Positions 1 through 64,000 of a DNA stretch of 64,000 nucleotides are shown here, in pieces. The first letter of the stretch is position 1; every line of letters starts with the position of its first letter. Source of the DNA: Halobacteriovorax sp. JY17 (GTDB lineage: Bacteria; Bdellovibrionota; Bacteriovoracia; Bacteriovoracales; Bacteriovoracaceae); NCBI RefSeq assembly GCF_002753895.1, contig NZ_NJER01000003.1:62001-126000 (forward strand). Reading direction: 5' to 3'. Below the pieces are notes generated by a model. That model worked only from the letters and a program-made list of their open reading frames with translations, did no database searches and had not been told where the DNA came from. The position numbers and the translations under genes are program-made.

Positions 1-35
1 ATCTAAATAGAATTAAAGAATTAAAAGGATAACCT

Positions 36-1019
36 ATGCCTACTCCTCAAGATGGTGAAACATTTACTTTTACTATATCTGAGGAGGATAAAGAGAACTT
101 TAAGCGTCTTGATCAATTCCTCTCTGAAAAGTTAGTAGATCAAAGTCGATCTTTTATAAAAATGCTCTATGAAAAAGGGCATATCACTTCTGAAAACTCC
201 AAGAAGAAAATTGAATTAAAGAAATTTCCAGAGGTAGGAACAGTCATTAATGTTCTAGTTCCTCCTCCAGCACCTGCTGATGCTCAGCCCGAAAATATCC
301 CTCTTGATATTCTCTTTGAAGATGAGCACCTTATCATTGTAAATAAAGTTGCCGGAATGGTTGTTCACCCTGCTCCTGGTAATTACACAGGAACCTTGGT
401 CAACGCTATTCTCTTTCACTGCAAAGACTTAAAAGGAGTTGGAGATCAGAGAAGGCCGGGTATTGTTCATCGTCTCGATAAGGGAACTTCAGGTGTAATG
501 GTGGTTGCCAAGAATCAAAAATGCCATGAGGGCCTTGTTGAACTCTTTAGCAGCCATGACATCGAAAGAAAGTATGAATGTATTGCTATGGGAAAGTCTT
601 TTCCATCAGGCGGAAAACTCGAATCAAATATAGGAAGGCATCCTCAAAATAGATTGAAAATGTCAATCGATTCTAAAGTTGGTAAGCACGCTTTAACCCA
701 CTACCGCGTCTTATGTCAGTATGACAAAATTGCTCATGTTGAATTGAAACTTGAAACAGGAAGAACACATCAAATTAGAGTTCACTTAAGTCAACTACTG
801 CATAGACCTATTCTCTGTGACTCTCTCTACGGAAATCCAAAAGAGCATCTGCAAAGAGTTGGACCTGACTTAGCTAAAATAATTGGAAAGTATGAATATC
901 CCTTCTTACATGCAAAAGAATTGGGATTTATTCACCCTATTACAAAAGAGGAATTGAACTTCCAATCTCCTCCTCCAAAAATATTTCAAGAGATACTTCA
1001 TCACTTAAATGGAAATTAA
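36..1019 (+). CDS. rluD: RluA/RluD-family 23S rRNA pseudouridine synthase
   Basis: Converts specific uridines of large-subunit rRNA (helix 69 for RluD itself) to pseudouridine in the cytoplasm. An S4 RNA-binding domain covers about residues 23-75. The catalytic domain begins near residue 88 and carries the family motif RPGIVHRLDKGTSG, with catalytic Asp148. The later block ETGRTHQIRVHL is also typical. The length of 327 aa is normal. The ATG at 36 follows an AAGGAT ribosome binding site. The next gene, pgeF, overlaps the 3' end by 11 bp, and this rluD-pgeF pairing is also found in E. coli, which supports RluD over RluA or RluC. Exact target sites cannot be read from the sequence. Confidence 0.9.
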   Translation: MPTPQDGETFTFTISEEDKENFKRLDQFLSEKLVDQSRSFIKMLYEKGHITSENSKKKIELKKFPEVGTVINVLVPPPAPADAQPENIPLDILFEDEHLIIVNKVAGMVVHPAPGNYTGTLVNAILFHCKDLKGVGDQRRPGIVHRLDKGTSGVMVVAKNQKCHEGLVELFSSHDIERKYECIAMGKSFPSGGKLESNIGRHPQNRLKMSIDSKVGKHALTHYRVLCQYDKIAHVELKLETGRTHQIRVHLSQLLHRPILCDSLYGNPKEHLQRVGPDLAKIIGKYEYPFLHAKELGFIHPITKEELNFQSPPPKIFQEILHHLNGN

Positions 1020-1605
1020 AATGATTCTTCCTCAGTACTCATATGAAACATTGGGATATGTATTTGAAGTCTGGGACCACCGACCAAAGATAGAAGGTCT
1101 CATTAGTGTTGATCAAGTCCACGGCAGCGCCATAAAAAATTTTCAAGAGATAGCCATAGACAGCGAGGCCGATGGAATTATATCCCTTGATGGCTCTCCA
1201 ATGGCAATTAAAACAGCGGACTGTCTTCCCGTGGCCTTCATTTCTAAAAGTGGTACTGCATTAATACATGCTGGCTGGAAAGGTCTTGAAAATAAAATCC
1301 TTTTAAGCGACGACATAAGAGACTTAAATCCAATAAAAATTCTTATTGGACCACACATAAGAGCAGGTAGCTATGAAGTCTCGTTAGAGTTTACAAAGAA
1401 TTTTCCAAATTCTAACAATTTTAAAGAGATTAACGGTAGAATACTATTTGATATGTCTAAAGAAGCTATAAATCAACTCGAAGAGTTCTACCCTCTGGCC
1501 GAAATAGTTGACTGCGAAATAGATACTTTTAACGATTCTCGTTTTTATAGTTATAGAAATGGTGACCTAGAAAAAAGAAATTGGAATATCTTAAGAAAAA
1601 TATAG
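1009..1605 (+). CDS. pgeF: PgeF/YfiH-family (polyphenol oxidase/LACC1-like) protein
   Basis: Member of the YfiH/PgeF/LACC1 family. E. coli PgeF removes misincorporated L-serine-containing muropeptide precursors, and other members show purine nucleoside phosphorylase activity. The conserved His-Cys-His metal site is visible as DQVHGS (His38), TADCLP (Cys72) and IHAGW (His87), followed by IGPHI and a C-terminal FYSYR block. At 198 aa it is shorter than the usual roughly 240 aa, because the N-terminal segment before the VHG motif is compact. The start at 1009 overlaps rluD; an in-frame ATG at 1021 is an alternative. Translation is probably coupled to rluD. The precise substrate here is unknown. 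Confidence 0.85.
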   Translation: MEIKMILPQYSYETLGYVFEVWDHRPKIEGLISVDQVHGSAIKNFQEIAIDSEADGIISLDGSPMAIKTADCLPVAFISKSGTALIHAGWKGLENKILLSDDIRDLNPIKILIGPHIRAGSYEVSLEFTKNFPNSNNFKEINGRILFDMSKEAINQLEEFYPLAEIVDCEIDTFNDSRFYSYRNGDLEKRNWNILRKI

Positions 1606-1613
1606 GAGAACAA

Positions 1614-2762
1614 ATGGAAAAGAAATCATTCTACAAAAATGGGCCCTTCAATGCTCATATTATTTTAGGGGCCATCGCTATTGCAATGATTGGTGTATCA
1701 ATTTACTTAACGAATCACTACTTCGGAGTAAAGTTTCCAACTAGTATTACTGATGCTTCAGGTATGTGTAATATAAACTCTTTCTTCAACTGTGATACGA
1801 CAACCAACTCTCCGGCCTCTAATATTGCAGGTGTTCCTATTTCCATATTTGGAGTTTTAATCGGCGCATTCTTAATGGCAGGTTTTCTATTTAAAAATGA
1901 AGAAGTCGAAGGAACCAATCACCTTATTTTACTTGTTAATGGTGTTGGATGTTTAATTCTCTTTTTATACTCATTAATTGCTCTTGGTGGACTATGCCCA
2001 ATGTGTACTGTCTATTACCTACTTTCTTGGGCAGCACTATTTATTTTCCATAAGTATAGCTCACACAGGTCTATAGGCATGAAGCCAATTGTGCTCTATT
2101 TTCTAATTACTCTCGCTACTTCAGGAACAACTTGGTTTTCAGTCAATCAGAAAGAAAATCAAATCAATCAAATAGCTTCATCTCTACTTGATCAATACTG
2201 GAAACTTCCTAATCTTGGAAAACCTGCAATTGATTCAGAGTTTAGAATCGCCTCTGCAAGCGACAACTTTACTGATGCTCCACTGCAGATCACATTCTTT
2301 TCAGACTTCCAGTGCCCCGCTTGTAAGGCCCTTTCTGATAATTCTCATGCTATCGCTTCAAAATATGCAGGTAAAATAAATATTCAATACATGTATTACC
2401 CTTTAGATCATAATTGTAACCCAAAGATGCAAAGACCACTTCATACGCTTGCCTGCCAAGCCGCCTACTTAACCACTTGCTTACCAAGTAAGTTTGGAAA
2501 AGTTCACGATGATATTTTCAAAAATCAAGCAACTCTCACTCAGAAATGGCTGAATGATTATGCTAAAAAAGAAAATGTATCCGAGTGTATGCAATCACCT
2601 GAAACAAAGAAGAAAGTACAAGAAATTATTTCAAGAGCTGAACCTTTCAATATCAACTCAACTCCAACTATGTTAGTAAATGGAGTTAAGATTGAAGGAG
2701 TACTTCCTCTTGATCAACTCTATATCATCCTTGATGATATTTTAGCGAAAGCAACAAAGTAA
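1614..2762 (+). CDS. VKOR-DsbA fusion, periplasmic disulfide oxidase
   Basis: Single-chain disulfide-forming system: an integral-membrane vitamin K epoxide reductase domain fused to a DsbA-like thioredoxin domain. It would pass electrons from folding periplasmic proteins to quinone. Residues about 15-180 hold four to five hydrophobic helices with the loop cysteines Cys52 and Cys60 and the redox pair CPMC (128-131). The C-terminal domain has the active site CPAC (234-237) in FFSDFQCPAC and a cis-Pro loop (NSTPTML). I choose ATG 1614 because an AGGAG site at 1604-1608 precedes it with ideal spacing; an upstream ATG at 1581 lies inside pgeF. Such a fusion replaces separate DsbA and DsbB. Confidence 0.9.
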   Translation: MEKKSFYKNGPFNAHIILGAIAIAMIGVSIYLTNHYFGVKFPTSITDASGMCNINSFFNCDTTTNSPASNIAGVPISIFGVLIGAFLMAGFLFKNEEVEGTNHLILLVNGVGCLILFLYSLIALGGLCPMCTVYYLLSWAALFIFHKYSSHRSIGMKPIVLYFLITLATSGTTWFSVNQKENQINQIASSLLDQYWKLPNLGKPAIDSEFRIASASDNFTDAPLQITFFSDFQCPACKALSDNSHAIASKYAGKINIQYMYYPLDHNCNPKMQRPLHTLACQAAYLTTCLPSKFGKVHDDIFKNQATLTQKWLNDYAKKENVSECMQSPETKKKVQEIISRAEPFNINSTPTMLVNGVKIEGVLPLDQLYIILDDILAKATK

Positions 2763-2770
2763 AAATATAG

Positions 2771-3574
2771 ATGAGCAAGAAACGTAGAGAGATTCCAATA
2801 TTTAAACTTCCAATCATAGAGACACATTGTCATCTTGATTACTTAAAGGAAGAAGAATTAAGTGAACTTCTCTCAAAGTCTCTTGCTCATGGTATTGAAA
2901 AAATAATGACTATCTCAGTCTCTCCAAACAATCTACAAACAGTTGTAGATATTGCAAATAATCACGACAATATTTTCTGTACTCAAGGAATTCACCCACA
3001 CGATGCTAAAGAGTGGAGCAATGAGGCCGAGAAAATTATTCGCTCAAATTTAGGAAATCAAAAAGTTAAGGCCGTCGGAGAAATTGGGCTGGACTTCCAC
3101 TACAATAAATCTGGAACCAAAGAACAGATAGAAGTTTTTAAGAAGCAATTAGAGATTGCCATTGAATTTGAAAAGCCTGTAGTGATTCATACAAGAGATG
3201 CTGACAAAGAAACAATGGAAATTCTAAAAGAATACGCCCCGAGAATGAAGAGAAAGGGTGTTATTCATAGCTTCACTTCCACCAAGGAACTTGCCCTTTG
3301 CGCACTAGACTTAGGTTTTCATCTTGGATTTAATGGAATTATTACCTTTAAAAATGCCGAAGATGTTCGAGACACTTTAAGAGTATGCCCAATCGAGAGA
3401 ATTCTTCTTGAAACTGATGCACCTTTCTTAACACCTATTCCTTATAGAGGTAGAGAAAATGCTCCCTACTATCTCCCCTTTATTGCCGAAAAAGTTGCAG
3501 AAATTAAAGAAGTCGAGCTCGAAACTGTTCTAAAAACCTGCTATCAAAATTCAAAAGACTGCCTATCCCTGTAA
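2771..3574 (+). CDS. TatD-family metal-dependent deoxyribonuclease
   Basis: TIM-barrel metallohydrolase of the TatD family (3'-5' exonuclease or AP-type DNA repair and turnover enzymes). Metal ligands are visible: HCH at residues 19-21 followed by LD, the Glu in VGEIGLDFHY, His in VIHTRDAD, His in IHSFTS, and the terminal Asp in LLETDAPFLTP. The length of 267 aa is standard. It starts 8 bp after the VKOR-DsbA stop, so it belongs to the same operon, although the site upstream of the ATG is weak. Which of the YcfH, YjjV or TatD subgroups it belongs to cannot be decided from sequence alone. Confidence 0.9.
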   Translation: MSKKRREIPIFKLPIIETHCHLDYLKEEELSELLSKSLAHGIEKIMTISVSPNNLQTVVDIANNHDNIFCTQGIHPHDAKEWSNEAEKIIRSNLGNQKVKAVGEIGLDFHYNKSGTKEQIEVFKKQLEIAIEFEKPVVIHTRDADKETMEILKEYAPRMKRKGVIHSFTSTKELALCALDLGFHLGFNGIITFKNAEDVRDTLRVCPIERILLETDAPFLTPIPYRGRENAPYYLPFIAEKVAEIKEVELETVLKTCYQNSKDCLSL

Positions 3575-3674
3575 TTTCAATACATTACTCTCATATACAT
3601 TATACACACTCCCTTTAGTCTTCTTCTAATTCTGCTAAAATGACGCATCTCTCCAACAGAAGTAGGATTTTAGT

Positions 3675-5072
3675 ATGAGAAATGCGATTAAATTTTTAAT
3701 TACACTAATGGCCCTAGGCCTCTTTAATATAACTCACGCCAAAGTGTTCTCGGCCAACGTCTTGGCGCCTAATCTTGTTGGGCAAACATCTGATGCCGAA
3801 AAAAATAGAGATCAGTGGGCAAAGTTCGAGAGCGATCTAGAAAAAATGAAAGAACTTGGTATCCAATCTATCTCTACTCATATTTGGTGGTCTCAAGTTG
3901 AAGTTCAAGATAATCAATTTGACTGGAGTTACTACAAGAAACTTTCTCAAATAATAATAGATAAAGAAATGAAGTGGTCCCCTATTATCTCATTTAATAG
4001 CTGCCGCGATGAAAAAGAAAATTGCAATATTGAATTACCAAAATGGGTTTGGAATAAGTATAAGAATAATGGAAGCGTAGAAGATATAAACGATTTAAAA
4101 TTTATTTCTGATGACGGTACTATTTCTAATGAATTCATTTCATTTTGGGCCACGGACCTTGTCGCCACTGAATACAAAGAATTTATTCAATCCTTCGCTG
4201 ACAATTTCAACAATCTAAACTCAAATATTTTAGAAATTATAATTTCACTTGGGCCAAGCGGAGAGCTTCGCTACCCAATTAACAACCTTGATGAGAGTAA
4301 GCCTCAAGCTTATTCAAACCTTGCAAAAGAATCATTTAGATCATTTATTAAATCTAAATATAAAACAATTGATAATGTAAATGCTGCTTGGGAAGTTGAG
4401 TTAGAAGCAATTAAAGATATTCAACCACCTATGAGTCAGCACTTCTTTTCCACCCAGGAGTATAAGAGTTCTTACGGAAAAGATTTCTATGATTGGTATA
4501 ATACTTCTCTAGTTGAGCACGGTGTAATAATTTTAACAACTGCTATAAGAGTTCTAAATAGTGATAACTCTTCTTTTATAAATACTCCAATAGGAGCTGT
4601 TATTCCTGGATCTCTTTGGTCTTCAAATCCAGAAGCAAAGAGAGTCACGGAGTTAAATGCAGGCCTTATAAGATCAAGTGACGATATCTGGGGAGCAGGA
4701 AAATTGGCTTCTGGTTATGAGCATATCGTCGCAGGATTAAAAGAAGCCGCAACATTAACTAAGTTTGGTTTCTTTAACTTGCATTTAACAGCAATTGAAA
4801 TGACTTCAGTAAAAGCTGAAAAAGGTGACGAAGAATCTACTCCAAATCTAGCTTTTGAAATCTCCAAACTCGCCAAAGAATCTAACCTTGGAATTCTAGG
4901 ACAAAATCAATCTGTAAACGTTCTGGGTTCGAATAAGGCATGGGATAATATTTGGAATGCTATTCAAAATGCAAACTATACAGGTCTCACAATTAAGACC
5001 ATGAGCGATATTTCAGAAAACCCTTTCGCTTATGATTTCTACAAGTGGATTATTGAAAATATGCACGAGTAA
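3675..5072 (+). CDS. secreted GH14 beta-amylase-like glycoside hydrolase
   Basis: Signal peptide of about 22 residues (cleavage after THA). The remaining TIM barrel shows beta-amylase (GH14) hallmarks: THIWWSQVE near residue 70, an ELPKWVW block near 120, GPSGELRYP with the putative acid Glu197, and LTAIEM with the putative base Glu375. A block GSLWSS..AKRVTELNAG parallels the family's HWWY..HAAELTAG. GH14 enzymes release maltose from the non-reducing ends of alpha-1,4-glucans. The flexible loop before ELPKW, GGNVGD-like in plant enzymes, is replaced by CRDEKENC, and the preceding His is Asn108. Starch specificity is therefore uncertain. Length 465 aa is close to normal. It is preceded by a 100-bp gap that probably holds its promoter. 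Confidence 0.8.
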   Translation: MRNAIKFLITLMALGLFNITHAKVFSANVLAPNLVGQTSDAEKNRDQWAKFESDLEKMKELGIQSISTHIWWSQVEVQDNQFDWSYYKKLSQIIIDKEMKWSPIISFNSCRDEKENCNIELPKWVWNKYKNNGSVEDINDLKFISDDGTISNEFISFWATDLVATEYKEFIQSFADNFNNLNSNILEIIISLGPSGELRYPINNLDESKPQAYSNLAKESFRSFIKSKYKTIDNVNAAWEVELEAIKDIQPPMSQHFFSTQEYKSSYGKDFYDWYNTSLVEHGVIILTTAIRVLNSDNSSFINTPIGAVIPGSLWSSNPEAKRVTELNAGLIRSSDDIWGAGKLASGYEHIVAGLKEAATLTKFGFFNLHLTAIEMTSVKAEKGDEESTPNLAFEISKLAKESNLGILGQNQSVNVLGSNKAWDNIWNAIQNANYTGLTIKTMSDISENPFAYDFYKWIIENMHE

Positions 5073-5132
5073 TTCTCTCTAGAAAGGCAATTTTTTCCTC
5101 ATTAAAATAAAAACCCATCCGAATAGTTAGGT

Positions 5133-5498
5133 ATGAGAAAAACATACTTAACTATTATCCTAGTTCTTATATCAAGTAATATCCTCGCTAAGAGTGAATC
5201 GTTACCTGTTCATAGCTACATAGATACTGAGTTTGAAGCTATGTTTGAACTTAAAGTTTTTGAGTATCCAAAAATTATTCTAGATTGTCAGAGCTTTTTT
5301 CATCAATTAGTTGTCTATAAAGATATATCTGCTGGAGATGAAGTTAAAAGAAGTTTCCATCTAGACTTTGAGCAGTGTTACGCTGCCCATGAATTTCTCT
5401 ACCAATCACAAGATGAGCGAAGACCTGTTTGCTTGACCTTAGATTTTGATGAAGGAGCAATTGCTTTTTCTAATGCTCCAATAGAAGAGTGTAAGTAA
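5133..5498 (+). CDS. small secreted protein of unknown function
   Basis: A 121-aa protein with a clear N-terminal signal peptide (MRKTYL, then a hydrophobic stretch ending ILA-KSE). The mature part is acidic and carries four cysteines, which could form two disulfides in the periplasm. I recognise no family. It lies 60 bp after the beta-amylase-like gene on the same strand, so co-transcription is possible, and it converges with the hydrolase gene that ends at 5506. The ribosome binding site before ATG 5133 is weak. Confidence 0.65.
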   Translation: MRKTYLTIILVLISSNILAKSESLPVHSYIDTEFEAMFELKVFEYPKIILDCQSFFHQLVVYKDISAGDEVKRSFHLDFEQCYAAHEFLYQSQDERRPVCLTLDFDEGAIAFSNAPIEECK

Positions 5499-5505
5499 AT
5501 ATATT

Positions 5506-6483
5506 CTACTTCAAAAGATCCATTGCATTTGGATGAGACATCATCTTAGCTAGAAAACTCTTCATTAATTCTGTTTGCTCATTCTCTTTAGATTTCTGAG
5601 TTAGTATACTTGAAATTTCATTGTGTATTGTCTCTCTAACTTCAGAAGAGTCATCTATCTCCGTATGCGACTCACGCCTTAGGTTATTAATAACTTCAGT
5701 CTTTGAATTATCTCTCGCTATATTTGGCCCGTCATTAAAGAAAGCGTCTTTATCACCAATGTAATTTATATTCTTTTTTACGTTCTTTGGAATAATATCA
5801 TTATCAAAGCCCACAGAATCTAATGTTACAAGTAAATCAACTTTTCTAAATCCATTAGCAAAAGTATTTAATTTATTGGAGATATTCACAACAGCATCAC
5901 CACCAAGAGAGTGACCGATCAAAACAACAGGTTCATTCTTAGGTGTACTTTTAATTTCAGAAATTATTTTCTCTTCATCTTTCCAACTAAAATGCTCTGC
6001 CCCTTCTAACTCTTTCGCCATGGCAGCAAGCCCCTCATCATCAGAGCTTATTCCAGCAAGATGTAATCCACTTACGAAAATAACTCTCGCCCCATCTTTT
6101 ATTCCTAATTCTTCTTTTGGAGCGACAACTTCTTTTACTTCCTCTACGACTTTACTATCAGGAAGAATTGACGACACTAGATCCACCGCCGTTCCAAGGC
6201 CAGGCATTTCAAATGCATTCTTTGCAACACTAGCTGCATCGGCCAACAAATGCTTTGAAGCCCCCTTCAACTCTCTTCCATTTTGCTTGAGATTCTCTTT
6301 CACCTTATCTTTAAGATCTACTTTCTTATCTTTTGAGGCCTCAGACAACTCAACCTTATCTGCAACTTCTCCTAGCTTTGGATCCACAACTTCCTTTGAA
6401 AGGAGTTTACCTACTTGCTTTCCTCTATTTTGAAGATAATCATGGTGAGATTTGTAGTGGCGAACGCCAGTTTCAGTTTTCAT
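5506..6483 (-). CDS. alpha/beta-hydrolase (lipase-like) with helical N-terminal region
   Basis: Predicted serine hydrolase of 325 aa. The nucleophile elbow GHSLGG places Ser182. LLVTLDSVG (Asp212) and RRESHTE (His263) complete a plausible triad. VIFVSGLH at about residue 135 fits the first beta strand and oxyanion region. Residues 1-125 are a charged, lysine-rich, probably helical extension. There is no signal peptide. I chose ATG 6483 (MKTETG); an in-frame ATG at 6519 would add 12 residues. Substrate unknown; lipids or esters are possible. Monocistronic and convergent with the small secreted gene. Confidence 0.7.
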   Translation of the reverse strand: MKTETGVRHYKSHHDYLQNRGKQVGKLLSKEVVDPKLGEVADKVELSEASKDKKVDLKDKVKENLKQNGRELKGASKHLLADAASVAKNAFEMPGLGTAVDLVSSILPDSKVVEEVKEVVAPKEELGIKDGARVIFVSGLHLAGISSDDEGLAAMAKELEGAEHFSWKDEEKIISEIKSTPKNEPVVLIGHSLGGDAVVNISNKLNTFANGFRKVDLLVTLDSVGFDNDIIPKNVKKNINYIGDKDAFFNDGPNIARDNSKTEVINNLRRESHTEIDDSSEVRETIHNEISSILTQKSKENEQTELMKSFLAKMMSHPNAMDLLK

Positions 6484-6645
6484 TGACTTTATTTTACAGA
6501 GAAAAAGAGATTGACGCACCTAAGAAAAAGTAACCTCTTTCCCCCTAAGTGTTTTATTCAACTATTCATCAAAGAACTACCCAAGACCATGTATTTATGG
6601 CATAGTCCTAAACATTATAACACCTTAATATAACGCGGAGTCACT

Positions 6646-7662
6646 ATGTCCAAAGTAAGAGTTGGAATCAACGGTATGGGAAGAATTGGTCGTACAATTC
6701 TAAGAGAATTTTTCAACCGTGGTATCGAAGAATTTGAAATTGTAGCTGTGAATAGTCCTGGTCATCCAGAAGACTATGTTCACCTAATTAAATACGATTC
6801 AATTCACGGAAGATTCGACGGTGAAGTCTCTATTCAAGACGGACATATATTAAATATTAATGGATCAAGTATTACTTTTCATAAGTACTATGATCCAACA
6901 GAAATTCCTTGGTCTCATGACAAAGTTGATATCGTTATCGATGCGACAGGTATTTTCAAAGATAAGAAAGGTCTTGGAAAACACTTAAGCGGTACGGTTA
7001 AGAAAGTTATCATGTGTGCTCCAGGTAAAGACCTTGATGGAACATTCGTTATGGGTATTAATAACGATCAATATGATAATGAAAATCATCACATTGTTTC
7101 TAATGCAAGTTGTACAACAAACTGTCTTGCTCCAGTGGCAAAAGTTTTAAATGATGCCTTTGGTGTTGAAAGTGGTTTTATGACTACTGTTCACTCATAC
7201 ACAGGTGATCAAAATATTTTAGATTCTTCTCACTCTGATAAGAGAAGAGCAAGGGCCGCAGCAGTTTCTATGATTCCTACAACTACTGGAGCTGCAAAAG
7301 CAGTAGGACTTGTAATTCCTGAATTAAGTGGGAAGCTTGATGGTTTTGCAATTAGAGTACCTACACCAAACGTTTCACTTGTTGATTTAAATGTAACTCT
7401 TAAAAAAGAAGTTACAATCGCAGAAGTAAATGCAGCCCTTAAAGAAGCCGCTAACGGACCTCTCAAAGGTATTCTTGGTTACGAAGAAGAAGAACTTGTT
7501 TCAGTTGATTACATGGGAATGAGAGAATCATCTTGTCTAGATGCAAGTCTTACAAATGTTCTAAATGGAACAAATGTAAAAGTTGTCACTTGGTATGATA
7601 ATGAAGCTGGTTTCTCAAACAGAGTTATTGATTTAACTATATTCATTGGGAAGAAACTCTAA
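6646..7662 (+). CDS. gap: glyceraldehyde-3-phosphate dehydrogenase
   Basis: Phosphorylating GAPDH of glycolysis/gluconeogenesis. The Rossmann motif NGMGRIG is at residues 8-14. The catalytic loop is SNASCTTNC with Cys156, and the closing block is WYDNEAGFSNR. The length of 338 aa is typical. First gene of the operon gap-pgk-tpiA, overlapping pgk by one base. The residue that normally selects NAD (Asp in VAVND) is serine here (AVNSPG, Ser37), as in some NADP-using GapB-type enzymes, so cofactor preference may be relaxed. A GCGGAG site precedes the ATG. Confidence 0.97.
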   Translation: MSKVRVGINGMGRIGRTILREFFNRGIEEFEIVAVNSPGHPEDYVHLIKYDSIHGRFDGEVSIQDGHILNINGSSITFHKYYDPTEIPWSHDKVDIVIDATGIFKDKKGLGKHLSGTVKKVIMCAPGKDLDGTFVMGINNDQYDNENHHIVSNASCTTNCLAPVAKVLNDAFGVESGFMTTVHSYTGDQNILDSSHSDKRRARAAAVSMIPTTTGAAKAVGLVIPELSGKLDGFAIRVPTPNVSLVDLNVTLKKEVTIAEVNAALKEAANGPLKGILGYEEEELVSVDYMGMRESSCLDASLTNVLNGTNVKVVTWYDNEAGFSNRVIDLTIFIGKKL

Positions 7663-8867
7663 TGGCGATACACTTTATTGATGAACTTAATGAAGAACTA
7701 AAAGACAAAGTCGTTATTGCTCGCTTTGATTTCAATGTTCCTCTAGATAAGTCTGATCGCTCAAAGATTACAGACTCAACAAGAATTGATATGGCCCTTG
7801 AGACTATTAACTATCTCCTAGAGAGAGGTGTTAAGAAGCTTATTCTTATGAGTCACCTTGGGCGCCCAAAAGGCAAAGTAAATGAAGACTACTCTCTTGA
7901 ACCTGTTGCAACTTACCTAGCCAACAAACTCAGAGAAGACGTTATTCTTACAGAATCATGCCTTGATAGAGGAATTAAAACTCTTCTTACTTTAAATGAA
8001 TCGCGAGTTATTCTCTTACAGAACTTACGTTTTCATCCTGAAGAAGAAGCTGGCTCTGCAGAGTTTGCAAAGGCCCTCGCTAGCTACGCAGACATTTATG
8101 TGAACGATGCCTTTGGTGTTGCACACAGAAAACATGCTTCGGCATATACAATTAATGCTTACTTTAAAAATAAAGCTTACGGTGGATTTCTAATCAAGAA
8201 AGAGATTCAAGCTCTTTCAAAAATCGTAAACTCTCCAAAGTCTCCTTTTGTGGCGATCGTTGGTGGAGCAAAAGTTTCAGACAAGATTAAAATTATAGAA
8301 AGACTCATTGTTAATGTTGACCACCTCATTATTGGTGGTGCTATGGCCTACCCTTTTCTCGTAGCTCAAGGTCATGAAGTAGCGAACTCGCTTTGCTCTC
8401 AAAACGATGTTGCTCTAGCGAAGAGAATTCTGACAGGCTCAAGTAGAAGTAAAGTTGTTCTTCCTGTTGATCACATTGTTTCAAGTGAATTTGGCGGAGC
8501 GCCTGAGAATTGTGACAATGTTGCAATCCCTGATGGAAAAATGGGATTAGATATTGGACCAAAAACAATTGATCTCTATAGACAAAAGCTAGCTGGTGCT
8601 GCGACTGTTCTCTGGAATGGTCCAATGGGACTTTTTGAAAATGAAGACTTTGCTAATGGAACAATGGCCATTGCAACAACTCTAAGTGAAATGGAAAATG
8701 CCTTCACACTTGTTGGTGGAGGAGATTCAGTAAGTGCTGTTAGAAAATCTGGCCTCTTTGATAAAATGTCACACGTTTCAACTGGTGGTGGAGCCTCTCT
8801 TGAATTTATTGAAGAAGGAAGCTTACCAGGAATCCAAGCACTAAGATTTGGCGTTGATTTAAATTAA
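7662..8867 (+). CDS. pgk: phosphoglycerate kinase
   Basis: Transfers phosphate between 1,3-bisphosphoglycerate and ADP. Family signatures are all present: RFDFNVPLD at the N terminus, SHLGRPKG near residue 65, the hinge NDAFGVAHR, VGGAKVSDKI, WNGPMGLFE and the C-terminal GGGDSVSAV..STGGGASLEF. The length of 401 aa is standard. The start codon shares its A with the stop of gap (TAATG), indicating translational coupling in the glycolytic operon. Confidence 0.97.
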   Translation: MAIHFIDELNEELKDKVVIARFDFNVPLDKSDRSKITDSTRIDMALETINYLLERGVKKLILMSHLGRPKGKVNEDYSLEPVATYLANKLREDVILTESCLDRGIKTLLTLNESRVILLQNLRFHPEEEAGSAEFAKALASYADIYVNDAFGVAHRKHASAYTINAYFKNKAYGGFLIKKEIQALSKIVNSPKSPFVAIVGGAKVSDKIKIIERLIVNVDHLIIGGAMAYPFLVAQGHEVANSLCSQNDVALAKRILTGSSRSKVVLPVDHIVSSEFGGAPENCDNVAIPDGKMGLDIGPKTIDLYRQKLAGAATVLWNGPMGLFENEDFANGTMAIATTLSEMENAFTLVGGGDSVSAVRKSGLFDKMSHVSTGGGASLEFIEEGSLPGIQALRFGVDLN

Positions 8868-8876
8868 GGATTAAGA

Positions 8877-9617
8877 ATGAGAAAAACTCATATTGTTGGA
8901 AACTGGAAAATGAATCAAAATCTTGCAGAAATTAACTCTTTTGCAAGCGCAGTACTAGATATGAATGATATCTCATGCGAGGCATGGATTGCTCCACAGG
9001 CCATTCATATCAGTAAGCTTAAAGAGCTCATTAAAACTATTAAAGTTGGAGCTCAAAACTGCAGCAATCAAAACTCTGGAGCCTATACTGGCGAACTCAG
9101 CCCAGAGTCTTTAAAAGATCTCGGTGCTCACTTTGTCATTATTGGCCACTCAGAGAGAAGAGCTATTTTCAACGAAGCTGATACTCTTTTAAATGAAAAA
9201 GTTCTAAAGGCCCTTGAGAATGGACTAAAAGCCATTCTATGTGTTGGAGAAACCTTAGAAGAGAGAGAGTCTGGGGAATTTAAGACAGTCCTTAAAAACC
9301 AACTCCTAAATGGTCTAAAAGGTATAAGTTCTGCAGATCAAGAAAATATTCTCATAGCCTACGAACCTGTTTGGGCCATTGGAACTGGAAAAGTTGCCAC
9401 TCCTGAGCAAGCTCAAGAAGTTCACGCTTTTCTAAGAAATGAATTAAAGTCTGTTGAAGCACTAGAAGCTTCAAGAACACCAATTCTCTACGGAGGAAGT
9501 GTTAAGCCAGATAATATTCAAGGATTGCTTGAAAATACAGATATTGATGGTGCACTAGTCGGTGGAGCATCTCTCAAAGGAGAGAGTTTCAAAGACTTAT
9601 GTCAATTAAGTAAATAA
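8877..9617 (+). CDS. tpiA: triosephosphate isomerase
   Basis: Interconverts dihydroxyacetone phosphate and glyceraldehyde 3-phosphate. Signatures: GNWKMN (Asn/Lys at the active site), IGHSERR (catalytic His), YEPVWAIGTGK (catalytic Glu and flexible loop 6) and the phosphate-binding YGGSVKPDN and GALVGGAS. The length of 246 aa is typical. Starts 9 bp after pgk behind an AAGGATTAAG site. Last glycolytic gene of the operon; secG follows after a 95-bp gap. Confidence 0.97.
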   Translation: MRKTHIVGNWKMNQNLAEINSFASAVLDMNDISCEAWIAPQAIHISKLKELIKTIKVGAQNCSNQNSGAYTGELSPESLKDLGAHFVIIGHSERRAIFNEADTLLNEKVLKALENGLKAILCVGETLEERESGEFKTVLKNQLLNGLKGISSADQENILIAYEPVWAIGTGKVATPEQAQEVHAFLRNELKSVEALEASRTPILYGGSVKPDNIQGLLENTDIDGALVGGASLKGESFKDLCQLSK

Positions 9618-9712
9618 CTTTTGGCGACAAGATGCGTTTTCTTGCCAAAGTAAGCGTTTCTTTGATATTTAACTAGATACAATTTATTAAGATTTTATAA
9701 GGTATTAAAATT

Positions 9713-10063
9713 ATGTTTCACTCACTAATGATTTTCCATATTGTTATTTCTGTTCTTCTTATTGTTTTAGTCCTTCTCCAATTTGGTAAAGGTGCTGAAG
9801 CTGGTCTTATGTCTGGCGGTGGTGGAGACTCGACTTTCTCGGGAAGCCAACAAGGAAATATTCTAGGAAAAATTACGACTATCCTAGCTGTTCTATTTCT
9901 TGGTAACTCAATTCTTCTAGCAAAAATTCAGTCTACAAAATCATCTTCATCTCTTCTTGACGGCGAAGCCCCAGTTGCTGCTCCGTTAAATAATGATGCA
10001 ATGATGCCAAAGGCACAAGAAACAACAACTCCTGCAGCTAAGACAGAAGAAGCGAAGAAGTAA
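9713..10063 (+). CDS. secG: SecG subunit of the protein translocase
   Basis: Small inner-membrane subunit of SecYEG that assists protein export. It has two hydrophobic helices (about residues 5-25 and 55-73) separated by the conserved glycine-rich loop with GLMSGGG and FSGSQQGN. The C-terminal tail is Ala/Pro/Lys-rich and ends EEAKK. Position after tpiA is a conserved bacterial arrangement. The preceding 95-bp gap may allow some independent transcription. A strong palindromic terminator follows. Confidence 0.93.
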   Translation: MFHSLMIFHIVISVLLIVLVLLQFGKGAEAGLMSGGGGDSTFSGSQQGNILGKITTILAVLFLGNSILLAKIQSTKSSSSLLDGEAPVAAPLNNDAMMPKAQETTTPAAKTEEAKK

Positions 10064-10090
10064 ATTTATAATTAAATTTAAGATAAGTTC

Positions 10091-10115
10091 AAAGGCCTCT
10101 TAAGAGGCCTTTTTC
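10091..10115. terminator. bidirectional terminator shared by secG and the HD-GYP gene
   Basis: A perfect 22-bp palindrome at 10091-10112 (AAAGGCCTCT and its complement) followed by a T-run on the + strand. It sits 28 bp after secG. The last codons and stop of the opposing HD-GYP gene are built from it, since its stop codon is at 10100-10102 in the hairpin centre. On the - strand the T-run is only the TTT of the stem end, so the + strand direction is stronger. Confidence 0.8.
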
Positions 10116-11275
10116 TTTTTAACACCATCATCAACAGCGACTTTTCCAAAGTTCTGTTCTTCCTTTTTAAAGAAATTAGACTGTTGCTTCTTAGCCTCTA
10201 TTTGTCTAAATGGTAAGACATCATGTGGCTGACACGGATCAAAGTCAGATGGTAGTTCTTTATTGTGGGCCCTATCAACAACCTTTGAAATATTATTAGA
10301 AAAAATTTCAAAAAGCTTAGGATCTATTTTCTTACCAACACTTCTAGACATTATACCAAGAGCTTCCTCAGGTGTTAGTGCCTCATGATAAGATCTCTTC
10401 GTTGTTACTGCATCAAAGAAATCAGCAATAGCTGTCACTCTTGCAAGCAAGTGAATATCATTTCCCTTTAATCCCGATGGATAACCTGTTCCATCAAAAT
10501 TCTCATGGTGCTCATGAACTATTCTCTTAACAATTGAAAAGTCGATCCCCGGACAATCAATCTCCGATGACTCTAGCAAATCAAATCCAAACTTAGGATG
10601 CTTCTTGATCATTGAAAATTGTTCGTCGTCTAATTTACCGGCATTATTTATAATATGAGTTGGAATTTTAATCTTACCAAGATCATGCAATAAACCTCCA
10701 AGACCCGCTAGAACCATTTCTTCTCTAGCAGCATTTGGTCTCAGTATTTTAAACATAGAGATACAATACATGGAAACATTAATAGAGTGGTCATAAGTAT
10801 AGAAGTCATGAAAGCTCAAATCCCCTATTAAACTTTGAACTTGCTTGACGTCATAATCTTTGATCACATCAACCATCGACTCTACTGAATCTCTACATCC
10901 ACTAATTGTTTCAGTAAGAACTTCATTAGAAAATTCTTTCGTTGGATCAAAAATTGTATCTAGGTAATGAATTGCAGAGTCTTTTATAACTTCTGTTTTT
11001 TGAGAATCTTCAATACCTGTACAGTCCGTAAGACTTCTTAAGTACATATCTCTTTGTGATTCTGGAATATACAGTTGGTGATACTTTCTTCTAAAAGTTG
11101 AAATATCTTCAGCAGAGAGAATTCCACAGACAGGAAATACTCTAACGAATTTCTCCTTAGCTTCATGGGCCGATGAATTTACATACAGGTCATATGCCAA
11201 TGGCTTCTCTAAAATAATGAGATCAAAACCCACTGAGAAAAAACTTGTATTCTTTTGCCTTGTTAATTCAGACAT
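10100..11275 (-). CDS. HD-GYP domain protein, predicted c-di-GMP phosphodiesterase
   Basis: Residues about 1-130 are a regulatory N-terminal region I cannot assign; the HD-GYP domain occupies about 145-350. Metal-binding residues are visible: His163 (YDHSINVS), His197-Asp198 (LLHDLGK), His226 (KKHPKFG), then HEHHENFDGTGYP, with the GYP triplet at 264-266 intact. Intact motifs suggest an active enzyme that hydrolyses cyclic di-GMP. This second messenger controls motility and, in Bdellovibrio, predation. There is no receiver domain and no membrane segment. The C-terminal tail is lysine-rich. Monocistronic, with a short leader and a shared terminator at its 3' end. Confidence 0.88.
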   Translation of the reverse strand: MSELTRQKNTSFFSVGFDLIILEKPLAYDLYVNSSAHEAKEKFVRVFPVCGILSAEDISTFRRKYHQLYIPESQRDMYLRSLTDCTGIEDSQKTEVIKDSAIHYLDTIFDPTKEFSNEVLTETISGCRDSVESMVDVIKDYDVKQVQSLIGDLSFHDFYTYDHSINVSMYCISMFKILRPNAAREEMVLAGLGGLLHDLGKIKIPTHIINNAGKLDDEQFSMIKKHPKFGFDLLESSEIDCPGIDFSIVKRIVHEHHENFDGTGYPSGLKGNDIHLLARVTAIADFFDAVTTKRSYHEALTPEEALGIMSRSVGKKIDPKLFEIFSNNISKVVDRAHNKELPSDFDPCQPHDVLPFRQIEAKKQQSNFFKKEEQNFGKVAVDDGVKKKKAS

Positions 11276-11370
11276 ATTACCTCTACTTATTAACTAACTT
11301 TTCGGTAATTTAAGTCCACATCTTTAAGAATTTCTCCTTTTGTTTTCTATTTTAAATAGCTAATTTTACT

Positions 11371-11406
11371 TAATAAAAAACAAAAAAGCCCGCAAACTGC
11401 GGGCTT
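11371..11406 (-). terminator. rho-independent terminator of ssb
   Basis: Nine-bp stem (11386-11394 with 11398-11406, AAGCCCGCA and its complement) and a 3-base loop. Read leftward it is followed by a long T-rich tract (complement of the A-runs at 11371-11387). It lies 28 bp past the ssb stop. Confidence 0.88.
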
Positions 11407-11433
11407 AGAATATTTAACTTATTTAGTTTATTT

Positions 11434-11889
11434 CTAGAACGGGATATCGTCACTTGTGAAGTTAGAGTCTGTAGAGATATCATAATCTTGGTTCATAGCA
11501 CTATTATCTTGAGATGGTTGCTGAGAGTAATTCCCGCTATCTTTAGATTGGTTTGCACCAGTTTGAGCTCCACCGATAAATTGAACAGTTCTTACGTTGA
11601 TTTCAGTAGTGTAATTCTTGTGTCCGTCTTTTTCCCACATTCTTGTTTGAAGAGAACCTTCAAAGTAAGCTTGCCTACCCTTTGAAAGGTACTGGTTACA
11701 AAGTTCAGCAGTTTTTCCCCAAACAACCATTCTATGCCATTCAGTTTTCTCTTGCTTCTGTCCACCTTTGTCAGTCCAACCTTCAGAAGTTGCAACAGAG
11801 AAGTTACATACAGCAGCTCCAGATGGTGTGTACTTTAACTCTGGCTCAGTTCCTAAACGTCCTAAAATGATTACTTTATTTACACTCAT
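11434..11889 (-). CDS. ssb: single-stranded DNA-binding protein
   Basis: Binds and protects single-stranded DNA in replication, repair and recombination. The N-terminal OB fold begins [13 protein letters not shown] and contains [18 protein letters not shown] and [14 protein letters not shown] Gln/Asn/Ser-rich linker follows. The tail ends DDIPF, the conserved tip that recruits partner proteins. I choose ATG 11889 because GGGGAGA lies just upstream; an in-frame ATG at 11904 would put that site inside the gene. The length of 151 aa is typical. Stands alone, without rpsF or rpsR next to it. Confidence 0.96.
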
Positions 11890-12076
11890 GATTTCTCCCC
11901 TCATGATGAGTACCTACGATATTTCTCATCAATGCTAAGTGTGTTTGTATCGCTCAAACAATATTACGAAAAATTCTCTTTTAAAAGATTTTTCTTAGCT
12001 TTTAGAAAGAGCAAACGCGCGTCATAGACGCGAGTTTCTAAACTATTGAAATTTAAATTACTTTAATTCTAGGTGG

Positions 12077-12535
12077 TTAAAAACTTGCGTATGGATTAGT
12101 CGAAGTTTGCTGCTTGGGCTCCACAACAGCCCCTTCAAAGTCTTCTATTTTTTCTTTTATTTCAGGAGTTGGATTCTTATTCTCCCAAAATTCATGAACA
12201 ATTTTCTTCGCCATTTTTACGTCTTTTTTATACCAAGACGCATCAAAACCACAATGTGGACAAGGAATCTCTTTTCTAAAATTCATTCTCACTGCCGCCT
12301 CAAAAAGCGCCCAGAATATAAAGAAAACAAAGTAAGATCGTATCCCCATAAGAGGATATAGAGCGGCTCCTGCCAAAATAGAACTCAATGTCAGTTGAAA
12401 ATAATTCTTTGCTGAAAGCCTAGGCGTAGAGTGAAAGGCCCTCTTGGTTGTACACAGAGGACAGAAGAATTCCATCTTCGGATTCTTATGTTTATACGTT
12501 CTATATTCTAGTGGCTGCCAATCTGGTTTACTCAT
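12077..12535 (-). CDS. small membrane protein with two zinc-hook pairs, unknown function
   Basis: A 152-aa protein. A CPLC pair lies near residue 25 and a CPHC pair near residue 99. Between them are two hydrophobic segments (about 45-65 and 70-85). The two Cys pairs could jointly form a zinc ribbon on the cytoplasmic side, with the hairpin in the membrane. Start ATG 12535 is set by GGAGAG upstream; an in-frame codon at 12559 is less likely. The C-terminal part is charged and Pro-rich. I do not recognise a named family. Confidence 0.6.
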   Translation of the reverse strand: MSKPDWQPLEYRTYKHKNPKMEFFCPLCTTKRAFHSTPRLSAKNYFQLTLSSILAGAALYPLMGIRSYFVFFIFWALFEAAVRMNFRKEIPCPHCGFDASWYKKDVKMAKKIVHEFWENKNPTPEIKEKIEDFEGAVVEPKQQTSTNPYASF

Positions 12536-12944
12536 ATTCTCTCCAAAAGAGTTCTTCAAAGTATTCTATCAATAAATGTCTCAATATATTAGAGCGTAAA
12601 AACTGCCAAACGCACCGCAAATAGAGCTCCGATGGCCCCACGACCACCGGAGAAAGACGTGTTTTAGATGCACCTAAGTGCGAAGAAAGTAAAACTAGTT
12701 GATAGGATAAGCCGTGCTCCAACGTTCCACGCTACGCTACCGACAATTCAGCGCAGCTTACTTTATATATATCAAGAACCGTTCCAATTTTTGCGATGCC
12801 CAATATATTGATTTCACAATAGGCCGGTGCCAAAGATGCATTGATTTAAAGAAACCAGTTTCCAACTGAGCCCGGCAAGAATTTCCTTAAATTTGAATTA
12901 CAGAGCTTTTTCATCGGTATCTTATAGTGCTAAGATAAACCTTC
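12536..12944. other. 409-bp gene-free stretch, GC-richer than its surroundings
   Basis: No convincing coding frame. The part 12590-12770 is richer in G+C than flanking genes and rich in local inverted repeats (annotated separately). The right end carries a long inverted repeat over the next gene's start. I looked for tmRNA, RNase P RNA, SRP RNA, 6S RNA and common riboswitch cores and found no match to their conserved motifs. Promoters of both flanking, divergent genes must lie here, but none stands out. Confidence 0.6.
12627..12760. ncRNA. candidate structured RNA, family and strand unknown
   Basis: Three successive stem-loops can be drawn. First, CTCCG/CGGAG (12627-12631 with 12648-12652), extended by TGG/CCA. 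Second, GTTTTA/TAAAAC (12661-12666 with 12690-12695) enclosing GCAC/GTGC. Third, an 11-pair stem 12708-12718 with 12750-12760 containing one mismatch and one G-T pair. The compact run of stems in AT-rich DNA suggests an RNA or a DNA-binding region. No family was recognised and no promoter or terminator assigned, so this is tentative. Confidence 0.3.
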
Positions 12945-12957
12945 ATGAAAAAGCTCT
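12902..12957 (+). promoter_or_regulatory. long inverted repeat covering the start codon of the TadG-like gene
   Basis: Outer arms of 13 nt match perfectly (12902-12914 with 12945-12957). Inner arms of 7 nt also match perfectly (TATCTTA 12918-12924 with TAAGATA 12931-12937), leaving a 6-base loop. The right outer arm begins exactly at the ATG of the gene at 12945, so in mRNA the start codon and first four codons would be paired. No Shine-Dalgarno sequence is seen before this ATG. Either a translational switch or a DNA operator would fit. Confidence 0.6.
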
Positions 12958-15611
12958 ACCGTGGCGAGAAAGGCCAGCTCAGCATATTCCTAGGAATCAT
13001 AATGGTTATCATCATCACGATGATGGCATTCATTATTAATGTTGGTCTCTTTGTTAAAGCAAAAATCAACTTACAAAACGCCGTAGATGCCGCCGCTTGG
13101 TCAGGAGCTGCCGTCCAAGCGAGACAACTCTCCAACATTTCTTACATGAATTGGGAAATGAGAAATACTTATAAAGAGTGGATGTTTAAATACTACGTCA
13201 TTGGCCACTTAGGGCTCAGCGACCAGCTCAGACCTGCAACAGTTGCAACGAAGAGTAAAACAAGCTTTAGACTCACACCTTTCCCTGGTTCTGCTGAAGT
13301 TGACCCTTACAATCTTCCTTCAACTTGTATGGCCTTTGGAGGTTCAAAAGATATTTGTAAACTTATCTCTACTCCGGGTCTTCCTAGGTTTGAAGCCCCA
13401 GGTCTTGCTGGAATTGATGAACAACATCAGAGTTTTGAAAACACCATTGCTAAAATTAAAGCTGATAACTGCTCTACAAAGTCTGTAAAAAATTTTGCAA
13501 GCGCAATGATTTGGGCCTATGGAATTGGAAAAGACTTCTTCAGTGATACACCCGCAGCGGCAACTCACAGAACGGGAGCTTGGATAGAAGCGATGGAGCT
13601 AGCTCTTAGAATGAGAAACCTAGAAGCTCTTGTAAATAGACCTCCCGTTGATGACCCAATTTGTTTTGGAAGCTCAGAATGTACTTCAATTGAAGCGCTT
13701 GCTAGTGATAATGCAGGAGGATCTTTCGGCAATCCATATAACGAACGTCCTATTAAAGCTTTTAAATCTGCCTTTAGAAATTTATCTGGTGGTGCTTACA
13801 AGTCAGGAGAAATTAAAGATGAGTTTAGTGGATCATTTAAACTAACAGAATTAAAACCTAAAATTTTTGATGCTAAAACAGGAACGCTTAGTAGATTACT
13901 CATGCCTCCAAGTCCAAATATTAATCTTGGTTCAACTTCTTTTGATCCATCTCAAAAGAGATATCTGGACTTAATTGCGTATCCGTTAAACCTTGTTACT
14001 TTTTATACAACAATGGTTACTAATAATGATGGTACTGCTATTCAATCTATTGTTGGTACGACTCCTGTTGAGTCAAACTGCGGTTCAACAAAGACAGGAC
14101 TTCCTGTTCCTGGATATATTTTTGGTTATGTAAAAAATCCAAAAGTACTCACCTACTACGCAGTAAAAGGTGAAGCAAATTTCGTAGGACTCTTCTACCC
14201 ATTTAGTGATGAAAAAGGAATAACCTTACAGGCCTACGCTTCTGCAAAACCATTCGGGGGACGAGTAGGCCCGATGCTCTTTGGATTTGGTGATGAAAAC
14301 GCTTCAACTTTAATTCCTAGAGTAGAAAATGCGCAAAATAGAACTCTTCCATATGTATCGGCTCTTTTAGTTCCACCAGGTCCATTTAAAGCAGGACGCC
14401 CAATTCCAAATAATCAAGACTTCTGGATTCAAAGTGCTACTTCGATCATTGGAGGCTCACCAGCTTCTGGAATTGATGTTAAATTTGGTATTCCTAATAT
14501 TCTCTATGACTATAATAACTATGGAGATCTTGCTCAACATACAACAAGTACTGAGGGAGCCATTCTAACTATTAGAGAAACAACGTCGGCCATTGCTGAG
14601 CCTCTAGAAGAGCTTGGACTTTATGATTCAAAACAATACTCTAAGTTTGCAAGTCACCTTCAAGTTTCAGATCCATCGATAGTCACAGCAGTTGAAATTG
14701 AAAGGGCCCTTGAAAGCGTCAGACAACCTACAAGGTATGAAGCTCTTAATTATATGATTCCAACTTTTGAAGAAGGAACAAGTAACCCTGAGAACCTTGC
14801 AGCCTACCCAATAGTCAAAAAGAAAGGACAGAGTCCATTTACTGGAAATACTCTTTACAGACTCTTTGGTCCTATCTGGGGAAGTGATACTTTATACTCA
14901 ACTCCTGATGCAATCATTTCCATTATTCAAAATTTTATGAAGAGTAACGAGACTGCTATTGAGAAGTATCTCGACTCACTCAAGGAAGTTGCAACTACGA
15001 TCGCAGCAACTCCATCAACAGGAACTGATACCTACAAAAATGCTGCTGAGACAATCTATCCTCTAGTTGCAGGTATTCAAAACTTAAGTAATTGTGACTC
15101 ACTTAGTATGGCCACACGCTTCAACCAATTCTTCAATGGTCAAAGTACACAATGTGATATTAAACCCCTCGCAGAAATGGTTAGGGACTATATCAAAACT
15201 AAAACAGATGATGGTGGAGAGGTCTATAAATACTACTATTCGACAAGTTATGTTAAACCAAATGCGGGGACAGACTTTAAAGCTCCTTTAAATAATAAAG
15301 ACATGTTAACTGCTTATGTTCCAGGAAAGAGGCAGGGCTCAAATGATGACGGAGAACTACTCCACCCTTTCAATGTCTACAGTAATATATTGAGTGCTAA
15401 GAGAAATTACTACTCAACAAAACTAGTCGCCATGAGGGCATTTGCTGAAAGCGGCCAAGGAACTTACCAAGAGAAACCAATATATTCAGAAGCTGCAGGT
15501 AGTAGCTCGGGAAGTGTTAGCTTCAAGGTCCCTAGTGACTTATTGAGTAAGAAAATTGTAAACGAGCTAGAAAATGGACAATTAAGTGAATTTGGAGAGC
15601 TTACACACTAA
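12945..15611 (+). CDS. TadG-like (Flp pilus/secretion) membrane-anchored protein
   Basis: The N terminus is the hallmark of TadE/TadG-type proteins: a short basic segment with GEKGQLS, one hydrophobic helix (about residues 12-36) and the block INLQNAVDAAAWSGA. These anchor pseudopilin-like or von Willebrand-like proteins in the envelope. The remaining roughly 840 residues are Ser/Thr/Pro-rich and presumably periplasmic, with scattered cysteines; I recognise no further domain. No other tad genes are nearby, so it may be an orphan. The start codon lies inside a long inverted repeat and lacks a Shine-Dalgarno site. Next methionines fall within the hydrophobic helix, so 12945 is still the best start. 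Confidence 0.7.
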   Translation: MKKLYRGEKGQLSIFLGIIMVIIITMMAFIINVGLFVKAKINLQNAVDAAAWSGAAVQARQLSNISYMNWEMRNTYKEWMFKYYVIGHLGLSDQLRPATVATKSKTSFRLTPFPGSAEVDPYNLPSTCMAFGGSKDICKLISTPGLPRFEAPGLAGIDEQHQSFENTIAKIKADNCSTKSVKNFASAMIWAYGIGKDFFSDTPAAATHRTGAWIEAMELALRMRNLEALVNRPPVDDPICFGSSECTSIEALASDNAGGSFGNPYNERPIKAFKSAFRNLSGGAYKSGEIKDEFSGSFKLTELKPKIFDAKTGTLSRLLMPPSPNINLGSTSFDPSQKRYLDLIAYPLNLVTFYTTMVTNNDGTAIQSIVGTTPVESNCGSTKTGLPVPGYIFGYVKNPKVLTYYAVKGEANFVGLFYPFSDEKGITLQAYASAKPFGGRVGPMLFGFGDENASTLIPRVENAQNRTLPYVSALLVPPGPFKAGRPIPNNQDFWIQSATSIIGGSPASGIDVKFGIPNILYDYNNYGDLAQHTTSTEGAILTIRETTSAIAEPLEELGLYDSKQYSKFASHLQVSDPSIVTAVEIERALESVRQPTRYEALNYMIPTFEEGTSNPENLAAYPIVKKKGQSPFTGNTLYRLFGPIWGSDTLYSTPDAIISIIQNFMKSNETAIEKYLDSLKEVATTIAATPSTGTDTYKNAAETIYPLVAGIQNLSNCDSLSMATRFNQFFNGQSTQCDIKPLAEMVRDYIKTKTDDGGEVYKYYYSTSYVKPNAGTDFKAPLNNKDMLTAYVPGKRQGSNDDGELLHPFNVYSNILSAKRNYYSTKLVAMRAFAESGQGTYQEKPIYSEAAGSSSGSVSFKVPSDLLSKKIVNELENGQLSEFGELTH

Positions 15612-15697
15612 ATTTACTTGAAAAAAGTCTCATTTTCTTTATATACTCTGAAAAAAATATTAAATAAATAATAAATATAGAAAACAAGGACTCTCCC

Positions 15698-16348
15698 ATG
15701 GCAAAGAAGAAAGTCGCGAAGAAAGCGACAAAGAAAGTCGCTAAGAAAACTGCTAAAAAAGTAGCAAAGAAAGCAACTAAGAAAGTCGCAAAGAAAACTG
15801 CTAAAAAAGTAGCGAAGAAAGCGACGAAGAAAGTCGCTAAGAAAACTGCTAAAAAAGTAGCGAAGAAAGCGACGAAGAAAGTCGCTAAGAAAACTGCTAA
15901 AGAAGTAGCGAAGAAAGCGACGAAGAAGGCAGCTACAACTCCTTCAAAGAAAGCAACTGGCTCAAAGAAACTTACTAAAGAAGAGGCCATTGAAAAATAT
16001 AAGAGAGAGCATCAATTACAGTTAAATGATGATCTTAAAGAGTCAGAAGAAGTCTTCATACAAGAAGATAAAGAAGTTTTGACTGTAGAAATACCAGGCG
16101 TTAAAGAAGACCTCGCTCCAGAAATCGTTGCAGAAATTGAAGAGAAGCCATTAAATAATACTGACTCTCTTGATGACTACAACCCAGATGATGAGAAAGA
16201 CGATGAAGTTGCAAACTTCGGTTATGGATGGGGATACAATGACGAATTTGATAAGCCTGAAGATGAGGATGAAATAAACCCTTTTGATGAAGATGAACTC
16301 TACGCTAAGGGTTTAGATAGGGATGACGACAAGAAAGACGAATTATAA
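15698..16348 (+). CDS. histone H1-like lysine/alanine repeat protein with acidic tail
   Basis: A 216-aa protein in two opposite halves. Residues 5-76 are nine 8-residue repeats alternating KVAKKATK and KVAKKTAK (the last is EVAKKATK), like bacterial H1-like proteins such as AlgP and chlamydial Hc2, which coat DNA or RNA. Residues from about 110 are strongly acidic (runs of D and E, ending DDDKKDEL). The acidic half could be self-neutralising or contact other basic proteins. Start ATG 15698 follows AAGGA. Monocistronic with a strong terminator. A nucleoid role is inferred from composition only. Confidence 0.8.
   Translation: MAKKKVAKKATKKVAKKTAKKVAKKATKKVAKKTAKKVAKKATKKVAKKTAKKVAKKATKKVAKKTAKEVAKKATKKAATTPSKKATGSKKLTKEEAIEKYKREHQLQLNDDLKESEEVFIQEDKEVLTVEIPGVKEDLAPEIVAEIEEKPLNNTDSLDDYNPDDEKDDEVANFGYGWGYNDEFDKPEDEDEINPFDEDELYAKGLDRDDDKKDEL
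15710..15925 (+). repeat. in-gene tandem repeat, 9 x 24 bp (as 48-bp pairs)
   Basis: Nine 24-bp units encode KVAKK(AT/TA)K alternately, so the higher-order period is 48 bp. Several 48-bp units are identical or differ at single third-codon positions, which makes the array prone to copy-number change in multiples that keep the frame. Confidence 0.9.
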
Positions 16349-16357
16349 TAAGACTTG

Positions 16358-16386
16358 GCCCCCTTCACAGGGGGCTTTCTTTTTTC
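16358..16386 (+). terminator. rho-independent terminator of the H1-like gene
   Basis: Stem GCCCCC (16358-16363) with GGGGGC (16370-16375), 6-base loop, then TTTCTTTTTTC. Located 10 bp after the stop codon. Confidence 0.9.
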
Positions 16387-16408
16387 TACTAAATAAAAAG
16401 GTAATAAA

Positions 16409-16660
16409 ATGAAACTCGAACTTTTCTACTATGACTCTTGTCCATTCTGCCAGTATGTTCTTGGCGCTATAGATGACCTGGCTATTAAAGTTGAATATTG
16501 TAATATTCAAGAATCACAAGAACATTTAAATAGGCTTGTTACCGATACTGGAAGAAGAACAGTTCCTTGCCTCTATATAAATAATACTCCAATGTTTGAA
16601 TCTTCGGATATTGTTGAATGGCTAAATAACAATCAATCAAATCTTGAAAAAAAGGCATAG
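16409..16660 (+). CDS. glutaredoxin/thioredoxin-fold protein
   Basis: An 83-aa single-domain glutaredoxin-like protein. The active-site motif is CPFC at about residues 12-15 (YDSCPFC). The cis-Pro block is RRTVPCLYI, and the glutathione-binding turn is SSDIVEWL. It would reduce disulfides or glutathione mixed disulfides in the cytoplasm, as there is no signal peptide. It is 7 bp upstream of the HD phosphohydrolase gene, so the two are probably co-transcribed. An AAGGTA site precedes the ATG. Confidence 0.88.
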   Translation: MKLELFYYDSCPFCQYVLGAIDDLAIKVEYCNIQESQEHLNRLVTDTGRRTVPCLYINNTPMFESSDIVEWLNNNQSNLEKKA

Positions 16661-16667
16661 GTAGAAG

Positions 16668-17972
16668 ATGGAAGTTAGAGACCCAGTACACGGATCAATT
16701 CATATCCTAGATGAAGAAATTGCGATTATTCAGCACGACTTCTTTCAAAGACTGAGAAATATTAAGCAACTTGGTTTTTCAGAGTATGTCTTTCCTGGAG
16801 CGACTCATACAAGGTTTATTCACTCAATTGGAGTAATGAATATTGGAGACAAAGCTTTTGATAAACTTTTCAAAGACAAGAGAAATCATAAAGACTTTAT
16901 GAAACTCAAGGAAACATTTAAACTTGCTTGTCTCTTACACGATATTGGCCACGCACCTCTTTCTCACTCTACTGAATCAGTAATGCCTTCGTTGAAAGAA
17001 CTTAAAATTCCAGCAAGGTTTTTAAGTGAAAAAGATCAAAATTCAAACCGTCAAGCAACCCATGAAGACTATACAATTAAAGCAATCGCCGATAGCTCTT
17101 TTGCAGAATCATTCACCGACGTAGAAAATAGTTTTGGCGTTGAAAGAAAGTTCATTGCCGACCTCATTAGGGGCGATACTGATGAATCAAGTTACTTTAC
17201 GATTGATGGGATCGACTACTTTGGAATCCTTCATCAATTAGTTTCTAGTGAACTTGATTGCGATAGAATGGACTATCTTTTAAGAGATAGCTACTTCTGT
17301 GGAGTAAGTTATGGCTCATACGATTTAGATTGGTTACTTGATAATTTGGAACCTGCAATCATTAACAATAAGGCCTATCTTGGAATTTCAGAAAGAGCTG
17401 TTGTTACGTTCGATGACTTTCTACTAAGTCGTTACCATATGTTTGTAATGGTGTACTTTCATTATAGAGCAGTATGCTTAGAGCAACTTCTCTTTAGATA
17501 TTTCAAAACTGCTCCAGGGGAATATTCCATTCCAGCAGATATTGAAAAATATATTGAGCACGATGATCACTACCTCATGAAAATTATGAGAAATAGTGAC
17601 AATGAATACGCTCAACTTATAGTGAAGAATAAAATTCCTCAGAAAATATTTGAATCCTTTAATCCTGAGCAAGTCACTCACCTAGAAAAGGTTCAAAAAT
17701 ATCTTGAAGATCAAGGCATCGACTTCATTAGATGTTCATCTAAGGGCCGTCTTTCTAAATACTACAACGAAGGAAACTCCTCCAATAAGTATTCCATGAA
17801 AGTTGTTCGAAAAATGCACGGGAGCGAAAAGAAAGAATACTTTGATATTGATGAAGCGACCGACTTATTCACAAAGTTTTCAGCTTCCCACTCTATTAAT
17901 AGACTTCACTGTAACCTTGAAAGTCTTACAGAATCTCAGAAGAAAGAGATTGAGAAGCTTATTCGGTCTTAG
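16668..17972 (+). CDS. HD-superfamily phosphohydrolase (dNTPase/SAMHD1-like)
   Basis: A 434-aa HD-domain protein. N-terminal motif VRDPVHGSI is typical of this family. Metal ligands are His52 (FIHSIG), His91-Asp92 (LLHDIGHAPLSH) and the Asp of SSELDCDRMDYLLRD. Relatives hydrolyse deoxynucleoside triphosphates or related phosphoesters, and many are of unproven substrate. Soluble, with no membrane segment. It directly follows the glutaredoxin-like gene. A predator could use dNTP turnover when digesting prey DNA, but that is inference. Confidence 0.85.
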   Translation: MEVRDPVHGSIHILDEEIAIIQHDFFQRLRNIKQLGFSEYVFPGATHTRFIHSIGVMNIGDKAFDKLFKDKRNHKDFMKLKETFKLACLLHDIGHAPLSHSTESVMPSLKELKIPARFLSEKDQNSNRQATHEDYTIKAIADSSFAESFTDVENSFGVERKFIADLIRGDTDESSYFTIDGIDYFGILHQLVSSELDCDRMDYLLRDSYFCGVSYGSYDLDWLLDNLEPAIINNKAYLGISERAVVTFDDFLLSRYHMFVMVYFHYRAVCLEQLLFRYFKTAPGEYSIPADIEKYIEHDDHYLMKIMRNSDNEYAQLIVKNKIPQKIFESFNPEQVTHLEKVQKYLEDQGIDFIRCSSKGRLSKYYNEGNSSNKYSMKVVRKMHGSEKKEYFDIDEATDLFTKFSASHSINRLHCNLESLTESQKKEIEKLIRS

Positions 17973-17987
17973 CTTGAATGTTATACT

Positions 17988-18020
17988 CGCTTGAGAGATA
18001 ATAGTTTAAACTCTCAAGCG
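17988..18020 (+). promoter_or_regulatory. 10-bp inverted repeat upstream of an unknown gene pair
   Basis: Perfect arms CGCTTGAGAG (17988-17997) and CTCTCAAGCG (18011-18020) with a 13-base spacer. No T-run follows, so it is a poor terminator. The downstream arm ends 4 bp before an AGGTG ribosome site for the gene at 18038. Operator or 5' UTR structure are both possible. Confidence 0.45.
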
Positions 18021-18037
18021 CCAAGGTGCAGTATTAA

Positions 18038-18715
18038 ATGAATAAAATTTCAGTCTATATACTTTTAACATTAATCTATCTTGGACTTTCAAAGAGTTTT
18101 TCACCATCAGAAAAAAGAGCCGCCTATATTCCAAATGAAAAAGTATTTCCAAGCTTCTTCTTTGGTGCGCCAATTTCAATTATTCTGCTAGATAGTTTTC
18201 AAACAGGATTTTTAATTAAGACTTATTTCCAAAAGTATAAAATTGTCCATGGCTTCAAACACCCTGAAACAATAATTGTTAGAACATCTTATTCATTCTG
18301 GGAAAAGAATAAGGGTAATATTGGAATGTCTATATTTAGAAGAGGTGAGAAAAAGAATACTCAAAGTGATATTCCAATGCCTCCAGGAATCCTCTACGTC
18401 GGAGATCCTGCCTATGGCCACTGGGAAATGCAAAATTCTGGAGAAAAGGGATGGGACTTTCACCGAGCTTACAGGCACTTTCCAGCAATTTTTGGTTGGG
18501 GAAACTTTAAACCAACAGAGCAATTCTTCAATGCAGCCAATGCCTTTCTAGATCATGACAAGTCTTACTACGGTGAGAATAATGAGTTTGGAACTCATGG
18601 AACTCTTTCAGAAGAAAAAATTAAACTTGAAAAAGAAAAAGATGAAGAAGTGAGAAAGACTGACTTCAGAGAGCGTATAGACCGTTTATTTCATATTCCA
18701 AGCTGGAATAGTTAA
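18038..18715 (+). CDS. unknown envelope-associated protein
   Basis: A 225-aa protein with an N-terminal hydrophobic segment (residues 4-20, followed by SKSFSPSEKRA) that looks like a signal peptide or anchor, and a second weakly hydrophobic patch near residues 42-55. The middle has many aromatic residues and motifs such as YVGDPAYGHWEM and WDFHRAYRHFP. The C-terminal third is charged and helical. I recognise no family. It lies 17 bp before a multi-pass membrane gene, and the two may act together. Confidence 0.6.
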   Translation: MNKISVYILLTLIYLGLSKSFSPSEKRAAYIPNEKVFPSFFFGAPISIILLDSFQTGFLIKTYFQKYKIVHGFKHPETIIVRTSYSFWEKNKGNIGMSIFRRGEKKNTQSDIPMPPGILYVGDPAYGHWEMQNSGEKGWDFHRAYRHFPAIFGWGNFKPTEQFFNAANAFLDHDKSYYGENNEFGTHGTLSEEKIKLEKEKDEEVRKTDFRERIDRLFHIPSWNS

Positions 18716-18732
18716 AATAGAGAATAAAAATT

Positions 18733-19641
18733 ATGAATGAATTATTTGATAAATTAATACTTCGAATTGTTTTTACACTTTTCTTGTGTGGAATCTTGTT
18801 TCTATACAAGTATGCTCACAGCTTTCTCTACCCTTCTTCAAGAACTCAAATCTTTAAAAGGTTTTTTCCTTCTAAAAACTCTGCCGATACAATTCATCTA
18901 TTTTCAAGACTGATAGGGATTGGAATAATTTTCTCTGAGTTTTATTTTACTATGTCTGATAAATTCTACTTAGTCCTAATAGACTTCTTTCTTCATGCTA
19001 CGTTAGTTAGTTTTATTTATCTGGTATCTATATACATTATAGAAAGTATTGTTCTCTATAATTTTGAATACCATGATGAAATTATTAAAAGAAAAAATAT
19101 TTCTTATGCTTTAATCTCATTCTCCAACTCTATCGCAGTAGCCTATATCTTAAAAGGCGTAGCCTCTGTCTCTCAGTCTTCAATTATAATTCTATTCTTC
19201 CTATGGCTACTCTCAATGGTTCTTCTTGGTTTTTCGACAAAGAGCTACTCATTAATTTCTAAACTATCTTTTAATAGGCTTCTAGTTCAAAAGAATTTAG
19301 CCGTAGGCATTTCCTACCTAGGATTTATCTGGGGCTGGGCACTTGTCATAAACTCCTCATTTGATCACGAATTATTAAATATCAAATGGTATTCAATACA
19401 TGTTATTTTAAAGCTAATTCTAGCTCTTTTAATCATTCCGATTTTTAGAAGTGGTCTCATCTTTATCTTTAAGCTTCAAGACGACTTCAATACTACGTCA
19501 AAAAGTAAAGCTGGCGCAGTTGATAGTACCGCCGAAATTGGTTATGGAGTTTACGAAGGAGCTATCTTCTTCACTTCATGCTACTTAACAACTGTAATTA
19601 CAGGAAATATAAACTTTGGTAACTTCTATCCCGTCTTTTAG
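18733..19641 (+). CDS. multi-pass inner-membrane protein, possibly DUF350-like
   Basis: A 302-aa protein with about eight hydrophobic segments, and no signal other than the first helix. Two segments with N/S-A-V..A-Y-I pattern (SNSIAVAYILKG near 135, NLAVGISYLGF near 190) resemble the repeated helices of DUF350 (YjfL-type) proteins, which have no established activity. Polar loops include KSKAGAVDS. Encoded 17 bp after the unknown envelope gene and likely co-transcribed. The family assignment is weak. Confidence 0.6.
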   Translation: MNELFDKLILRIVFTLFLCGILFLYKYAHSFLYPSSRTQIFKRFFPSKNSADTIHLFSRLIGIGIIFSEFYFTMSDKFYLVLIDFFLHATLVSFIYLVSIYIIESIVLYNFEYHDEIIKRKNISYALISFSNSIAVAYILKGVASVSQSSIIILFFLWLLSMVLLGFSTKSYSLISKLSFNRLLVQKNLAVGISYLGFIWGWALVINSSFDHELLNIKWYSIHVILKLILALLIIPIFRSGLIFIFKLQDDFNTTSKSKAGAVDSTAEIGYGVYEGAIFFTSCYLTTVITGNINFGNFYPVF

Positions 19642-19736
19642 TCGAGTTCTTTGGTCAGGGATATCTTGCCTTATTCCATTGCACACCATCTTTTTTATAT
19701 AATACCTATTGAGTATTGTTTAAAAGAGGAAGAATG

Positions 19737-20237
19737 ATGGATTTAAAAATGTTTCAAATGTTAGAGTTTATGAATAATAGGCTCAGCAATATAGAAAAGA
19801 ATATTTCTAGAATTGACGAAAAATTAGAATTCTCTCTTTCTCTTCAAAGAAACCATCTTATCAGAATTAAAAATGGTGAATTTATAGATGATTCAAATAT
19901 TTTAATGGGGAAACCTTATAATGACCTCTCCCCTCAGAGGGCATTTGAAATATATCAAAATCAAAACCTAGACTTTCTAGTCTTAGATGTAAGCAAGCCA
20001 GACTTTAAATCACGCAAGAACCTTGAGGGAAGTGTGCGAATTCCCCTAGAAGAGCTTCAAACGAGATATGCAGAAATAAATAGTAAGACAACACCGATTC
20101 TTGTTTTTTCTGAACAAGGTCTTAGATCAATTCAAGCTTGTGAATTACTTATCAAAAAAGGTTTTTTTAACTTAAATAATGTCTCTGGTGGCCATAGATT
20201 TTGGCCAACAGTTTCCGAACAAGAAAGCTCTATTTAG
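19737..20237 (+). CDS. rhodanese-like domain protein lacking the catalytic cysteine
   Basis: Residues about 1-40 form a coiled coil (MDLKMFQMLEFMNNRLSNIE and on). A rhodanese fold follows: LSPQRAFEIY, LDFLVLDVSKPDF, SVRIPLEEL, and the active-site loop LVFSEQGLRS. In that loop the usual catalytic Cys (xCxxGxRS) is Ser. Sulfurtransferase activity is therefore not expected; such proteins act in binding or signalling. The ORF opens at a TTG at 19716, but the site GAGG at 19726-19729 fits ATG 19737 best, with ATG 19734 the alternative. Confidence 0.75.
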   Translation: MDLKMFQMLEFMNNRLSNIEKNISRIDEKLEFSLSLQRNHLIRIKNGEFIDDSNILMGKPYNDLSPQRAFEIYQNQNLDFLVLDVSKPDFKSRKNLEGSVRIPLEELQTRYAEINSKTTPILVFSEQGLRSIQACELLIKKGFFNLNNVSGGHRFWPTVSEQESSI

Positions 20238-20248
20238 TAATTGGAAAA

Positions 20249-20734
20249 TTAAAAGTCTAAAGTTAGATTTTGAAAAGCCTCTGAAGCTTTTCGTTGAATT
20301 TGATTCGTCGTAAGTCTTGTGTGAAAATTTTCGAGAACATGCTCGATTCTGTCCATTTCAACTTCACCGACTAGAAACGAGTAGCTCTGCTCAATATTAG
20401 AAAGACACTCAAATAAATTAAGCTTAAACTTTTCACCGTATTCTGTGAGATAGATTTTCTGCTCTCTCTTATCAGAGATATTGACCTGTCTAAAAATATA
20501 GCCTCTTTTTTCTAATTCATTTAAATGACTTGTCATGGTTTGCTTTTTTAAACCGCAACCTAGACCAATGTCCTTAATAGAAGGACCTTCATTTTCACAA
20601 ATATAAAGAAGTACTTCGAGAAAACTTGGACGTAAATCCGTGAAACCTCTAGATTCTAGAACTGAAAGCATTTGAGAATTATACATTCTATAGAGTCTTT
20701 TTAATAAACTACCAATATTTGAAACTCTTTTCAT
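20249..20734 (-). CDS. MarR-family transcriptional regulator
   Basis: A 161-aa winged-helix dimer. The recognition helix region is SIKDIGLGCGLKKQTMTSHLNELEKRG broken over residues about 53-80, and the wing carries the conserved DKREQKIYLTEYG. MarR proteins usually repress adjacent genes and respond to small phenolic or oxidative ligands; here no ligand can be inferred. I chose ATG 20734 (MKRVSN) over an in-frame ATG at 20752. Its own upstream region holds a good sigma-70 promoter overlapped by a repeated element, suggesting autoregulation. Confidence 0.85.
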   Translation of the reverse strand: MKRVSNIGSLLKRLYRMYNSQMLSVLESRGFTDLRPSFLEVLLYICENEGPSIKDIGLGCGLKKQTMTSHLNELEKRGYIFRQVNISDKREQKIYLTEYGEKFKLNLFECLSNIEQSYSFLVGEVEMDRIEHVLENFHTRLTTNQIQRKASEAFQNLTLDF

Positions 20735-20756
20735 AACTCTTACCCACCACATACTG

Positions 20757-20811
20757 ACTACGACTAGTATGTTAATAAGACTATATAACTACGCTAGTCT
20801 TAATGAGTCAA
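20757..20811 (-). promoter_or_regulatory. marR-type promoter with putative operator repeats
   Basis: Reading leftward: -35 TTGACT (complement of 20806-20811), 17-bp spacer, -10 TTATAT (complement of 20783-20788). Two related elements overlap it: ACTACGACTAGTAT (20757-20770, downstream of the start point) and ACTACGCTAGTCT (20788-20800, inside the spacer). A CATACT/AGTATG inverted pair flanks the first (20750-20771). The geometry suits autorepression by the MarR protein. Confidence 0.6.
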
Positions 20812-20813
20812 GT

Positions 20814-21089
20814 CTAAGACTCAAACTTTGAGATCGCCATATCTAGCTCTTCCGGCACTTCTTGAAGTTGTTGCGAAGCAATATCATCACCAGACTCTTG
20901 TTCATCAAATTGATCTGAAAATTGACTTATTCCTTGCCCAACCATTTCGACTTCAGTTGAAACACTATTATCAACACCGAAAACCCAAAGACTATTCCTA
21001 ACCTGCCCTATCGAAGTTGCGGCCAATGTCACAGAGCTTGTTGAAATGAATAAAAATAATACAACTGATAACACTCTAGTCAATTTCAT
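20814..21089 (-). CDS. small secreted acidic protein, unknown
   Basis: A 91-aa protein with a clean signal peptide (MKLTRVL, hydrophobic stretch, cleavage near TLA-ATS). The mature part is acidic, rich in Glu, Gln, Asp and Ser, without cysteines. A near-consensus AGGAGG site lies ahead of the ATG, so it should be well translated. It is transcribed toward the MarR gene, and read-through could join them. No family recognised. Confidence 0.65.
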   Translation of the reverse strand: MKLTRVLSVVLFLFISTSSVTLAATSIGQVRNSLWVFGVDNSVSTEVEMVGQGISQFSDQFDEQESGDDIASQQLQEVPEELDMAISKFES

Positions 21090-21228
21090 CTACCTAACCT
21101 CCTGTAATTATTATTTAATTTAATAGTCTACCTAATATAAAGCAAAACGTAGGCCAATTCAGGTAAGTTTTGACATTAGAGGGCCAGTTTGAAAGAATTT
21201 ATAGAACCTATTTTTCATGGATGAACAA

Positions 21229-22014
21229 ATGGCTAAAATCTTACTCACAGTAGCAGCTGTCTTAATCTCTCTATCGAGCCAGGCTTCCTTTAGCCTCAGT
21301 ACCCAAAACCTCTGGCACTACACAACTGATTACGAAACAAGACTTCAAAACCTGAATACTTCCTTTAATACAAATCAAGCCGATATTATGAACTTCCAAG
21401 AAGCATGGAAGAGTATTGGAGGTAAGAGCTTATATAATGAGATTCTAAATAAAGGTGAATTCCAAAGTCATTTTGTAAGAACAAACAATACAGTTATTAT
21501 TAAAGAAGGCCTCGCTACAATTTCAAAATTTCCACAAGATGATAAGAAGTTTAATTTTAAGCTTCCACACAGTAAGGTCTTCAGAAGAAGAACAATGCTT
21601 GTAACAAAAGTAAAACTACCATCACAGAAAGAAGTATATATTGCAAATATTCACTTAAGTCCTTTTGAAGAAGGTAGAAGTGATAGAGATGATCAGCTAC
21701 TTTTTGTTTTAAAAACTTTAAAGAATGACTTCTCTCATCTTCCTATTATTATCACAGGAGACTTTAACCAAGAAGAAGATAAGAGTTTCTTTACTCCTCT
21801 TATTGCAGCAGGATTTAGTTCGTCGCTAGAAGGGCTATGTACTTATTGTGGAAATGAGAACCCATATGCAAAATCTGAATATGTTAGTAAGTTAGATTAT
21901 ATCTTTTACCAAAAATCATTCTTTGATTTGATAGATGCTAGAAGAATATTTGTAAACAACCCCATTTCTGATCACTATGGACTAAGAGTAGAACTTAAGG
22001 ATTTGAGAGATTAA
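21229..22014 (+). CDS. secreted endonuclease/exonuclease/phosphatase-fold protein
   Basis: About 261 aa with a signal peptide (MAKILLTVAAVLISLSSQA). The EEP fold is shown by IMNFQEAW (metal-binding Glu), ANIHLSPFE, TGDFNQEEDKSF (Asp/Asn pair), KLDYIFY and the final SDHYG (catalytic His). Family members include DNase I-like nucleases, sphingomyelinases and phosphatases. Export and lineage suggest digestion of prey or environmental DNA or lipids, but the substrate is not defined by sequence. The ORF opens at ATG 21217, but 21229 has a GGA site and a cleaner signal peptide. The 3' end overlaps the convergent gene by 20 bp. Confidence 0.8.
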   Translation: MAKILLTVAAVLISLSSQASFSLSTQNLWHYTTDYETRLQNLNTSFNTNQADIMNFQEAWKSIGGKSLYNEILNKGEFQSHFVRTNNTVIIKEGLATISKFPQDDKKFNFKLPHSKVFRRRTMLVTKVKLPSQKEVYIANIHLSPFEEGRSDRDDQLLFVLKTLKNDFSHLPIIITGDFNQEEDKSFFTPLIAAGFSSSLEGLCTYCGNENPYAKSEYVSKLDYIFYQKSFFDLIDARRIFVNNPISDHYGLRVELKDLRD

Positions 22015-23302
22015 CGATAAAGTTACCGTACTGATCTCCATCCATAATTTCCTTATCGACACCAATAACTGTAACTTTGCGTCCTAAGATTTTAGACCAT
22101 TTTCTATTAAACTCTTTAATCGCCTCAAACTCACTCTCCATCCATCTAGACTTGAAATAAGACTCATAACCTTTCCAATTGTAATTAGACTCTCTCATGG
22201 AAACAGCAAGGGCCGGGGAATAGATTTTAAAATCGATATCACTTTTCACAAGCCCTTTAACATTAAAATGTTTTCCTGATCTCTTATTCGGATTATTTGA
22301 ATAGAAAGTCGTAGAAGTTCCATCAATGATAACGTTTCCTGACTCAATTTTTTCAGATTTAAGAGCTAGTGCCAATTCATCTTTAGCCTGCTCAAAAGAG
22401 CTTTCTGTAAAACCAAGAGGAACCCTTTTATTCACCATTAACTCAATTTCATTCTCAGTAATACCTTCCTTAAAGGCAGGTCCGTATCCGAACTCTCTCC
22501 AACGCTTAACATTTTCGAATTGTCTAATTTTTACATCTAATTCGTTAGCAAGACTCCCCATTACCTTGGCCTTGCTATTTTCTGCAATTAATTGCTGAAA
22601 CTTACTATACTTCTTTCTTTGAGAAATAAGCTCCTCAGTCATCTCCTCTAACTCAGAGTCAGTAATATGATCTTTATAAAGTATCTTCTTAACATCAGTT
22701 ACATCTTCTCCTGTTTGGTAGAGATGCTTTCTTCTAATTTCTATTAAATGTTTTATTTTAGAATAATCTATATCGTAGAGTTCAATTGAAATTGGTATAT
22801 CTTCAATTTTACTATTTTCAGCAAACTCTCTAAGAGCAAATAATCTTCCGTTTCCATCAAAGACAATATAGTTTCCATCATCTGTTTTAACGGCCCTCAT
22901 TAACATTCTAGACTTAATTGTTTGCTCTTGAATGTCAGTCGTTATAACTTCTGGTACTCCATTCTTTCTTACAAAATCACTTATATTAGCGGCCCTTGCC
23001 TTGGTTTTCTCTAGAGACGCTCCCCTATTAATTGGATGAATCGCTTTTAATTTAGAAAGAGGAATATCAATTACTGTTTTACCCCTATTTTGAGCAACTA
23101 ACTTATATCTTAAAAGTATTGCTACTAGGTTTGACCTATCAAGATGCTGAATCTCTGAAAATTTCTGAGTTAAATATTTTAAGCCTGAAAGATTTGCAAG
23201 TTCCGCATTTACTTGATCTGTCTCTATAAAAACAGCACTTACTTGCTTACAAGACAGTTCTGAATCCTTCACCGTTAAAGATGCTGGCAGCCTTCTTTTC
23301 AC
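21995..23302 (-). CDS. ParB/Srx-like domain protein, frameshifted from its lipoprotein signal
   Basis: A 435-codon frame opening at GTG 23302. Residues about 60-180 look like a ParB/sulfiredoxin-type domain: IPLSKLKAIHPINRG, then DGNYIVFDGNGRLFALREF. A helical, charged region follows (about 190-300), then an unassigned C-terminal part. The frame continues upstream of GTG into CSTTSSV, and that Cys would be a lipobox cysteine. A 13-bp triplication at 23329-23367 puts the leader out of frame. As it stands either a GTG-initiated cytosolic form is made or the gene is off. With one repeat unit it would be an intact lipoprotein. Confidence 0.7.
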   Translation of the reverse strand: MKRRLPASLTVKDSELSCKQVSAVFIETDQVNAELANLSGLKYLTQKFSEIQHLDRSNLVAILLRYKLVAQNRGKTVIDIPLSKLKAIHPINRGASLEKTKARAANISDFVRKNGVPEVITTDIQEQTIKSRMLMRAVKTDDGNYIVFDGNGRLFALREFAENSKIEDIPISIELYDIDYSKIKHLIEIRRKHLYQTGEDVTDVKKILYKDHITDSELEEMTEELISQRKKYSKFQQLIAENSKAKVMGSLANELDVKIRQFENVKRWREFGYGPAFKEGITENEIELMVNKRVPLGFTESSFEQAKDELALALKSEKIESGNVIIDGTSTTFYSNNPNKRSGKHFNVKGLVKSDIDFKIYSPALAVSMRESNYNWKGYESYFKSRWMESEFEAIKEFNRKWSKILGRKVTVIGVDKEIMDGDQYGNFIVNLSNP

Positions 23303-23328
23303 AGAGCTCGTTGTAGAGCACGAAGAAA

Positions 23329-23367
23329 TAGTTAGAAGTAATAGTTAGAAGTAATAGTTAGAAGTAA
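23329..23367 (-). repeat. 3 x 13-bp tandem repeat inside a lipoprotein signal sequence
   Basis: Three exact copies of TAGTTAGAAGTAA (23329-23341, 23342-23354, 23355-23367), with a further TAG. Two extra units add 26 bp, not a multiple of three, and bring a TAA stop into the leader frame. Only a single unit keeps the leader joined to the downstream frame. Confidence 0.95.
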
Positions 23368-23400
23368 TAGTAGTGAAGTAAAAATGTGAGCTATTCTCAT
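23332..23400 (-). CDS. truncated lipoprotein leader peptide (22 codons), start of the broken gene
   Basis: ATG at 23400 behind a GTGAG site encodes MRIAHIFTSLLLLLTITS and then runs into a TAA created by the third repeat unit. Removing two repeat units in silico gives a signal ending LLLLTISSC, a good lipobox, continuing in frame into the ParB-like protein. It is best viewed as the true 5' end of that gene. Confidence 0.75.
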   Translation of the reverse strand: MRIAHIFTSLLLLLTITSNYYF

Positions 23401-23472
23401 AACTCACTTATCGGAAATTGCTTGATTTTACATTAGAAAAAAGGTCTCCCCACTAATCATAAAATCAATAAG

Positions 23473-24585
23473 TTAGAAGAGGTTTCTTGAATTACTGATA
23501 GACGTTGCAATACCGCAACACATTCCAAATGTTAACAAGCTTGACCCTCCATAACTCATCATTGGAAGTGGCAGACCAACAATAGGCATAATCCCTGTCA
23601 CCATCCCCATGTTTACAAAGGTATGCCAAAAGAAAATAGACATAATTCCTATAATGACAATGGACTCATAAATCTTGGGGACAGACTGCGCCAGCCATAT
23701 AAATCGATAGAAGAGAACAATGAATAAGGTAATTAAAAATAATGAACCAACAAATCCGTGCTCTTCATTAAAAATTGAAAATACAAAGTCTGTATGATTC
23801 TCTGGGAGATAATTTAGAGAAGCCTGTGAGGACTTTCTAAATCCTTTTCCAATAATCTTTCCCGACCCTATCGCAATTTTTGACTGAATAGCGTTATATC
23901 CAGATCCTTTTGCATCTGCTGCAGGATTTAGGAAAGTCACAATTCTTCTTTTTTGATAATCTTTTAAGCCAAATTGATACATGACTCCGCCACTTATTAC
24001 TCCGATAATGGCAAGTATTGCAATGGTCTTCCATTTAAGCTTTCTATAAAAAGAAATTACAAAGAAGATGAGAAGAATTAAAAGTCCTGTCCCAAGGTCT
24101 GGTTCAACAACAATTAAGAGCGTTGGAATAAAAGCTATTAGAAATGGAATAATTAATTGTTTGAAGCCAAGCTCTTTATCTGGATCTCTCTTAGCATACC
24201 ATCTTGCTAAAACAAGAATTGAGGACAACTTCATAAACTCAGATGGCTGCACTCTAATAGGCCCAATGATGAGCCATCTCTGTGCCCCCATACCTTTATG
24301 CCCCAAAATTAGAACAAGGATGAGGAGAAATATATTTACACCATAAATTAACCAGGAAAAACGAAAGAAGTTCTTAGGTTGAATAAAACTTATAATCACT
24401 CCGATAAGGAGAGATACGAGATACCATCCAATTTGTACTTTATATAAATTTGCCATTTGTGAACTTACAGATGCATGTGTTGCAGAATAGAGATTTACAA
24501 CTCCCATCAAAAAAATTGCTGCGCAAATGCCAAAGAAGCTAAAGTCATATTTCTTAAGAGCTTCTAAAATTGCAGATGTATTCAT
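23473..24585 (-). CDS. rodA: RodA, elongasome peptidoglycan glycosyltransferase
   Basis: SEDS-family polytopic protein (370 aa, about ten hydrophobic helices) that polymerises lipid II during side-wall synthesis. Recognisable blocks are GAQRWLIIGPIRVQPSEFMK, VVEPDLGTGLL, and the C-terminal PENHTDFVFSIFNEEHGF and GLPLPMMSYGGSSLL. It overlaps the 3' end of the mrdA gene by 4 bp and is the last gene of mreC-mreD-mrdA-rodA. Confidence 0.95.
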   Translation of the reverse strand: MNTSAILEALKKYDFSFFGICAAIFLMGVVNLYSATHASVSSQMANLYKVQIGWYLVSLLIGVIISFIQPKNFFRFSWLIYGVNIFLLILVLILGHKGMGAQRWLIIGPIRVQPSEFMKLSSILVLARWYAKRDPDKELGFKQLIIPFLIAFIPTLLIVVEPDLGTGLLILLIFFVISFYRKLKWKTIAILAIIGVISGGVMYQFGLKDYQKRRIVTFLNPAADAKGSGYNAIQSKIAIGSGKIIGKGFRKSSQASLNYLPENHTDFVFSIFNEEHGFVGSLFLITLFIVLFYRFIWLAQSVPKIYESIVIIGIMSIFFWHTFVNMGMVTGIMPIVGLPLPMMSYGGSSLLTFGMCCGIATSISNSRNLF

Positions 24586-26561
24586 TCATCTTCCTCTGTC
24601 GTTTCTTCTTTCTTTAATGCTGCCGCATCCCTTATTTTCTTCTCTTGAAGATAAATTCGCCTCGCTTCCTCTTTATCTTCTTTTTCATATTTTGCGTACA
24701 ATTCAGGCTCATACTTCTTCATGTAAGTCTCTACAACATTTCGAACAACTGGAGCGGCTGCCCCAGAGCCTGAACAACCATGCTCAACAACTGTGGCAAC
24801 TGCAACTTTTGGATTATCAAATGGCGCAAAAGCAACAAATATTCCATGATGCCTGTCTTTGTATGGCATATCTACGCATCTAGAAAATAATTCTTTCTTA
24901 GACATTGATCTTACTTGAGATGTTCCAGACTTACCGGCCATTCTAATTCCACGCCCTCTATACCACCACGCAGTCCCTTTTCTGTGATTTACTACTTGAT
25001 AGAGGCCTTTCTTTACGTGCTCTAAAGTCTCAGGACTTACAGTAACTGTATTAACAACTTTAGTAGAAAACTTTTTCTTAATTGTTCCATCACTTGAAAA
25101 GATCTCCTTAATCAAATGAGGTTGCAAGAGTTTACCACCATTAGCAATCGTTGCGTAGGCCATTGCAAGCTGTATTGGAGTTGCTAGAACATAAGATTGC
25201 CCGATAACACATGAAAGAGTTTCACCTTTTTGCCAAGGCTCACCAGTCTTCTTTAACTTCCATTCTTTATTTGGAAGAAGACCTGGAATCTCTCTAGCAA
25301 GAGGCACTCCTGTTCTCGTACTAAAACCAAATTGCTTTGCGTACTTGTAAAGAATATCTATATCAAGTTTTGTTGCAATTTTATAAAAATAAACGTCAAC
25401 AGATCTTCTTAGGGCCTTATAAACATCAGTTAAGCCGTGACCGTTTCTCTTCCAGTCGTGAAAAACTCTACGACCAAGTCTAAATGTCGGAGGACACATA
25501 ATTTCTTGAGTTGGGTTAATTAATTTTTCTTCAAGAGCCGCGATAGCAGTAAATGTTTTAAAAGTTGATCCCGGGGAGTAATGCTCTTGAATAGTTCTAT
25601 CTGTCATTGGTTTATATTCATCTTGACTGAGCTTCTTCCAATATTTTGCTGTTAGTCCCCTAGAAAACTCAGTTGGATCAAAACTAGGTCTAGAGACCAT
25701 CGCAAGTATTTCTCCCGTGTTAACATCCACAGCAACTGTTGCGCCGACTTTTCCTTCAAGAGAGTCATACGCCGTTTTCTGCATGTCTCTATCAATTGTA
25801 AGACGAATATTATTCCCAGGAGTCGCTGGCTTATTTTCAATTCCAGCAAAGAGATTCTTCCCGCCAATCAATCTCTTCATTCTTCCTCTAGCATCAACTT
25901 CCATGAATTGATAACCATCTTCTCCACGAAGCTCTAAATCAAAATTCTTCTCAATTCCCGCCTGCCCAATAAAGTCACCAAGCTTATAGTTATAGTGATC
26001 TCTTTCTCTATAAGTTGGAATTTGCTGCTGAGAGATTTCAGAAATATACCCTAGGGCATGACTCCCTATTTCTTTATCTGCATATTCTCTAGAAATAAAT
26101 GTTTGAACACTAACTCCTGGCATTTTTGAGTTTTCTGTTTCGATAACAGCAACTTCTTTTCTAGATATATTCTTCTTTATAATAATTGGGCGATATCTTG
26201 CTTGATAAGAGTTCTTTCTCAAAATTCCTTTTACAGATTTCTGACTCATTCCTAAAATCTTTGCTAGCTTTGCAAGAGTTTCTTTCTTATTTGTTAAATA
26301 CTGCGGAACGATTATGGCATCAAAACGAGGAACGTTTTGAACGAGTAATTGATTATTCCTTGAGAAAATCATTCCTCGCGGAGCCTTTACTGTTTCCTTT
26401 CTAAGACGATTTTGAACAGAGTACTTATAAAACTCATCACCTTTATAAATCTGAAGATACCACAGCCTTATCAATATAATAATGAAGCACGCAACAACGA
26501 TATTGAATATGAGTTCAGCTCTCCCTTTGTGGGAGCGTACGATGTCATCTTCACCAAACAT
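24582..26561 (-). CDS. mrdA: penicillin-binding protein 2 (elongasome transpeptidase)
   Basis: Class B PBP of about 659 aa. One N-terminal transmembrane helix (about residues 18-36), a pedestal domain, then the transpeptidase domain with SxxK (Ser332-Thr-Phe-Lys335 in SPGSTFK), SVD (387-389) and KSGT (544-547). It cross-links side-wall peptidoglycan as the partner of RodA. I start at ATG 26561, which shares a base with the mreD stop (TAATG) and has a GGAGA site; an ATG at 26603 lies within mreD. The C-terminal tail is highly charged and ends in a run of Glu. Confidence 0.95.
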   Translation of the reverse strand: MFGEDDIVRSHKGRAELIFNIVVACFIIILIRLWYLQIYKGDEFYKYSVQNRLRKETVKAPRGMIFSRNNQLLVQNVPRFDAIIVPQYLTNKKETLAKLAKILGMSQKSVKGILRKNSYQARYRPIIIKKNISRKEVAVIETENSKMPGVSVQTFISREYADKEIGSHALGYISEISQQQIPTYRERDHYNYKLGDFIGQAGIEKNFDLELRGEDGYQFMEVDARGRMKRLIGGKNLFAGIENKPATPGNNIRLTIDRDMQKTAYDSLEGKVGATVAVDVNTGEILAMVSRPSFDPTEFSRGLTAKYWKKLSQDEYKPMTDRTIQEHYSPGSTFKTFTAIAALEEKLINPTQEIMCPPTFRLGRRVFHDWKRNGHGLTDVYKALRRSVDVYFYKIATKLDIDILYKYAKQFGFSTRTGVPLAREIPGLLPNKEWKLKKTGEPWQKGETLSCVIGQSYVLATPIQLAMAYATIANGGKLLQPHLIKEIFSSDGTIKKKFSTKVVNTVTVSPETLEHVKKGLYQVVNHRKGTAWWYRGRGIRMAGKSGTSQVRSMSKKELFSRCVDMPYKDRHHGIFVAFAPFDNPKVAVATVVEHGCSGSGAAAPVVRNVVETYMKKYEPELYAKYEKEDKEEARRIYLQEKKIRDAAALKKEETTEEDE

Positions 26562-27094
26562 TAAACATCTTCTCCAAGCATTCCTTCGCCACCTGTCTTC
26601 CAAATTTTATCTAAAATCGCAAAGAAGAATGGAGCCAGTAATGAAATCACAATACTCTCAGGAACAAATCGCCACATTTTTTCAACAATAAGTGTAAAGC
26701 TATTCGTCTTTAGATAGAAAAGTGATGAAACAATCACAAACCAGATAAGTTGGAATATTTGGGTTACAGTAATAGTAATAATTGCAGAAGAGAAATGTAA
26801 GACATCTCTTAAGTAGGAAATTACAATACATATAAAAACGCCTGCAATTGTACCTAACTCCCACCCTTCGATTGAGAAAAATGAATGAAAGTATTGAACG
26901 ATTAATATTAGGACAGCAAGAAATGGCGTTTCTAATTTAAAACCAAGATAGAGTACTATTAAAATATTAAATGGAATTATATATTTTTGAACTCCAAAAG
27001 CAGGAAGAAGAGCTGTCGACACAATCTCCAAAACAATTAAAATCAATAGTGTAATAATTAGAGGTATTATTAAGTCTTTAAATTGAGTTCTCAC
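26561..27094 (-). CDS. mreD: MreD rod-shape-determining membrane protein
   Basis: A 177-aa protein with about five to six hydrophobic helices. It is recognised mainly by size, hydrophobicity and position between mreC and mrdA. MreD is an inner-membrane scaffold of the elongasome. It overlaps mreC by 4 bp. The C-terminal hydrophilic end EDV overlaps the mrdA start. Confidence 0.85.
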   Translation of the reverse strand: MRTQFKDLIIPLIITLLILIVLEIVSTALLPAFGVQKYIIPFNILIVLYLGFKLETPFLAVLILIVQYFHSFFSIEGWELGTIAGVFICIVISYLRDVLHFSSAIITITVTQIFQLIWFVIVSSLFYLKTNSFTLIVEKMWRFVPESIVISLLAPFFFAILDKIWKTGGEGMLGEDV

Positions 27095-27996
27095 TTATCC
27101 TTCCCCTCAGAATTACTATCGAGAGCATTCCACTCAAGGTCTTTCTTTTCATCACTATCGGAAACTAGAACAATAACTTCCTCTAATTTTCCAAAGTTAA
27201 CACTTGGAGCAATGGTCACATCTTGTGTCATCCCGTAAGACTCTCTCTCAATCCTAGAGACATTCCCAATGAGAATTCCCTTAGGATAAAGATTTCCCAA
27301 CCCCGAAGTTAAAATTTCATCATTTAAAATAATAGGTTCCGTTCTCTTCACATACTTCATCAAACACTGGCGGTCAGAATCTCCTTCAACAATTCCATGG
27401 GCCCTTACTCTTTTCACAAGGGCGTCCACTCTATTATTGGGATCTAAAATTGTGAGAACATCAGCAAAGTGATCAGTAAGTCTATAAATAAACCCAACAA
27501 GCCCTTCTCCAGTCACAACTGTTGACTGAAGTTTTAAACCATCAACTAATCCTTTATTAATCCTAAGAACTCTAAAATCACTTGAAGCATCGCGAGCAAC
27601 AACTTGAGCAAGAATTTTCTTATAAGGTAGCTCCACTCCAAAATCTAGGAGTTTCTTCAAACGAACATTCTCAAGTTCCATTTCTCGAAAAGAAAAAACC
27701 TTGCTATTCATCTCTGATAATTTAGTTTTTAATTGTTCATTATCTTTAGATGCATTTACGTTAGCGATATAGTTTTCAAAAACTGAATTGAAACTAGTTT
27801 GTACGAAAGTTACACTTTTTTGAATGGGAGCAAAGAAATCTATCATTACATTTTCAAAAGCACTTGTTCTGTGCTGCGCAAAGTCTTTAGTAGAAATACC
27901 GTATAACGCAACTGCACAAACCAAGACATTGAGTATAATCTTCGTTTTCTGCCCCTCTCCTTCACCAATTCTCACTTGGTCCATCCTTGAGTTCAT
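27091..27996 (-). CDS. mreC: MreC rod-shape-determining protein
   Basis: A 301-aa bitopic protein. One helix lies at about residues 20-38, then a coiled coil (about 70-115) and the beta-domain with ARDASSDFRVLRINKGLVDGL, VTGEGLVGFI and TSGLGNLYPKGILIG, typical of MreC. It activates PBP2-RodA in the periplasm. First gene of the operon here; mreB is not in this neighbourhood of the window. The short divergent gap to the PpiD-like gene (130 bp) must hold promoters for both. Confidence 0.92.
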   Translation of the reverse strand: MNSRMDQVRIGEGEGQKTKIILNVLVCAVALYGISTKDFAQHRTSAFENVMIDFFAPIQKSVTFVQTSFNSVFENYIANVNASKDNEQLKTKLSEMNSKVFSFREMELENVRLKKLLDFGVELPYKKILAQVVARDASSDFRVLRINKGLVDGLKLQSTVVTGEGLVGFIYRLTDHFADVLTILDPNNRVDALVKRVRAHGIVEGDSDRQCLMKYVKRTEPIILNDEILTSGLGNLYPKGILIGNVSRIERESYGMTQDVTIAPSVNFGKLEEVIVLVSDSDEKKDLEWNALDSNSEGKDK

Positions 27997-28126
27997 TATT
28001 TTTTAAAGAGAAGTCCTATAAAGAGTAACTAATTAAGCTTCAACTGCCAATAATCTTTACGGATTTAATAAGTCCGTGGAATAATATGGCACCTAAGAAA
28101 ATAAATTATTAAAAGGATTTTGCACT

Positions 28127-29614
28127 ATGTCTGAAAATGAAACTACTCCAAAAAAATCTTCAAGTATTTTTGTGACTATCTTCATTGGTTTAATTGTTGT
28201 CTCTTTCATGTTCACTGGATATCAAAGTATGACAACATCTCCTAACTCTGTGGCCAAGGTTGGCGACGAATTAGTAAAAGTTGAAGATTACCAAAGAGAG
28301 TACAATAGACAGTTAGAGTTTTTCCGCGGCCTATTTGGTGGTAAAGACCTAACAACTCAACAGATTCAACAATTTCGAATCAAAGAAACAGCACTTAGAA
28401 ATTTAATCCAAGGTAAGCTTACCCTTATTTTTGGAGATAGAATTGGCGTAATTCCAAGTACAGAAGAAGTTAAGGCTGAAATAAAGAAACTTCCTTACTT
28501 CCAAGTAAATGGTCAATTTAGCATCAAACTTTACAAAGACCTTCTAGCTGCGAATAGAATGAATCCTACTCAATTCGAAGAAAGTATCATTGATCAAATA
28601 AGAGGAGTAAGCGCTGACTCACTTTTCTCTTCAATGCCTATCTCAAATTCATACTTTAAAGATAGCAATGAGTTTAAAAATCAAAAGATTCAGGCAAATA
28701 TCATTGAAATAGACAAAGAAAGTCTAAGAAAGGATATAAAAGTAACTAAAGAAGAAGTTACAACATATCTTGCAGATGAAACGAATGCCAATAGAGTAAA
28801 ATCACTATTTACTGATAGAAAAGCATCTCTAGATCAACAAGAACAAGTTAAAGCTAGACATATACTTTTTAAAACGGATGACAAAAATGAAAAGCAAAAG
28901 CTTAAGGCCATCACAACACTTAGAAATAAACTGACAAAGAAAAACTTTATCTCTGAAGCTAAGAAACATACTGAAGAGGCCGCAGGAAAAGCAACTGGTG
29001 GAGATCTAAAATGGTTCCCAAGAGGTGCAATGGTTCCTGAATTTGATAGCGTTGCTTTTTCAATGAAGCCGGGAACAATATCTAAGCCAGTCAAAACTGC
29101 TTTTGGATACCATATTATTTTTGTTGAAGATAAGAAAGAAGCAAAAGTTGCAACTTTAGAAGAGTTTCAAAACCAGCTTGCGACCGAACTTATAAGAAAG
29201 AGTAAGAATGTAGAGGTCGAAGCCCTTGCCATGAAAGTAAAAGAAGAAGTGATGAGCGCAGCAAATTCTTCAAAGAAGCTAGGTACTCTAAAGAAAAAAT
29301 ATGGACTTAAAGTCGAAACGGCAAAAGAAATCAATAAGCTAGATGGATCTTCTGGCCAAATTCAGCTAGAAGCTACAAATTTAAATGAAATCTTCAAATC
29401 CGGTCTTGAGCAAGACAAACTCTATACTTTCGATAGAGCCAGCAATATTGTCGTTGTAAAATCATCTAAATTTGATAATAAAGACTCAGCAAGCGAGAAA
29501 GAGATAGAGGAGAACAATGCTTCTCTTAAGAATATCCTTTCGAAGAAGCTCAAGCAGGAAGTTTTAAAAGATCTTGAGGCTAACGTATCAATTAAAGATT
29601 TTGGCGTTCTATAA
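28127..29614 (+). CDS. PpiD/SurA-like membrane-anchored peptidyl-prolyl isomerase
   Basis: A 495-aa periplasmic chaperone with one N-terminal membrane helix (about residues 13-33), a SurA-N-type helical region with VGDELVKVEDYQREYNRQ, and a parvulin domain (about 240-335: QVKARHILF, GGDLKWFPRGAMVPEFD, TAFGYHIIFV). The C-terminal part is helical and charged. The architecture matches PpiD, which assists proteins emerging from SecYEG. An AAGGA site precedes the ATG. A ferredoxin gene follows after 15 bp. Confidence 0.88.
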   Translation: MSENETTPKKSSSIFVTIFIGLIVVSFMFTGYQSMTTSPNSVAKVGDELVKVEDYQREYNRQLEFFRGLFGGKDLTTQQIQQFRIKETALRNLIQGKLTLIFGDRIGVIPSTEEVKAEIKKLPYFQVNGQFSIKLYKDLLAANRMNPTQFEESIIDQIRGVSADSLFSSMPISNSYFKDSNEFKNQKIQANIIEIDKESLRKDIKVTKEEVTTYLADETNANRVKSLFTDRKASLDQQEQVKARHILFKTDDKNEKQKLKAITTLRNKLTKKNFISEAKKHTEEAAGKATGGDLKWFPRGAMVPEFDSVAFSMKPGTISKPVKTAFGYHIIFVEDKKEAKVATLEEFQNQLATELIRKSKNVEVEALAMKVKEEVMSAANSSKKLGTLKKKYGLKVETAKEINKLDGSSGQIQLEATNLNEIFKSGLEQDKLYTFDRASNIVVVKSSKFDNKDSASEKEIEENNASLKNILSKKLKQEVLKDLEANVSIKDFGVL

Positions 29615-29629
29615 GTATTAGGAGAAGTA

Positions 29630-29863
29630 ATGGCAGACAAATCAGCAAAATGGGATTTAAACGTAAACGGAAAGTTCTATGTTGATGACCAATGTATTGC
29701 CTGTGATGCCTGTATTATGGAAGCTGAAGACTTTTTTGAAATGAACGATGACGATGGTCACGCGTTTGTAAAAAAACAACCAAGTAATGATGAAGAGCTA
29801 GAGATGTGTATCTCGGCCCTTGAAGCATGTCCAGTTGAGGCCATAGGTGCCGACGGCGAATAA
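29630..29863 (+). CDS. single-cluster ferredoxin
   Basis: A 77-aa acidic ferredoxin. One cluster motif is seen: CIACDAC near residues 21-27 and the closing Cys-Pro in EACPVEAIG. A further Cys (MCISALEAC) lies just before and could form the second disulfide seen in mono-cluster ferredoxins. It would bind one [4Fe-4S] cluster and carry single electrons in the cytoplasm. GGAGAAG precedes the ATG. A terminator follows. Confidence 0.9.
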   Translation: MADKSAKWDLNVNGKFYVDDQCIACDACIMEAEDFFEMNDDDGHAFVKKQPSNDEELEMCISALEACPVEAIGADGE

Positions 29864-29872
29864 AATATAATG

Positions 29873-29900
29873 AGGGATAGTTCAGCTATCCCTTTTTATT
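29873..29900 (+). terminator. rho-independent terminator of ppiD-like/ferredoxin operon
   Basis: Stem AGGGATAG (29873-29880) with CTATCCCT (29886-29893), 5-base loop, then TTTTATT. Confidence 0.9.
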
Positions 29901-29974
29901 GTCCTAAGTGCTCTTTCAATTTTAAAATTTTATCTTCATAATAAATTTAATTATCAATTCAACTAGGATGAATT

Positions 29975-31231
29975 ATGAAATATATTGTTTATATAGCGAT
30001 TCTTACTTTTCTAGCATCATGCTCAACCAACAAGCCTTATCATATCACTGAAAATAGAGAGAATAGTAAACTTCAAGAAGCTAAGCCATACATTCTTTTA
30101 ATCTCACTTGATGGCTACAGATGGGACTATACCAAAAAGTATCAACCAAAGTTTCTCTCCCATTTTAAAAAGACCGGTGCTTCAGTCAAAAGCCTAAGAC
30201 CATCTTTTCCAACTAAGACTTTCCCCAATCACCTGTCTCTTGCGACAGGTAGATATCCAATGAAACATGGAATTGTTGGAAATAGCTTCTATGCTCCAAC
30301 AATGCGCGAGGACTATTCTTTAAAAAATAAGAAAGCGGTTACTGACCCTAGATTTTATACTGCAAAACCAATTTGGGTTTTGGCCGAAGAACAAAGCCTC
30401 CTCTCTGCTACATATTTCTGGCCAGGCTCTGAAGCTAAAATAGATGGAGTTCTTCCGAGTTACTATCTAACTTACAAACACGACACCCCACATGATGAGA
30501 GAATAAATACTATTTTAGAATGGTTTAAACTTCCACCAAAGAAGAGGCCACATCTTGCCACATTATATTTCTCAGACGTAGATAGTGCCGGCCATAAATA
30601 CGGGCCAGATTCAAAAGAAGTAAAACTTGCAATCGAGAAAGTAGATCAATCGATTGAAAAACTAAGTAATGAATTAGAGAAGTTAAAATTACCAATTAAT
30701 ATTATAATTGTATCCGATCATGGAATGGCCAAAGTAGATCCAGCTAAATTTGAGATCATTGCCGATAATGAACTTAAAGAAGAAATTGAATTAAGCTACA
30801 AAGTTGTGGGGAGTGGTCCACTTGTTCAATTCTACAAGAATGACCAACCTCAAATTAGTCCTTCCTCTCTGCTTGAAAGAATTAACGAAAAAGCAGAACA
30901 CTTTAAATGTTACTCTAAAAACAAAACTCCAAAGAAACTAAACTTTAGAGGAAGTGACAGAATTGGTGATTTCGCATGTATAGCAAATAAAGATTGGTCC
31001 ATCGGCCTATCTAAAGGTCATCTTCCTAAAGGAAATCATGGTTGGTCGCAATTTGATGGAATGGACATGCATGCAATCCTTTATGCAAAGGGGCCACTCT
31101 TTAAAAATTCATTTGAGCAAGAAACCATTAACAATATCGATCTCTTCCCACTTCTTGCAAAAACTCTAGGTCTAAAAGTTGATGTAGAAATAGATGGGGA
31201 CCTTAAAAACTCTATCAAACTTCTAAAATAA
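29975..31231 (+). CDS. nucleotide pyrophosphatase/phosphodiesterase (ENPP-like) lipoprotein
   Basis: A 418-aa alkaline-phosphatase-superfamily enzyme with a lipoprotein signal (LTFLASC, Cys16). Metal and catalytic residues: ISLDGYRWDY (Asp), PTKTFPNH (nucleophile Thr in KTFPN), YFSDVDSAGHKYGP (Asp and His), VSDHGM (Asp-His) and GNHGW (His). Homologues hydrolyse extracellular nucleotides or phosphodiesters. Located in the outer or inner membrane facing the periplasm, it could scavenge nucleotides. Monocistronic with a strong terminator. Confidence 0.9.
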   Translation: MKYIVYIAILTFLASCSTNKPYHITENRENSKLQEAKPYILLISLDGYRWDYTKKYQPKFLSHFKKTGASVKSLRPSFPTKTFPNHLSLATGRYPMKHGIVGNSFYAPTMREDYSLKNKKAVTDPRFYTAKPIWVLAEEQSLLSATYFWPGSEAKIDGVLPSYYLTYKHDTPHDERINTILEWFKLPPKKRPHLATLYFSDVDSAGHKYGPDSKEVKLAIEKVDQSIEKLSNELEKLKLPINIIIVSDHGMAKVDPAKFEIIADNELKEEIELSYKVVGSGPLVQFYKNDQPQISPSSLLERINEKAEHFKCYSKNKTPKKLNFRGSDRIGDFACIANKDWSIGLSKGHLPKGNHGWSQFDGMDMHAILYAKGPLFKNSFEQETINNIDLFPLLAKTLGLKVDVEIDGDLKNSIKLLK

Positions 31232-31265
31232 AAAAGGGGCACTAGAAAAACTAGTGCCCCTTATA
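31231..31265. terminator. bidirectional terminator between the ENPP lipoprotein and flgE
   Basis: Ten-bp perfect stem GGGGCACTAG (31236-31245) with CTAGTGCCCC (31251-31260), A5 loop. The A-run before it gives a strong T-tract for leftward transcripts (flagellar operon end); the T-tract for rightward transcripts is weaker. Confidence 0.88.
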
Positions 31266-31289
31266 TAATCTTTAGGAGAGATTAATTAA

Positions 31290-32570
31290 TTATCTTTTGA
31301 TATTAAGAACCTGTTGTAACATCTCATCTGCAGTCGTTAGCGTCTTCGCATTCGCCTGGAAGTTTCTCTGAGCCGTCATCAATCCAACAAATTCATTCGC
31401 AATATCCACGTTTGAAAGTTCAATTGACTTAGAAAGAACTTCACCTCGTCCAGACTCACCAGGTTTCCCCATTGCTGCTTCACCAGAGTTTCTAGATTCT
31501 TTCATAAGGTTCTTACCGACTTTGAATAATCCTTCATTATTCTCAAACTTTGCTACTGCAATTTGAGAAATATCTCTAGACTCGCCGTTGTCATACACAG
31601 CAGTTAAAATACCCGCATCATTGAATGACATAGAAGCGAGTGTAGCCGCTGAGAAACCATCCTGAGAGTGCCTAGCGATAGCTGAAGACGATCCATACTG
31701 AGTCGACGCTCCAAGACCTTCTCCACCCTCAGCAATTGAATCACCAAAGTTGAATGTAATTTTTTGATCTGGCGCAGCCCCTTTATTAAAGTTAAATGAA
31801 TTACTTCCTTCAACTTCTTCTTGTAGCTGTCCTTTATTATTGAAGATAATATTACCTTGGGCCATTTCAGAAAACTTACCTGGCTCCCCACCCTCAACGT
31901 CAGCCCCATCAACTACTGCTCTATACGTCCATTGATTGTCACCTGTTTTATTGTAGTACATAGTGACAAGTCTAGCCGTACCTATATTATCATATACTGT
32001 TACAGAATTTGAAAAGTTAGAAGTTGCATCAGGATCTGCAATGTTAAACTCTCTAATTTCTGCTCTTGAATCGAGGTTTAAATTAAAGTTTACTTTTTCG
32101 GAAGCTTGAGCTGGAATTGTCGTACTTCCAAGTTTAACTGGAGCTTCTTTATTAGTTATCTTACCTGTTTCATCTGCTTCAAATCCAACAACTTGATATC
32201 CATCAGTATTAACAAGCTCACCCTCTTTGTTAAAGTGAAATGAACCATCTCTTGTGAAACCTTTTCCAAATGGAGCATTAACTTTAAAGAAACCATCACC
32301 GTTAACAGCAAGGTCAGTAATATTATCAGTTCTTGCAACATCACCTTGAGTCATTAATGTTTTAATGTGAGCAAGTTTTGTACCCGCACCAAATTGATCA
32401 CCACCATCAATACCTTTTAGAGAAGTTGCAAGCACATCTTGAAACTCTGCTCTTGAAGATTTGAAACCATTAGTACCAGCGTTGGCAATGTTATCACCAA
32501 TAACACCCATACCCTGTCCAACAGCGTTTAAACCAGTTACACCAATGTTAAATGAACGTAAAATTCCCAT
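31290..32570 (-). CDS. flgE: flagellar hook protein FlgE
   Basis: A 426-aa hook subunit. N-terminal rod/hook signature SFNIGVTGLNAVGQGM, then DNIANAGTNGFKSSRAEFQD. The middle has NGDGFFKV and FTRDGSFHF. The C-terminal block has SNVDIANEFVGLMTAQRNFQANAKTL. It polymerises into the flexible hook between rod and filament, exported by the flagellar type III system. Last gene of the operon; a GGAGGG site precedes the ATG, and a strong terminator follows. Confidence 0.95.
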   Translation of the reverse strand: MGILRSFNIGVTGLNAVGQGMGVIGDNIANAGTNGFKSSRAEFQDVLATSLKGIDGGDQFGAGTKLAHIKTLMTQGDVARTDNITDLAVNGDGFFKVNAPFGKGFTRDGSFHFNKEGELVNTDGYQVVGFEADETGKITNKEAPVKLGSTTIPAQASEKVNFNLNLDSRAEIREFNIADPDATSNFSNSVTVYDNIGTARLVTMYYNKTGDNQWTYRAVVDGADVEGGEPGKFSEMAQGNIIFNNKGQLQEEVEGSNSFNFNKGAAPDQKITFNFGDSIAEGGEGLGASTQYGSSSAIARHSQDGFSAATLASMSFNDAGILTAVYDNGESRDISQIAVAKFENNEGLFKVGKNLMKESRNSGEAAMGKPGESGRGEVLSKSIELSNVDIANEFVGLMTAQRNFQANAKTLTTADEMLQQVLNIKR

Positions 32571-32681
32571 GAAGTCCCTCCTAGACCTTGTATTAAATAA
32601 GAATATTTTTCGAAGGGTGTTTAGTAACTACAGACTAAACACAAGGCTTCCGGAAAGGACCAGCCATCAATCTTAAAATAC

Positions 32682-33092
32682 TTAAACGATTACCGTCGAA
32701 TCAATCTTGGTAAATACGTTTTCTAAAATATTATTTTTATCTATCGCCGTAACAATTCTATTCTTTGGAACGTCGACAATATAAGCGGCCTTATCTGTTA
32801 TTACTAACGAATCTTGGCCACCTTTTTCTTTTAACTTCGCCATTGCGCCCTTCAACTTGAAGAACTCATCTGAATCCATTGATAAATTTCTTTCTTGTAA
32901 TCTCTTAGCAGCATGAGTTGAGAGTTGAATCCCATGCTCTTTTCGCGTTTGATCAACTTGATCTTGAAGCAGGGCCTTAAACTCATCACCAGTTTTTCCC
33001 TGTCCAATTTTATTTTCTAAGTTAACTTTCTTATCCGAAGGTATCTTCGATACATTTGGAATTAGAATATTGTTAACGTTTGTATTTGCCAT
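32682..33092 (-). CDS. flagellar operon protein, TIGR02530-like
   Basis: A 136-aa protein of the small family found between flgD and flgE in many flagellar operons. The core is FSTHAAKRL-like: STHAAKRLQERNLSMDSDE, then KEKGGQDSLVITDKAAYIVDV and RIVTAID. Function is unproven; it is thought to aid hook assembly. Position 13 bp after flgD supports the assignment. A 111-bp gap separates it from flgE. Confidence 0.85.
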   Translation of the reverse strand: MANTNVNNILIPNVSKIPSDKKVNLENKIGQGKTGDEFKALLQDQVDQTRKEHGIQLSTHAAKRLQERNLSMDSDEFFKLKGAMAKLKEKGGQDSLVITDKAAYIVDVPKNRIVTAIDKNNILENVFTKIDSTVIV

Positions 33093-33105
33093 TTATTTTT
33101 GTCTC

Positions 33106-33957
33106 TTAGTTGACTTGCGACTCTATATTATTATAAGCCTGTGCAGCATTTTTCTTCAAGCCAGGAATATTTTTCACCTGTGCGTTATTTGCACCTTTTG
33201 CTAGTGCAAAACTTTCAACATCTCTAAGAAAAACTTTCTTTCCACGATCTAATTCTAATACTGCCTCACCATTTTCAAAATGAACACCAGTAACTAGTCC
33301 TGTAGATTTTGTTTCACCTTTAAACTTATTCATTGATTCATCATAAGCAGTAACATCAATTCTATAGTCACCTTTTACTGCAGGAGCACCGTCTAATTGC
33401 ATTCCATCCCAATTAACAGACTGACTTCCTTCTCCCATTGATTCTTTTTCAATTTGAGAAATTAATTGGTTCTTACTATCATAAATTCTTACTAAAATAT
33501 TCTTGGCCGATTTATTTAAATGAAACGGAAGTGTTGTGCTTCTACTTACTCCATCGTACTTAACCGACGTTCCTTTTGACATGACCTCTTTTCCAATAAA
33601 GCTTGCGGCCATAAATTTACTTTCAGTTGTATCATTCTTTTGCATACCATCCATTTTTGTATTCATGTTGGTAAGTTGTTCTAGTTGTGAAAATTGAGCA
33701 AGGTCTGCTGCAAATTGTTTCTGATCCATTGGTTTCATTGGATCCTGGTTAGCAAGCTGGTGAGAAAGCAATTTCATAAAACCGTCTTTACCAAGTTTAT
33801 TATGTTCTTTAGGATCAACAAATTTTTGGTCAGGTCTAATTCCCGCCATATCATTTAGCTGATCACCAACATTTTGTTTTCTTTTATTATTACTAGATTT
33901 TTTAAGTGCTATACCATTGAATGGATTTGCCACTTGTGGTCTTCCGATCTCGGCCAT
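33106..33957 (-). CDS. flgD: flagellar hook cap protein FlgD
   Basis: A 283-aa hook-capping scaffold. The N-terminal LGKDGFMKLLSHQLANQDPMKPMDQKQ region (split here by residues 55-80) and FAADLAQFSQLEQLTNMN are diagnostic. The C-terminal half has the FlgD immunoglobulin-like region with the WDGMQLDGAPAVKGDYRI block. Its start overlaps the fliK stop (TAATG). Confidence 0.93.
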   Translation of the reverse strand: MAEIGRPQVANPFNGIALKKSSNNKRKQNVGDQLNDMAGIRPDQKFVDPKEHNKLGKDGFMKLLSHQLANQDPMKPMDQKQFAADLAQFSQLEQLTNMNTKMDGMQKNDTTESKFMAASFIGKEVMSKGTSVKYDGVSRSTTLPFHLNKSAKNILVRIYDSKNQLISQIEKESMGEGSQSVNWDGMQLDGAPAVKGDYRIDVTAYDESMNKFKGETKSTGLVTGVHFENGEAVLELDRGKKVFLRDVESFALAKGANNAQVKNIPGLKKNAAQAYNNIESQVN

Positions 33958-35348
33958 TATGCCCCTAACCTTTCTCTATACATATTCCACATTTGCTCTC
34001 GTCTATCTCTTCTACCTTGATCGTGATTTGAAGAAGCTTGTTGACCATCATGCCTAGAGTGTTGACTTCCTTGTCCTTGATTAAACTGACGTTCACCTTT
34101 TTCTGAGGATTGAAGATTAAAGTCACTCCCCATAGAGATTTTAACATCACTTAATTTTACACCAGAATTCGATAAACTTTTAATCATTTCTACTTCATTT
34201 GACTTGAAGAATTGATGACCTTTATCCGAATTAGCGACAATTTCTAAATTGATTTGATCAGGTAATTGTCCCTTAGATGCTGTAACTTTTATATGTCCAA
34301 GAGAATCATGTTTAACGATAAGTTCAACATGCTCTTGTTTTTCTAATCTAGAAGTTGTGATGTAATTTGAAATTTTATCAATTAATTGCTCAGAATTAGC
34401 CGTATTAATATTAGAGAAATCTAGAACTTTTACATTTGCTTGATTACCAAATGAAGTCTGATTTCCAGTCTGAGATTGATTTGTTTGCATTAATACTGGA
34501 GATAGCGCTTCCATTGGAGAATTACTATTTAATCCCTCGAGAGAAGAAGTTGTCTCTCCTTGAAGCTTAGAAACTTTAACTTCATTACCTGAAATAAAAG
34601 GATTTTTACCCGAGAAAATATTATTGTTAATTGTATTCTGCTCTTTATTAAAAGCTAGAACCTTATTCTTTGAATTTGGAAAGAATGACTTCTTTTGATT
34701 AAGCTCTGCCATCTCTTTAGAATCAGCATTCATCACTTTAGCATTTGCCACAAAGTCTTCTGACGCTTGGAAATTACCTACTGCTACTTTATTAGAAGAA
34801 TGTTCCTTTAAAGAGATAAGTTTCCCGTTGGTGATCTTTGGATCAATCTTTGTTTCTACAATTTCAGTTTCAGAAGTATTTTGTCCAATTTGCTCTGGGA
34901 AATTTTTTGAGTTTAATTGAGTTACGCCTTCCGTCTTTTTTAAGAACTTATCATTACCAATAATTTTTGAAAGATCTGATTTCTCTTGTCCACCAAGTTT
35001 GGTTAGAATGCCTTCAGAAGAAGTCTCTTTTACCATCTCTTCAGGAGATGTTACTTCTTTAGCAAGCTCTCCATCAAAAGCTTCAATGAAAGACTTTGCT
35101 AGGGCTTTTTTCTCTCCACCACTTAGGCCAAGATCTTGCGTATCAAGAGTTTCAATAAACTCTTCAGGTGTTACACCAGAGTTCGCAAGCGCCTTTGTTT
35201 CATTTAATAAAGAAAGAAATTCATTTGAAACCTCAGTGACTCCGCCCTGATTTGGCGTAACAAGCGCATTAGAAGCATCAGCAGTAGTAGCTTTCGCTCC
35301 CTGCGTTTGTCCTAAAATTGATTGTATTAAGTTTGAGTTAAATTGCAT
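33957..35348 (-). CDS. fliK: flagellar hook-length control protein FliK
   Basis: A 463-aa protein, low-complexity and Asn/Ser/Gln-rich through most of its length, with a C-terminal FliK-type domain (about 345-430: ELIVKHDSLGHIKVTAS, INLEIVANSDKGHQFF). FliK measures hook length and switches export specificity. The identity rests on this domain and on its place between the MotE-like gene and flgD. The C-terminal tail is His/Gln/Arg-rich. Confidence 0.82.
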   Translation of the reverse strand: MQFNSNLIQSILGQTQGAKATTADASNALVTPNQGGVTEVSNEFLSLLNETKALANSGVTPEEFIETLDTQDLGLSGGEKKALAKSFIEAFDGELAKEVTSPEEMVKETSSEGILTKLGGQEKSDLSKIIGNDKFLKKTEGVTQLNSKNFPEQIGQNTSETEIVETKIDPKITNGKLISLKEHSSNKVAVGNFQASEDFVANAKVMNADSKEMAELNQKKSFFPNSKNKVLAFNKEQNTINNNIFSGKNPFISGNEVKVSKLQGETTSSLEGLNSNSPMEALSPVLMQTNQSQTGNQTSFGNQANVKVLDFSNINTANSEQLIDKISNYITTSRLEKQEHVELIVKHDSLGHIKVTASKGQLPDQINLEIVANSDKGHQFFKSNEVEMIKSLSNSGVKLSDVKISMGSDFNLQSSEKGERQFNQGQGSQHSRHDGQQASSNHDQGRRDRREQMWNMYRERLGA

Positions 35349-35397
35349 TTCTTTTATATTTCCTTTTCATTAAAAATTGGCACTACGCGCAACATAC

Positions 35398-35946
35398 CTA
35401 TCTTTTCATAGTTAGGTATTGTTTTTGAAGCCGGGCAGAAACTTCCTTATCCATCAAATTGAATATTTTCGATACCTTAGCAGCTTCAAGCTTTCCTAAA
35501 ATTTGTACAGAAAGTGCAGTATCTTGTACTGAAAGAACATCTGCTGCATTTTGTGGCCTCATACCAGAGACAACATCAACCATATGATCAATCCTCTTTG
35601 TCTCTTTCGTGTCCACATCATCTAAGCATGAAATAAATTTTTCCTGTCTCTCATTAAAAGACTTTACTCTTTTTACAAAGGATTTCTCATTAATCTCTAA
35701 GCTCTGACGTTCTTTTTGAAGTTCTAACTCTCTCTTTTCAAGTTCACCTTCTTTTTTTAAAAGCTGATTTGAAAATTCAGTCATTTTAGAACGTCCGATT
35801 TTACGCATCTTCTTTTCCATTTCGTCCATAACTGCTTTTCTAAATTCTTCTTTAGTAAAGACAAGTTTATCAGACTCAATTTTCTTCTCTTGCGCGTAAG
35901 AGTTTTGAATAAATATAATTAATAACAAACCACAAATAACTTTCAT
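35398..35946 (-). CDS. MotE-like chaperone (MgtE-N fold) in flagellar operon
   Basis: A 182-aa protein with a signal peptide (cleavage near SYA-QEK), a long coiled coil (about 45-125), and a C-terminal domain MRPQNAADVLSVQDTALSVQILGKLEAAKVSKIF like MgtE-N/FliG-middle. MotE proteins chaperone the stator MotC in epsilonproteobacteria, and similar proteins are common after fliJ. Overlaps fliJ by 4 bp. Confidence 0.75.
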   Translation of the reverse strand: MKVICGLLLIIFIQNSYAQEKKIESDKLVFTKEEFRKAVMDEMEKKMRKIGRSKMTEFSNQLLKKEGELEKRELELQKERQSLEINEKSFVKRVKSFNERQEKFISCLDDVDTKETKRIDHMVDVVSGMRPQNAADVLSVQDTALSVQILGKLEAAKVSKIFNLMDKEVSARLQKQYLTMKR

Positions 35947-36395
35947 GACTTTGTCTCCTTTAATAGTCTTCTGATTTGAACTAACTCATCAATATTTTCT
36001 TGAAACTTCTTCTCTACTTTCTTCTTATGTTCAGTAGACTTTTTTTCCTTCAAATTTTCGATGACTTTAACTTCACCTCTTGCTGTACCAAGCTCAACTT
36101 GTTTTTGATCAAATTTCTTCTGTAGAGCGTATAGGAGATTCTCTTTATTTTGAATATCTGCTTTCTTTGTTTTAATAAAACGTGGAAAGAATTTTACCAT
36201 ATCACCGCTTGTAGGATCAGCTAAGAAAGTTTCCTGAGCTTCATATGTCTCTACAATATTTTCATTAAGTCTTTTAATATCATCTTTAACATTTTGAATT
36301 TGAGTTAAAATTTCTCCAAGTTCGACTTTAAGTCTCTTCTCTTTGAATTCTCTAACTTTCAATAGTCCGTCCAGCTTAAACTTAAACTTTTGCAT
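35943..36395 (-). CDS. fliJ: flagellar export protein FliJ
   Basis: A 150-aa almost entirely coiled-coil protein beginning MQKFKFKLDGLLKVREFKE, the usual FliJ start. It forms the central stalk of the FliI ATPase ring. Lies directly after fliI (2-bp gap) with GAGGAG upstream. Confidence 0.88.
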   Translation of the reverse strand: MQKFKFKLDGLLKVREFKEKRLKVELGEILTQIQNVKDDIKRLNENIVETYEAQETFLADPTSGDMVKFFPRFIKTKKADIQNKENLLYALQKKFDQKQVELGTARGEVKVIENLKEKKSTEHKKKVEKKFQENIDELVQIRRLLKETKS

Positions 36396-36397
36396 AA

Positions 36398-37777
36398 TTA
36401 CTCCTCACCTGGAGGGTTTAATGCATTCTCCGCTTTCCTTGCTAACTCTACCATTTGATCGTAGAGTTCTTCTATTGTTAGGAATTCACTCATTCCTTGA
36501 AATTGCTTTAGCAAGCCCATTAAATCATCATAGATTACGAGGGCCTTATCTACTTTAGGATTAGACCCTCTAGCATAAGCGCCAACATTTATTAAATCTT
36601 CATTTTCTTTATAAGCTGAAAGAAGATCGCGCAAATGAGAAGCTACAATTTTATGCTCATTAGTAGTTACTTTATTCATAACTCTGGACAGAGATTGAAG
36701 TACATCAATTGCTGGAAATTGATTTCTCGAAGCAAGCTCGCGGCTTAAAATGATGTGACCATCTGCAATTGCTCTAACGGCATCGGCAATTGGCTCATCC
36801 ATATCACCACCTTCAACAAGAACAGTATAGATTCCAGTGATGGTTCCAGAGTTAGCTTTTGTACCAGCTCTTTCCATTAGCTTTGGAAGTTGAGCAAAAA
36901 CAGAAGGTGTATAACCTTTCTGTCCTGGAGGTTCTCCAGCGCTTAGAGATATCTCTCTATTGGCCATAGCAAAACGAGTAATTGAATCCATCATCAAGAG
37001 AACATCATTATTATCATCTCTGAAAAATTCTGAAATAGTTGTGGCCACATAAGCGGCCTTCATTCTAATAAGCGGAGAAGTGTCAGAAGTCGCTACAATA
37101 ACTACAGATTTTTTAACCCCTTCAGGACCAAGGTCAGACTCGATAAATTCAAGTACTTCCCTTCCCCTTTCTCCTATCAGCGCAATAACATTTACATCTG
37201 CACTAGAATTTTGAGCAATCATGCCAAGAGTGACGGACTTACCAACACCGGAACCTGCCATAATGGCCAATCTTTGCCCCTTCCCTGCCGTCATAAAGCA
37301 ATTTACAGCGTGAACCCCAACATCTAGAGGCTCTTTAATTGGTGGTCTATCAAGAGGATTTAGGGCCGTCCCATATATTGATCTCGATTCCTCAATATCT
37401 GCGATAGGACCTTTCCCATCAATTGGGTTGCCTTGGAAGTCTATAACTCTTCCTAGCATATTCTTTGATAGTTTAATTGTTGTTGTTAAGTCTTTTAAAT
37501 AAACTTTTGTTTCTGAATTGATACCTGAAATTTCATCATAAGGCATCGCCATACACTTATGTCCATTAATTGCGACGACTTCTCCTAGACATCTTTCTCC
37601 GTATTCAGTAACAAACTCTACATTACTTCCAATAACGGCACGGGATAGGTTTACTTCAAAAAGCATTCCTTTATTAGCAAAGACTTTTCCAATTTTTTGA
37701 TAAGGAGTTGAGTATTCATAAGCCTTATGAATTGCGAGTAAATCTAATTCACCATCTTTACTCTGAGTCACTACCAT
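36398..37777 (-). CDS. fliI: flagellar export ATPase FliI
   Basis: About 459 aa, an F1-beta-like ATPase driving flagellar export. Walker A AGSGVGKS, IGERGREVLEF, Walker B VLLMMDSITRFAMA and the type III signature EPPGQKGYTPSVF are present. Two in-frame upstream ATGs (37795, 37786) lie in the fliH overlap; ATG 37777 follows GAGG, though closely. The gene overlaps fliH by 20 bp with this start. Confidence 0.94.
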   Translation of the reverse strand: MVVTQSKDGELDLLAIHKAYEYSTPYQKIGKVFANKGMLFEVNLSRAVIGSNVEFVTEYGERCLGEVVAINGHKCMAMPYDEISGINSETKVYLKDLTTTIKLSKNMLGRVIDFQGNPIDGKGPIADIEESRSIYGTALNPLDRPPIKEPLDVGVHAVNCFMTAGKGQRLAIMAGSGVGKSVTLGMIAQNSSADVNVIALIGERGREVLEFIESDLGPEGVKKSVVIVATSDTSPLIRMKAAYVATTISEFFRDDNNDVLLMMDSITRFAMANREISLSAGEPPGQKGYTPSVFAQLPKLMERAGTKANSGTITGIYTVLVEGGDMDEPIADAVRAIADGHIILSRELASRNQFPAIDVLQSLSRVMNKVTTNEHKIVASHLRDLLSAYKENEDLINVGAYARGSNPKVDKALVIYDDLMGLLKQFQGMSEFLTIEELYDQMVELARKAENALNPPGEE

Positions 37778-38642
37778 TTTCCTCATTAGAATCACTTGCT
37801 GATTCTAATATTTCCATATCAATAGGGTTTTCTTGAGATAAACCAACCGTTTCAAATAATTTATCTAAACTCTTCATTTGCTCAGTAATTGTTCCATTGA
37901 GAATTCCCTTGTCACATTCAAGAACAATTCCTGGTCCATCAATATCATAGTCAATTTCAATTCTTATATTTGATAGCTCTCCGACTTTTTCCTGTACGAC
38001 TTTTAAAACCTCAGGCATTTGTTCAAAAGATTTCTCGTCTACATGAACTAGGAGGTTGGATTTTGTTTGCATCTCAACAATTAGTTTTTCAAGGAGATTT
38101 TCAATATATTGACCATCGTCCTTTAATTCTCTAAGGATTACCCACTTTGTAAGCATTCTCACAAGAGAGTAAACTTGCTTCTTTTGATTAATAAGTAGAT
38201 CGGATCGAGTACCTAGGACTTCCACGATCATATTCGTTAAATTTTGAAGTTTTTCCTCAGAGGAAACTCTATTTTGAGTAAATACTTCTTCTCGTCCGTT
38301 ATTAACACCTTCATTAAAACCAGCATTATAAGCTTCTTGCCTTATTTCTTGAACTCTTCTCTCTACTTCTTGCTCTATTTTAAGTTCTCTTTCTTTAATG
38401 ACTTGCTTTGTGATTCCTCTATGCTCTCTAACAATTGGAGCAATTTTAAATTCACTCTTCTCTGCATGAGTTCTTTCAATTTTTATAATTTCTTGGTGCT
38501 TCTGTTCTTTTGATGCATCAAATGTTCCAATTTCTGAAAACTCAAAGTTTGTCACATCGCCCGATACAATTGATGTAGAAGAAAATGATTGAAACTCATA
38601 ATCTGTAACTTCACCAAATGAATTATTCTTATCGTTAGACAT
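37758..38642 (-). CDS. fliH: flagellar assembly protein FliH
   Basis: A 294-aa regulator and tether of FliI. N-terminal 75 residues are variable. A coiled region has EAYNAGFNEGVNNG, an alanine/glycine pattern typical of FliH. The C-terminal domain (about 130-265) has IDYDIDGPGIVLECDKG, matching FliH/V-ATPase E families. Located between fliG and fliI. TAGGAGA precedes the ATG. Confidence 0.87.
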   Translation of the reverse strand: MSNDKNNSFGEVTDYEFQSFSSTSIVSGDVTNFEFSEIGTFDASKEQKHQEIIKIERTHAEKSEFKIAPIVREHRGITKQVIKERELKIEQEVERRVQEIRQEAYNAGFNEGVNNGREEVFTQNRVSSEEKLQNLTNMIVEVLGTRSDLLINQKKQVYSLVRMLTKWVILRELKDDGQYIENLLEKLIVEMQTKSNLLVHVDEKSFEQMPEVLKVVQEKVGELSNIRIEIDYDIDGPGIVLECDKGILNGTITEQMKSLDKLFETVGLSQENPIDMEILESASDSNEENGSDSE

Positions 38643-38666
38643 TCAATCTCCTAAGCGGCAATTTTA

Positions 38667-39698
38667 TTAAACAAGAGCATCTCCGTCTCCACCTCTAGAA
38701 ATGAAGGCCTTACCTTGAGACTCAAGTTCTTTACATTTTTGAACAATTTCAGATTGTGCTTTCTCAACATCTGAAAGTTTAGTTGGCCCAAGCGCATCCA
38801 AGTCTTCCTGCAGAAGTCCTGCTGCCCTATTAGACATATTCTTAAAGAGCTTTGCTCTAATTTCTTCAGGTGCTGTTTTAAGAGCAATAACAAGCTTCTG
38901 CTGATCAACTTCTTTAAGAAGTGACTGAATACCTCTATCATCAACATAAACAAGATCTTCAAATACAAACATAAGTTTTCTAATTTCTTCTGCAAGCTCT
39001 GGATCTTTCTCCTCAACTCTTCCCATAATATTCTTTTCAGAGTTCTTATCCATAAGGTTAAGCATATCAGCGATTGGTTCAACACCACCAAGTTGGTTAG
39101 TATCAATTGATCCAAGAGTTGAAAGTTCTGTCTTAAGAACATCATCAAGTTGAGCGATAAGTTCTGGTGAAACATAATCTAGATTTGACACTCTAAGAAC
39201 AACTTCCGCTTGGAGTCCTTCAGGGAGTCTTCTAAGAACATCTACTTTTCTCTCAGCGTTTAAGTGAGCTATAATTAAGGCAATTGTCTGAGGATGCTCA
39301 TTAATTAAGAAGTTAGCAAGTGTTCTAGTATCCACAAGCTCTAACGACTCAAGAGTATTAGAAGTTCCAACGTCAACAATCTGTCCGAGTAGTTGCTTAG
39401 CTCTATCTTCACCAAGAGCATTGATAATAAAGTCACGCCCACGGTTTTCAGAGAAGAGAAGGTCATTATCTTCATTTAAGTGAGAATAGAATTCTTCAAG
39501 TACTCTTTTGATCATCCAGATAGGTGCTTTATTAATTGATGACATAGCATTAATCATTCTCTTTACGTCATTATCACGCATATAAGAAAATATTAATTGG
39601 GTTGTTTGAACTCCAAGAGAACTCAAAAGTATTGCGGCCTTATCTTGCCCTGACAATAATGAGTATTCAATATCTGGTTCTAAACCTTGTTCTGCCAT
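38667..39698 (-). CDS. fliG: flagellar motor switch protein FliG
   Basis: A 343-aa rotor protein. N-terminal LSGQDKAAILLSSLG, middle EHPQTIALIIAHL with EGLQAEVVLRVS, and the C-terminal torque helix region MFVFEDLVYVDDRGIQSLL, where charged residues meet the stator. All three domains are intact. It binds the FliF C terminus and FliM. Confidence 0.95.
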   Translation of the reverse strand: MAEQGLEPDIEYSLLSGQDKAAILLSSLGVQTTQLIFSYMRDNDVKRMINAMSSINKAPIWMIKRVLEEFYSHLNEDNDLLFSENRGRDFIINALGEDRAKQLLGQIVDVGTSNTLESLELVDTRTLANFLINEHPQTIALIIAHLNAERKVDVLRRLPEGLQAEVVLRVSNLDYVSPELIAQLDDVLKTELSTLGSIDTNQLGGVEPIADMLNLMDKNSEKNIMGRVEEKDPELAEEIRKLMFVFEDLVYVDDRGIQSLLKEVDQQKLVIALKTAPEEIRAKLFKNMSNRAAGLLQEDLDALGPTKLSDVEKAQSEIVQKCKELESQGKAFISRGGDGDALV

Positions 39699-39719
39699 CG
39701 CTTTTCCCTATCTCTCTAT

Positions 39720-41384
39720 TTATGCTATCTGCTTATCTGATTCTTGTGCATGAATTATTTCATGTATCACTTGTGCTGCTTTACTTGGGTTTCCTTCTAC
39801 TAGAGATATAATTTTCTCACGTAGCATATTTCCTTCAATTTTCTCAGGATTGAGCTTCTCTTCAATTTGTGGAAGAGCATCCTCTAAACCTGGTAGTCTT
39901 TGATTTGCTTGAACTTTCTCTAACTCCTCAAGAGTTTTTGGTAGAAAGTCTTCAACAGTTTCAACTGTATTGTCAGTAACCCATTGAATAAATGGTCTCA
40001 CAACTAAGAAGAAGAAGAGTGTTATCGCTAAACCTACAGTTAAGTACTTAACAATATTTTTAATAAGCTCTCTATTTTCTTTTTCTCTCATCATAGCTTC
40101 AATTGAGGCCATATCTTCTTGAGCAAACTCCATATTCTTAATTACAATTTGATCCCCACGCTTCCCATCAATCCCTAGAGTTGATGAAACAATGGCCGAA
40201 AAATTTGCAAGATCTGCTTCTGACCATCTTTCGTACTGAGTAGTCATTGCACCTGTTGCATCTTTTACTTGAACTCTTCTTCCATCAATCATAACAGCGG
40301 CACTAATTTTTCTTATTCCCGCAGTCGGATTCTTAGACTTTGTTACTTTTGAAGGAACATTGTAATTTCTTGTAGCAAGGGCCTTATCAACATTATTTCT
40401 AGTCTCTGGAATACCTGGTTGAGGTTGCTCTCCAGGAAGATTTGATCTAGCTCCAGGGATCCCCTGCGGAGAAGGCCTAGATCCATTCAGCTTTTGAGTA
40501 TTTGACACTTCTGAAAGCACTGCCTTATTCTCACCATCAAATTCTGTTTTTGTTGAAACACTTTCTGTAAAATCTAAGTTTACTGTAACTTTAGCAATAA
40601 CTTTTCCAGCTCCAACAACTTTAGAAAGGATATCTTCAATTTGTTTTTCGTACTTTCTATTTACTTTACCTTCTAGAGCCATTCTATTTGCAGTATAGGC
40701 AGTCATTGGATCACCAATATTCTCTGAAAGCTTCTTTCCTCTATCGTCTAAGATCACAACGTTTTCATTTCTCATTCCATCAATAGAACTTGATACAAGA
40801 GAAGCGATACCTTTAATTTCATCAGGAGTCAGTGTTACGCCTCTCTCCAAGTCAACGACAACTGACGCAGTAGGAGCTTTCTTTTCAGAAACAAATGGAC
40901 TTGATTCAGGAATTGAAAGGTGAACTCTCGCTCTTTTTACACCTCTAATATACTTAATCGTCTTAATAAGCTCGCCCTCTAATGCTCTTTGCTTATTAAC
41001 CTTTTGAACAAAACTTGTTGTCCCAAATGATTGCTTATCAAAAACTTCATATCCGACAGTTCCAGAGAAGTTTACTCCAAGTGTCGCAATCTCAAGCCTC
41101 CACTTATTAATAAGCTCTTCTGGAATACTGATCGTTTTCCCATCATTAGACATTTCATATGGAATTTTCTTCTCTTCTAAAAGAACAGCTATTTTCTTTG
41201 AATCTTCTCTATTCAGTTCTGTATAAAGGATATCCATTCTGGTCTTTGAAGCCCAGATGACGATTCCTACAAAACACGCCACAATAAAAGCAGCAATAGA
41301 AACTAGTCCAATTTTCTTATTCAAATCTAATGAATTAAAAAACTCTGTGAAATTCCGTGTGATCTTCTCTAAAAAATCTTGCAA
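39720..41384 (-). CDS. fliF: flagellar MS-ring protein FliF (TTG start)
   Basis: A 554-aa ring protein with two transmembrane helices (about 22-44 and 440-460). Signatures: YTELNREDSKKIAVLLEEKKIPY, KVNKQRALEGEL and RARVHLSIPE, VDL and the C-terminal cytoplasmic FliG-binding tail. The start codon is TTG 41384: AGGAGG lies 6 bases upstream and no ATG fits, so it is real. It is the base platform for the export gate and switch. Confidence 0.94.
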   Translation of the reverse strand: MQDFLEKITRNFTEFFNSLDLNKKIGLVSIAAFIVACFVGIVIWASKTRMDILYTELNREDSKKIAVLLEEKKIPYEMSNDGKTISIPEELINKWRLEIATLGVNFSGTVGYEVFDKQSFGTTSFVQKVNKQRALEGELIKTIKYIRGVKRARVHLSIPESSPFVSEKKAPTASVVVDLERGVTLTPDEIKGIASLVSSSIDGMRNENVVILDDRGKKLSENIGDPMTAYTANRMALEGKVNRKYEKQIEDILSKVVGAGKVIAKVTVNLDFTESVSTKTEFDGENKAVLSEVSNTQKLNGSRPSPQGIPGARSNLPGEQPQPGIPETRNNVDKALATRNYNVPSKVTKSKNPTAGIRKISAAVMIDGRRVQVKDATGAMTTQYERWSEADLANFSAIVSSTLGIDGKRGDQIVIKNMEFAQEDMASIEAMMREKENRELIKNIVKYLTVGLAITLFFFLVVRPFIQWVTDNTVETVEDFLPKTLEELEKVQANQRLPGLEDALPQIEEKLNPEKIEGNMLREKIISLVEGNPSKAAQVIHEIIHAQESDKQIA

Positions 41385-41445
41385 AGGAATCCTCCTGAAA
41401 AATTAAGCTAGTACATCCTGTTCTAGCTTTAGTTGCCCCCAACTA

Positions 41446-41811
41446 TTATATTTGCATTCTCATAACTTCTTTATACGCATCAATTACTTTAGTTCTAATC
41501 TGATTCATAGTTCTAAAGGCGATATCAGCTTTCTCTACTGACATCATAACTTCTGGTAAATTCTTAGTTTCACCAGAAGAAAGCTTTTGCATTGCCTTAT
41601 TGGCCTCCGTTTGAAGACCGTTAACTTGTGCAATAGAGTTTGATAACATTTCACCAAAACTCTGCTTACTACTAGGACTTTCAATATCACCTATTGAAAG
41701 TTCATTAAAGTTAATAGATTTTGCCCCATCTAATTCAGCACTTTTAGTCCAGTCTTTTGAACTGTAATCATTTAAAATACTTTTCATAGATCCTACTGTT
41801 TCAATTGGCAT
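41446..41811 (-). CDS. fliE: flagellar hook-basal body protein FliE
   Basis: A 121-aa MS ring-rod junction protein. The C-terminal half has the FliE pattern LPEVMMSVEKADIAFRTMNQIRTKVIDAYKEVMRMQI, given here by its span 85-121. The preceding SFGEMLSNSIAQVNGLQ also fits. The N-terminal region is variable. Located between flgC and fliF, as usual. Confidence 0.92.
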   Translation of the reverse strand: MPIETVGSMKSILNDYSSKDWTKSAELDGAKSINFNELSIGDIESPSSKQSFGEMLSNSIAQVNGLQTEANKAMQKLSSGETKNLPEVMMSVEKADIAFRTMNQIRTKVIDAYKEVMRMQI

Positions 41812-41824
41812 AATCTACTCCCTC

Positions 41825-42265
41825 TTAGTTTCTACCAAGTTCTAAAGCCTTCATGGCCATATTCTTAGTAGTATTCATAGCATTGATATTGGCTTCATAA
41901 GCTCTTGAAGCCGATATCATATTTGCCATTTCTTCCATTACATTAATATCTGGATAAGCAACATAACCTTGATCATTAGCATCAGGGTGATTTGGCTCAT
42001 ACTTTAAGATAGGAGGTCTGTTAGTACTAATCACCTCTGTAGCTTGAACGGTTTGTGCTTTCTCATCAAGTTCGCCTTCTAGTATTTCAGAAAAGGTTTC
42101 TCTCGCAGGCTCTGAACCGAAAACAACTTCTTTACGTCTATAAGGGCCACCTTCAGCCGTTCTCGTTGTTTGCGCATTCGCAATATTAGAAGAAATAGAG
42201 GCCATTCGCTTTTTATTAGCAGCAAGGCCTGAAGAACTTATTTTTAATGATGTTAATAAATCCAT
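41825..42265 (-). CDS. flgC: flagellar proximal rod protein FlgC
   Basis: A 146-aa rod subunit. Starts MDLLTSLKISSSGLAANKKRM, followed by SSNIANAQTTRTAEGGPYRRK. Ends with the rod C-terminal block ASRAYEANINAMNTTKNMAMKALELG. AAGGAG precedes the ATG. Confidence 0.94.
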   Translation of the reverse strand: MDLLTSLKISSSGLAANKKRMASISSNIANAQTTRTAEGGPYRRKEVVFGSEPARETFSEILEGELDEKAQTVQATEVISTNRPPILKYEPNHPDANDQGYVAYPDINVMEEMANMISASRAYEANINAMNTTKNMAMKALELGRN

Positions 42266-42274
42266 TTATTCTCC

Positions 42275-42682
42275 TTAATTGCTTGAACCTACAGCGTACT
42301 TCATGAGTCCAAGTTTTTTGTTAATTAATTGCACAGTTGCATCGTATAAGATTTTATTCTCTGCCATTCGTGCTAATTCCGCGTCTCTATCAACTGTATT
42401 CCCATCATCACTTACAACACCATTTGGATCTTCATAGATTTCTGGTTGTAAATTATCAAATCCACCATTTCCAACATCGAAGTGACGGGAGTCTTCAGTA
42501 TTGAGTTGTTGTTGGTCGTCTACGTCTAAAGCTCTTGCCAAGGCCGCTTCAAAGTCTACACGCTTTGATTTGTATCCTGGTGTCTCAGCATTTGCGATAT
42601 TAGAAGTTATTATCTCCTGTCTCATCTGTCTGAAATTCAGTGATGACGCTAATGCTTTAAGTGTTTTATCGTTTACATCCAT
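42275..42682 (-). CDS. flgB: flagellar proximal rod protein FlgB
   Basis: A 135-aa rod subunit with the SSLNFRQMRQEIITSNIANAETPGYKS pattern (residues 13-39) and a C-terminal YDATVQLINKKLGLMKYAVG. It heads the structural part of the operon, 10 bp before flgC. AAGGAG precedes the ATG. Confidence 0.94.
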   Translation of the reverse strand: MDVNDKTLKALASSLNFRQMRQEIITSNIANAETPGYKSKRVDFEAALARALDVDDQQQLNTEDSRHFDVGNGGFDNLQPEIYEDPNGVVSDDGNTVDRDAELARMAENKILYDATVQLINKKLGLMKYAVGSSN

Positions 42683-42696
42683 TACAACTCCTTAAA

Positions 42697-43626
42697 CTAT
42701 CTTAAGTTAACAAAGTATGCTGAACCATTATTTCTGTATTCGTTAATCTTATTTCTTAGTGTTCTAATAGATACTCCAAGAATCTTTGCAGCTTGAGTTC
42801 TATTTTCACTTGTATGAATAAGAGCTTTTTTGATTAATAATTTTTCAGCTTCTTTAAGTGACATCAATCTGATTCCATCAGAGTCATCATCACTCATCAT
42901 GCTTACAGCTTTCTTCTCACCGATCTCTAGATCTGCTTCAGTAAGAACACCTGTTGAATTATTTTCAAGAGCGTTTTCAAGAACCGTTCTAAGTTCATTT
43001 ACATTATGAGTCCAGTAATGTCCTAGGATCTTGTCCATTGCAGAGCTATCAACTGAAACAGAATCTTCTGAAAACTCTTGAACAAAGTGTCTTGCGATTT
43101 CTTCAAGGTCGGTAACTCTTTCTCTAAGAGGAGTAAGAGAAATTGCGTTTGAAGAAATGAAAGTATAAAGACCTCTGTAGAATCTTCCAGAACCTACTAA
43201 CTTAGAAAGATTCTTAGTAGTAGTTGCAAGAATTCTTACGTCGATATCGTAGTCTTCTAATTCATTTAAAATTTTGTGAAGTCTCTTTTGGAATTCATCT
43301 TCAAGACAGTCAATATTAGCGAATACTACTGATCCACCATTTGCTGCTTCAAGAGCTCCTTTTACAAATCGTCCAGTCTCATCTTCTCTATGACCAAGGA
43401 TTTGGTTTTCAACTGTTTGATCATCTGCAGAACAATCTACACAGATGTACGAGTTATTAGCTCTAGTTGAATTTTCGTGGATATAACGACTTAGCGCTCT
43501 TTTTCCTACTCCAGTTTCCCCTACAACAAGTACAGGCGCTTTTGTTACAGAAATATTCCTAGCTACCGAAATGGCCTTCGTAACTTTAGGATCTTTACCG
43601 AAAAGCTCAACTCTAACTGATTCCAT
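42697..43626 (-). CDS. degenerate NtrC-like AAA+ protein with Fis-type HTH
   Basis: A 309-aa protein with an AAA+ region and a C-terminal Fis helix-turn-helix (NRTQAAKILGVSIRTLRNKI). Walker A GETGVGK (36-42) is intact. The sigma-54-contacting GAFTGA loop is missing, since ILGHREDETGRF (77-88) skips it. The Walker B site reads VVFANI, lacking both acidic residues. Classic activation of sigma-54 therefore seems impossible; it may act as a DNA-bound modulator or partner of the intact regulator at 46594. Start ATG 43626 is set by AGGAGG. It lies 14 bp upstream of flgB in the same operon. Confidence 0.8.
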   Translation of the reverse strand: MESVRVELFGKDPKVTKAISVARNISVTKAPVLVVGETGVGKRALSRYIHENSTRANNSYICVDCSADDQTVENQILGHREDETGRFVKGALEAANGGSVVFANIDCLEDEFQKRLHKILNELEDYDIDVRILATTTKNLSKLVGSGRFYRGLYTFISSNAISLTPLRERVTDLEEIARHFVQEFSEDSVSVDSSAMDKILGHYWTHNVNELRTVLENALENNSTGVLTEADLEIGEKKAVSMMSDDDSDGIRLMSLKEAEKLLIKKALIHTSENRTQAAKILGVSIRTLRNKINEYRNNGSAYFVNLR

Positions 43627-43667
43627 TTGACCTCCTGTCAATGATGATCCATTCCTTGGATCGAAAA

Positions 43668-46319
43668 TTATAAAGTTTTATTCTTAATTTTAAGCATACT
43701 AAGCTCACTTCGAGCCAAATTCTTGATATGCTCATCTACTCCATCATTTGAAATAAGAGCTTCAAGAATTTTCTTACCTTCATCATCCTTCTTATTATTT
43801 AAAAGAGAGAGACCTAATAAGTAATTTATTCTTCCTGAGTAAATTGACTTGCTAAACTCTTTCTTAAAATTCTTTATTTTTGATTCCATTACTAGAAAAC
43901 TTGCGTCTGTTTCATCACCTGCAAGTAATTCAATATTTAAGTAAGAAACTTTCTCTCTTACTGAATCCATATATTCATTCTTATTCTTTAATCTTCTTGT
44001 ATCTGAAAGTAATGCGTTTGCAACTTTTTGATACTTCTTTGTATCGCCTATTTCATAAAGACAGTCTGTATAAGCTTTTACAAGTTCAGCAACTTCTTTA
44101 GGATCTGTTATTGACTCATCTCTTCCACTTGAAAGAAATCTTTCAAATGCTCTTGATCCTTCTTTCCAATCACCAGTATGGTAAGCGAGAAGTCCCTGAT
44201 AATAATCAAGCTTATCAATATTTGTTTTAGCCTTCTTTAAGCTAGCAATTTCTTTTTTTACAACGTCCCAGTTCTTCAACTTTAAGTTTCTAATAATTTG
44301 AAGCTCTGCTAGAAGTGATTTCGTATTAGCATGATTTGTTCTCTCAACCCAGATTGGAAATGTCTTAGAAACTTCAAACTCTGCTTTTGAAAACTTCTCA
44401 TAAAGTTCATCAAATCCATCAATTAGGCCAAGTCTGATATAAGCATTTGCTACTAGAAAATTCATTTGAGGATCATTTGCAACTTTATCTACATACTGAT
44501 CTTTATAAATTTCCCATGCCTTTATTACATTTGCATACTGTCCTTCATTAAATGAAGTTTCAATAACACCGTATACAACTTCTGCTCCGTCACTCTCGAA
44601 TACTCTTCTATCAGTTGGAACCATAGACTTTAGAGGAAGAGCGTTTAAATAAGCAAGTGCCTCATCATACTTCTTTTCAACAATGAAAGTTCTAAGCCTT
44701 ACTTGCCATAGAAGCTTCTTGAGATCTTTTTCTACTCTTACATTCTCAAGTCCCGAAGTTAAGAAGACCTTAACTTCTCTATCTGCTTCGGAAACGCTCT
44801 TTTTTCTTAAATTTCTAAGAGCAACATACCTAATTCTTGCTTCAAAACCAATTTCTACATTTTGAGATCTATTGATTGCATTCTTATAAAGCTCAATCGA
44901 TTCTTCAAAGTTTTTCTCTTGAATTTCCCAGCACTGAGCAATTCTAATTCTCGCTTCAGAACTCTTTGTATGAAATGAGTAGTCTTTTAAAAACTCATCA
45001 TAAATTTTAGCCGCTCTAGCATAATTAGAATTTCTAAAGTAAGCCTCAGCAACGTTATATAAAATTACTGGATGAACTGGCTTTACTAGGCTCTTTTCAT
45101 TTTTCTCATAAAGCTTGATCACTTCTTCCGACTGTTCAAGGCTTAGGTATGTATACAATTCGTAAGCTAACATTACTTGTTTTGGAAGAATCTTTTGGAT
45201 TGTCTTTTCTTTAAGTAATTCTTGAACTTTCTCAACTTGCTTTAGCTTTGCAAGGTTATATAGTATTCCCTCTGCTGCAAAGTTTGATTCTTCGTAATCA
45301 TGACTTTCTTTAGAGTCTACATAGTACTTCTTTGTAAGTTCTAAACTCTTCACATAATCATCTGCTTGAATATAATAAGGAATTAAATACTTATAAATAC
45401 CACTTCTAAGTTCATAGTTTTTAGACTTTAGAAGAATATTTTCAAACATACTAATGCTCATCTTAACTGGCTCTGTATTACCTTTAGAAAAATTCTCTCT
45501 TAGAATTGCATTCGCTTTCATAAATTCATTCGTATCAAACTCAGTACTTTCTCCGTACTTCTTATTAAATAGTTTAATCGATTTATACATTAATCCCCAT
45601 TTCTTCTTTCTAAAGAGATTAATAGTTAATTGCATGTGTGCTTCTGCTTCACTCTTAGAAACATCTCTATTCTTAAGCTTGTAGAAGTATTCCGGAGTCT
45701 TGCTATCTAGATTAATGATCTTTTTTAACTTTGGAGCAAGTGGGCTATAGTCCCAAATAAAAGATGCTCCATATCTAAAGTCTCTGTAAGGAGAATTTAC
45801 TTCAGGGTTTACAGTCTTTTGTACAATTACTTCTTTAGAAGGTTTTGCAACAGTAGACGTTTTCTTAGTAACAACTTTTGGTGCTACTACTTTAGCTGGA
45901 GCCTCAGCTTTGCTAATTGGATTACTCTCATTACTTTCTTCTGTCCAAAAATCTACAACTAACTTCTTATCTCTATCTTTATAGAAGCTAAATAACTCCA
46001 CTGCATCTGACTTAAGACTTACCTCAATCTTAGAGCTATTACTCATCTCAGAAGGTCCTACGGCCTTAATAGAAGTGATGTACTTCCCATCTGGATCAAT
46101 TTCTTTAATAGCTTGTTCTAATTTGATGTAGAGCTCTGTGTTTAAAGTTTTAAATTGAACTGTGTCTTTATTCTTCTGTATTTGAACGAGATCTTTTGGC
46201 GCGAAAATATTCCACCTAAGATGTGTTGAACCTTTTTCTTGGACAATAATTCCCGCTCTTACATTTAATAATGTAAAGAAGGTTAAAAGTGTCAAAGTTT
46301 TGAGCTTGATAGGCTGCAT
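43668..46319 (-). CDS. large secreted TPR-repeat protein heading the flagellar operon
   Basis: About 883 aa with a signal peptide (MQPIKLKTLTLLTFFTLLNVRA). A beta-rich N-terminal domain follows (about 25-140), then a Lys/Pro/Val linker. From about residue 230 to the end there are TPR-like helical repeats, such as VILYNVAEAYFRNSNYARAAKIYDEFL. Proteins of this type are periplasmic scaffolds. The ORF opens at TTG 46343, but ATG 46319 gives the better signal peptide. It directly precedes the degenerate regulator and flgB, so a motor-associated role (stator or disk scaffold) is a reasonable inference. Confidence 0.75.
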   Translation of the reverse strand: MQPIKLKTLTLLTFFTLLNVRAGIIVQEKGSTHLRWNIFAPKDLVQIQKNKDTVQFKTLNTELYIKLEQAIKEIDPDGKYITSIKAVGPSEMSNSSKIEVSLKSDAVELFSFYKDRDKKLVVDFWTEESNESNPISKAEAPAKVVAPKVVTKKTSTVAKPSKEVIVQKTVNPEVNSPYRDFRYGASFIWDYSPLAPKLKKIINLDSKTPEYFYKLKNRDVSKSEAEAHMQLTINLFRKKKWGLMYKSIKLFNKKYGESTEFDTNEFMKANAILRENFSKGNTEPVKMSISMFENILLKSKNYELRSGIYKYLIPYYIQADDYVKSLELTKKYYVDSKESHDYEESNFAAEGILYNLAKLKQVEKVQELLKEKTIQKILPKQVMLAYELYTYLSLEQSEEVIKLYEKNEKSLVKPVHPVILYNVAEAYFRNSNYARAAKIYDEFLKDYSFHTKSSEARIRIAQCWEIQEKNFEESIELYKNAINRSQNVEIGFEARIRYVALRNLRKKSVSEADREVKVFLTSGLENVRVEKDLKKLLWQVRLRTFIVEKKYDEALAYLNALPLKSMVPTDRRVFESDGAEVVYGVIETSFNEGQYANVIKAWEIYKDQYVDKVANDPQMNFLVANAYIRLGLIDGFDELYEKFSKAEFEVSKTFPIWVERTNHANTKSLLAELQIIRNLKLKNWDVVKKEIASLKKAKTNIDKLDYYQGLLAYHTGDWKEGSRAFERFLSSGRDESITDPKEVAELVKAYTDCLYEIGDTKKYQKVANALLSDTRRLKNKNEYMDSVREKVSYLNIELLAGDETDASFLVMESKIKNFKKEFSKSIYSGRINYLLGLSLLNNKKDDEGKKILEALISNDGVDEHIKNLARSELSMLKIKNKTL

Positions 46320-46461
46320 AGTAATAGAAACTTCCTGTTTCAAGTTAATGCTACCGCGATTGGCTAAATTAAATGTTCATCCTAAACACCGAACTCCATC
46401 GCACAAATCTATTCTACCTTTTTTTGAAATTTTTTAAAGGAAAATTTTTCCAATAGGCTAT

Positions 46462-46493
46462 TTTTTCCCCACAAAATTCTGACAGGGGAAAAA
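46462..46493 (-). promoter_or_regulatory. inverted repeat in the leader of the flagellar operon
   Basis: Nine-bp arms TTTTTCCCC (46462-46470) and GGGGAAAAA (46485-46493) around a 14-base spacer, in the 274-bp non-coding stretch before the TPR gene. It could be a regulator binding site or leader hairpin. I could not find a convincing -24/-12 sigma-54 promoter by eye. Confidence 0.4.
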
Positions 46494-46524
46494 TGGGTCG
46501 CATAAATGAATACTTAGAGGAATT

Positions 46525-46580
46525 TAGGGCCAAAATGCCCTAGCTAAAAACTACAGTACTCCTACTGAGGATAGTAGGAG
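46525..46580 (-). terminator. two hairpins after the sigma-54 regulator gene
   Basis: Stem CTCCTACT/AGTAGGAG (46559-46566 with 46573-46580) lies 13 bp past the stop of the gene at 46594. A second stem TAGGGC/GCCCTA (46525-46530 with 46537-46542) lies further on, with a short T-rich stretch between them in the leftward direction. They probably end the regulator transcript, though the T-tract is weak. Confidence 0.5.
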
Positions 46581-46593
46581 CCTTATGAATTAT

Positions 46594-48111
46594 TTATTGG
46601 AAATCAATCTGTTTCTTTTTCATTTTTTCAATGAGTGTTGTTCTATTCATTGAAAGAAGTTTTGAAGCCTGATTCTTATTGCCAGAAGTTTTAGAAAGCG
46701 CCTGGAGAATAAGTGAATCTTCAATACTTGAGAGAGCTTGCTTTAAATCAATACCTGCTTCAGGAAGAGAGATTAAACTATCGTAAGAGCTTAGGTACAT
46801 AGGAGCTCTTTCTAGAAACTTAATAGGTAGATCGCTAGGACGAATAACACTTCCACCTCTAAGGATAACAAGTCTCTCCATTAAGTTCTCTAACTCTCTT
46901 ACGTTTCCTGGCCAATCATAAGCAAGTAGAAGTTCAAGAGACTCATCATCAAATTCAATACTATTTCTTCCATCTGCACTTACAAATCGTGATAGAAAGT
47001 ATGAAATAAGAAGGGGTATATCTTCTCTTCTTTCGCAGAGAGAAGGGACCTTAATAGGAATTACATTTAATCTATAATATAAATCCTCTCTAAAATTTCC
47101 TTCTTCAACGTGCTTTTCTAAGTCCCTGTGAGTGGCCGTAATAATTCTTACGTCAACAGGTGTTGTCGTCGTACTTCCCACTCTCTCAATAACTCGTCCC
47201 TGTAAAACTCTTAAAAGCTTCACCTGCAGAAGAAGTGGCATATCGCCAATTTCATCTAAGAAAATTGATCCTTTGTTTGCCAGCTCGAAGCGTCCCTTAC
47301 GACTTGAAATTGCTCCCGTAAAAGCACCCTTTTCATGACCAAATAACTCACTCTCTAAAAGCTCACCAGGAATCGCTCCACAGTTTACAGAAACCATAGG
47401 ATTATCAACTCTTGGAGAAAGTGAATGAATCGCCGTTGCTATAAGTTCCTTACCTGTTCCAGAAGGACCATTAATAAAGACTGTCGAGCCAGAGGCCGCA
47501 ACTTTTTCGATACGCTCAAAAACTTGTTTCATTTTTGGTGCTCTACCAATCATTCCGCAGAACATATCATCTTCAGTCGGTGCTTCAATTTTGAAAGAGC
47601 TCGTAAGTCTCTCTTTTCTTCCTCCAACTTCAACTCTTGGTGCTTGCACTTTAAAATCTGTCTCTTTAAAGCCGAGCTTTGTTACGGCTGCCTTAATAAC
47701 AAGGTCAGAGAGAACATCTAGCTCAAAGGGTTTTGTCAGATAGTGAAAAACACCTTTCTTTGTCGCTGTAATCGCCGTCTCTATTGAAGCAAACCCAGTC
47801 ATAACAATTGGAATGAATTTATGTCCTTTCTCTTTTAGTAAATCAATCAGAAGCAGGCCATCGGCCCCTCCATCATCGAAACTAATATCAGTAATCAATA
47901 TGAATTGACTCTTCGAAGCTCTTTCATTAATTGCAGTAATTGCTGCGGCCGGTTCAGAGAAGTAATTAACTTCAAGGCTTAATTTCTTTTGTAAAAACTT
48001 TCGTATTGTTTTTCCAAAGATTAGGTCATCTTCAACTAGAAATATTTCAGGTAAGCTTACAGAATCTTCATCGTTTTCATATGAATCGTGAAGAAATTGA
48101 AATTCGTTCAA
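46594..48111 (-). CDS. sigma-54-dependent response regulator (NtrC/FlrC class)
   Basis: A 505-aa protein. Receiver domain (residues about 21-135) with acidic pair VEDD and phospho-acceptor Asp75 (ILITDISF). The AAA+ domain is complete: Walker A GPSGTGKE, GAFTGA in FGHEKGAFTGAISS, Walker B IFLDEIGDM. A Fis HTH closes the protein (NKNQASKLLSMNRTTLIEKM). It activates sigma-54 promoters, and its position suggests the flagellar operon as a target. The start is TTG 48111, since TAAGGAGAG lies 7 bases before it and no ATG fits. No histidine kinase gene is adjacent. Confidence 0.92.
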   Translation of the reverse strand: MNEFQFLHDSYENDEDSVSLPEIFLVEDDLIFGKTIRKFLQKKLSLEVNYFSEPAAAITAINERASKSQFILITDISFDDGGADGLLLIDLLKEKGHKFIPIVMTGFASIETAITATKKGVFHYLTKPFELDVLSDLVIKAAVTKLGFKETDFKVQAPRVEVGGRKERLTSSFKIEAPTEDDMFCGMIGRAPKMKQVFERIEKVAASGSTVFINGPSGTGKELIATAIHSLSPRVDNPMVSVNCGAIPGELLESELFGHEKGAFTGAISSRKGRFELANKGSIFLDEIGDMPLLLQVKLLRVLQGRVIERVGSTTTTPVDVRIITATHRDLEKHVEEGNFREDLYYRLNVIPIKVPSLCERREDIPLLISYFLSRFVSADGRNSIEFDDESLELLLAYDWPGNVRELENLMERLVILRGGSVIRPSDLPIKFLERAPMYLSSYDSLISLPEAGIDLKQALSSIEDSLILQALSKTSGNKNQASKLLSMNRTTLIEKMKKKQIDFQ

Positions 48112-48251
48112 AATGACTCTCCTTAGTGACCGAATTCTCTAAAAGAGAAATTTCGATATAAAAATCGTAGCGAAGAAGCGATCTAGTGTCAATTTCTCAA
48201 CACCGTGGAAATACTTTCCATACCTAACGAAGTCTTACATTTACGGAAAAT

Positions 48252-48473
48252 TTACTGACTAAATTGAAGAATCTGTTGCACCGAAGCATCTGGCCCGCCA
48301 ACAACGATCCAGTAAAGAAGTAAAAGCAATGCTAATAGACCTACGAAGCTAAAAACTGCTGAGACAATTCTTATATCTTTAATCCAATAGGTATAAGTAA
48401 AGTACCCGGCGATGAATATAACTGGTATCGACCAAAAGGGAGTGTAACGAATAACAAAGAAAACTATATCCAT
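48252..48473 (-). CDS. small two-helix membrane protein, unknown
   Basis: A 73-aa protein made of two hydrophobic helices (about residues 4-26 and 36-58) joined by KDIR, with a short polar tail. No recognised family. It follows metK after the metK terminator, so it needs its own promoter or read-through. Confidence 0.5.
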   Translation of the reverse strand: MDIVFFVIRYTPFWSIPVIFIAGYFTYTYWIKDIRIVSAVFSFVGLLALLLLLYWIVVGGPDASVQQILQFSQ

Positions 48474-48494
48474 CTGATAATAGTAAGCTCTTAA

Positions 48495-48522
48495 TAAAAA
48501 AAAAGCCAGTCCGAGGACTGGC
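48495..48522 (-). terminator. rho-independent terminator of metK
   Basis: Stem GCCAGTC (48505-48511) with GACTGGC (48516-48522), CGAG loop. The adjacent A-run at 48496-48504 gives a T9-type tail for leftward transcripts. Confidence 0.9.
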
Positions 48523-48549
48523 CTTCAAGATCTTTATTTAAAATAGTTT

Positions 48550-49713
48550 CTAGAACATGCCTTTAAGTTGATCTAAGTAAGTTAAATTTTCCCATGGAAA
48601 AGATGTCTTACTCTGTCTACCGAAGTGTCCGTACGCTGCAGTTTCAGAATAGATTGGTCTTAAAAGATCAAGTCTATCGATGATTGCTTTTGGCTTCATA
48701 TCAAAAATTTCATTAACAGCTCTATTAATTGCAGAAATATCAACTTTTTCAGTACCGTAACAATCTACTAGAAGAGACATAGGCTCTGCTACACCAATTG
48801 CGTAAGCAACTTGAACTAGAGCTCTATCGGCTAGGCCTGCGGCCACTACGTGCTTAGCAATTTGTCTTGTAGCATAAGCAGCTGATCTATCTACTTTAGA
48901 AGGATCTTTTCCAGAGAATGCTCCTCCACCGTGAGCGCCGTGTCCACCGTAAGTATCAACAATAATCTTTCTACCAGTAAGGCCGCAATCACCCATTGGC
49001 CCACCAATAACAAATTTTCCAGTTGGATTAATAAAGTATTTAGTGTTGTTATCCACAAGATCAGCAGGGATAACCTTATTAATCACTTCTTCTCTAACAG
49101 CCTCTTGAACTTGCTTTAGAGTCATATTCTCAGAATGTTGAGTAGAAAGAACGACTGTATCGATTCTTGAAACTTTTCCATCAACATACTCTGCAGAAAC
49201 TTGAGTCTTACCATCAGCTCTTAACTCACCAATAGTTCCGTTCTTTCTCACTTCAGATAATCTCATTGCAAGTTTGTGAGAGAGATCAATTGTTAGTGGC
49301 ATAAAGTTCTCTGTTTCGTTAATCGCATAACCAAACATTAAACCTTGATCACCAGCTCCCATCTCAGTGTAAGTACCTTCCCCTACATTTACGCCTTGAG
49401 CGATATCTGGAGACTGCTTATCAAGAGCAACCATTACAGAACAAGTATTGCAATCAAACCCTTTGTCAGAGTGATCATAACCAATTTCTCTAATTTTATT
49501 TCTTACAACTTCTTGAAAGTCGATATTTGCTTTAGAAGTAATTTCTCCAGCAAGAACAACCATTCCAGTTGAAATCATCGTTTCACATGCAATACGTGAC
49601 TCAGGATCTTGTGCAAACATTGCGTCTACGACAGCATCAGAAATTTGGTCTGCCATCTTATCAGGGTGCCCTTCAGTTACGGACTCTGATGTAAATACAT
49701 AATTTTTTAACAT
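48550..49713 (-). CDS. metK: S-adenosylmethionine synthetase
   Basis: Makes SAM from methionine and ATP. A 387-aa protein with [19 protein letters not shown] at the N terminus, [12 protein letters not shown], and the [19 protein letters not shown] phosphate loop. All three domains are intact. CTGGAG precedes the ATG. No SAM riboswitch is visible in the short leader. Monocistronic with a strong terminator. Confidence 0.97.
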
Positions 49714-49811
49714 ATATACTCCAGTAAATAGATTTTATTAAATAAATAATACACTAGTAACTGAAAGAATATACTCTCATAAATATGTATTCACAACCAA
49801 TTTATATAGAT

Positions 49812-51521
49812 TTAAAGGGGGTGTTCAAAATATCTAAAGTAATGACGATTCCTATATTTATAGAAGTGAGTACCATTTCTATCAGTGACGTATGTGCTTT
49901 TCTTAAACTTAATAACTTGAAAAGTATCTCCCTCTTCAGTCTTGAAGTCATAGAGAAATTCGTACTTACCTTTTTTGAATAAGCTTTTTAAATAATTACT
50001 CCTCTTCACCTTTAAGCCAGGGCGTTCAGCAACAGGAACAAAGTTTAACCATATCTGTGCCATATTCACTCTTCCAAGCATTGAAGCCCTAGAGAAGTAC
50101 CTAAGAGCATGGAAGTTTACATTTGGTTTCTGCAAGAGGGATAGAGCAATGGAGATATTCTCTCTTCGTAGAAATTTCCCATTCCTTGTCATATCGGGAC
50201 AATAAATTCTTAAGTTTCCAGGAATAAAGAAATAAGTAAAAGAGAACTCTCCTTCTTTAAACATAACATTTAGCCAAGGATTTTTTTTGATTTCTTCTTT
50301 TGAAAGTTTTAAATAGTCAAAAATCGCTTCATCAGATTCAATTGAATTATACTCAGGGTCAGTCAGACGATTTATTACGACTTGAGTAACATCTCTTCTT
50401 TCGAGGGCGTCTCTTCCGTCAAGACCACCAACTTCATTAAAGAGGATTGTATCAATAGCATATAGGGCCTGCATGAGAGTTGATTGATTCATCCAAAACT
50501 TATATGAATCTGCTTCTTTTTTTAAGACATAGTCCTTTAAAATATAACGACCTTTCGCTCTATTTTGTAAGAGGTTATCCGTAGAGAAAGCGTGTCCCTT
50601 ATCGCTAACTTTCCCATCTCTAAGCATTTTGTAAAATTCAATTCCACGCTCAACTCTCTCACTCCACTCACCAAGTCTAATGAATTGATTTCTCGGCCTT
50701 GCTTTAAGATGCCACTTTATTGCATCAAAAGTAGCTTTCATATCAAAACGAAAATCTTCCGTAATGAAATCTGTATTCTTATTTAGATTTAGATATATAG
50801 AATCTATAGTCGCCCTAAGAAATCGATCACTCTTCTTGTGATTAATATCTTGGGCTCCGTCTTGAACGATTTTTCTAAAGAAGTAAACTTCATTGGATTT
50901 TCTTTTCCCAGCAACATCTTCCGAGCTTTTATACTTGTCATAACTCACTCTTAAATCAAAATGATCGACAGGAAATTTATACGAATGAAGAAAGCTCAAA
51001 GACTCAAGATATTTTTTAAGATTACTTCTAAAAGATATTAATTTATATTTAGAATTATTTCTTATTTCGTCTTTATTCTTTTGAGTCTGGCTTAGAAATA
51101 GTTTTTTCTTATACAGAAGAAGCTCATTAAACTCCTTCTCAAGTTTAATGAGTTCAGCGTACTCTGGTTTAAAGTGCTTTTTCTTTTCAACAATTTTTCT
51201 CTGAGAATCGATCCACTTCTTCTTGGCTTCAATTTCAGGAATGAAGCGATTAACCGTCGCTTTATCTAGTTTTCCATCAGGTAATAGAGGAATGAAATTA
51301 CCATTTCCTCGAAAGTTCTTATACTTACTCCAAAATTCTTCCTCAACACCACCTTTGCAATAAGTTTTTGAGAAAGAGTTTAATTTCTTCAAATAAAGAT
51401 CGAGAGCTTTCTTTTCTGAAATTTCAATAGACATGACCTGTGAAGATATTTTCTCACCTTCACCAAATATATTTGGAGAGCAAAACAAGTAAATTAATAT
51501 AAAGAAGTAAAACTTAAACAT
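49812..51521 (-). CDS. secreted protein, possibly SleB-like cell-wall hydrolase
   Basis: A 569-aa protein with a signal peptide (MFKFYFFILIYLFCSPNIFG). Residues about 40-330 are charged, helical and unassigned. In the C-terminal half, TILFNEVGGL near 360 followed by RRDVTQVVINRLTDP resembles the SleB/CwlJ hydrolase core (E-x-x-G and VVLNRV), and FKEGEFSFTYF near 425 resembles its GQFSF block. That would make it a periplasmic peptidoglycan hydrolase, with Glu in NEVGG as the candidate acid. It overlaps mpl by 8 bp, which supports a murein-recycling context. The assignment is by eye and weak. Confidence 0.6.
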   Translation of the reverse strand: MFKFYFFILIYLFCSPNIFGEGEKISSQVMSIEISEKKALDLYLKKLNSFSKTYCKGGVEEEFWSKYKNFRGNGNFIPLLPDGKLDKATVNRFIPEIEAKKKWIDSQRKIVEKKKHFKPEYAELIKLEKEFNELLLYKKKLFLSQTQKNKDEIRNNSKYKLISFRSNLKKYLESLSFLHSYKFPVDHFDLRVSYDKYKSSEDVAGKRKSNEVYFFRKIVQDGAQDINHKKSDRFLRATIDSIYLNLNKNTDFITEDFRFDMKATFDAIKWHLKARPRNQFIRLGEWSERVERGIEFYKMLRDGKVSDKGHAFSTDNLLQNRAKGRYILKDYVLKKEADSYKFWMNQSTLMQALYAIDTILFNEVGGLDGRDALERRDVTQVVINRLTDPEYNSIESDEAIFDYLKLSKEEIKKNPWLNVMFKEGEFSFTYFFIPGNLRIYCPDMTRNGKFLRRENISIALSLLQKPNVNFHALRYFSRASMLGRVNMAQIWLNFVPVAERPGLKVKRSNYLKSLFKKGKYEFLYDFKTEEGDTFQVIKFKKSTYVTDRNGTHFYKYRNRHYFRYFEHPL

Positions 51522-52962
51522 TCTTCTTTAGTTCATTTACAAATTCAGATTGCCACAATCCAAGACAAGTCCCATTACTAAGAATAAGAAGAATAGTGTC
51601 TTGATCACAAATCGCATCAATTTCTTTTCGAAGTTCACAGAGATCACTATGAACGGAGCCCATAATCCCCTTTTCTTTTAAAGAAGAGATTATTGCTTCA
51701 CCGTTTAAATCACTTGTTCCTTTCACACTAGAGTGCCTAGAGGGCCTAGCAAAGAGAACATGATCAGCTATTGATAATGCTGTTGTAAATTCGTTTTGAA
51801 AAATACTACTTCTAGCAGTCGCCGAGTTAGGTTCAATAACTACCTTAACTTTCTTATTAGGATAGAGACTTTTGATCCCTGCTGTCGTTAATTCAACTGC
51901 TCTCGGGTGATGAGCAAAGTCATCAATAACAACTGCACCTTTATAAGTACCACGAACCTCTTGTCTTCTTCTTACTAGTAATAAATTAGAAATAGCTTCA
52001 TCTAATTGATTAGCTTCCACTCCCTCACTCAAGGCAAATAAGAGCACAGAGGCGAGGTTTAGAATATTATGTTTTCCAACGAGATTAGTTGAAAAAGAAA
52101 TATCTTTATTCTTCCAAGAAAGAGAGAACTCCGTCCCCTTCTCTATCACGCTGGATATCTTAAGAGATTCATCTCCATATGGAATGAGATTTTCAGCTTC
52201 AAAGTTCTTCTCGTATTCACTGACTAATTCATTCGTTGCCTTGTAAGTGCAGTCGTAAATAAATTTGCCTTTAAAATTATTCAACATTGCTCTAAATTCG
52301 TTTTTAATATCCTCAATATCATTAAATATATCTGCGTGATCAAACTCAAGAGAGGTCAAAATAAGTTGATCAATAGAGTAAGATCTAAATTTAGAGATTT
52401 TTTCGAAATAAGCACTGTCATATTCATCTGACTCAATAAAGAAGTACTTCCCGTCACCTAAAGTTGAAGACATTCTTCCCTCGACAACTCCTCCAATAAA
52501 ATAACCTGGCTTAAACCCTAGCTTTTCAAAGACTTGAGTCATTAAGTATGTAGTCGTCGTCTTTCCATGAGTTCCAGCAATACCGACAACATTTACATCA
52601 TCTAAAACGAGGGCCCCAAGGGCAGCGGGAAAGCTTGTAAATGGTGTACCAATTTCTTCAAGCATTCTAGCATCATCACTCATTCTTGGGACAACATTCC
52701 CTACGACAATGAGATCAAATGAGTTTAAGTAATCCATATCAAAGTTTTCGAGATTATGAAGAGGGATTCCCGTAGATTCTAAGTAATTACTCACAGGAGG
52801 ATAAAAGGTTGCGTCTGCCCCTTCAACAATATAGCCCTTCTCACGAAGTAATCCTGCACACGCTCCCATACCTGTCCCACAAATACGGTACATGAATATT
52901 TTCTTTATCTCACTCTTCTTAAGTTTTAATTCGTCGTGAGAAATTTTATTTACTAAATTCAT
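51514..52962 (-). CDS. mpl: UDP-N-acetylmuramate:L-Ala-gamma-D-Glu-meso-DAP ligase (Mpl)
   Basis: A 482-aa Mur ligase that reattaches recycled tripeptide to UDP-MurNAc. N-terminal RICGTGMGACAGLLREKGY and YPPVSNYLE are Mpl-like rather than MurC-like. The P-loop is GTHGKTTTT (130-138), followed by FIGGVV, IESDEYDSAYF and SLEFDHADIFNDI, a diagnostic Mpl block. The C-terminal part has the VIDDFAHHPRAV block. ATG 52962 follows AGGATTATT; the ORF could extend to 53010, inside a terminator. In a predator it may salvage prey murein peptides, which is inference. Confidence 0.93.
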   Translation of the reverse strand: MNLVNKISHDELKLKKSEIKKIFMYRICGTGMGACAGLLREKGYIVEGADATFYPPVSNYLESTGIPLHNLENFDMDYLNSFDLIVVGNVVPRMSDDARMLEEIGTPFTSFPAALGALVLDDVNVVGIAGTHGKTTTTYLMTQVFEKLGFKPGYFIGGVVEGRMSSTLGDGKYFFIESDEYDSAYFEKISKFRSYSIDQLILTSLEFDHADIFNDIEDIKNEFRAMLNNFKGKFIYDCTYKATNELVSEYEKNFEAENLIPYGDESLKISSVIEKGTEFSLSWKNKDISFSTNLVGKHNILNLASVLLFALSEGVEANQLDEAISNLLLVRRRQEVRGTYKGAVVIDDFAHHPRAVELTTAGIKSLYPNKKVKVVIEPNSATARSSIFQNEFTTALSIADHVLFARPSRHSSVKGTSDLNGEAIISSLKEKGIMGSVHSDLCELRKEIDAICDQDTILLILSNGTCLGLWQSEFVNELKKNV

Positions 52963-52973
52963 AATAATCCTAA

Positions 52974-53000
52974 ATAATAAAAGGAGCTCATAGCTCCCTT
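52974..53000 (-). terminator. terminator between the Fic-ART gene and mpl
   Basis: Stem GGAGC (52983-52987) with GCTCC (52993-52997), extended by flanking A/T pairs. Leftward it is followed by TTTTATTATTT. It ends 12 bp before the mpl start codon, so it lies in the mpl leader. Confidence 0.7.
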
Positions 53001-53035
53001 TATTATACACAAGAATATTATTTTGTAGAACTTAG

Positions 53036-55357
53036 TTAGTCGATGTTTATCCTTCTTGAAATCATCTCCTCAGTAACCTCTTCAAACTCTGAGACTTTTG
53101 GATCCTTAACCACAAGTAACTCACTTGGGTTCTTCGGGTTTCTAAAATAAGAAACTGCAATATCTCCATCGTCTTTCAAGATTTGTACTACCATCACAGA
53201 GTCAGGGTCGGCCGCACCAATTCCCATAACCTCTTGTTGACGACCATACTTATAAGAGAACTCTGGTCTTACTTGTTTTAATCTTCCAAGATCAACATCT
53301 TTATTCGCTCTTCGAACACCAATTAAAACTCTCCCCTTTAGTTGATCTTTTAGTTTTTCAATTACGTCAGCATCATTTTGCATTCCATAGGTAACTTGAA
53401 CTCTCTTTCCGGCATCATCTACAATTGAAAATTGCATCGCCCCCATGGCAAAGGCCTTTCCAACCTTTCTATCTTTTGATGTTGAGTATCCATAACTCGT
53501 CCCATACTGAGGCCCTGTCTCTGAATGATCCTTCGCCATTTGAACAAGTCCACCATGATAGAGATCGTCGTTGTAGCGATCAAAGTCAGCTAAAACAATT
53601 TCTTTCATTTGTTTTTGAGACATATTTCCTCTGATCTTTTTAGCTACATCGTTAGAAGTCATCTGCGGGTGAATTTCTCTAAATATTTTTAATATTTCAC
53701 TTTCTTCAACATCTCTTCTATAGGCAAGCCCTCTCCATACAACACTATCCTGATACCATAGGGCCATCTTAGCGTCCCAGTCCTGAGAGTTTCTAAAGGC
53801 ACCTTCTCCAAATGTTGCCTTAAAATCTCTATCAACAAATGCTAGATTAACTTCTTGAAGACCTTCTTTTTTATGAGTGAAGTCTACTTTTACAGTTTTT
53901 AAAAATCCCTCATATTTTTTATTAATACCAAGTAAGGTTTCATGAGGACTCTTTTCAATTTTTTTAATAAGAGTAGGATCTTCCTCCACCATATAAGAAA
54001 CAAACTCCATATACTGTCGAGGGTCAACATCTGCAACACGAGCATTTTCTTTCACTGCTTTAGAGCTATACTTTTTAGCATCAATACTCGCACTTCTAAT
54101 TGTATACGGAGAAAAAAGCTCTGGTGAATTCTCTACTGGTAAATTTAATTCTAGTCTATTTGTTATATCTTCATAGAGACTATTTGTTGATTCCATTCCC
54201 TTAACGACCTGCTCTCTCCAAACTTCAATTGGAGAATAAAGGTCCATATTTGGATCAGCAATTCTTGAAGGAGGAAGTCCTTCCTTGATAAGAGCATAGT
54301 TTAAAATAAACTCTCTCGTTGTTCTACCATTTCCATTTCGAAATGGATGAATAGAAACCATATCTCTTTGAAAGTTTACAACGAGTTCAATATAGTCATT
54401 TATTTTTTCTTCTGTATCCAAAGACCCAAGAACTCTTCTTGATTCATTAAACCAAGAAAATCTCTCTTCTGCTAATGCTTCGACAAGCTGAGGCATTAAA
54501 TCATCTTCTGATATTGATCTATCTCCCCCCTGAAACGCCTTAACCTTTTCAAAAACTTCAGCATGAGTTGTTTCAATTCTAGAGAGAGCGTCCTCCTTGA
54601 TATTGGCAGGAGTAGGATAGTTAATTGTTCCTTGAAATCTATTTGCACCATCTTCGGTAACAGTTCTAGACTTAGAAAATCCAAGATATGGATTATCTTC
54701 TATATTCTTTAAAGCATCTTCAGTTACGCCTCTTCCTCTTTCATTTCCAATAAGTGCCACTTTTCTAATTGTACCAAGTTCTTCATCTTTAATTTCTTCC
54801 ACACCATTTTTCATCATTACTGTGTGAACTTCTTTAAAAGATTCAAGATTGTAATCTGGCTGATTAGCAATTAGATATTTTCTAGCATCAACAAAGTTTT
54901 CAAATGCAGCCTCATCCCACTGAGGAGCTGCCGCAGCACCTCTTCCTCTTAAGAAGTTTCCTACCCTTCCGATAGCTTCTCGAACCTCTCTGCGGCCTTT
55001 ATTAAAAGCATATGGGTACTCAACATTGGAAAGTTTCTTATGGCCTTGAAAGACTTCTTCCAGCTCTTTTACCGTATAATTATAGTCAATGAAGTGAATA
55101 CTCTCGATAGCATTCGTCACACCAATTCTTTCGGTCTCATCAAAATTTGAAACACTTGTCAAAAGCTTTGCTCTTCTATCAGAGAAGCTCGCCTTAAAGA
55201 ATTGCTCTACAACATTTCGACAGGACTCAGATGCAGCCGCAGGGTATCTTAAAACATAGTTCTTGGGCTTACTTTTAACTGAATAAAAAGTACTCGAGTG
55301 GGTACAGCTAAATGTGAATAAGGCCGCAATAAGTAAAAGAATGAACTGTTTGTGCAT
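53036..55357 (-). CDS. lipoprotein with Fic domain and C-terminal ADP-ribosyltransferase-like domain
   Basis: A 773-aa protein with an N-terminal export signal ending FTFSC (Cys18, slightly irregular lipobox). A Fic domain spans about residues 130-400 with the core HPFRNGNGRTTR (337-348). The usual acidic residue after HPFx is Asn341, as in Doc, so AMP transfer may be altered. The C-terminal third shows the three ART motifs in order: WRG (Arg542), STS (625-627) and QQE (707-709, Glu709 catalytic), the pattern of R-S-E enzymes with Q-x-E. Both domains modify proteins, by NMP/phosphate and ADP-ribose transfer. The combination on an exported lipoprotein suggests an effector or envelope regulator. 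Domain activity is inferred; I know of no described homologue. It is monocistronic with its own terminator. Confidence 0.75.
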   Translation of the reverse strand: MHKQFILLLIAALFTFSCTHSSTFYSVKSKPKNYVLRYPAAASESCRNVVEQFFKASFSDRRAKLLTSVSNFDETERIGVTNAIESIHFIDYNYTVKELEEVFQGHKKLSNVEYPYAFNKGRREVREAIGRVGNFLRGRGAAAAPQWDEAAFENFVDARKYLIANQPDYNLESFKEVHTVMMKNGVEEIKDEELGTIRKVALIGNERGRGVTEDALKNIEDNPYLGFSKSRTVTEDGANRFQGTINYPTPANIKEDALSRIETTHAEVFEKVKAFQGGDRSISEDDLMPQLVEALAEERFSWFNESRRVLGSLDTEEKINDYIELVVNFQRDMVSIHPFRNGNGRTTREFILNYALIKEGLPPSRIADPNMDLYSPIEVWREQVVKGMESTNSLYEDITNRLELNLPVENSPELFSPYTIRSASIDAKKYSSKAVKENARVADVDPRQYMEFVSYMVEEDPTLIKKIEKSPHETLLGINKKYEGFLKTVKVDFTHKKEGLQEVNLAFVDRDFKATFGEGAFRNSQDWDAKMALWYQDSVVWRGLAYRRDVEESEILKIFREIHPQMTSNDVAKKIRGNMSQKQMKEIVLADFDRYNDDLYHGGLVQMAKDHSETGPQYGTSYGYSTSKDRKVGKAFAMGAMQFSIVDDAGKRVQVTYGMQNDADVIEKLKDQLKGRVLIGVRRANKDVDLGRLKQVRPEFSYKYGRQQEVMGIGAADPDSVMVVQILKDDGDIAVSYFRNPKNPSELLVVKDPKVSEFEEVTEEMISRRINID

Positions 55358-55438
55358 TAGATAATCCTCCGTCTAGGAGTCTTATCGGATATTTAAGGAA
55401 TTTCCTTTATATATTTCAAGGTACGTAAATCATTGATT

Positions 55439-56344
55439 TTACGAACTCCATATTTGACTTCCAAGCGTCTTGCGAAGCTCAGTTAACCCTTTTCTGTCAT
55501 ACCAATAATTCTGAGTCGCATTGGTTAAAATTACAGATCCTCGAAGCTTCTCGACATCTATCCAGATAGAAGTTCCAGTAAAACCCAAATGCCCAAATGT
55601 GCGCTTTGAGCACCCTGATCCGGCCAAACTTGTATCTGGCTCAGTTACCGTATCCCATCCATAGAGAAAACGGTCAAAAGAGGTATTTGAAAAAGCTTGA
55701 TCCATAAATTTAACCAAGTCGTAAGATTCATTTAAGTTTAAAAGGCTCTTACAAATTCCATCAATGCTGGCAAATAACCCTGCATGAGAAACTTTCTCCC
55801 TCAGATAGAATGCATTATCATCGTGAACTTCTCCTTGAATTCTTTTCCCATGCCTAAATCCAGTAACAGGGGATCTAAGTTGGTCTACAAGTTCAGTCCA
55901 ATGGAACATTTCTTCATCAAAGTACTCAGAACAAATATCGTAGAGATTTCTCTTAAAGGAGTCTTCTATTTCAATCATTGCTCTAAGTGCGGAGTAATCA
56001 GAATAAAGAGTTGGTGCTTCAGCAATATTAAAGCTGCTAATATACTGCCTCCAATTCTTAGGAGAAATTCTCCCCCCCGAAGTGAGAGAGGCTCTATGAT
56101 TAAGTAAGAGAATCATATCATTCGTAAATTTACTTGGATCTACAAGATAGGTACTAGCAAGAGTGAGTGGTTTTGTAAGTGAAGCAAGATCAAAGAAATA
56201 CTTTCCAGACTTATTAACAAATTCTCCCTCGTGCCACTCTAGAGAATTATACTTAGCATTTTTAAAGTCAATCACTCCGACTGCAATACAGTCGAAGTGC
56301 TGCTTAGGCATCAGCCTACTAATTATTTCTTCTACTTCTTTCAT
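55439..56344 (-). CDS. beta-lactamase-fold serine hydrolase (PBP-like)
   Basis: A 301-aa protein of the class C beta-lactamase/DD-peptidase superfamily. SLTK (Ser55-Lys58) is the nucleophile motif, YSDYSA near residue 113 is the second, and GHLGFTGTS near 257 the KTG-like third. No signal peptide is visible, so it is probably cytoplasmic. Substrate may be a murein peptide, an ester or an amide. Its ATG overlaps the ppdK stop by 4 bp, so it is translationally coupled to ppdK. Confidence 0.8.
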   Translation of the reverse strand: MKEVEEIISRLMPKQHFDCIAVGVIDFKNAKYNSLEWHEGEFVNKSGKYFFDLASLTKPLTLASTYLVDPSKFTNDMILLLNHRASLTSGGRISPKNWRQYISSFNIAEAPTLYSDYSALRAMIEIEDSFKRNLYDICSEYFDEEMFHWTELVDQLRSPVTGFRHGKRIQGEVHDDNAFYLREKVSHAGLFASIDGICKSLLNLNESYDLVKFMDQAFSNTSFDRFLYGWDTVTEPDTSLAGSGCSKRTFGHLGFTGTSIWIDVEKLRGSVILTNATQNYWYDRKGLTELRKTLGSQIWSS

Positions 56345-59010
56345 TTACTTCTTAGAGCCGCTTGAGCTGCTGCTAGTCTAGCAATTGGTACTCTATAAGG
56401 AGAACAACTTACATAATCTAATCCGATTTCATGACAGAACTGAATTGATTTTGGTTCACCACCATGTTCACCACAAATTCCAACGTGAATTTGTGGATTT
56501 GATTTTCTTCCCTCGACACAAGCATGATTTACAAGAAAGCCTACGCCTTCTCTATCAAGAGAAACAAATGGGTCTACGGTCATCAGCCCACCATTAACAT
56601 ATTCCGGAAGAAACTTACCAGAATCATCCCTTGAAAGCCCAAAAGTTGTTTGAGTTAAATCATTAGTTCCAAAAGAGAAGAAATCTGCTTCAGGAGCAAT
56701 TTTTCCAGCTGTAATGGCCGCTCTTGGAAGCTCGATCATTGTACCAAGCTTATACTTAACCTCTGTTTTCAATTCTTCAAAGACTAAATTAATTTCTTCA
56801 ATACATTCTCTTTTTAGAAGAACCAGCTCACCCTTTAAAGAAATAAGAGGGATCATTATCTCGGGAAAAACTTCTACTCCATTCTTCTTACATTCAATTG
56901 CAGCTTCAATAATTGCTCTTGTCTGCATTCTGTATATTTCAGGATACGTAACCCCAAGCCTACAACCTCTATGTCCAAGCATTGGATTAAATTCATGAAG
57001 CTCTTCGCATCTCTCATTAATTAACTGCACATCAAGCTCAAGATATTCAGCAAGAGCTTCTCTATCTTCAGTTGAGTGAGGGAGAAATTCATGAAGAGGA
57101 GGGTCAAGGAGCCTAATGTTTACAGGCTTCCCACTCATTGCAGTGAAAATCCCAATAAAATCTTCTCTTTGAAAAGGAAGTAACTTCGCGAGGGCCTTCT
57201 CTCTATCTTGTAAATCTTTTGCATAGATCATTTCACGAACAGCTAAAATTCTCTCTGCTTCAAAGAACATATGCTCTGTTCTACAAAGACCAATTCCCTC
57301 AGCTCCAAAATTCTTAGCTGTAAGGCTATCTTCAGGATTATCAGCATTGGTTCTTATTTCTAATTTTCTAAATTCATCTGCCCAACTCATAAAGAGAGCA
57401 AAGTCTTCTGAAATTTCAGCAGCAATTGTTGGAACTTTTCCTTCAATAACTTCACCAGTAGCTCCGTCAATTGTTAGAAAGTCCCCTTCTTTATACTCTT
57501 TACCATTAATCCTTAAGACCAATTTAGAATAATCTATTTGAAGGCCAGAACAACCGGCTACACATGGCTTCCCCATTCCTCTAGCAACAACAGCCGCATG
57601 AGACGTCATTCCACCTCTAGCTGTTAAGATTCCCTCAGAAGCAACCATACCAGCAATATCTTCAGGACTTGTCTCTTGCCTAACCAACATTACCTTTACA
57701 CCACTCTCATGCAGAGCTGTTGCCTTTTCCGATGTAAAAGTAATAACTCCACATCCAGCTCCAGGAGACGCCGGTAAGCCTTGGGCAAGAACATTCTTAT
57801 GAGCACTCGGATCAAGTCTTGGGTGTAAGAGTTGATTTATATCTTCTGGATTAATTTTAAGAATCGCTTCTTCTTTAGTAAGTATTTCTTCATTAACTAA
57901 ATCCACCGCAATCTTTACTGCGGCTGCGGCGGTTCTCTTTCCATTTCGAGTTTGAAGAATAAAGAGTTTATCTTTTTCAATTGTAAACTCAATATCCTGC
58001 ATATCTTTGTAATGAATTTCTAATTTTGTATATACTTCTACTAACTCGTCATAAACAATAGGCATCGCCTCTTGAAGAGTGACAAGGCTCTTATTCGATT
58101 CATTCTTTGAAAGGCTATTAATTGGTTGAGGTGTTCTAATTCCTGCAACAACATCTTCCCCTTGAGCGTTAATAAGAAACTCACCAAAGAACTTCTTCTC
58201 GCCAGTGCTAGGATCTCTTGTAAAGCAAACTCCTGTGGCACAATCGTCACCCATATTTCCAAAGACCATGGACTGAACATTTACAGCCGTCCCCCAATTA
58301 TGCCCGATATCGTTAATCTCTCTATACTTAACTGCTCTTGGATTATTCCAAGAACCAAATACTGCAGAGACAGCTCTCCATAATTGATCCATTGGATCTG
58401 TTGGAAATGAAATACCTGTTTCCTCAAAGATTATTCTCTTATAAACTTCAACTAACTCTTCAAGGTCACCCGCAGAGAGTTGTGTATCTAACTCTACTTC
58501 CCTAGCTTCTTTTAGGTCTTCAAGAGTTGACTCCAAGATCGCAACATTGAAACCCATGACAACGTTGGCATACATTTGAATGAATCTTCGATATGAGTCC
58601 CAAGCGAAGCGAGGATTCTTAGTAAGTTCTGCAAGACCTAGAACAGATTCATCATTTAAACCTAAGTTTAAAACCGTATCCATCATTCCAGGCATTGAAA
58701 CTCTTGCTCCAGAACGTACGGAGAAGAGAAGAGGATTCTTTATATCTCCAAACTTCTTTCCTGAAGTTTCTTCGACAATTTTCAAGGCCTCTAAGACTTG
58801 ATCCTTAATTTCTTGATTAATTGTGTTGTTATTTTCAACAAAGTCCAAACAAGCTTCTGTTGTAACAGTAAAGCCAGGAGGAACAGACAGTCCAATGGAA
58901 GACATCTCTGCAAGGTTCGCCCCCTTGCCTCCGAGTAGATCCTTCATTTCCTTATTACCTTCAGTCTTCTCAGAACTGAAGCTATAGACCCATTTATTCT
59001 TAGTTGCCAC
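56341..59010 (-). CDS. ppdK: pyruvate, phosphate dikinase
   Basis: An 889-aa enzyme interconverting pyruvate, ATP and phosphate with phosphoenolpyruvate, AMP and diphosphate. N-terminal LLGGKGANLAEMSSIGL, ATP-grasp domain, the phospho-His loop GGMTSHAAVVARGMGKPCV near residue 460, and the C-terminal PEP site (GICGEHGGEP, FSFGTNDLTQTTFG). Start is GTG 59010 behind AAGGAGG. With the gap-pgk-tpiA operon it points to active glycolysis or gluconeogenesis. Confidence 0.96.
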   Translation of the reverse strand: MATKNKWVYSFSSEKTEGNKEMKDLLGGKGANLAEMSSIGLSVPPGFTVTTEACLDFVENNNTINQEIKDQVLEALKIVEETSGKKFGDIKNPLLFSVRSGARVSMPGMMDTVLNLGLNDESVLGLAELTKNPRFAWDSYRRFIQMYANVVMGFNVAILESTLEDLKEAREVELDTQLSAGDLEELVEVYKRIIFEETGISFPTDPMDQLWRAVSAVFGSWNNPRAVKYREINDIGHNWGTAVNVQSMVFGNMGDDCATGVCFTRDPSTGEKKFFGEFLINAQGEDVVAGIRTPQPINSLSKNESNKSLVTLQEAMPIVYDELVEVYTKLEIHYKDMQDIEFTIEKDKLFILQTRNGKRTAAAAVKIAVDLVNEEILTKEEAILKINPEDINQLLHPRLDPSAHKNVLAQGLPASPGAGCGVITFTSEKATALHESGVKVMLVRQETSPEDIAGMVASEGILTARGGMTSHAAVVARGMGKPCVAGCSGLQIDYSKLVLRINGKEYKEGDFLTIDGATGEVIEGKVPTIAAEISEDFALFMSWADEFRKLEIRTNADNPEDSLTAKNFGAEGIGLCRTEHMFFEAERILAVREMIYAKDLQDREKALAKLLPFQREDFIGIFTAMSGKPVNIRLLDPPLHEFLPHSTEDREALAEYLELDVQLINERCEELHEFNPMLGHRGCRLGVTYPEIYRMQTRAIIEAAIECKKNGVEVFPEIMIPLISLKGELVLLKRECIEEINLVFEELKTEVKYKLGTMIELPRAAITAGKIAPEADFFSFGTNDLTQTTFGLSRDDSGKFLPEYVNGGLMTVDPFVSLDREGVGFLVNHACVEGRKSNPQIHVGICGEHGGEPKSIQFCHEIGLDYVSCSPYRVPIARLAAAQAALRSK

Positions 59011-59040
59011 AAAACCCTCCTTGGGTGGTTGAAACTAATA

Positions 59041-59066
59041 AAAAATAAAAGGAGCGAAGTCGCTCC
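59041..59066 (-). terminator. rho-independent terminator of glyS
   Basis: Stem GGAGCG (59051-59056) with CGCTCC (59061-59066), AAGT loop. Leftward it is followed by TTTTATTTTT. It lies between glyS and the GTG start of ppdK. Confidence 0.85.
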
Positions 59067-59072
59067 CTAGAA

Positions 59073-60395
59073 TTAAAAACCTAATTTATCTCTTAAATAT
59101 TTGTCGAGTTGATCAATCGCCACTCTTTCCTGCTGCATAGAATCTCTATCTCTTACAGTTACAGCATTATCGTCAAGAGTATCAAAATCAAACGTCACGC
59201 AAAGTGGCGTTCCAATTTCATCTTGTCTTCTGTATCTCTTTCCTATTGATCCAGCCACGTCATACTCGGTCTGATAATTTCTTTGGATTTTCTCAAATAA
59301 TTCTCTAGCAGGTACATCTAACTTTTCTTTCTTAACGAGAGGAAGAACTGCCACTTTTACAGGAGCAAGTTTTGGATGAAATTTCATCACAACCCTTTCA
59401 TTCTCTTTATCACCTTCATTTTCTAATCTATAAGCGTCACAAAGAATTGCTAATAAAGCTCTGTCACAACCAACAGATGTTTCTAGAACGTAAGGAAGAT
59501 ATTTCTTATTTCCATCTTCAGTATCAAGATACTTTAAATTCTTTTTCGAAAACTCTTCGTGCCTCTTAAGGTCGAAGTCCGTTCGAGAATGAATCCCTTC
59601 CATCTCTCCCCATCCCATAGGAAACTCATATTCAATATCTGTTGCAGCGTCTGCATAGTGAGCAAGGCTATCAGGTCCATGTGGTTCCCAGCGAAGCTTC
59701 TCTTCACGGAGTCCATTATCTAAATGCCATTGCCAACGAATCTTCTTCCAGTCTTCCATTGCATCTAACTGAGTTCCCGGCTTCACAAAGAATTGCATTT
59801 CCATTTGTTCGAATTCACGCGTTCTAAAAATAAAATTCCCTGGAGTAATTTCATTTCTAAAGGCCTTACCGATTTGTGCAATTCCAAAAGGGAGCTTCTT
59901 TCTCATTGTCTGTTGAACATTTAAGAAGTTCACAAAAATTCCCTGCGCAGTTTCAGGTCTTAAGTAAACTGTAGAAGAGCTATCTGTTACAGCTCCCATC
60001 TGGGTATTGAACATTAAGTTAAAGTCTCTTGGCTCAGTGAAGTCAGTAGCTCCACACTTAGCACAAGGCTTAGACGTATCAATTTGATCTTCTCTATATC
60101 TTTCTTTACAACTCTTGCAATCAACCATCGGATCACTAAAGCCGTCGACATGGCCAGAAGCTTTCCAAACTTGCGGATGCATGAAAATTGAAGCATCAAT
60201 TCCGACAACATTCTCTCTGAACGTCATCGCTTTCCACCAACTTTCTTTTACATTATTTTTTAATTGAATTCCGTATGGAGCGTAATCCCAACACGAACCT
60301 AGACCACCATAAATTTCAGATGATTGAAAAATAAATCCTCGTCTCTTACAAAGGCTAACTAGATCACTCATTGATTTTAAATTACTTTCTGACAC
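59073..60395 (-). CDS. glyS: glycyl-tRNA synthetase, dimeric (alpha2) type
   Basis: A 440-aa class II synthetase charging tRNA-Gly. A zinc-type hook with CKSC and CAKC at about residues 98-118, [12 protein letters not shown], motif 2 in [19 protein letters not shown], motif 3 with [15 protein letters not shown], and a C-terminal anticodon domain ([10 protein letters not shown] to the end). The alpha2 form lacks the separate beta subunit of E. coli. Start is GTG 60395 with AGGAG 8 bases upstream. Confidence 0.95.
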
Positions 60396-60490
60396 CGAGA
60401 TAACTCCTACAAAATCTTTATTAAATTTCGCTAATTTTACCTAAGTTTTTCGGGGCTGTCTAAGTCTCTAAGCCTATTTTTAAAGACTTT

Positions 60491-62200
60491 CTAGCTTTGA
60501 CTCAGATCGTAAAGTTTGGCATATTCTCCGCCTCTAGAAATCAGCTCCCCATGAGTTCCATGCTCAACTAATCTTCCTTCATGCATCACATAGATTTGGT
60601 CAAAATTTTGAATCGTAGAAAGCCTATGGGCCACCGCAACAACAGTCTTATTCCCGCCGATTGAGTCTAAGGCCTTTTGAACAAGTTTTTCAGATTCGTT
60701 ATCAAGTGCAGACGTCGCCTCATCAAAGAGAAGAATATTTGTATCCTGTAGGAAAGCTCTAGCTATTGTGATTCTCTGTTGCTGACCACCAGAGAGGCGT
60801 GTTCCTCTATCACCAACAACTGTTCTTGTAAGCTCTGGGAGTTTATCAACAAACTCACTGGCATAAGCAACATTCAAAGCTTTTGAAATCTGCTCATCAG
60901 TAAAGTCATTACCTACTTTTAAGTTTTCTTCTATAGAGTCGTTAAAGAGAAAAATATCCTGACTAACTAACCCAAATAAGTCCCTCAATGACTTCAATTT
61001 AATATCGTTCAGATCAATTCCATCAATTGTAATTCCACCCTTTGCAATTGGGTAAAGACCTAGGAGTAAATTTATTAGTGTTGATTTTCCAGAACCAGAG
61101 AGACCGACCAGAGCAATTTTCTGCCCTCTTTTTATCTCTAAGTTTAAGTTCTTAATCACATCCCCTTCTCCATAAGAGAAAGTTAAGTCCTTAACTACAA
61201 TTCTCTCTTCAAAAGAATTTAAGCTTATCTTTCCATTATCTGGCTCATCTGGAGTATCTAATAATTCGTAAATCCTATCCGACGCAGCCTTGGCCTGGGA
61301 AAGTTTTACATTTGCTTGAGAAAACTTTCTTAGAGGATCCATAAATAGAGCAAGAGCAGTGGCAAATGAAATAAAGTCACCAATAGTTGTCCCATTCTTT
61401 AATCTGTAATGAGCAAAGACAATGAGTCCTGCAAAGGCAAACGTTCCAACAATTTCGACTAGAGGGTGAGCAAATTCTTCAATGAAAGTTGTTCGCATCT
61501 GCGCAGAGAAAAACCTCTCCTGCGCTTTATTGAATCTTGAATTTACAAAGTCTTGAAGATTAAACGCTTTGGTAATTTTTTGAGCGTGAATACCTTCTGC
61601 AATATTATGTGTAAGCTGGGCCTGCTCTTCTTGAACGCTTCCCTGGTTGGCCCTAACTTTTTTTCCACTCTTGCTAAAAATAACTGCTAGAAATGGAGCT
61701 ATTACAAAGATCACTAACGTTAGCTGCCAATCACTCCAAAAGGCCATTCCCAAATAAACAACGGCCTTCAATGCTTCACGAACAACATCAAGAGCTGCTT
61801 TAAATCCGTATGAGAAGACAGAAGTATCATTTAAAATACTCGATATAAGCTCCCCTTGTTTCTTCTTTGCAAAGTAAGAAACTGGTAACCTTTGAAGTTT
61901 TTTAAAAATTTCTTCTCTAACTTTTAAAGTTGCTCTGTCAGAGACATAACGCAACCAGTAAAAGTGAAAGAATCTACTTGGAAAATGCAGTATGCCTACA
62001 GCAACAAGTAGTCCGGCCAATAGGAGAACATCATTTATTGAGGCGTAACCCTTTAGACCATTATCAAAGATAGGCTTTACTAGGCGAACCTGAACTCCAC
62101 CTAAGCCTGCAATAAGAAAAGAGAGAAGAAAAGCCCCAAGGACTTTTCTCTTATAGGGAATAATATAAGGAAGTAATTTGTTCTTTATTAAGTCGTTCAT
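60491..62200 (-). CDS. MsbA-like ABC exporter (lipid A flippase family)
   Basis: A 569-aa half-transporter. Six transmembrane helices (residues about 15-310), then an ATPase domain with Walker A GLSGSGKST, Q-loop VSQDIFLF, signature LSGGQQQR, Walker B ILLFDEATSALD and switch VAHRLSTI. All motifs are intact. MsbA exports lipid A-core and some drugs; subfamily members are hard to separate by eye, so the substrate is tentative. It lies upstream of glyS with a separate 95-bp gap. Confidence 0.88.
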   Translation of the reverse strand: MNDLIKNKLLPYIIPYKRKVLGAFLLSFLIAGLGGVQVRLVKPIFDNGLKGYASINDVLLLAGLLVAVGILHFPSRFFHFYWLRYVSDRATLKVREEIFKKLQRLPVSYFAKKKQGELISSILNDTSVFSYGFKAALDVVREALKAVVYLGMAFWSDWQLTLVIFVIAPFLAVIFSKSGKKVRANQGSVQEEQAQLTHNIAEGIHAQKITKAFNLQDFVNSRFNKAQERFFSAQMRTTFIEEFAHPLVEIVGTFAFAGLIVFAHYRLKNGTTIGDFISFATALALFMDPLRKFSQANVKLSQAKAASDRIYELLDTPDEPDNGKISLNSFEERIVVKDLTFSYGEGDVIKNLNLEIKRGQKIALVGLSGSGKSTLINLLLGLYPIAKGGITIDGIDLNDIKLKSLRDLFGLVSQDIFLFNDSIEENLKVGNDFTDEQISKALNVAYASEFVDKLPELTRTVVGDRGTRLSGGQQQRITIARAFLQDTNILLFDEATSALDNESEKLVQKALDSIGGNKTVVAVAHRLSTIQNFDQIYVMHEGRLVEHGTHGELISRGGEYAKLYDLSQS

Positions 62201-62238
62201 TTGAAAAGCATAGCAAGAAAGTACTCACTTAGTACATC

Positions 62239-64000
62239 TTATTCAAGGTTTAAAGCCGCTCGATTTAGAAACATTGACCCACTTTCACCATCAATAATTT
62301 CAACTGTTCCTGTTTTTCCGATCTTTAAATGAAACGACTCACCTTTAAACTGATAGAGTTCAAGCTTTTCAGTTCCTAAATTATAAGTAAATTTCTTTTC
62401 TATTTTCTCAGAGTTTTTAACTCTTTCAATCAAACTTGCGAGTCTCTTCTTAGACTTCTCCGTAAAGGCCTTTATGGAGTTTAAATTTCTCGTAAAGAAA
62501 ATATTACTCTCTATTTTACTTGGCTTATCACCAATTTTACTTAGAAGATTTTTTAGATCTCTACTGCTCTTTTTATTTTTCTTCTCATCATCACTTTCTA
62601 AAGAGTCCTTTGTTTTTGAAATCGCTTCTTCAATCAACTCATTATCAACAATATCAGGAACGCCATCTTCTGGAGCACTACTACTACTCTTCTCAGAATC
62701 TGTCTCCGCAGACATTGTGCCCTCAGAATAGTCACTCATACTTGGTCCCGAAGAACTAGAAGAGCTAGACGAGTTTCCGGCAAGACCACTTGCACTTGAA
62801 GAAGCATCTACTACACCTTCGATCTCTCTATCTGAGTTTTCACGCGGTGATGCTGCAACCATCTCACGAGGATCTGCAGCAATAATATCACTCTTAGAAG
62901 GCTCTTGCGTTTCGATACCTTCTTCTATGGCCTCTCTCTGTTTGGCAAGCTTTGATAGCTCACTTCCAAGCTCACTCAGCTCATTCTTTCTTCCAATATT
63001 TTTTAATTCATCTTTGGCAGAGGTAATTGAATTCCTAGAATCTCTATCAGGGATACTATTTCTTGCCTGTAGTCTCTCCATATAGTCGTAAGCGCCATTA
63101 ACTTGCTCTTTTCTCTGATCAAAAACTCTCTCTGCTTCACTCTTACTTAGCTTGGAATTTGAATTTTGAATTTCTGAAACAATTCGGTCTTTATTGGCTT
63201 CTGAATAAATATCTTTAACCGCTTTAGCTTGCTCTAAACCTTCCTTTGAGAGAGAGTTCATATTTTCAACACCTAGAACTTTCTTCGCCGAGACTAAGCT
63301 ATCATTGAACTCTTCATTTTTCCCATTCGAGATACTATGGATTTTTTCAATTTCTTTTTCAGCCTGCTCATTTGAGATAATAATTCCCTTCGCCGCAAGG
63401 TGTGTTCCAAGAGATGCTGCCACAGCTGTTTTTGTAATCTGTAAGTCATTTTTTGGCTTCTCTTCATGGTGCTCTCTTTCCTCATGTGCCTTCTTTACTT
63501 CCTCTTTCTTTCGTTGTTCAGCAATTCTCTTTTGCTCTTCTCTCTTTCTTTGATCAGAGCGATGTTGACTATTTTCTCCATTCTTATTATTAGCTTGCTG
63601 TCCTTCAGTATTTCGAGAATTTCTTCCCTCTGTCTTCGATCTATCTTGGTGATGGGCCCTATCATTGGCCGTGACAGAACGATCACGCTGTTCGTAATTC
63701 CCTCGATTTGAAGAATTCCCACCAGATTCACCGTGTGATGATGAGTGCCCATTGCCACCAATCATTCCTGATGAATCAGGAACTCTCTCCCCTCTTTTAA
63801 CTAAAGTTGTGGCCTTTGCATTATGCCCAGAAAGACGACTCTTCTCATGAGTTCTCTCGCTTAATATTCTTTGCGCTCTATCAGAAGTCTTGGCTCTTTG
63901 TGCAATCTTTACTATTTTCTCAGCATCGGCCTTAACAGCCCCTCGACCTACTTTAGAGACAACTTTTGCACCAGCGAGGACACCTTTTTCTGCAATTTTC
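62239..64000 (-). CDS. Ser/charged-rich protein, partial (5' end outside window)
   Basis: The frame stays open to the window edge, giving at least 586 codons; the first in-frame ATG seen, at 63765, is unlikely to be the true start because coding continues upstream (KGVLAGAKVVSKVGRGAVKA). The protein is low-complexity: an Arg/Asn/Gln-rich region, a long Lys/Glu helical part, a Ser/Gly-rich linker and a C-terminal beta-rich end (FKGESFHLKIGKTGTVEII). I recognise no domain. It lies 38 bp from the ABC exporter gene. Confidence 0.6.
   Translation of the reverse strand, partial: KIAEKGVLAGAKVVSKVGRGAVKADAEKIVKIAQRAKTSDRAQRILSERTHEKSRLSGHNAKATTLVKRGERVPDSSGMIGGNGHSSSHGESGGNSSNRGNYEQRDRSVTANDRAHHQDRSKTEGRNSRNTEGQQANNKNGENSQHRSDQRKREEQKRIAEQRKKEEVKKAHEEREHHEEKPKNDLQITKTAVAASLGTHLAAKGIIISNEQAEKEIEKIHSISNGKNEEFNDSLVSAKKVLGVENMNSLSKEGLEQAKAVKDIYSEANKDRIVSEIQNSNSKLSKSEAERVFDQRKEQVNGAYDYMERLQARNSIPDRDSRNSITSAKDELKNIGRKNELSELGSELSKLAKQREAIEEGIETQEPSKSDIIAADPREMVAASPRENSDREIEGVVDASSSASGLAGNSSSSSSSSGPSMSDYSEGTMSAETDSEKSSSSAPEDGVPDIVDNELIEEAISKTKDSLESDDEKKNKKSSRDLKNLLSKIGDKPSKIESNIFFTRNLNSIKAFTEKSKKRLASLIERVKNSEKIEKKFTYNLGTEKLELYQFKGESFHLKIGKTGTVEIIDGESGSMFLNRAALNLE

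Follow-up and report, generated by a model that had tools for sequence, protein, structure and literature searches.

A gene of Halobacteriovorax sp. JY17 carries a short tandem repeat within the sequence for a lipoprotein signal peptide, which raises the question of whether the repeat is a switch that turns a surface lipoprotein on and off or a mutation that has put its export signal out of frame. The window considered here is the whole 64,000-nucleotide stretch of contig NZ_NJER01000003.1 that was analyzed. In an earlier note, made from the letters alone, the gene had been described as ParB-like and as a candidate for phase variation. What had been observed was borne out, but the interpretation held only in part, and phase variation as stated was not supported. 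On the best reading, the locus carries a mutation that could revert; it is not a demonstrated case of an evolved switch.

Direct counting on the minus strand located three exact copies of the 13-bp unit TTACTTCTAACTA (TAGTTAGAAGTAA on the plus strand) at positions 23329 to 23341, 23342 to 23354, and 23355 to 23367, within the signal sequence as had been claimed, and perfect 13-bp periodicity extended over 45 bp (23327 to 23371). Of the span originally given (23329 to 23400), only the part up to 23367 is repeat; position 23400 belongs to the start codon. When up to one mismatch was allowed, the unit was absent from the rest of the window (0.23 matches expected by chance), and three such matches were reached in no shuffle. 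The 39-bp triplet occurred once in the window, versus 0.00 times expected, and the doubled unit had a single site in the whole 3.47-Mb genome. In a census of 444 kb sampled from the same genome, window included, this was the sole perfect array with a period of at least 8 bp and at least 2.8 copies; shuffled windows contained no perfect array with a period of 10 to 16 bp and at least 2.8 copies. The array is therefore not a product of chance. The next longest perfect array in the sample was an intergenic 7-bp triplet.

Two repeats were noted in passing. At positions 1938 to 1958 of locus L033, three intergenic copies of the 7-bp unit TAAAGAA lie upstream of an open reading frame (ORF) with a flagellin-like start (MGMRINTNVS...), and a change in their number could shift promoter spacing. 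A 48-bp repeat at 15706 to 15927 of the window (4.5 copies, 94% match) has an in-frame period, and its units are rich in AAG and GCN, as in a lysine/alanine-rich protein.

The consequences of the array for translation follow from frame arithmetic. Read from the ATG at 23398 to 23400 (minus strand), the present three-unit frame is MRIAHIFTSLLLLLTITSNYYF, which ends after 22 codons at a TAA in the third unit (23332 to 23334). The lipobox codons I-S-S-C (23318 to 23329, minus strand), recognized from the sequence and from their counterparts in congeners, are at present out of frame with this ATG, and no in-frame lipoprotein signal is encoded by the three-unit sequence of the window. With one unit, the frame becomes MRIAHIFTSLLLLLTISSCSTTSS..., which includes the lipobox ISSC and joins the 435-codon ORF that encodes the body of the lipoprotein (21995 to 23302, minus strand; ORF calling and comparison with genome G001, the source of the nearest ortholog), for a total of 459 codons. 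The stop in the third unit and the open one-unit frame had both been noted, and both stood. The proposal that every change of one unit toggles the frame failed. Among copy numbers from zero to seven, only one unit gave an open frame; translation would stop after 20 codons with no unit, after 46 with two, and always after 22 with three or more, because the stop sits inside the array. Thus, although the copy number of the repeat sets the reading frame, as in a contingency gene, there is no cycling frame switch, and the single ON state carries no perfect tandem repeat. Programmed frameshifting, considered separately, appeared unlikely by inspection; a −1 shift would be confined to a space of about 10 nt, from the TAA that closes the ORF frame in unit 2 to the TAA that closes the ATG frame in unit 3, and no slippery heptamer is seen there.

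Comparison with related genomes, which had been suggested as a check on the number of units, indicated which state came first. Orthologs turned up in three of the four congeners when relatives were searched (74, 57, and 55% identity), one of them from Halobacteriovorax marinus isolate 36_234_T64. All three have the ATG at the same position, and the alignment gives them a 26-bp gap that coincides with the array, leaving one unit-equivalent. Their lipoprotein signals (MRIVHLLVTFLLFLQFTSC, MGIAKQLILLTFILLLNAC, and MNLTKSLLLSIFISIVAAC) have intact counterparts of the lipobox (FTSC, LNAC, and AAC), and a basic/hydrophobic N terminus followed by a lipobox cysteine, of the signal peptidase II type, is present in all three as well as in the one-unit frame of the window. 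The ancestral protein was therefore an exported lipoprotein. The alignment indicates that the window carries the derived state and that the ancestral gene had one unit-equivalent. The assertion that the triplication puts the signal peptide out of frame is supported by the intact signals of these congeners, which have 26 bp fewer. None of the three has the array, so the conservation of the repeat at its locus that marks a contingency gene was not found, and they are too divergent in sequence to serve as alternative copy-number states.

The sequence upstream also supports the ATG as the start. CCGATAA, a −10 box of the FliA (sigma-28) type, lies at 23408 to 23414 (minus strand), exactly 7 nt before the ATG in four of four orthologs, and 17 nt before this box is a −35-like CTAAT (23432 to 23436, minus strand) where the congeners have CTAAG or TTAAG at 16 to 17 nt. 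In Bdellovibrio bacteriovorus, TTAAG-N16-CCGATA, which matches FliA, is found in 66% of mapped attack-phase promoters (PMC3627812), and by sequence an arrangement of this kind precedes the start of the lipoprotein gene. TAAA-N15-17-CCGATAA occurs 32 times in the JY17 genome versus 8 times in the reversed control. On these motifs, the lipoprotein gene is probably one of the attack-phase genes under FliA and would have an almost leaderless mRNA. Genome-wide, FliA-type TAAA/TAAG-N15-18-CCGATAA was enriched over reversed controls (32 places and 13 places), which marks candidate attack-phase genes. A 9-bp hairpin with a GAGA loop surrounds the start codon (23386 to 23407, minus strand; −11.7 kcal/mol). 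The same core is found in G001 (locus L002, 2846 to 2891, minus strand), where it has 18 bp, −22.9 kcal/mol, and a z score of −10.4; it is absent in G002 and G003. A role of the hairpin in translational control is conceivable; alternatively, it may be a dyad in the DNA that overlaps the promoter.

The name ParB-like did not survive. Sequence searches with the lipoprotein in Pfam, NCBIfam, PHROGs, and PDB returned no ParB match, and a search of the genome with PF02195 matched three other loci and not this one. Profile-profile comparison with the ParB/sulfiredoxin-like family was negative as well, with an hhalign probability of 0.1%. Structure predictions from one and from two sequences gave models too poor to judge the fold by (pLDDT 35 and 38).

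The neighborhood bears on whether the protein is needed. An Exo_endo_phos-family gene with an N-terminal signal-like sequence, assigned by family match and synteny, converges on the lipoprotein gene (21217 to 22014, plus strand), and the 3′ ends of the two genes overlap tail-to-tail. The pair was found in four Halobacteriovorax-type genomes. The same convergent pair is present in G150, from another genus (locus L014, 299 to 892, plus strand, and 889 to 1665, minus strand), with a lipoprotein relative of 197 amino acids that lacks the lipobox and the C-terminal half. In G004, both genes are missing from the otherwise syntenic locus L022, between rodA (4888 to 6000; RodA 94% identical) and an 85-amino-acid ORF (4511 to 4768), and no full-length copy of either was found elsewhere in that genome. 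The pair was lost together there and so is dispensable, and loss of function has to be weighed seriously against phase variation.

The 435-codon ORF is without signs of decay. Compared with G001, pN was 0.17 and pS was 0.76 (saturated), giving a pN/pS ratio of about 0.23. Tajima counts did not indicate acceleration of the window lineage (25 versus 28 and 17 versus 22), and there are no nonsense codons, which bounds the age of the expansion to about 0.05 substitutions per site if the gene has evolved neutrally. The identity of the three units gives a corresponding bound of about 0.12 substitutions per site, again if neutral, and both are far below the synonymous divergence from G001. The lack of decay or faster evolution thus argues for a recent expansion. 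These data suggest either a recent expansion or a gene that is still selected in another form, alternatives that sequence alone cannot separate.

We consider it most probable (about 0.62) that the array is a recent, mechanically revertible loss-of-export mutation in a dispensable, genus-conserved lipoprotein gene that is probably under FliA attack-phase control. In the single-unit arrangement, the flanks share ACTATT, 6 bp of microhomology spaced 13 bp apart, which may have seeded the first duplication through slippage, and a second copy would have made a third easy. The growth from one ancestral unit to three added 26 bp, so that translation from the conserved ATG now ends after 22 codons and leaves the lipobox unreached. 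In the array as it stands, direct-repeat matches reach 32 bp at period 13 and 19 bp at period 26, and slippage over them could bring it back to a single unit and so recover the protein. The closest process described is the reversible microhomology-mediated tandem duplication with a frameshift in the ssp1 gene of fission yeast (review, PMC13207564); there, too, microhomology seeds a short duplication that places a premature stop in the coding region and can revert by loss of a copy, but the array in JY17 is bacterial, has three copies rather than two, and is known from its sequence alone. At the hit locus bd0108 of Bdellovibrio, 10-bp direct repeats flank a 42-bp stretch that is recurrently deleted (PMC3818213). 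This is likewise a repeat-mediated change in the gene for an exported protein of a related predator, although that gene is unrelated, and what host-independent growth selects there is an in-frame deletion rather than an expansion. In Mycobacterium tuberculosis, frameshift indels and frameshift scars (PMC8339072) resemble the present case in that an indel silences a gene and a second could reverse the effect, but those were found across thousands of isolates and the window represents one genome only. The reading of a revertible mutation is weakened by the unbroken, unaccelerated ORF, which would also be expected if the protein still functioned in a subpopulation of ON cells or by way of the GTG start.

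The strongest rival, unlikely as a separate explanation, overlaps with that reading: permanent gene loss may be under way, with the array as the first lesion in a lipoprotein gene that is no longer needed and reversion irrelevant. The clean loss of the gene and its convergent partner from G004 is what would be expected, as is the divergence of the −35-like element from its congener forms. Against this, the 435 codons contain no second lesion, the lineage is not accelerated, and the partner gene is intact.

Evolved phase variation, in which gain and loss of units switch an attack-phase surface lipoprotein ON and OFF and are kept by selection, ranks next and seems doubtful. Perfect repeats inside a signal sequence, an intact and unaccelerated gene body, and direct repeats of 19 and 32 bp that allow contraction all accord with it, and switching by tandem-repeat copy number is known in other bacteria, as at promoter repeats of M. 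tuberculosis (PMC12817950). Like those and other slipped-strand systems, the JY17 array has a unit whose copy number, by its position, decides expression. It differs in having a long unit, few copies, and one ON number, in not being conserved, and in being seen in one genome. With an ON state free of perfect tandem repeats, each passage from ON to OFF would need a new duplication; moreover, three congeners lack the array, the 444 kb sampled gave no sign of a habit of such arrays, and only one copy-number state was observed. Switching through contraction of the array would be possible in principle. The fuller proposal, that a FliA-controlled attack-phase lipoprotein made phase variable by the 13-bp array, and ON with a single unit, would let a predator population keep a minority with an altered surface during prey attack, is about as doubtful.

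It is quite improbable that the array is an assembly or sequencing error and that the true genome has one unit. The congeners do have one unit-equivalent, and the one-unit frame would be open, but a 45-bp array is shorter than ordinary short reads and so would be spanned by one read, two exact 13-bp insertions rarely arise from error modes, and the genome is 100% complete in 5 contigs. The least likely proposal is that a cytosolic form without a signal peptide is still made from the GTG at 23302, which is the first in-frame start of an intact ORF and, at about 29 nt past the stop, could in principle be reached by termination-reinitiation, but it is missing from the nearest ortholog, in G001, has no Shine-Dalgarno-like purine run before it, would yield a cytosolic form of a lipoprotein predicted to be exported in all three congeners, and competes with an ATG that adjoins the conserved promoter box.

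The comparisons show that a conserved surface-type lipoprotein of a marine predatory bacterium has been put out of frame by expansion of a 13-bp unit. Even if this is a plain mutation, it illustrates how a defective export signal can be masked by automatic annotation: read from GTG 23302, the 435-codon ORF seems intact, and it is comparison that reveals where translation truly starts and that the signal peptide has been lost. The analysis also points to a conserved linked pair, a predicted lipoprotein of no known family and a secreted-type Exo_endo_phos protein, lost jointly in one species. The open-access literature searched contained no article dealing with phase variation in Halobacteriovorax and none with phase variation in Bdellovibrio as its main subject. 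If true, ON/OFF expression of a lipoprotein in the attack phase would offer a case, open to testing, in which a predator varies its own surface.
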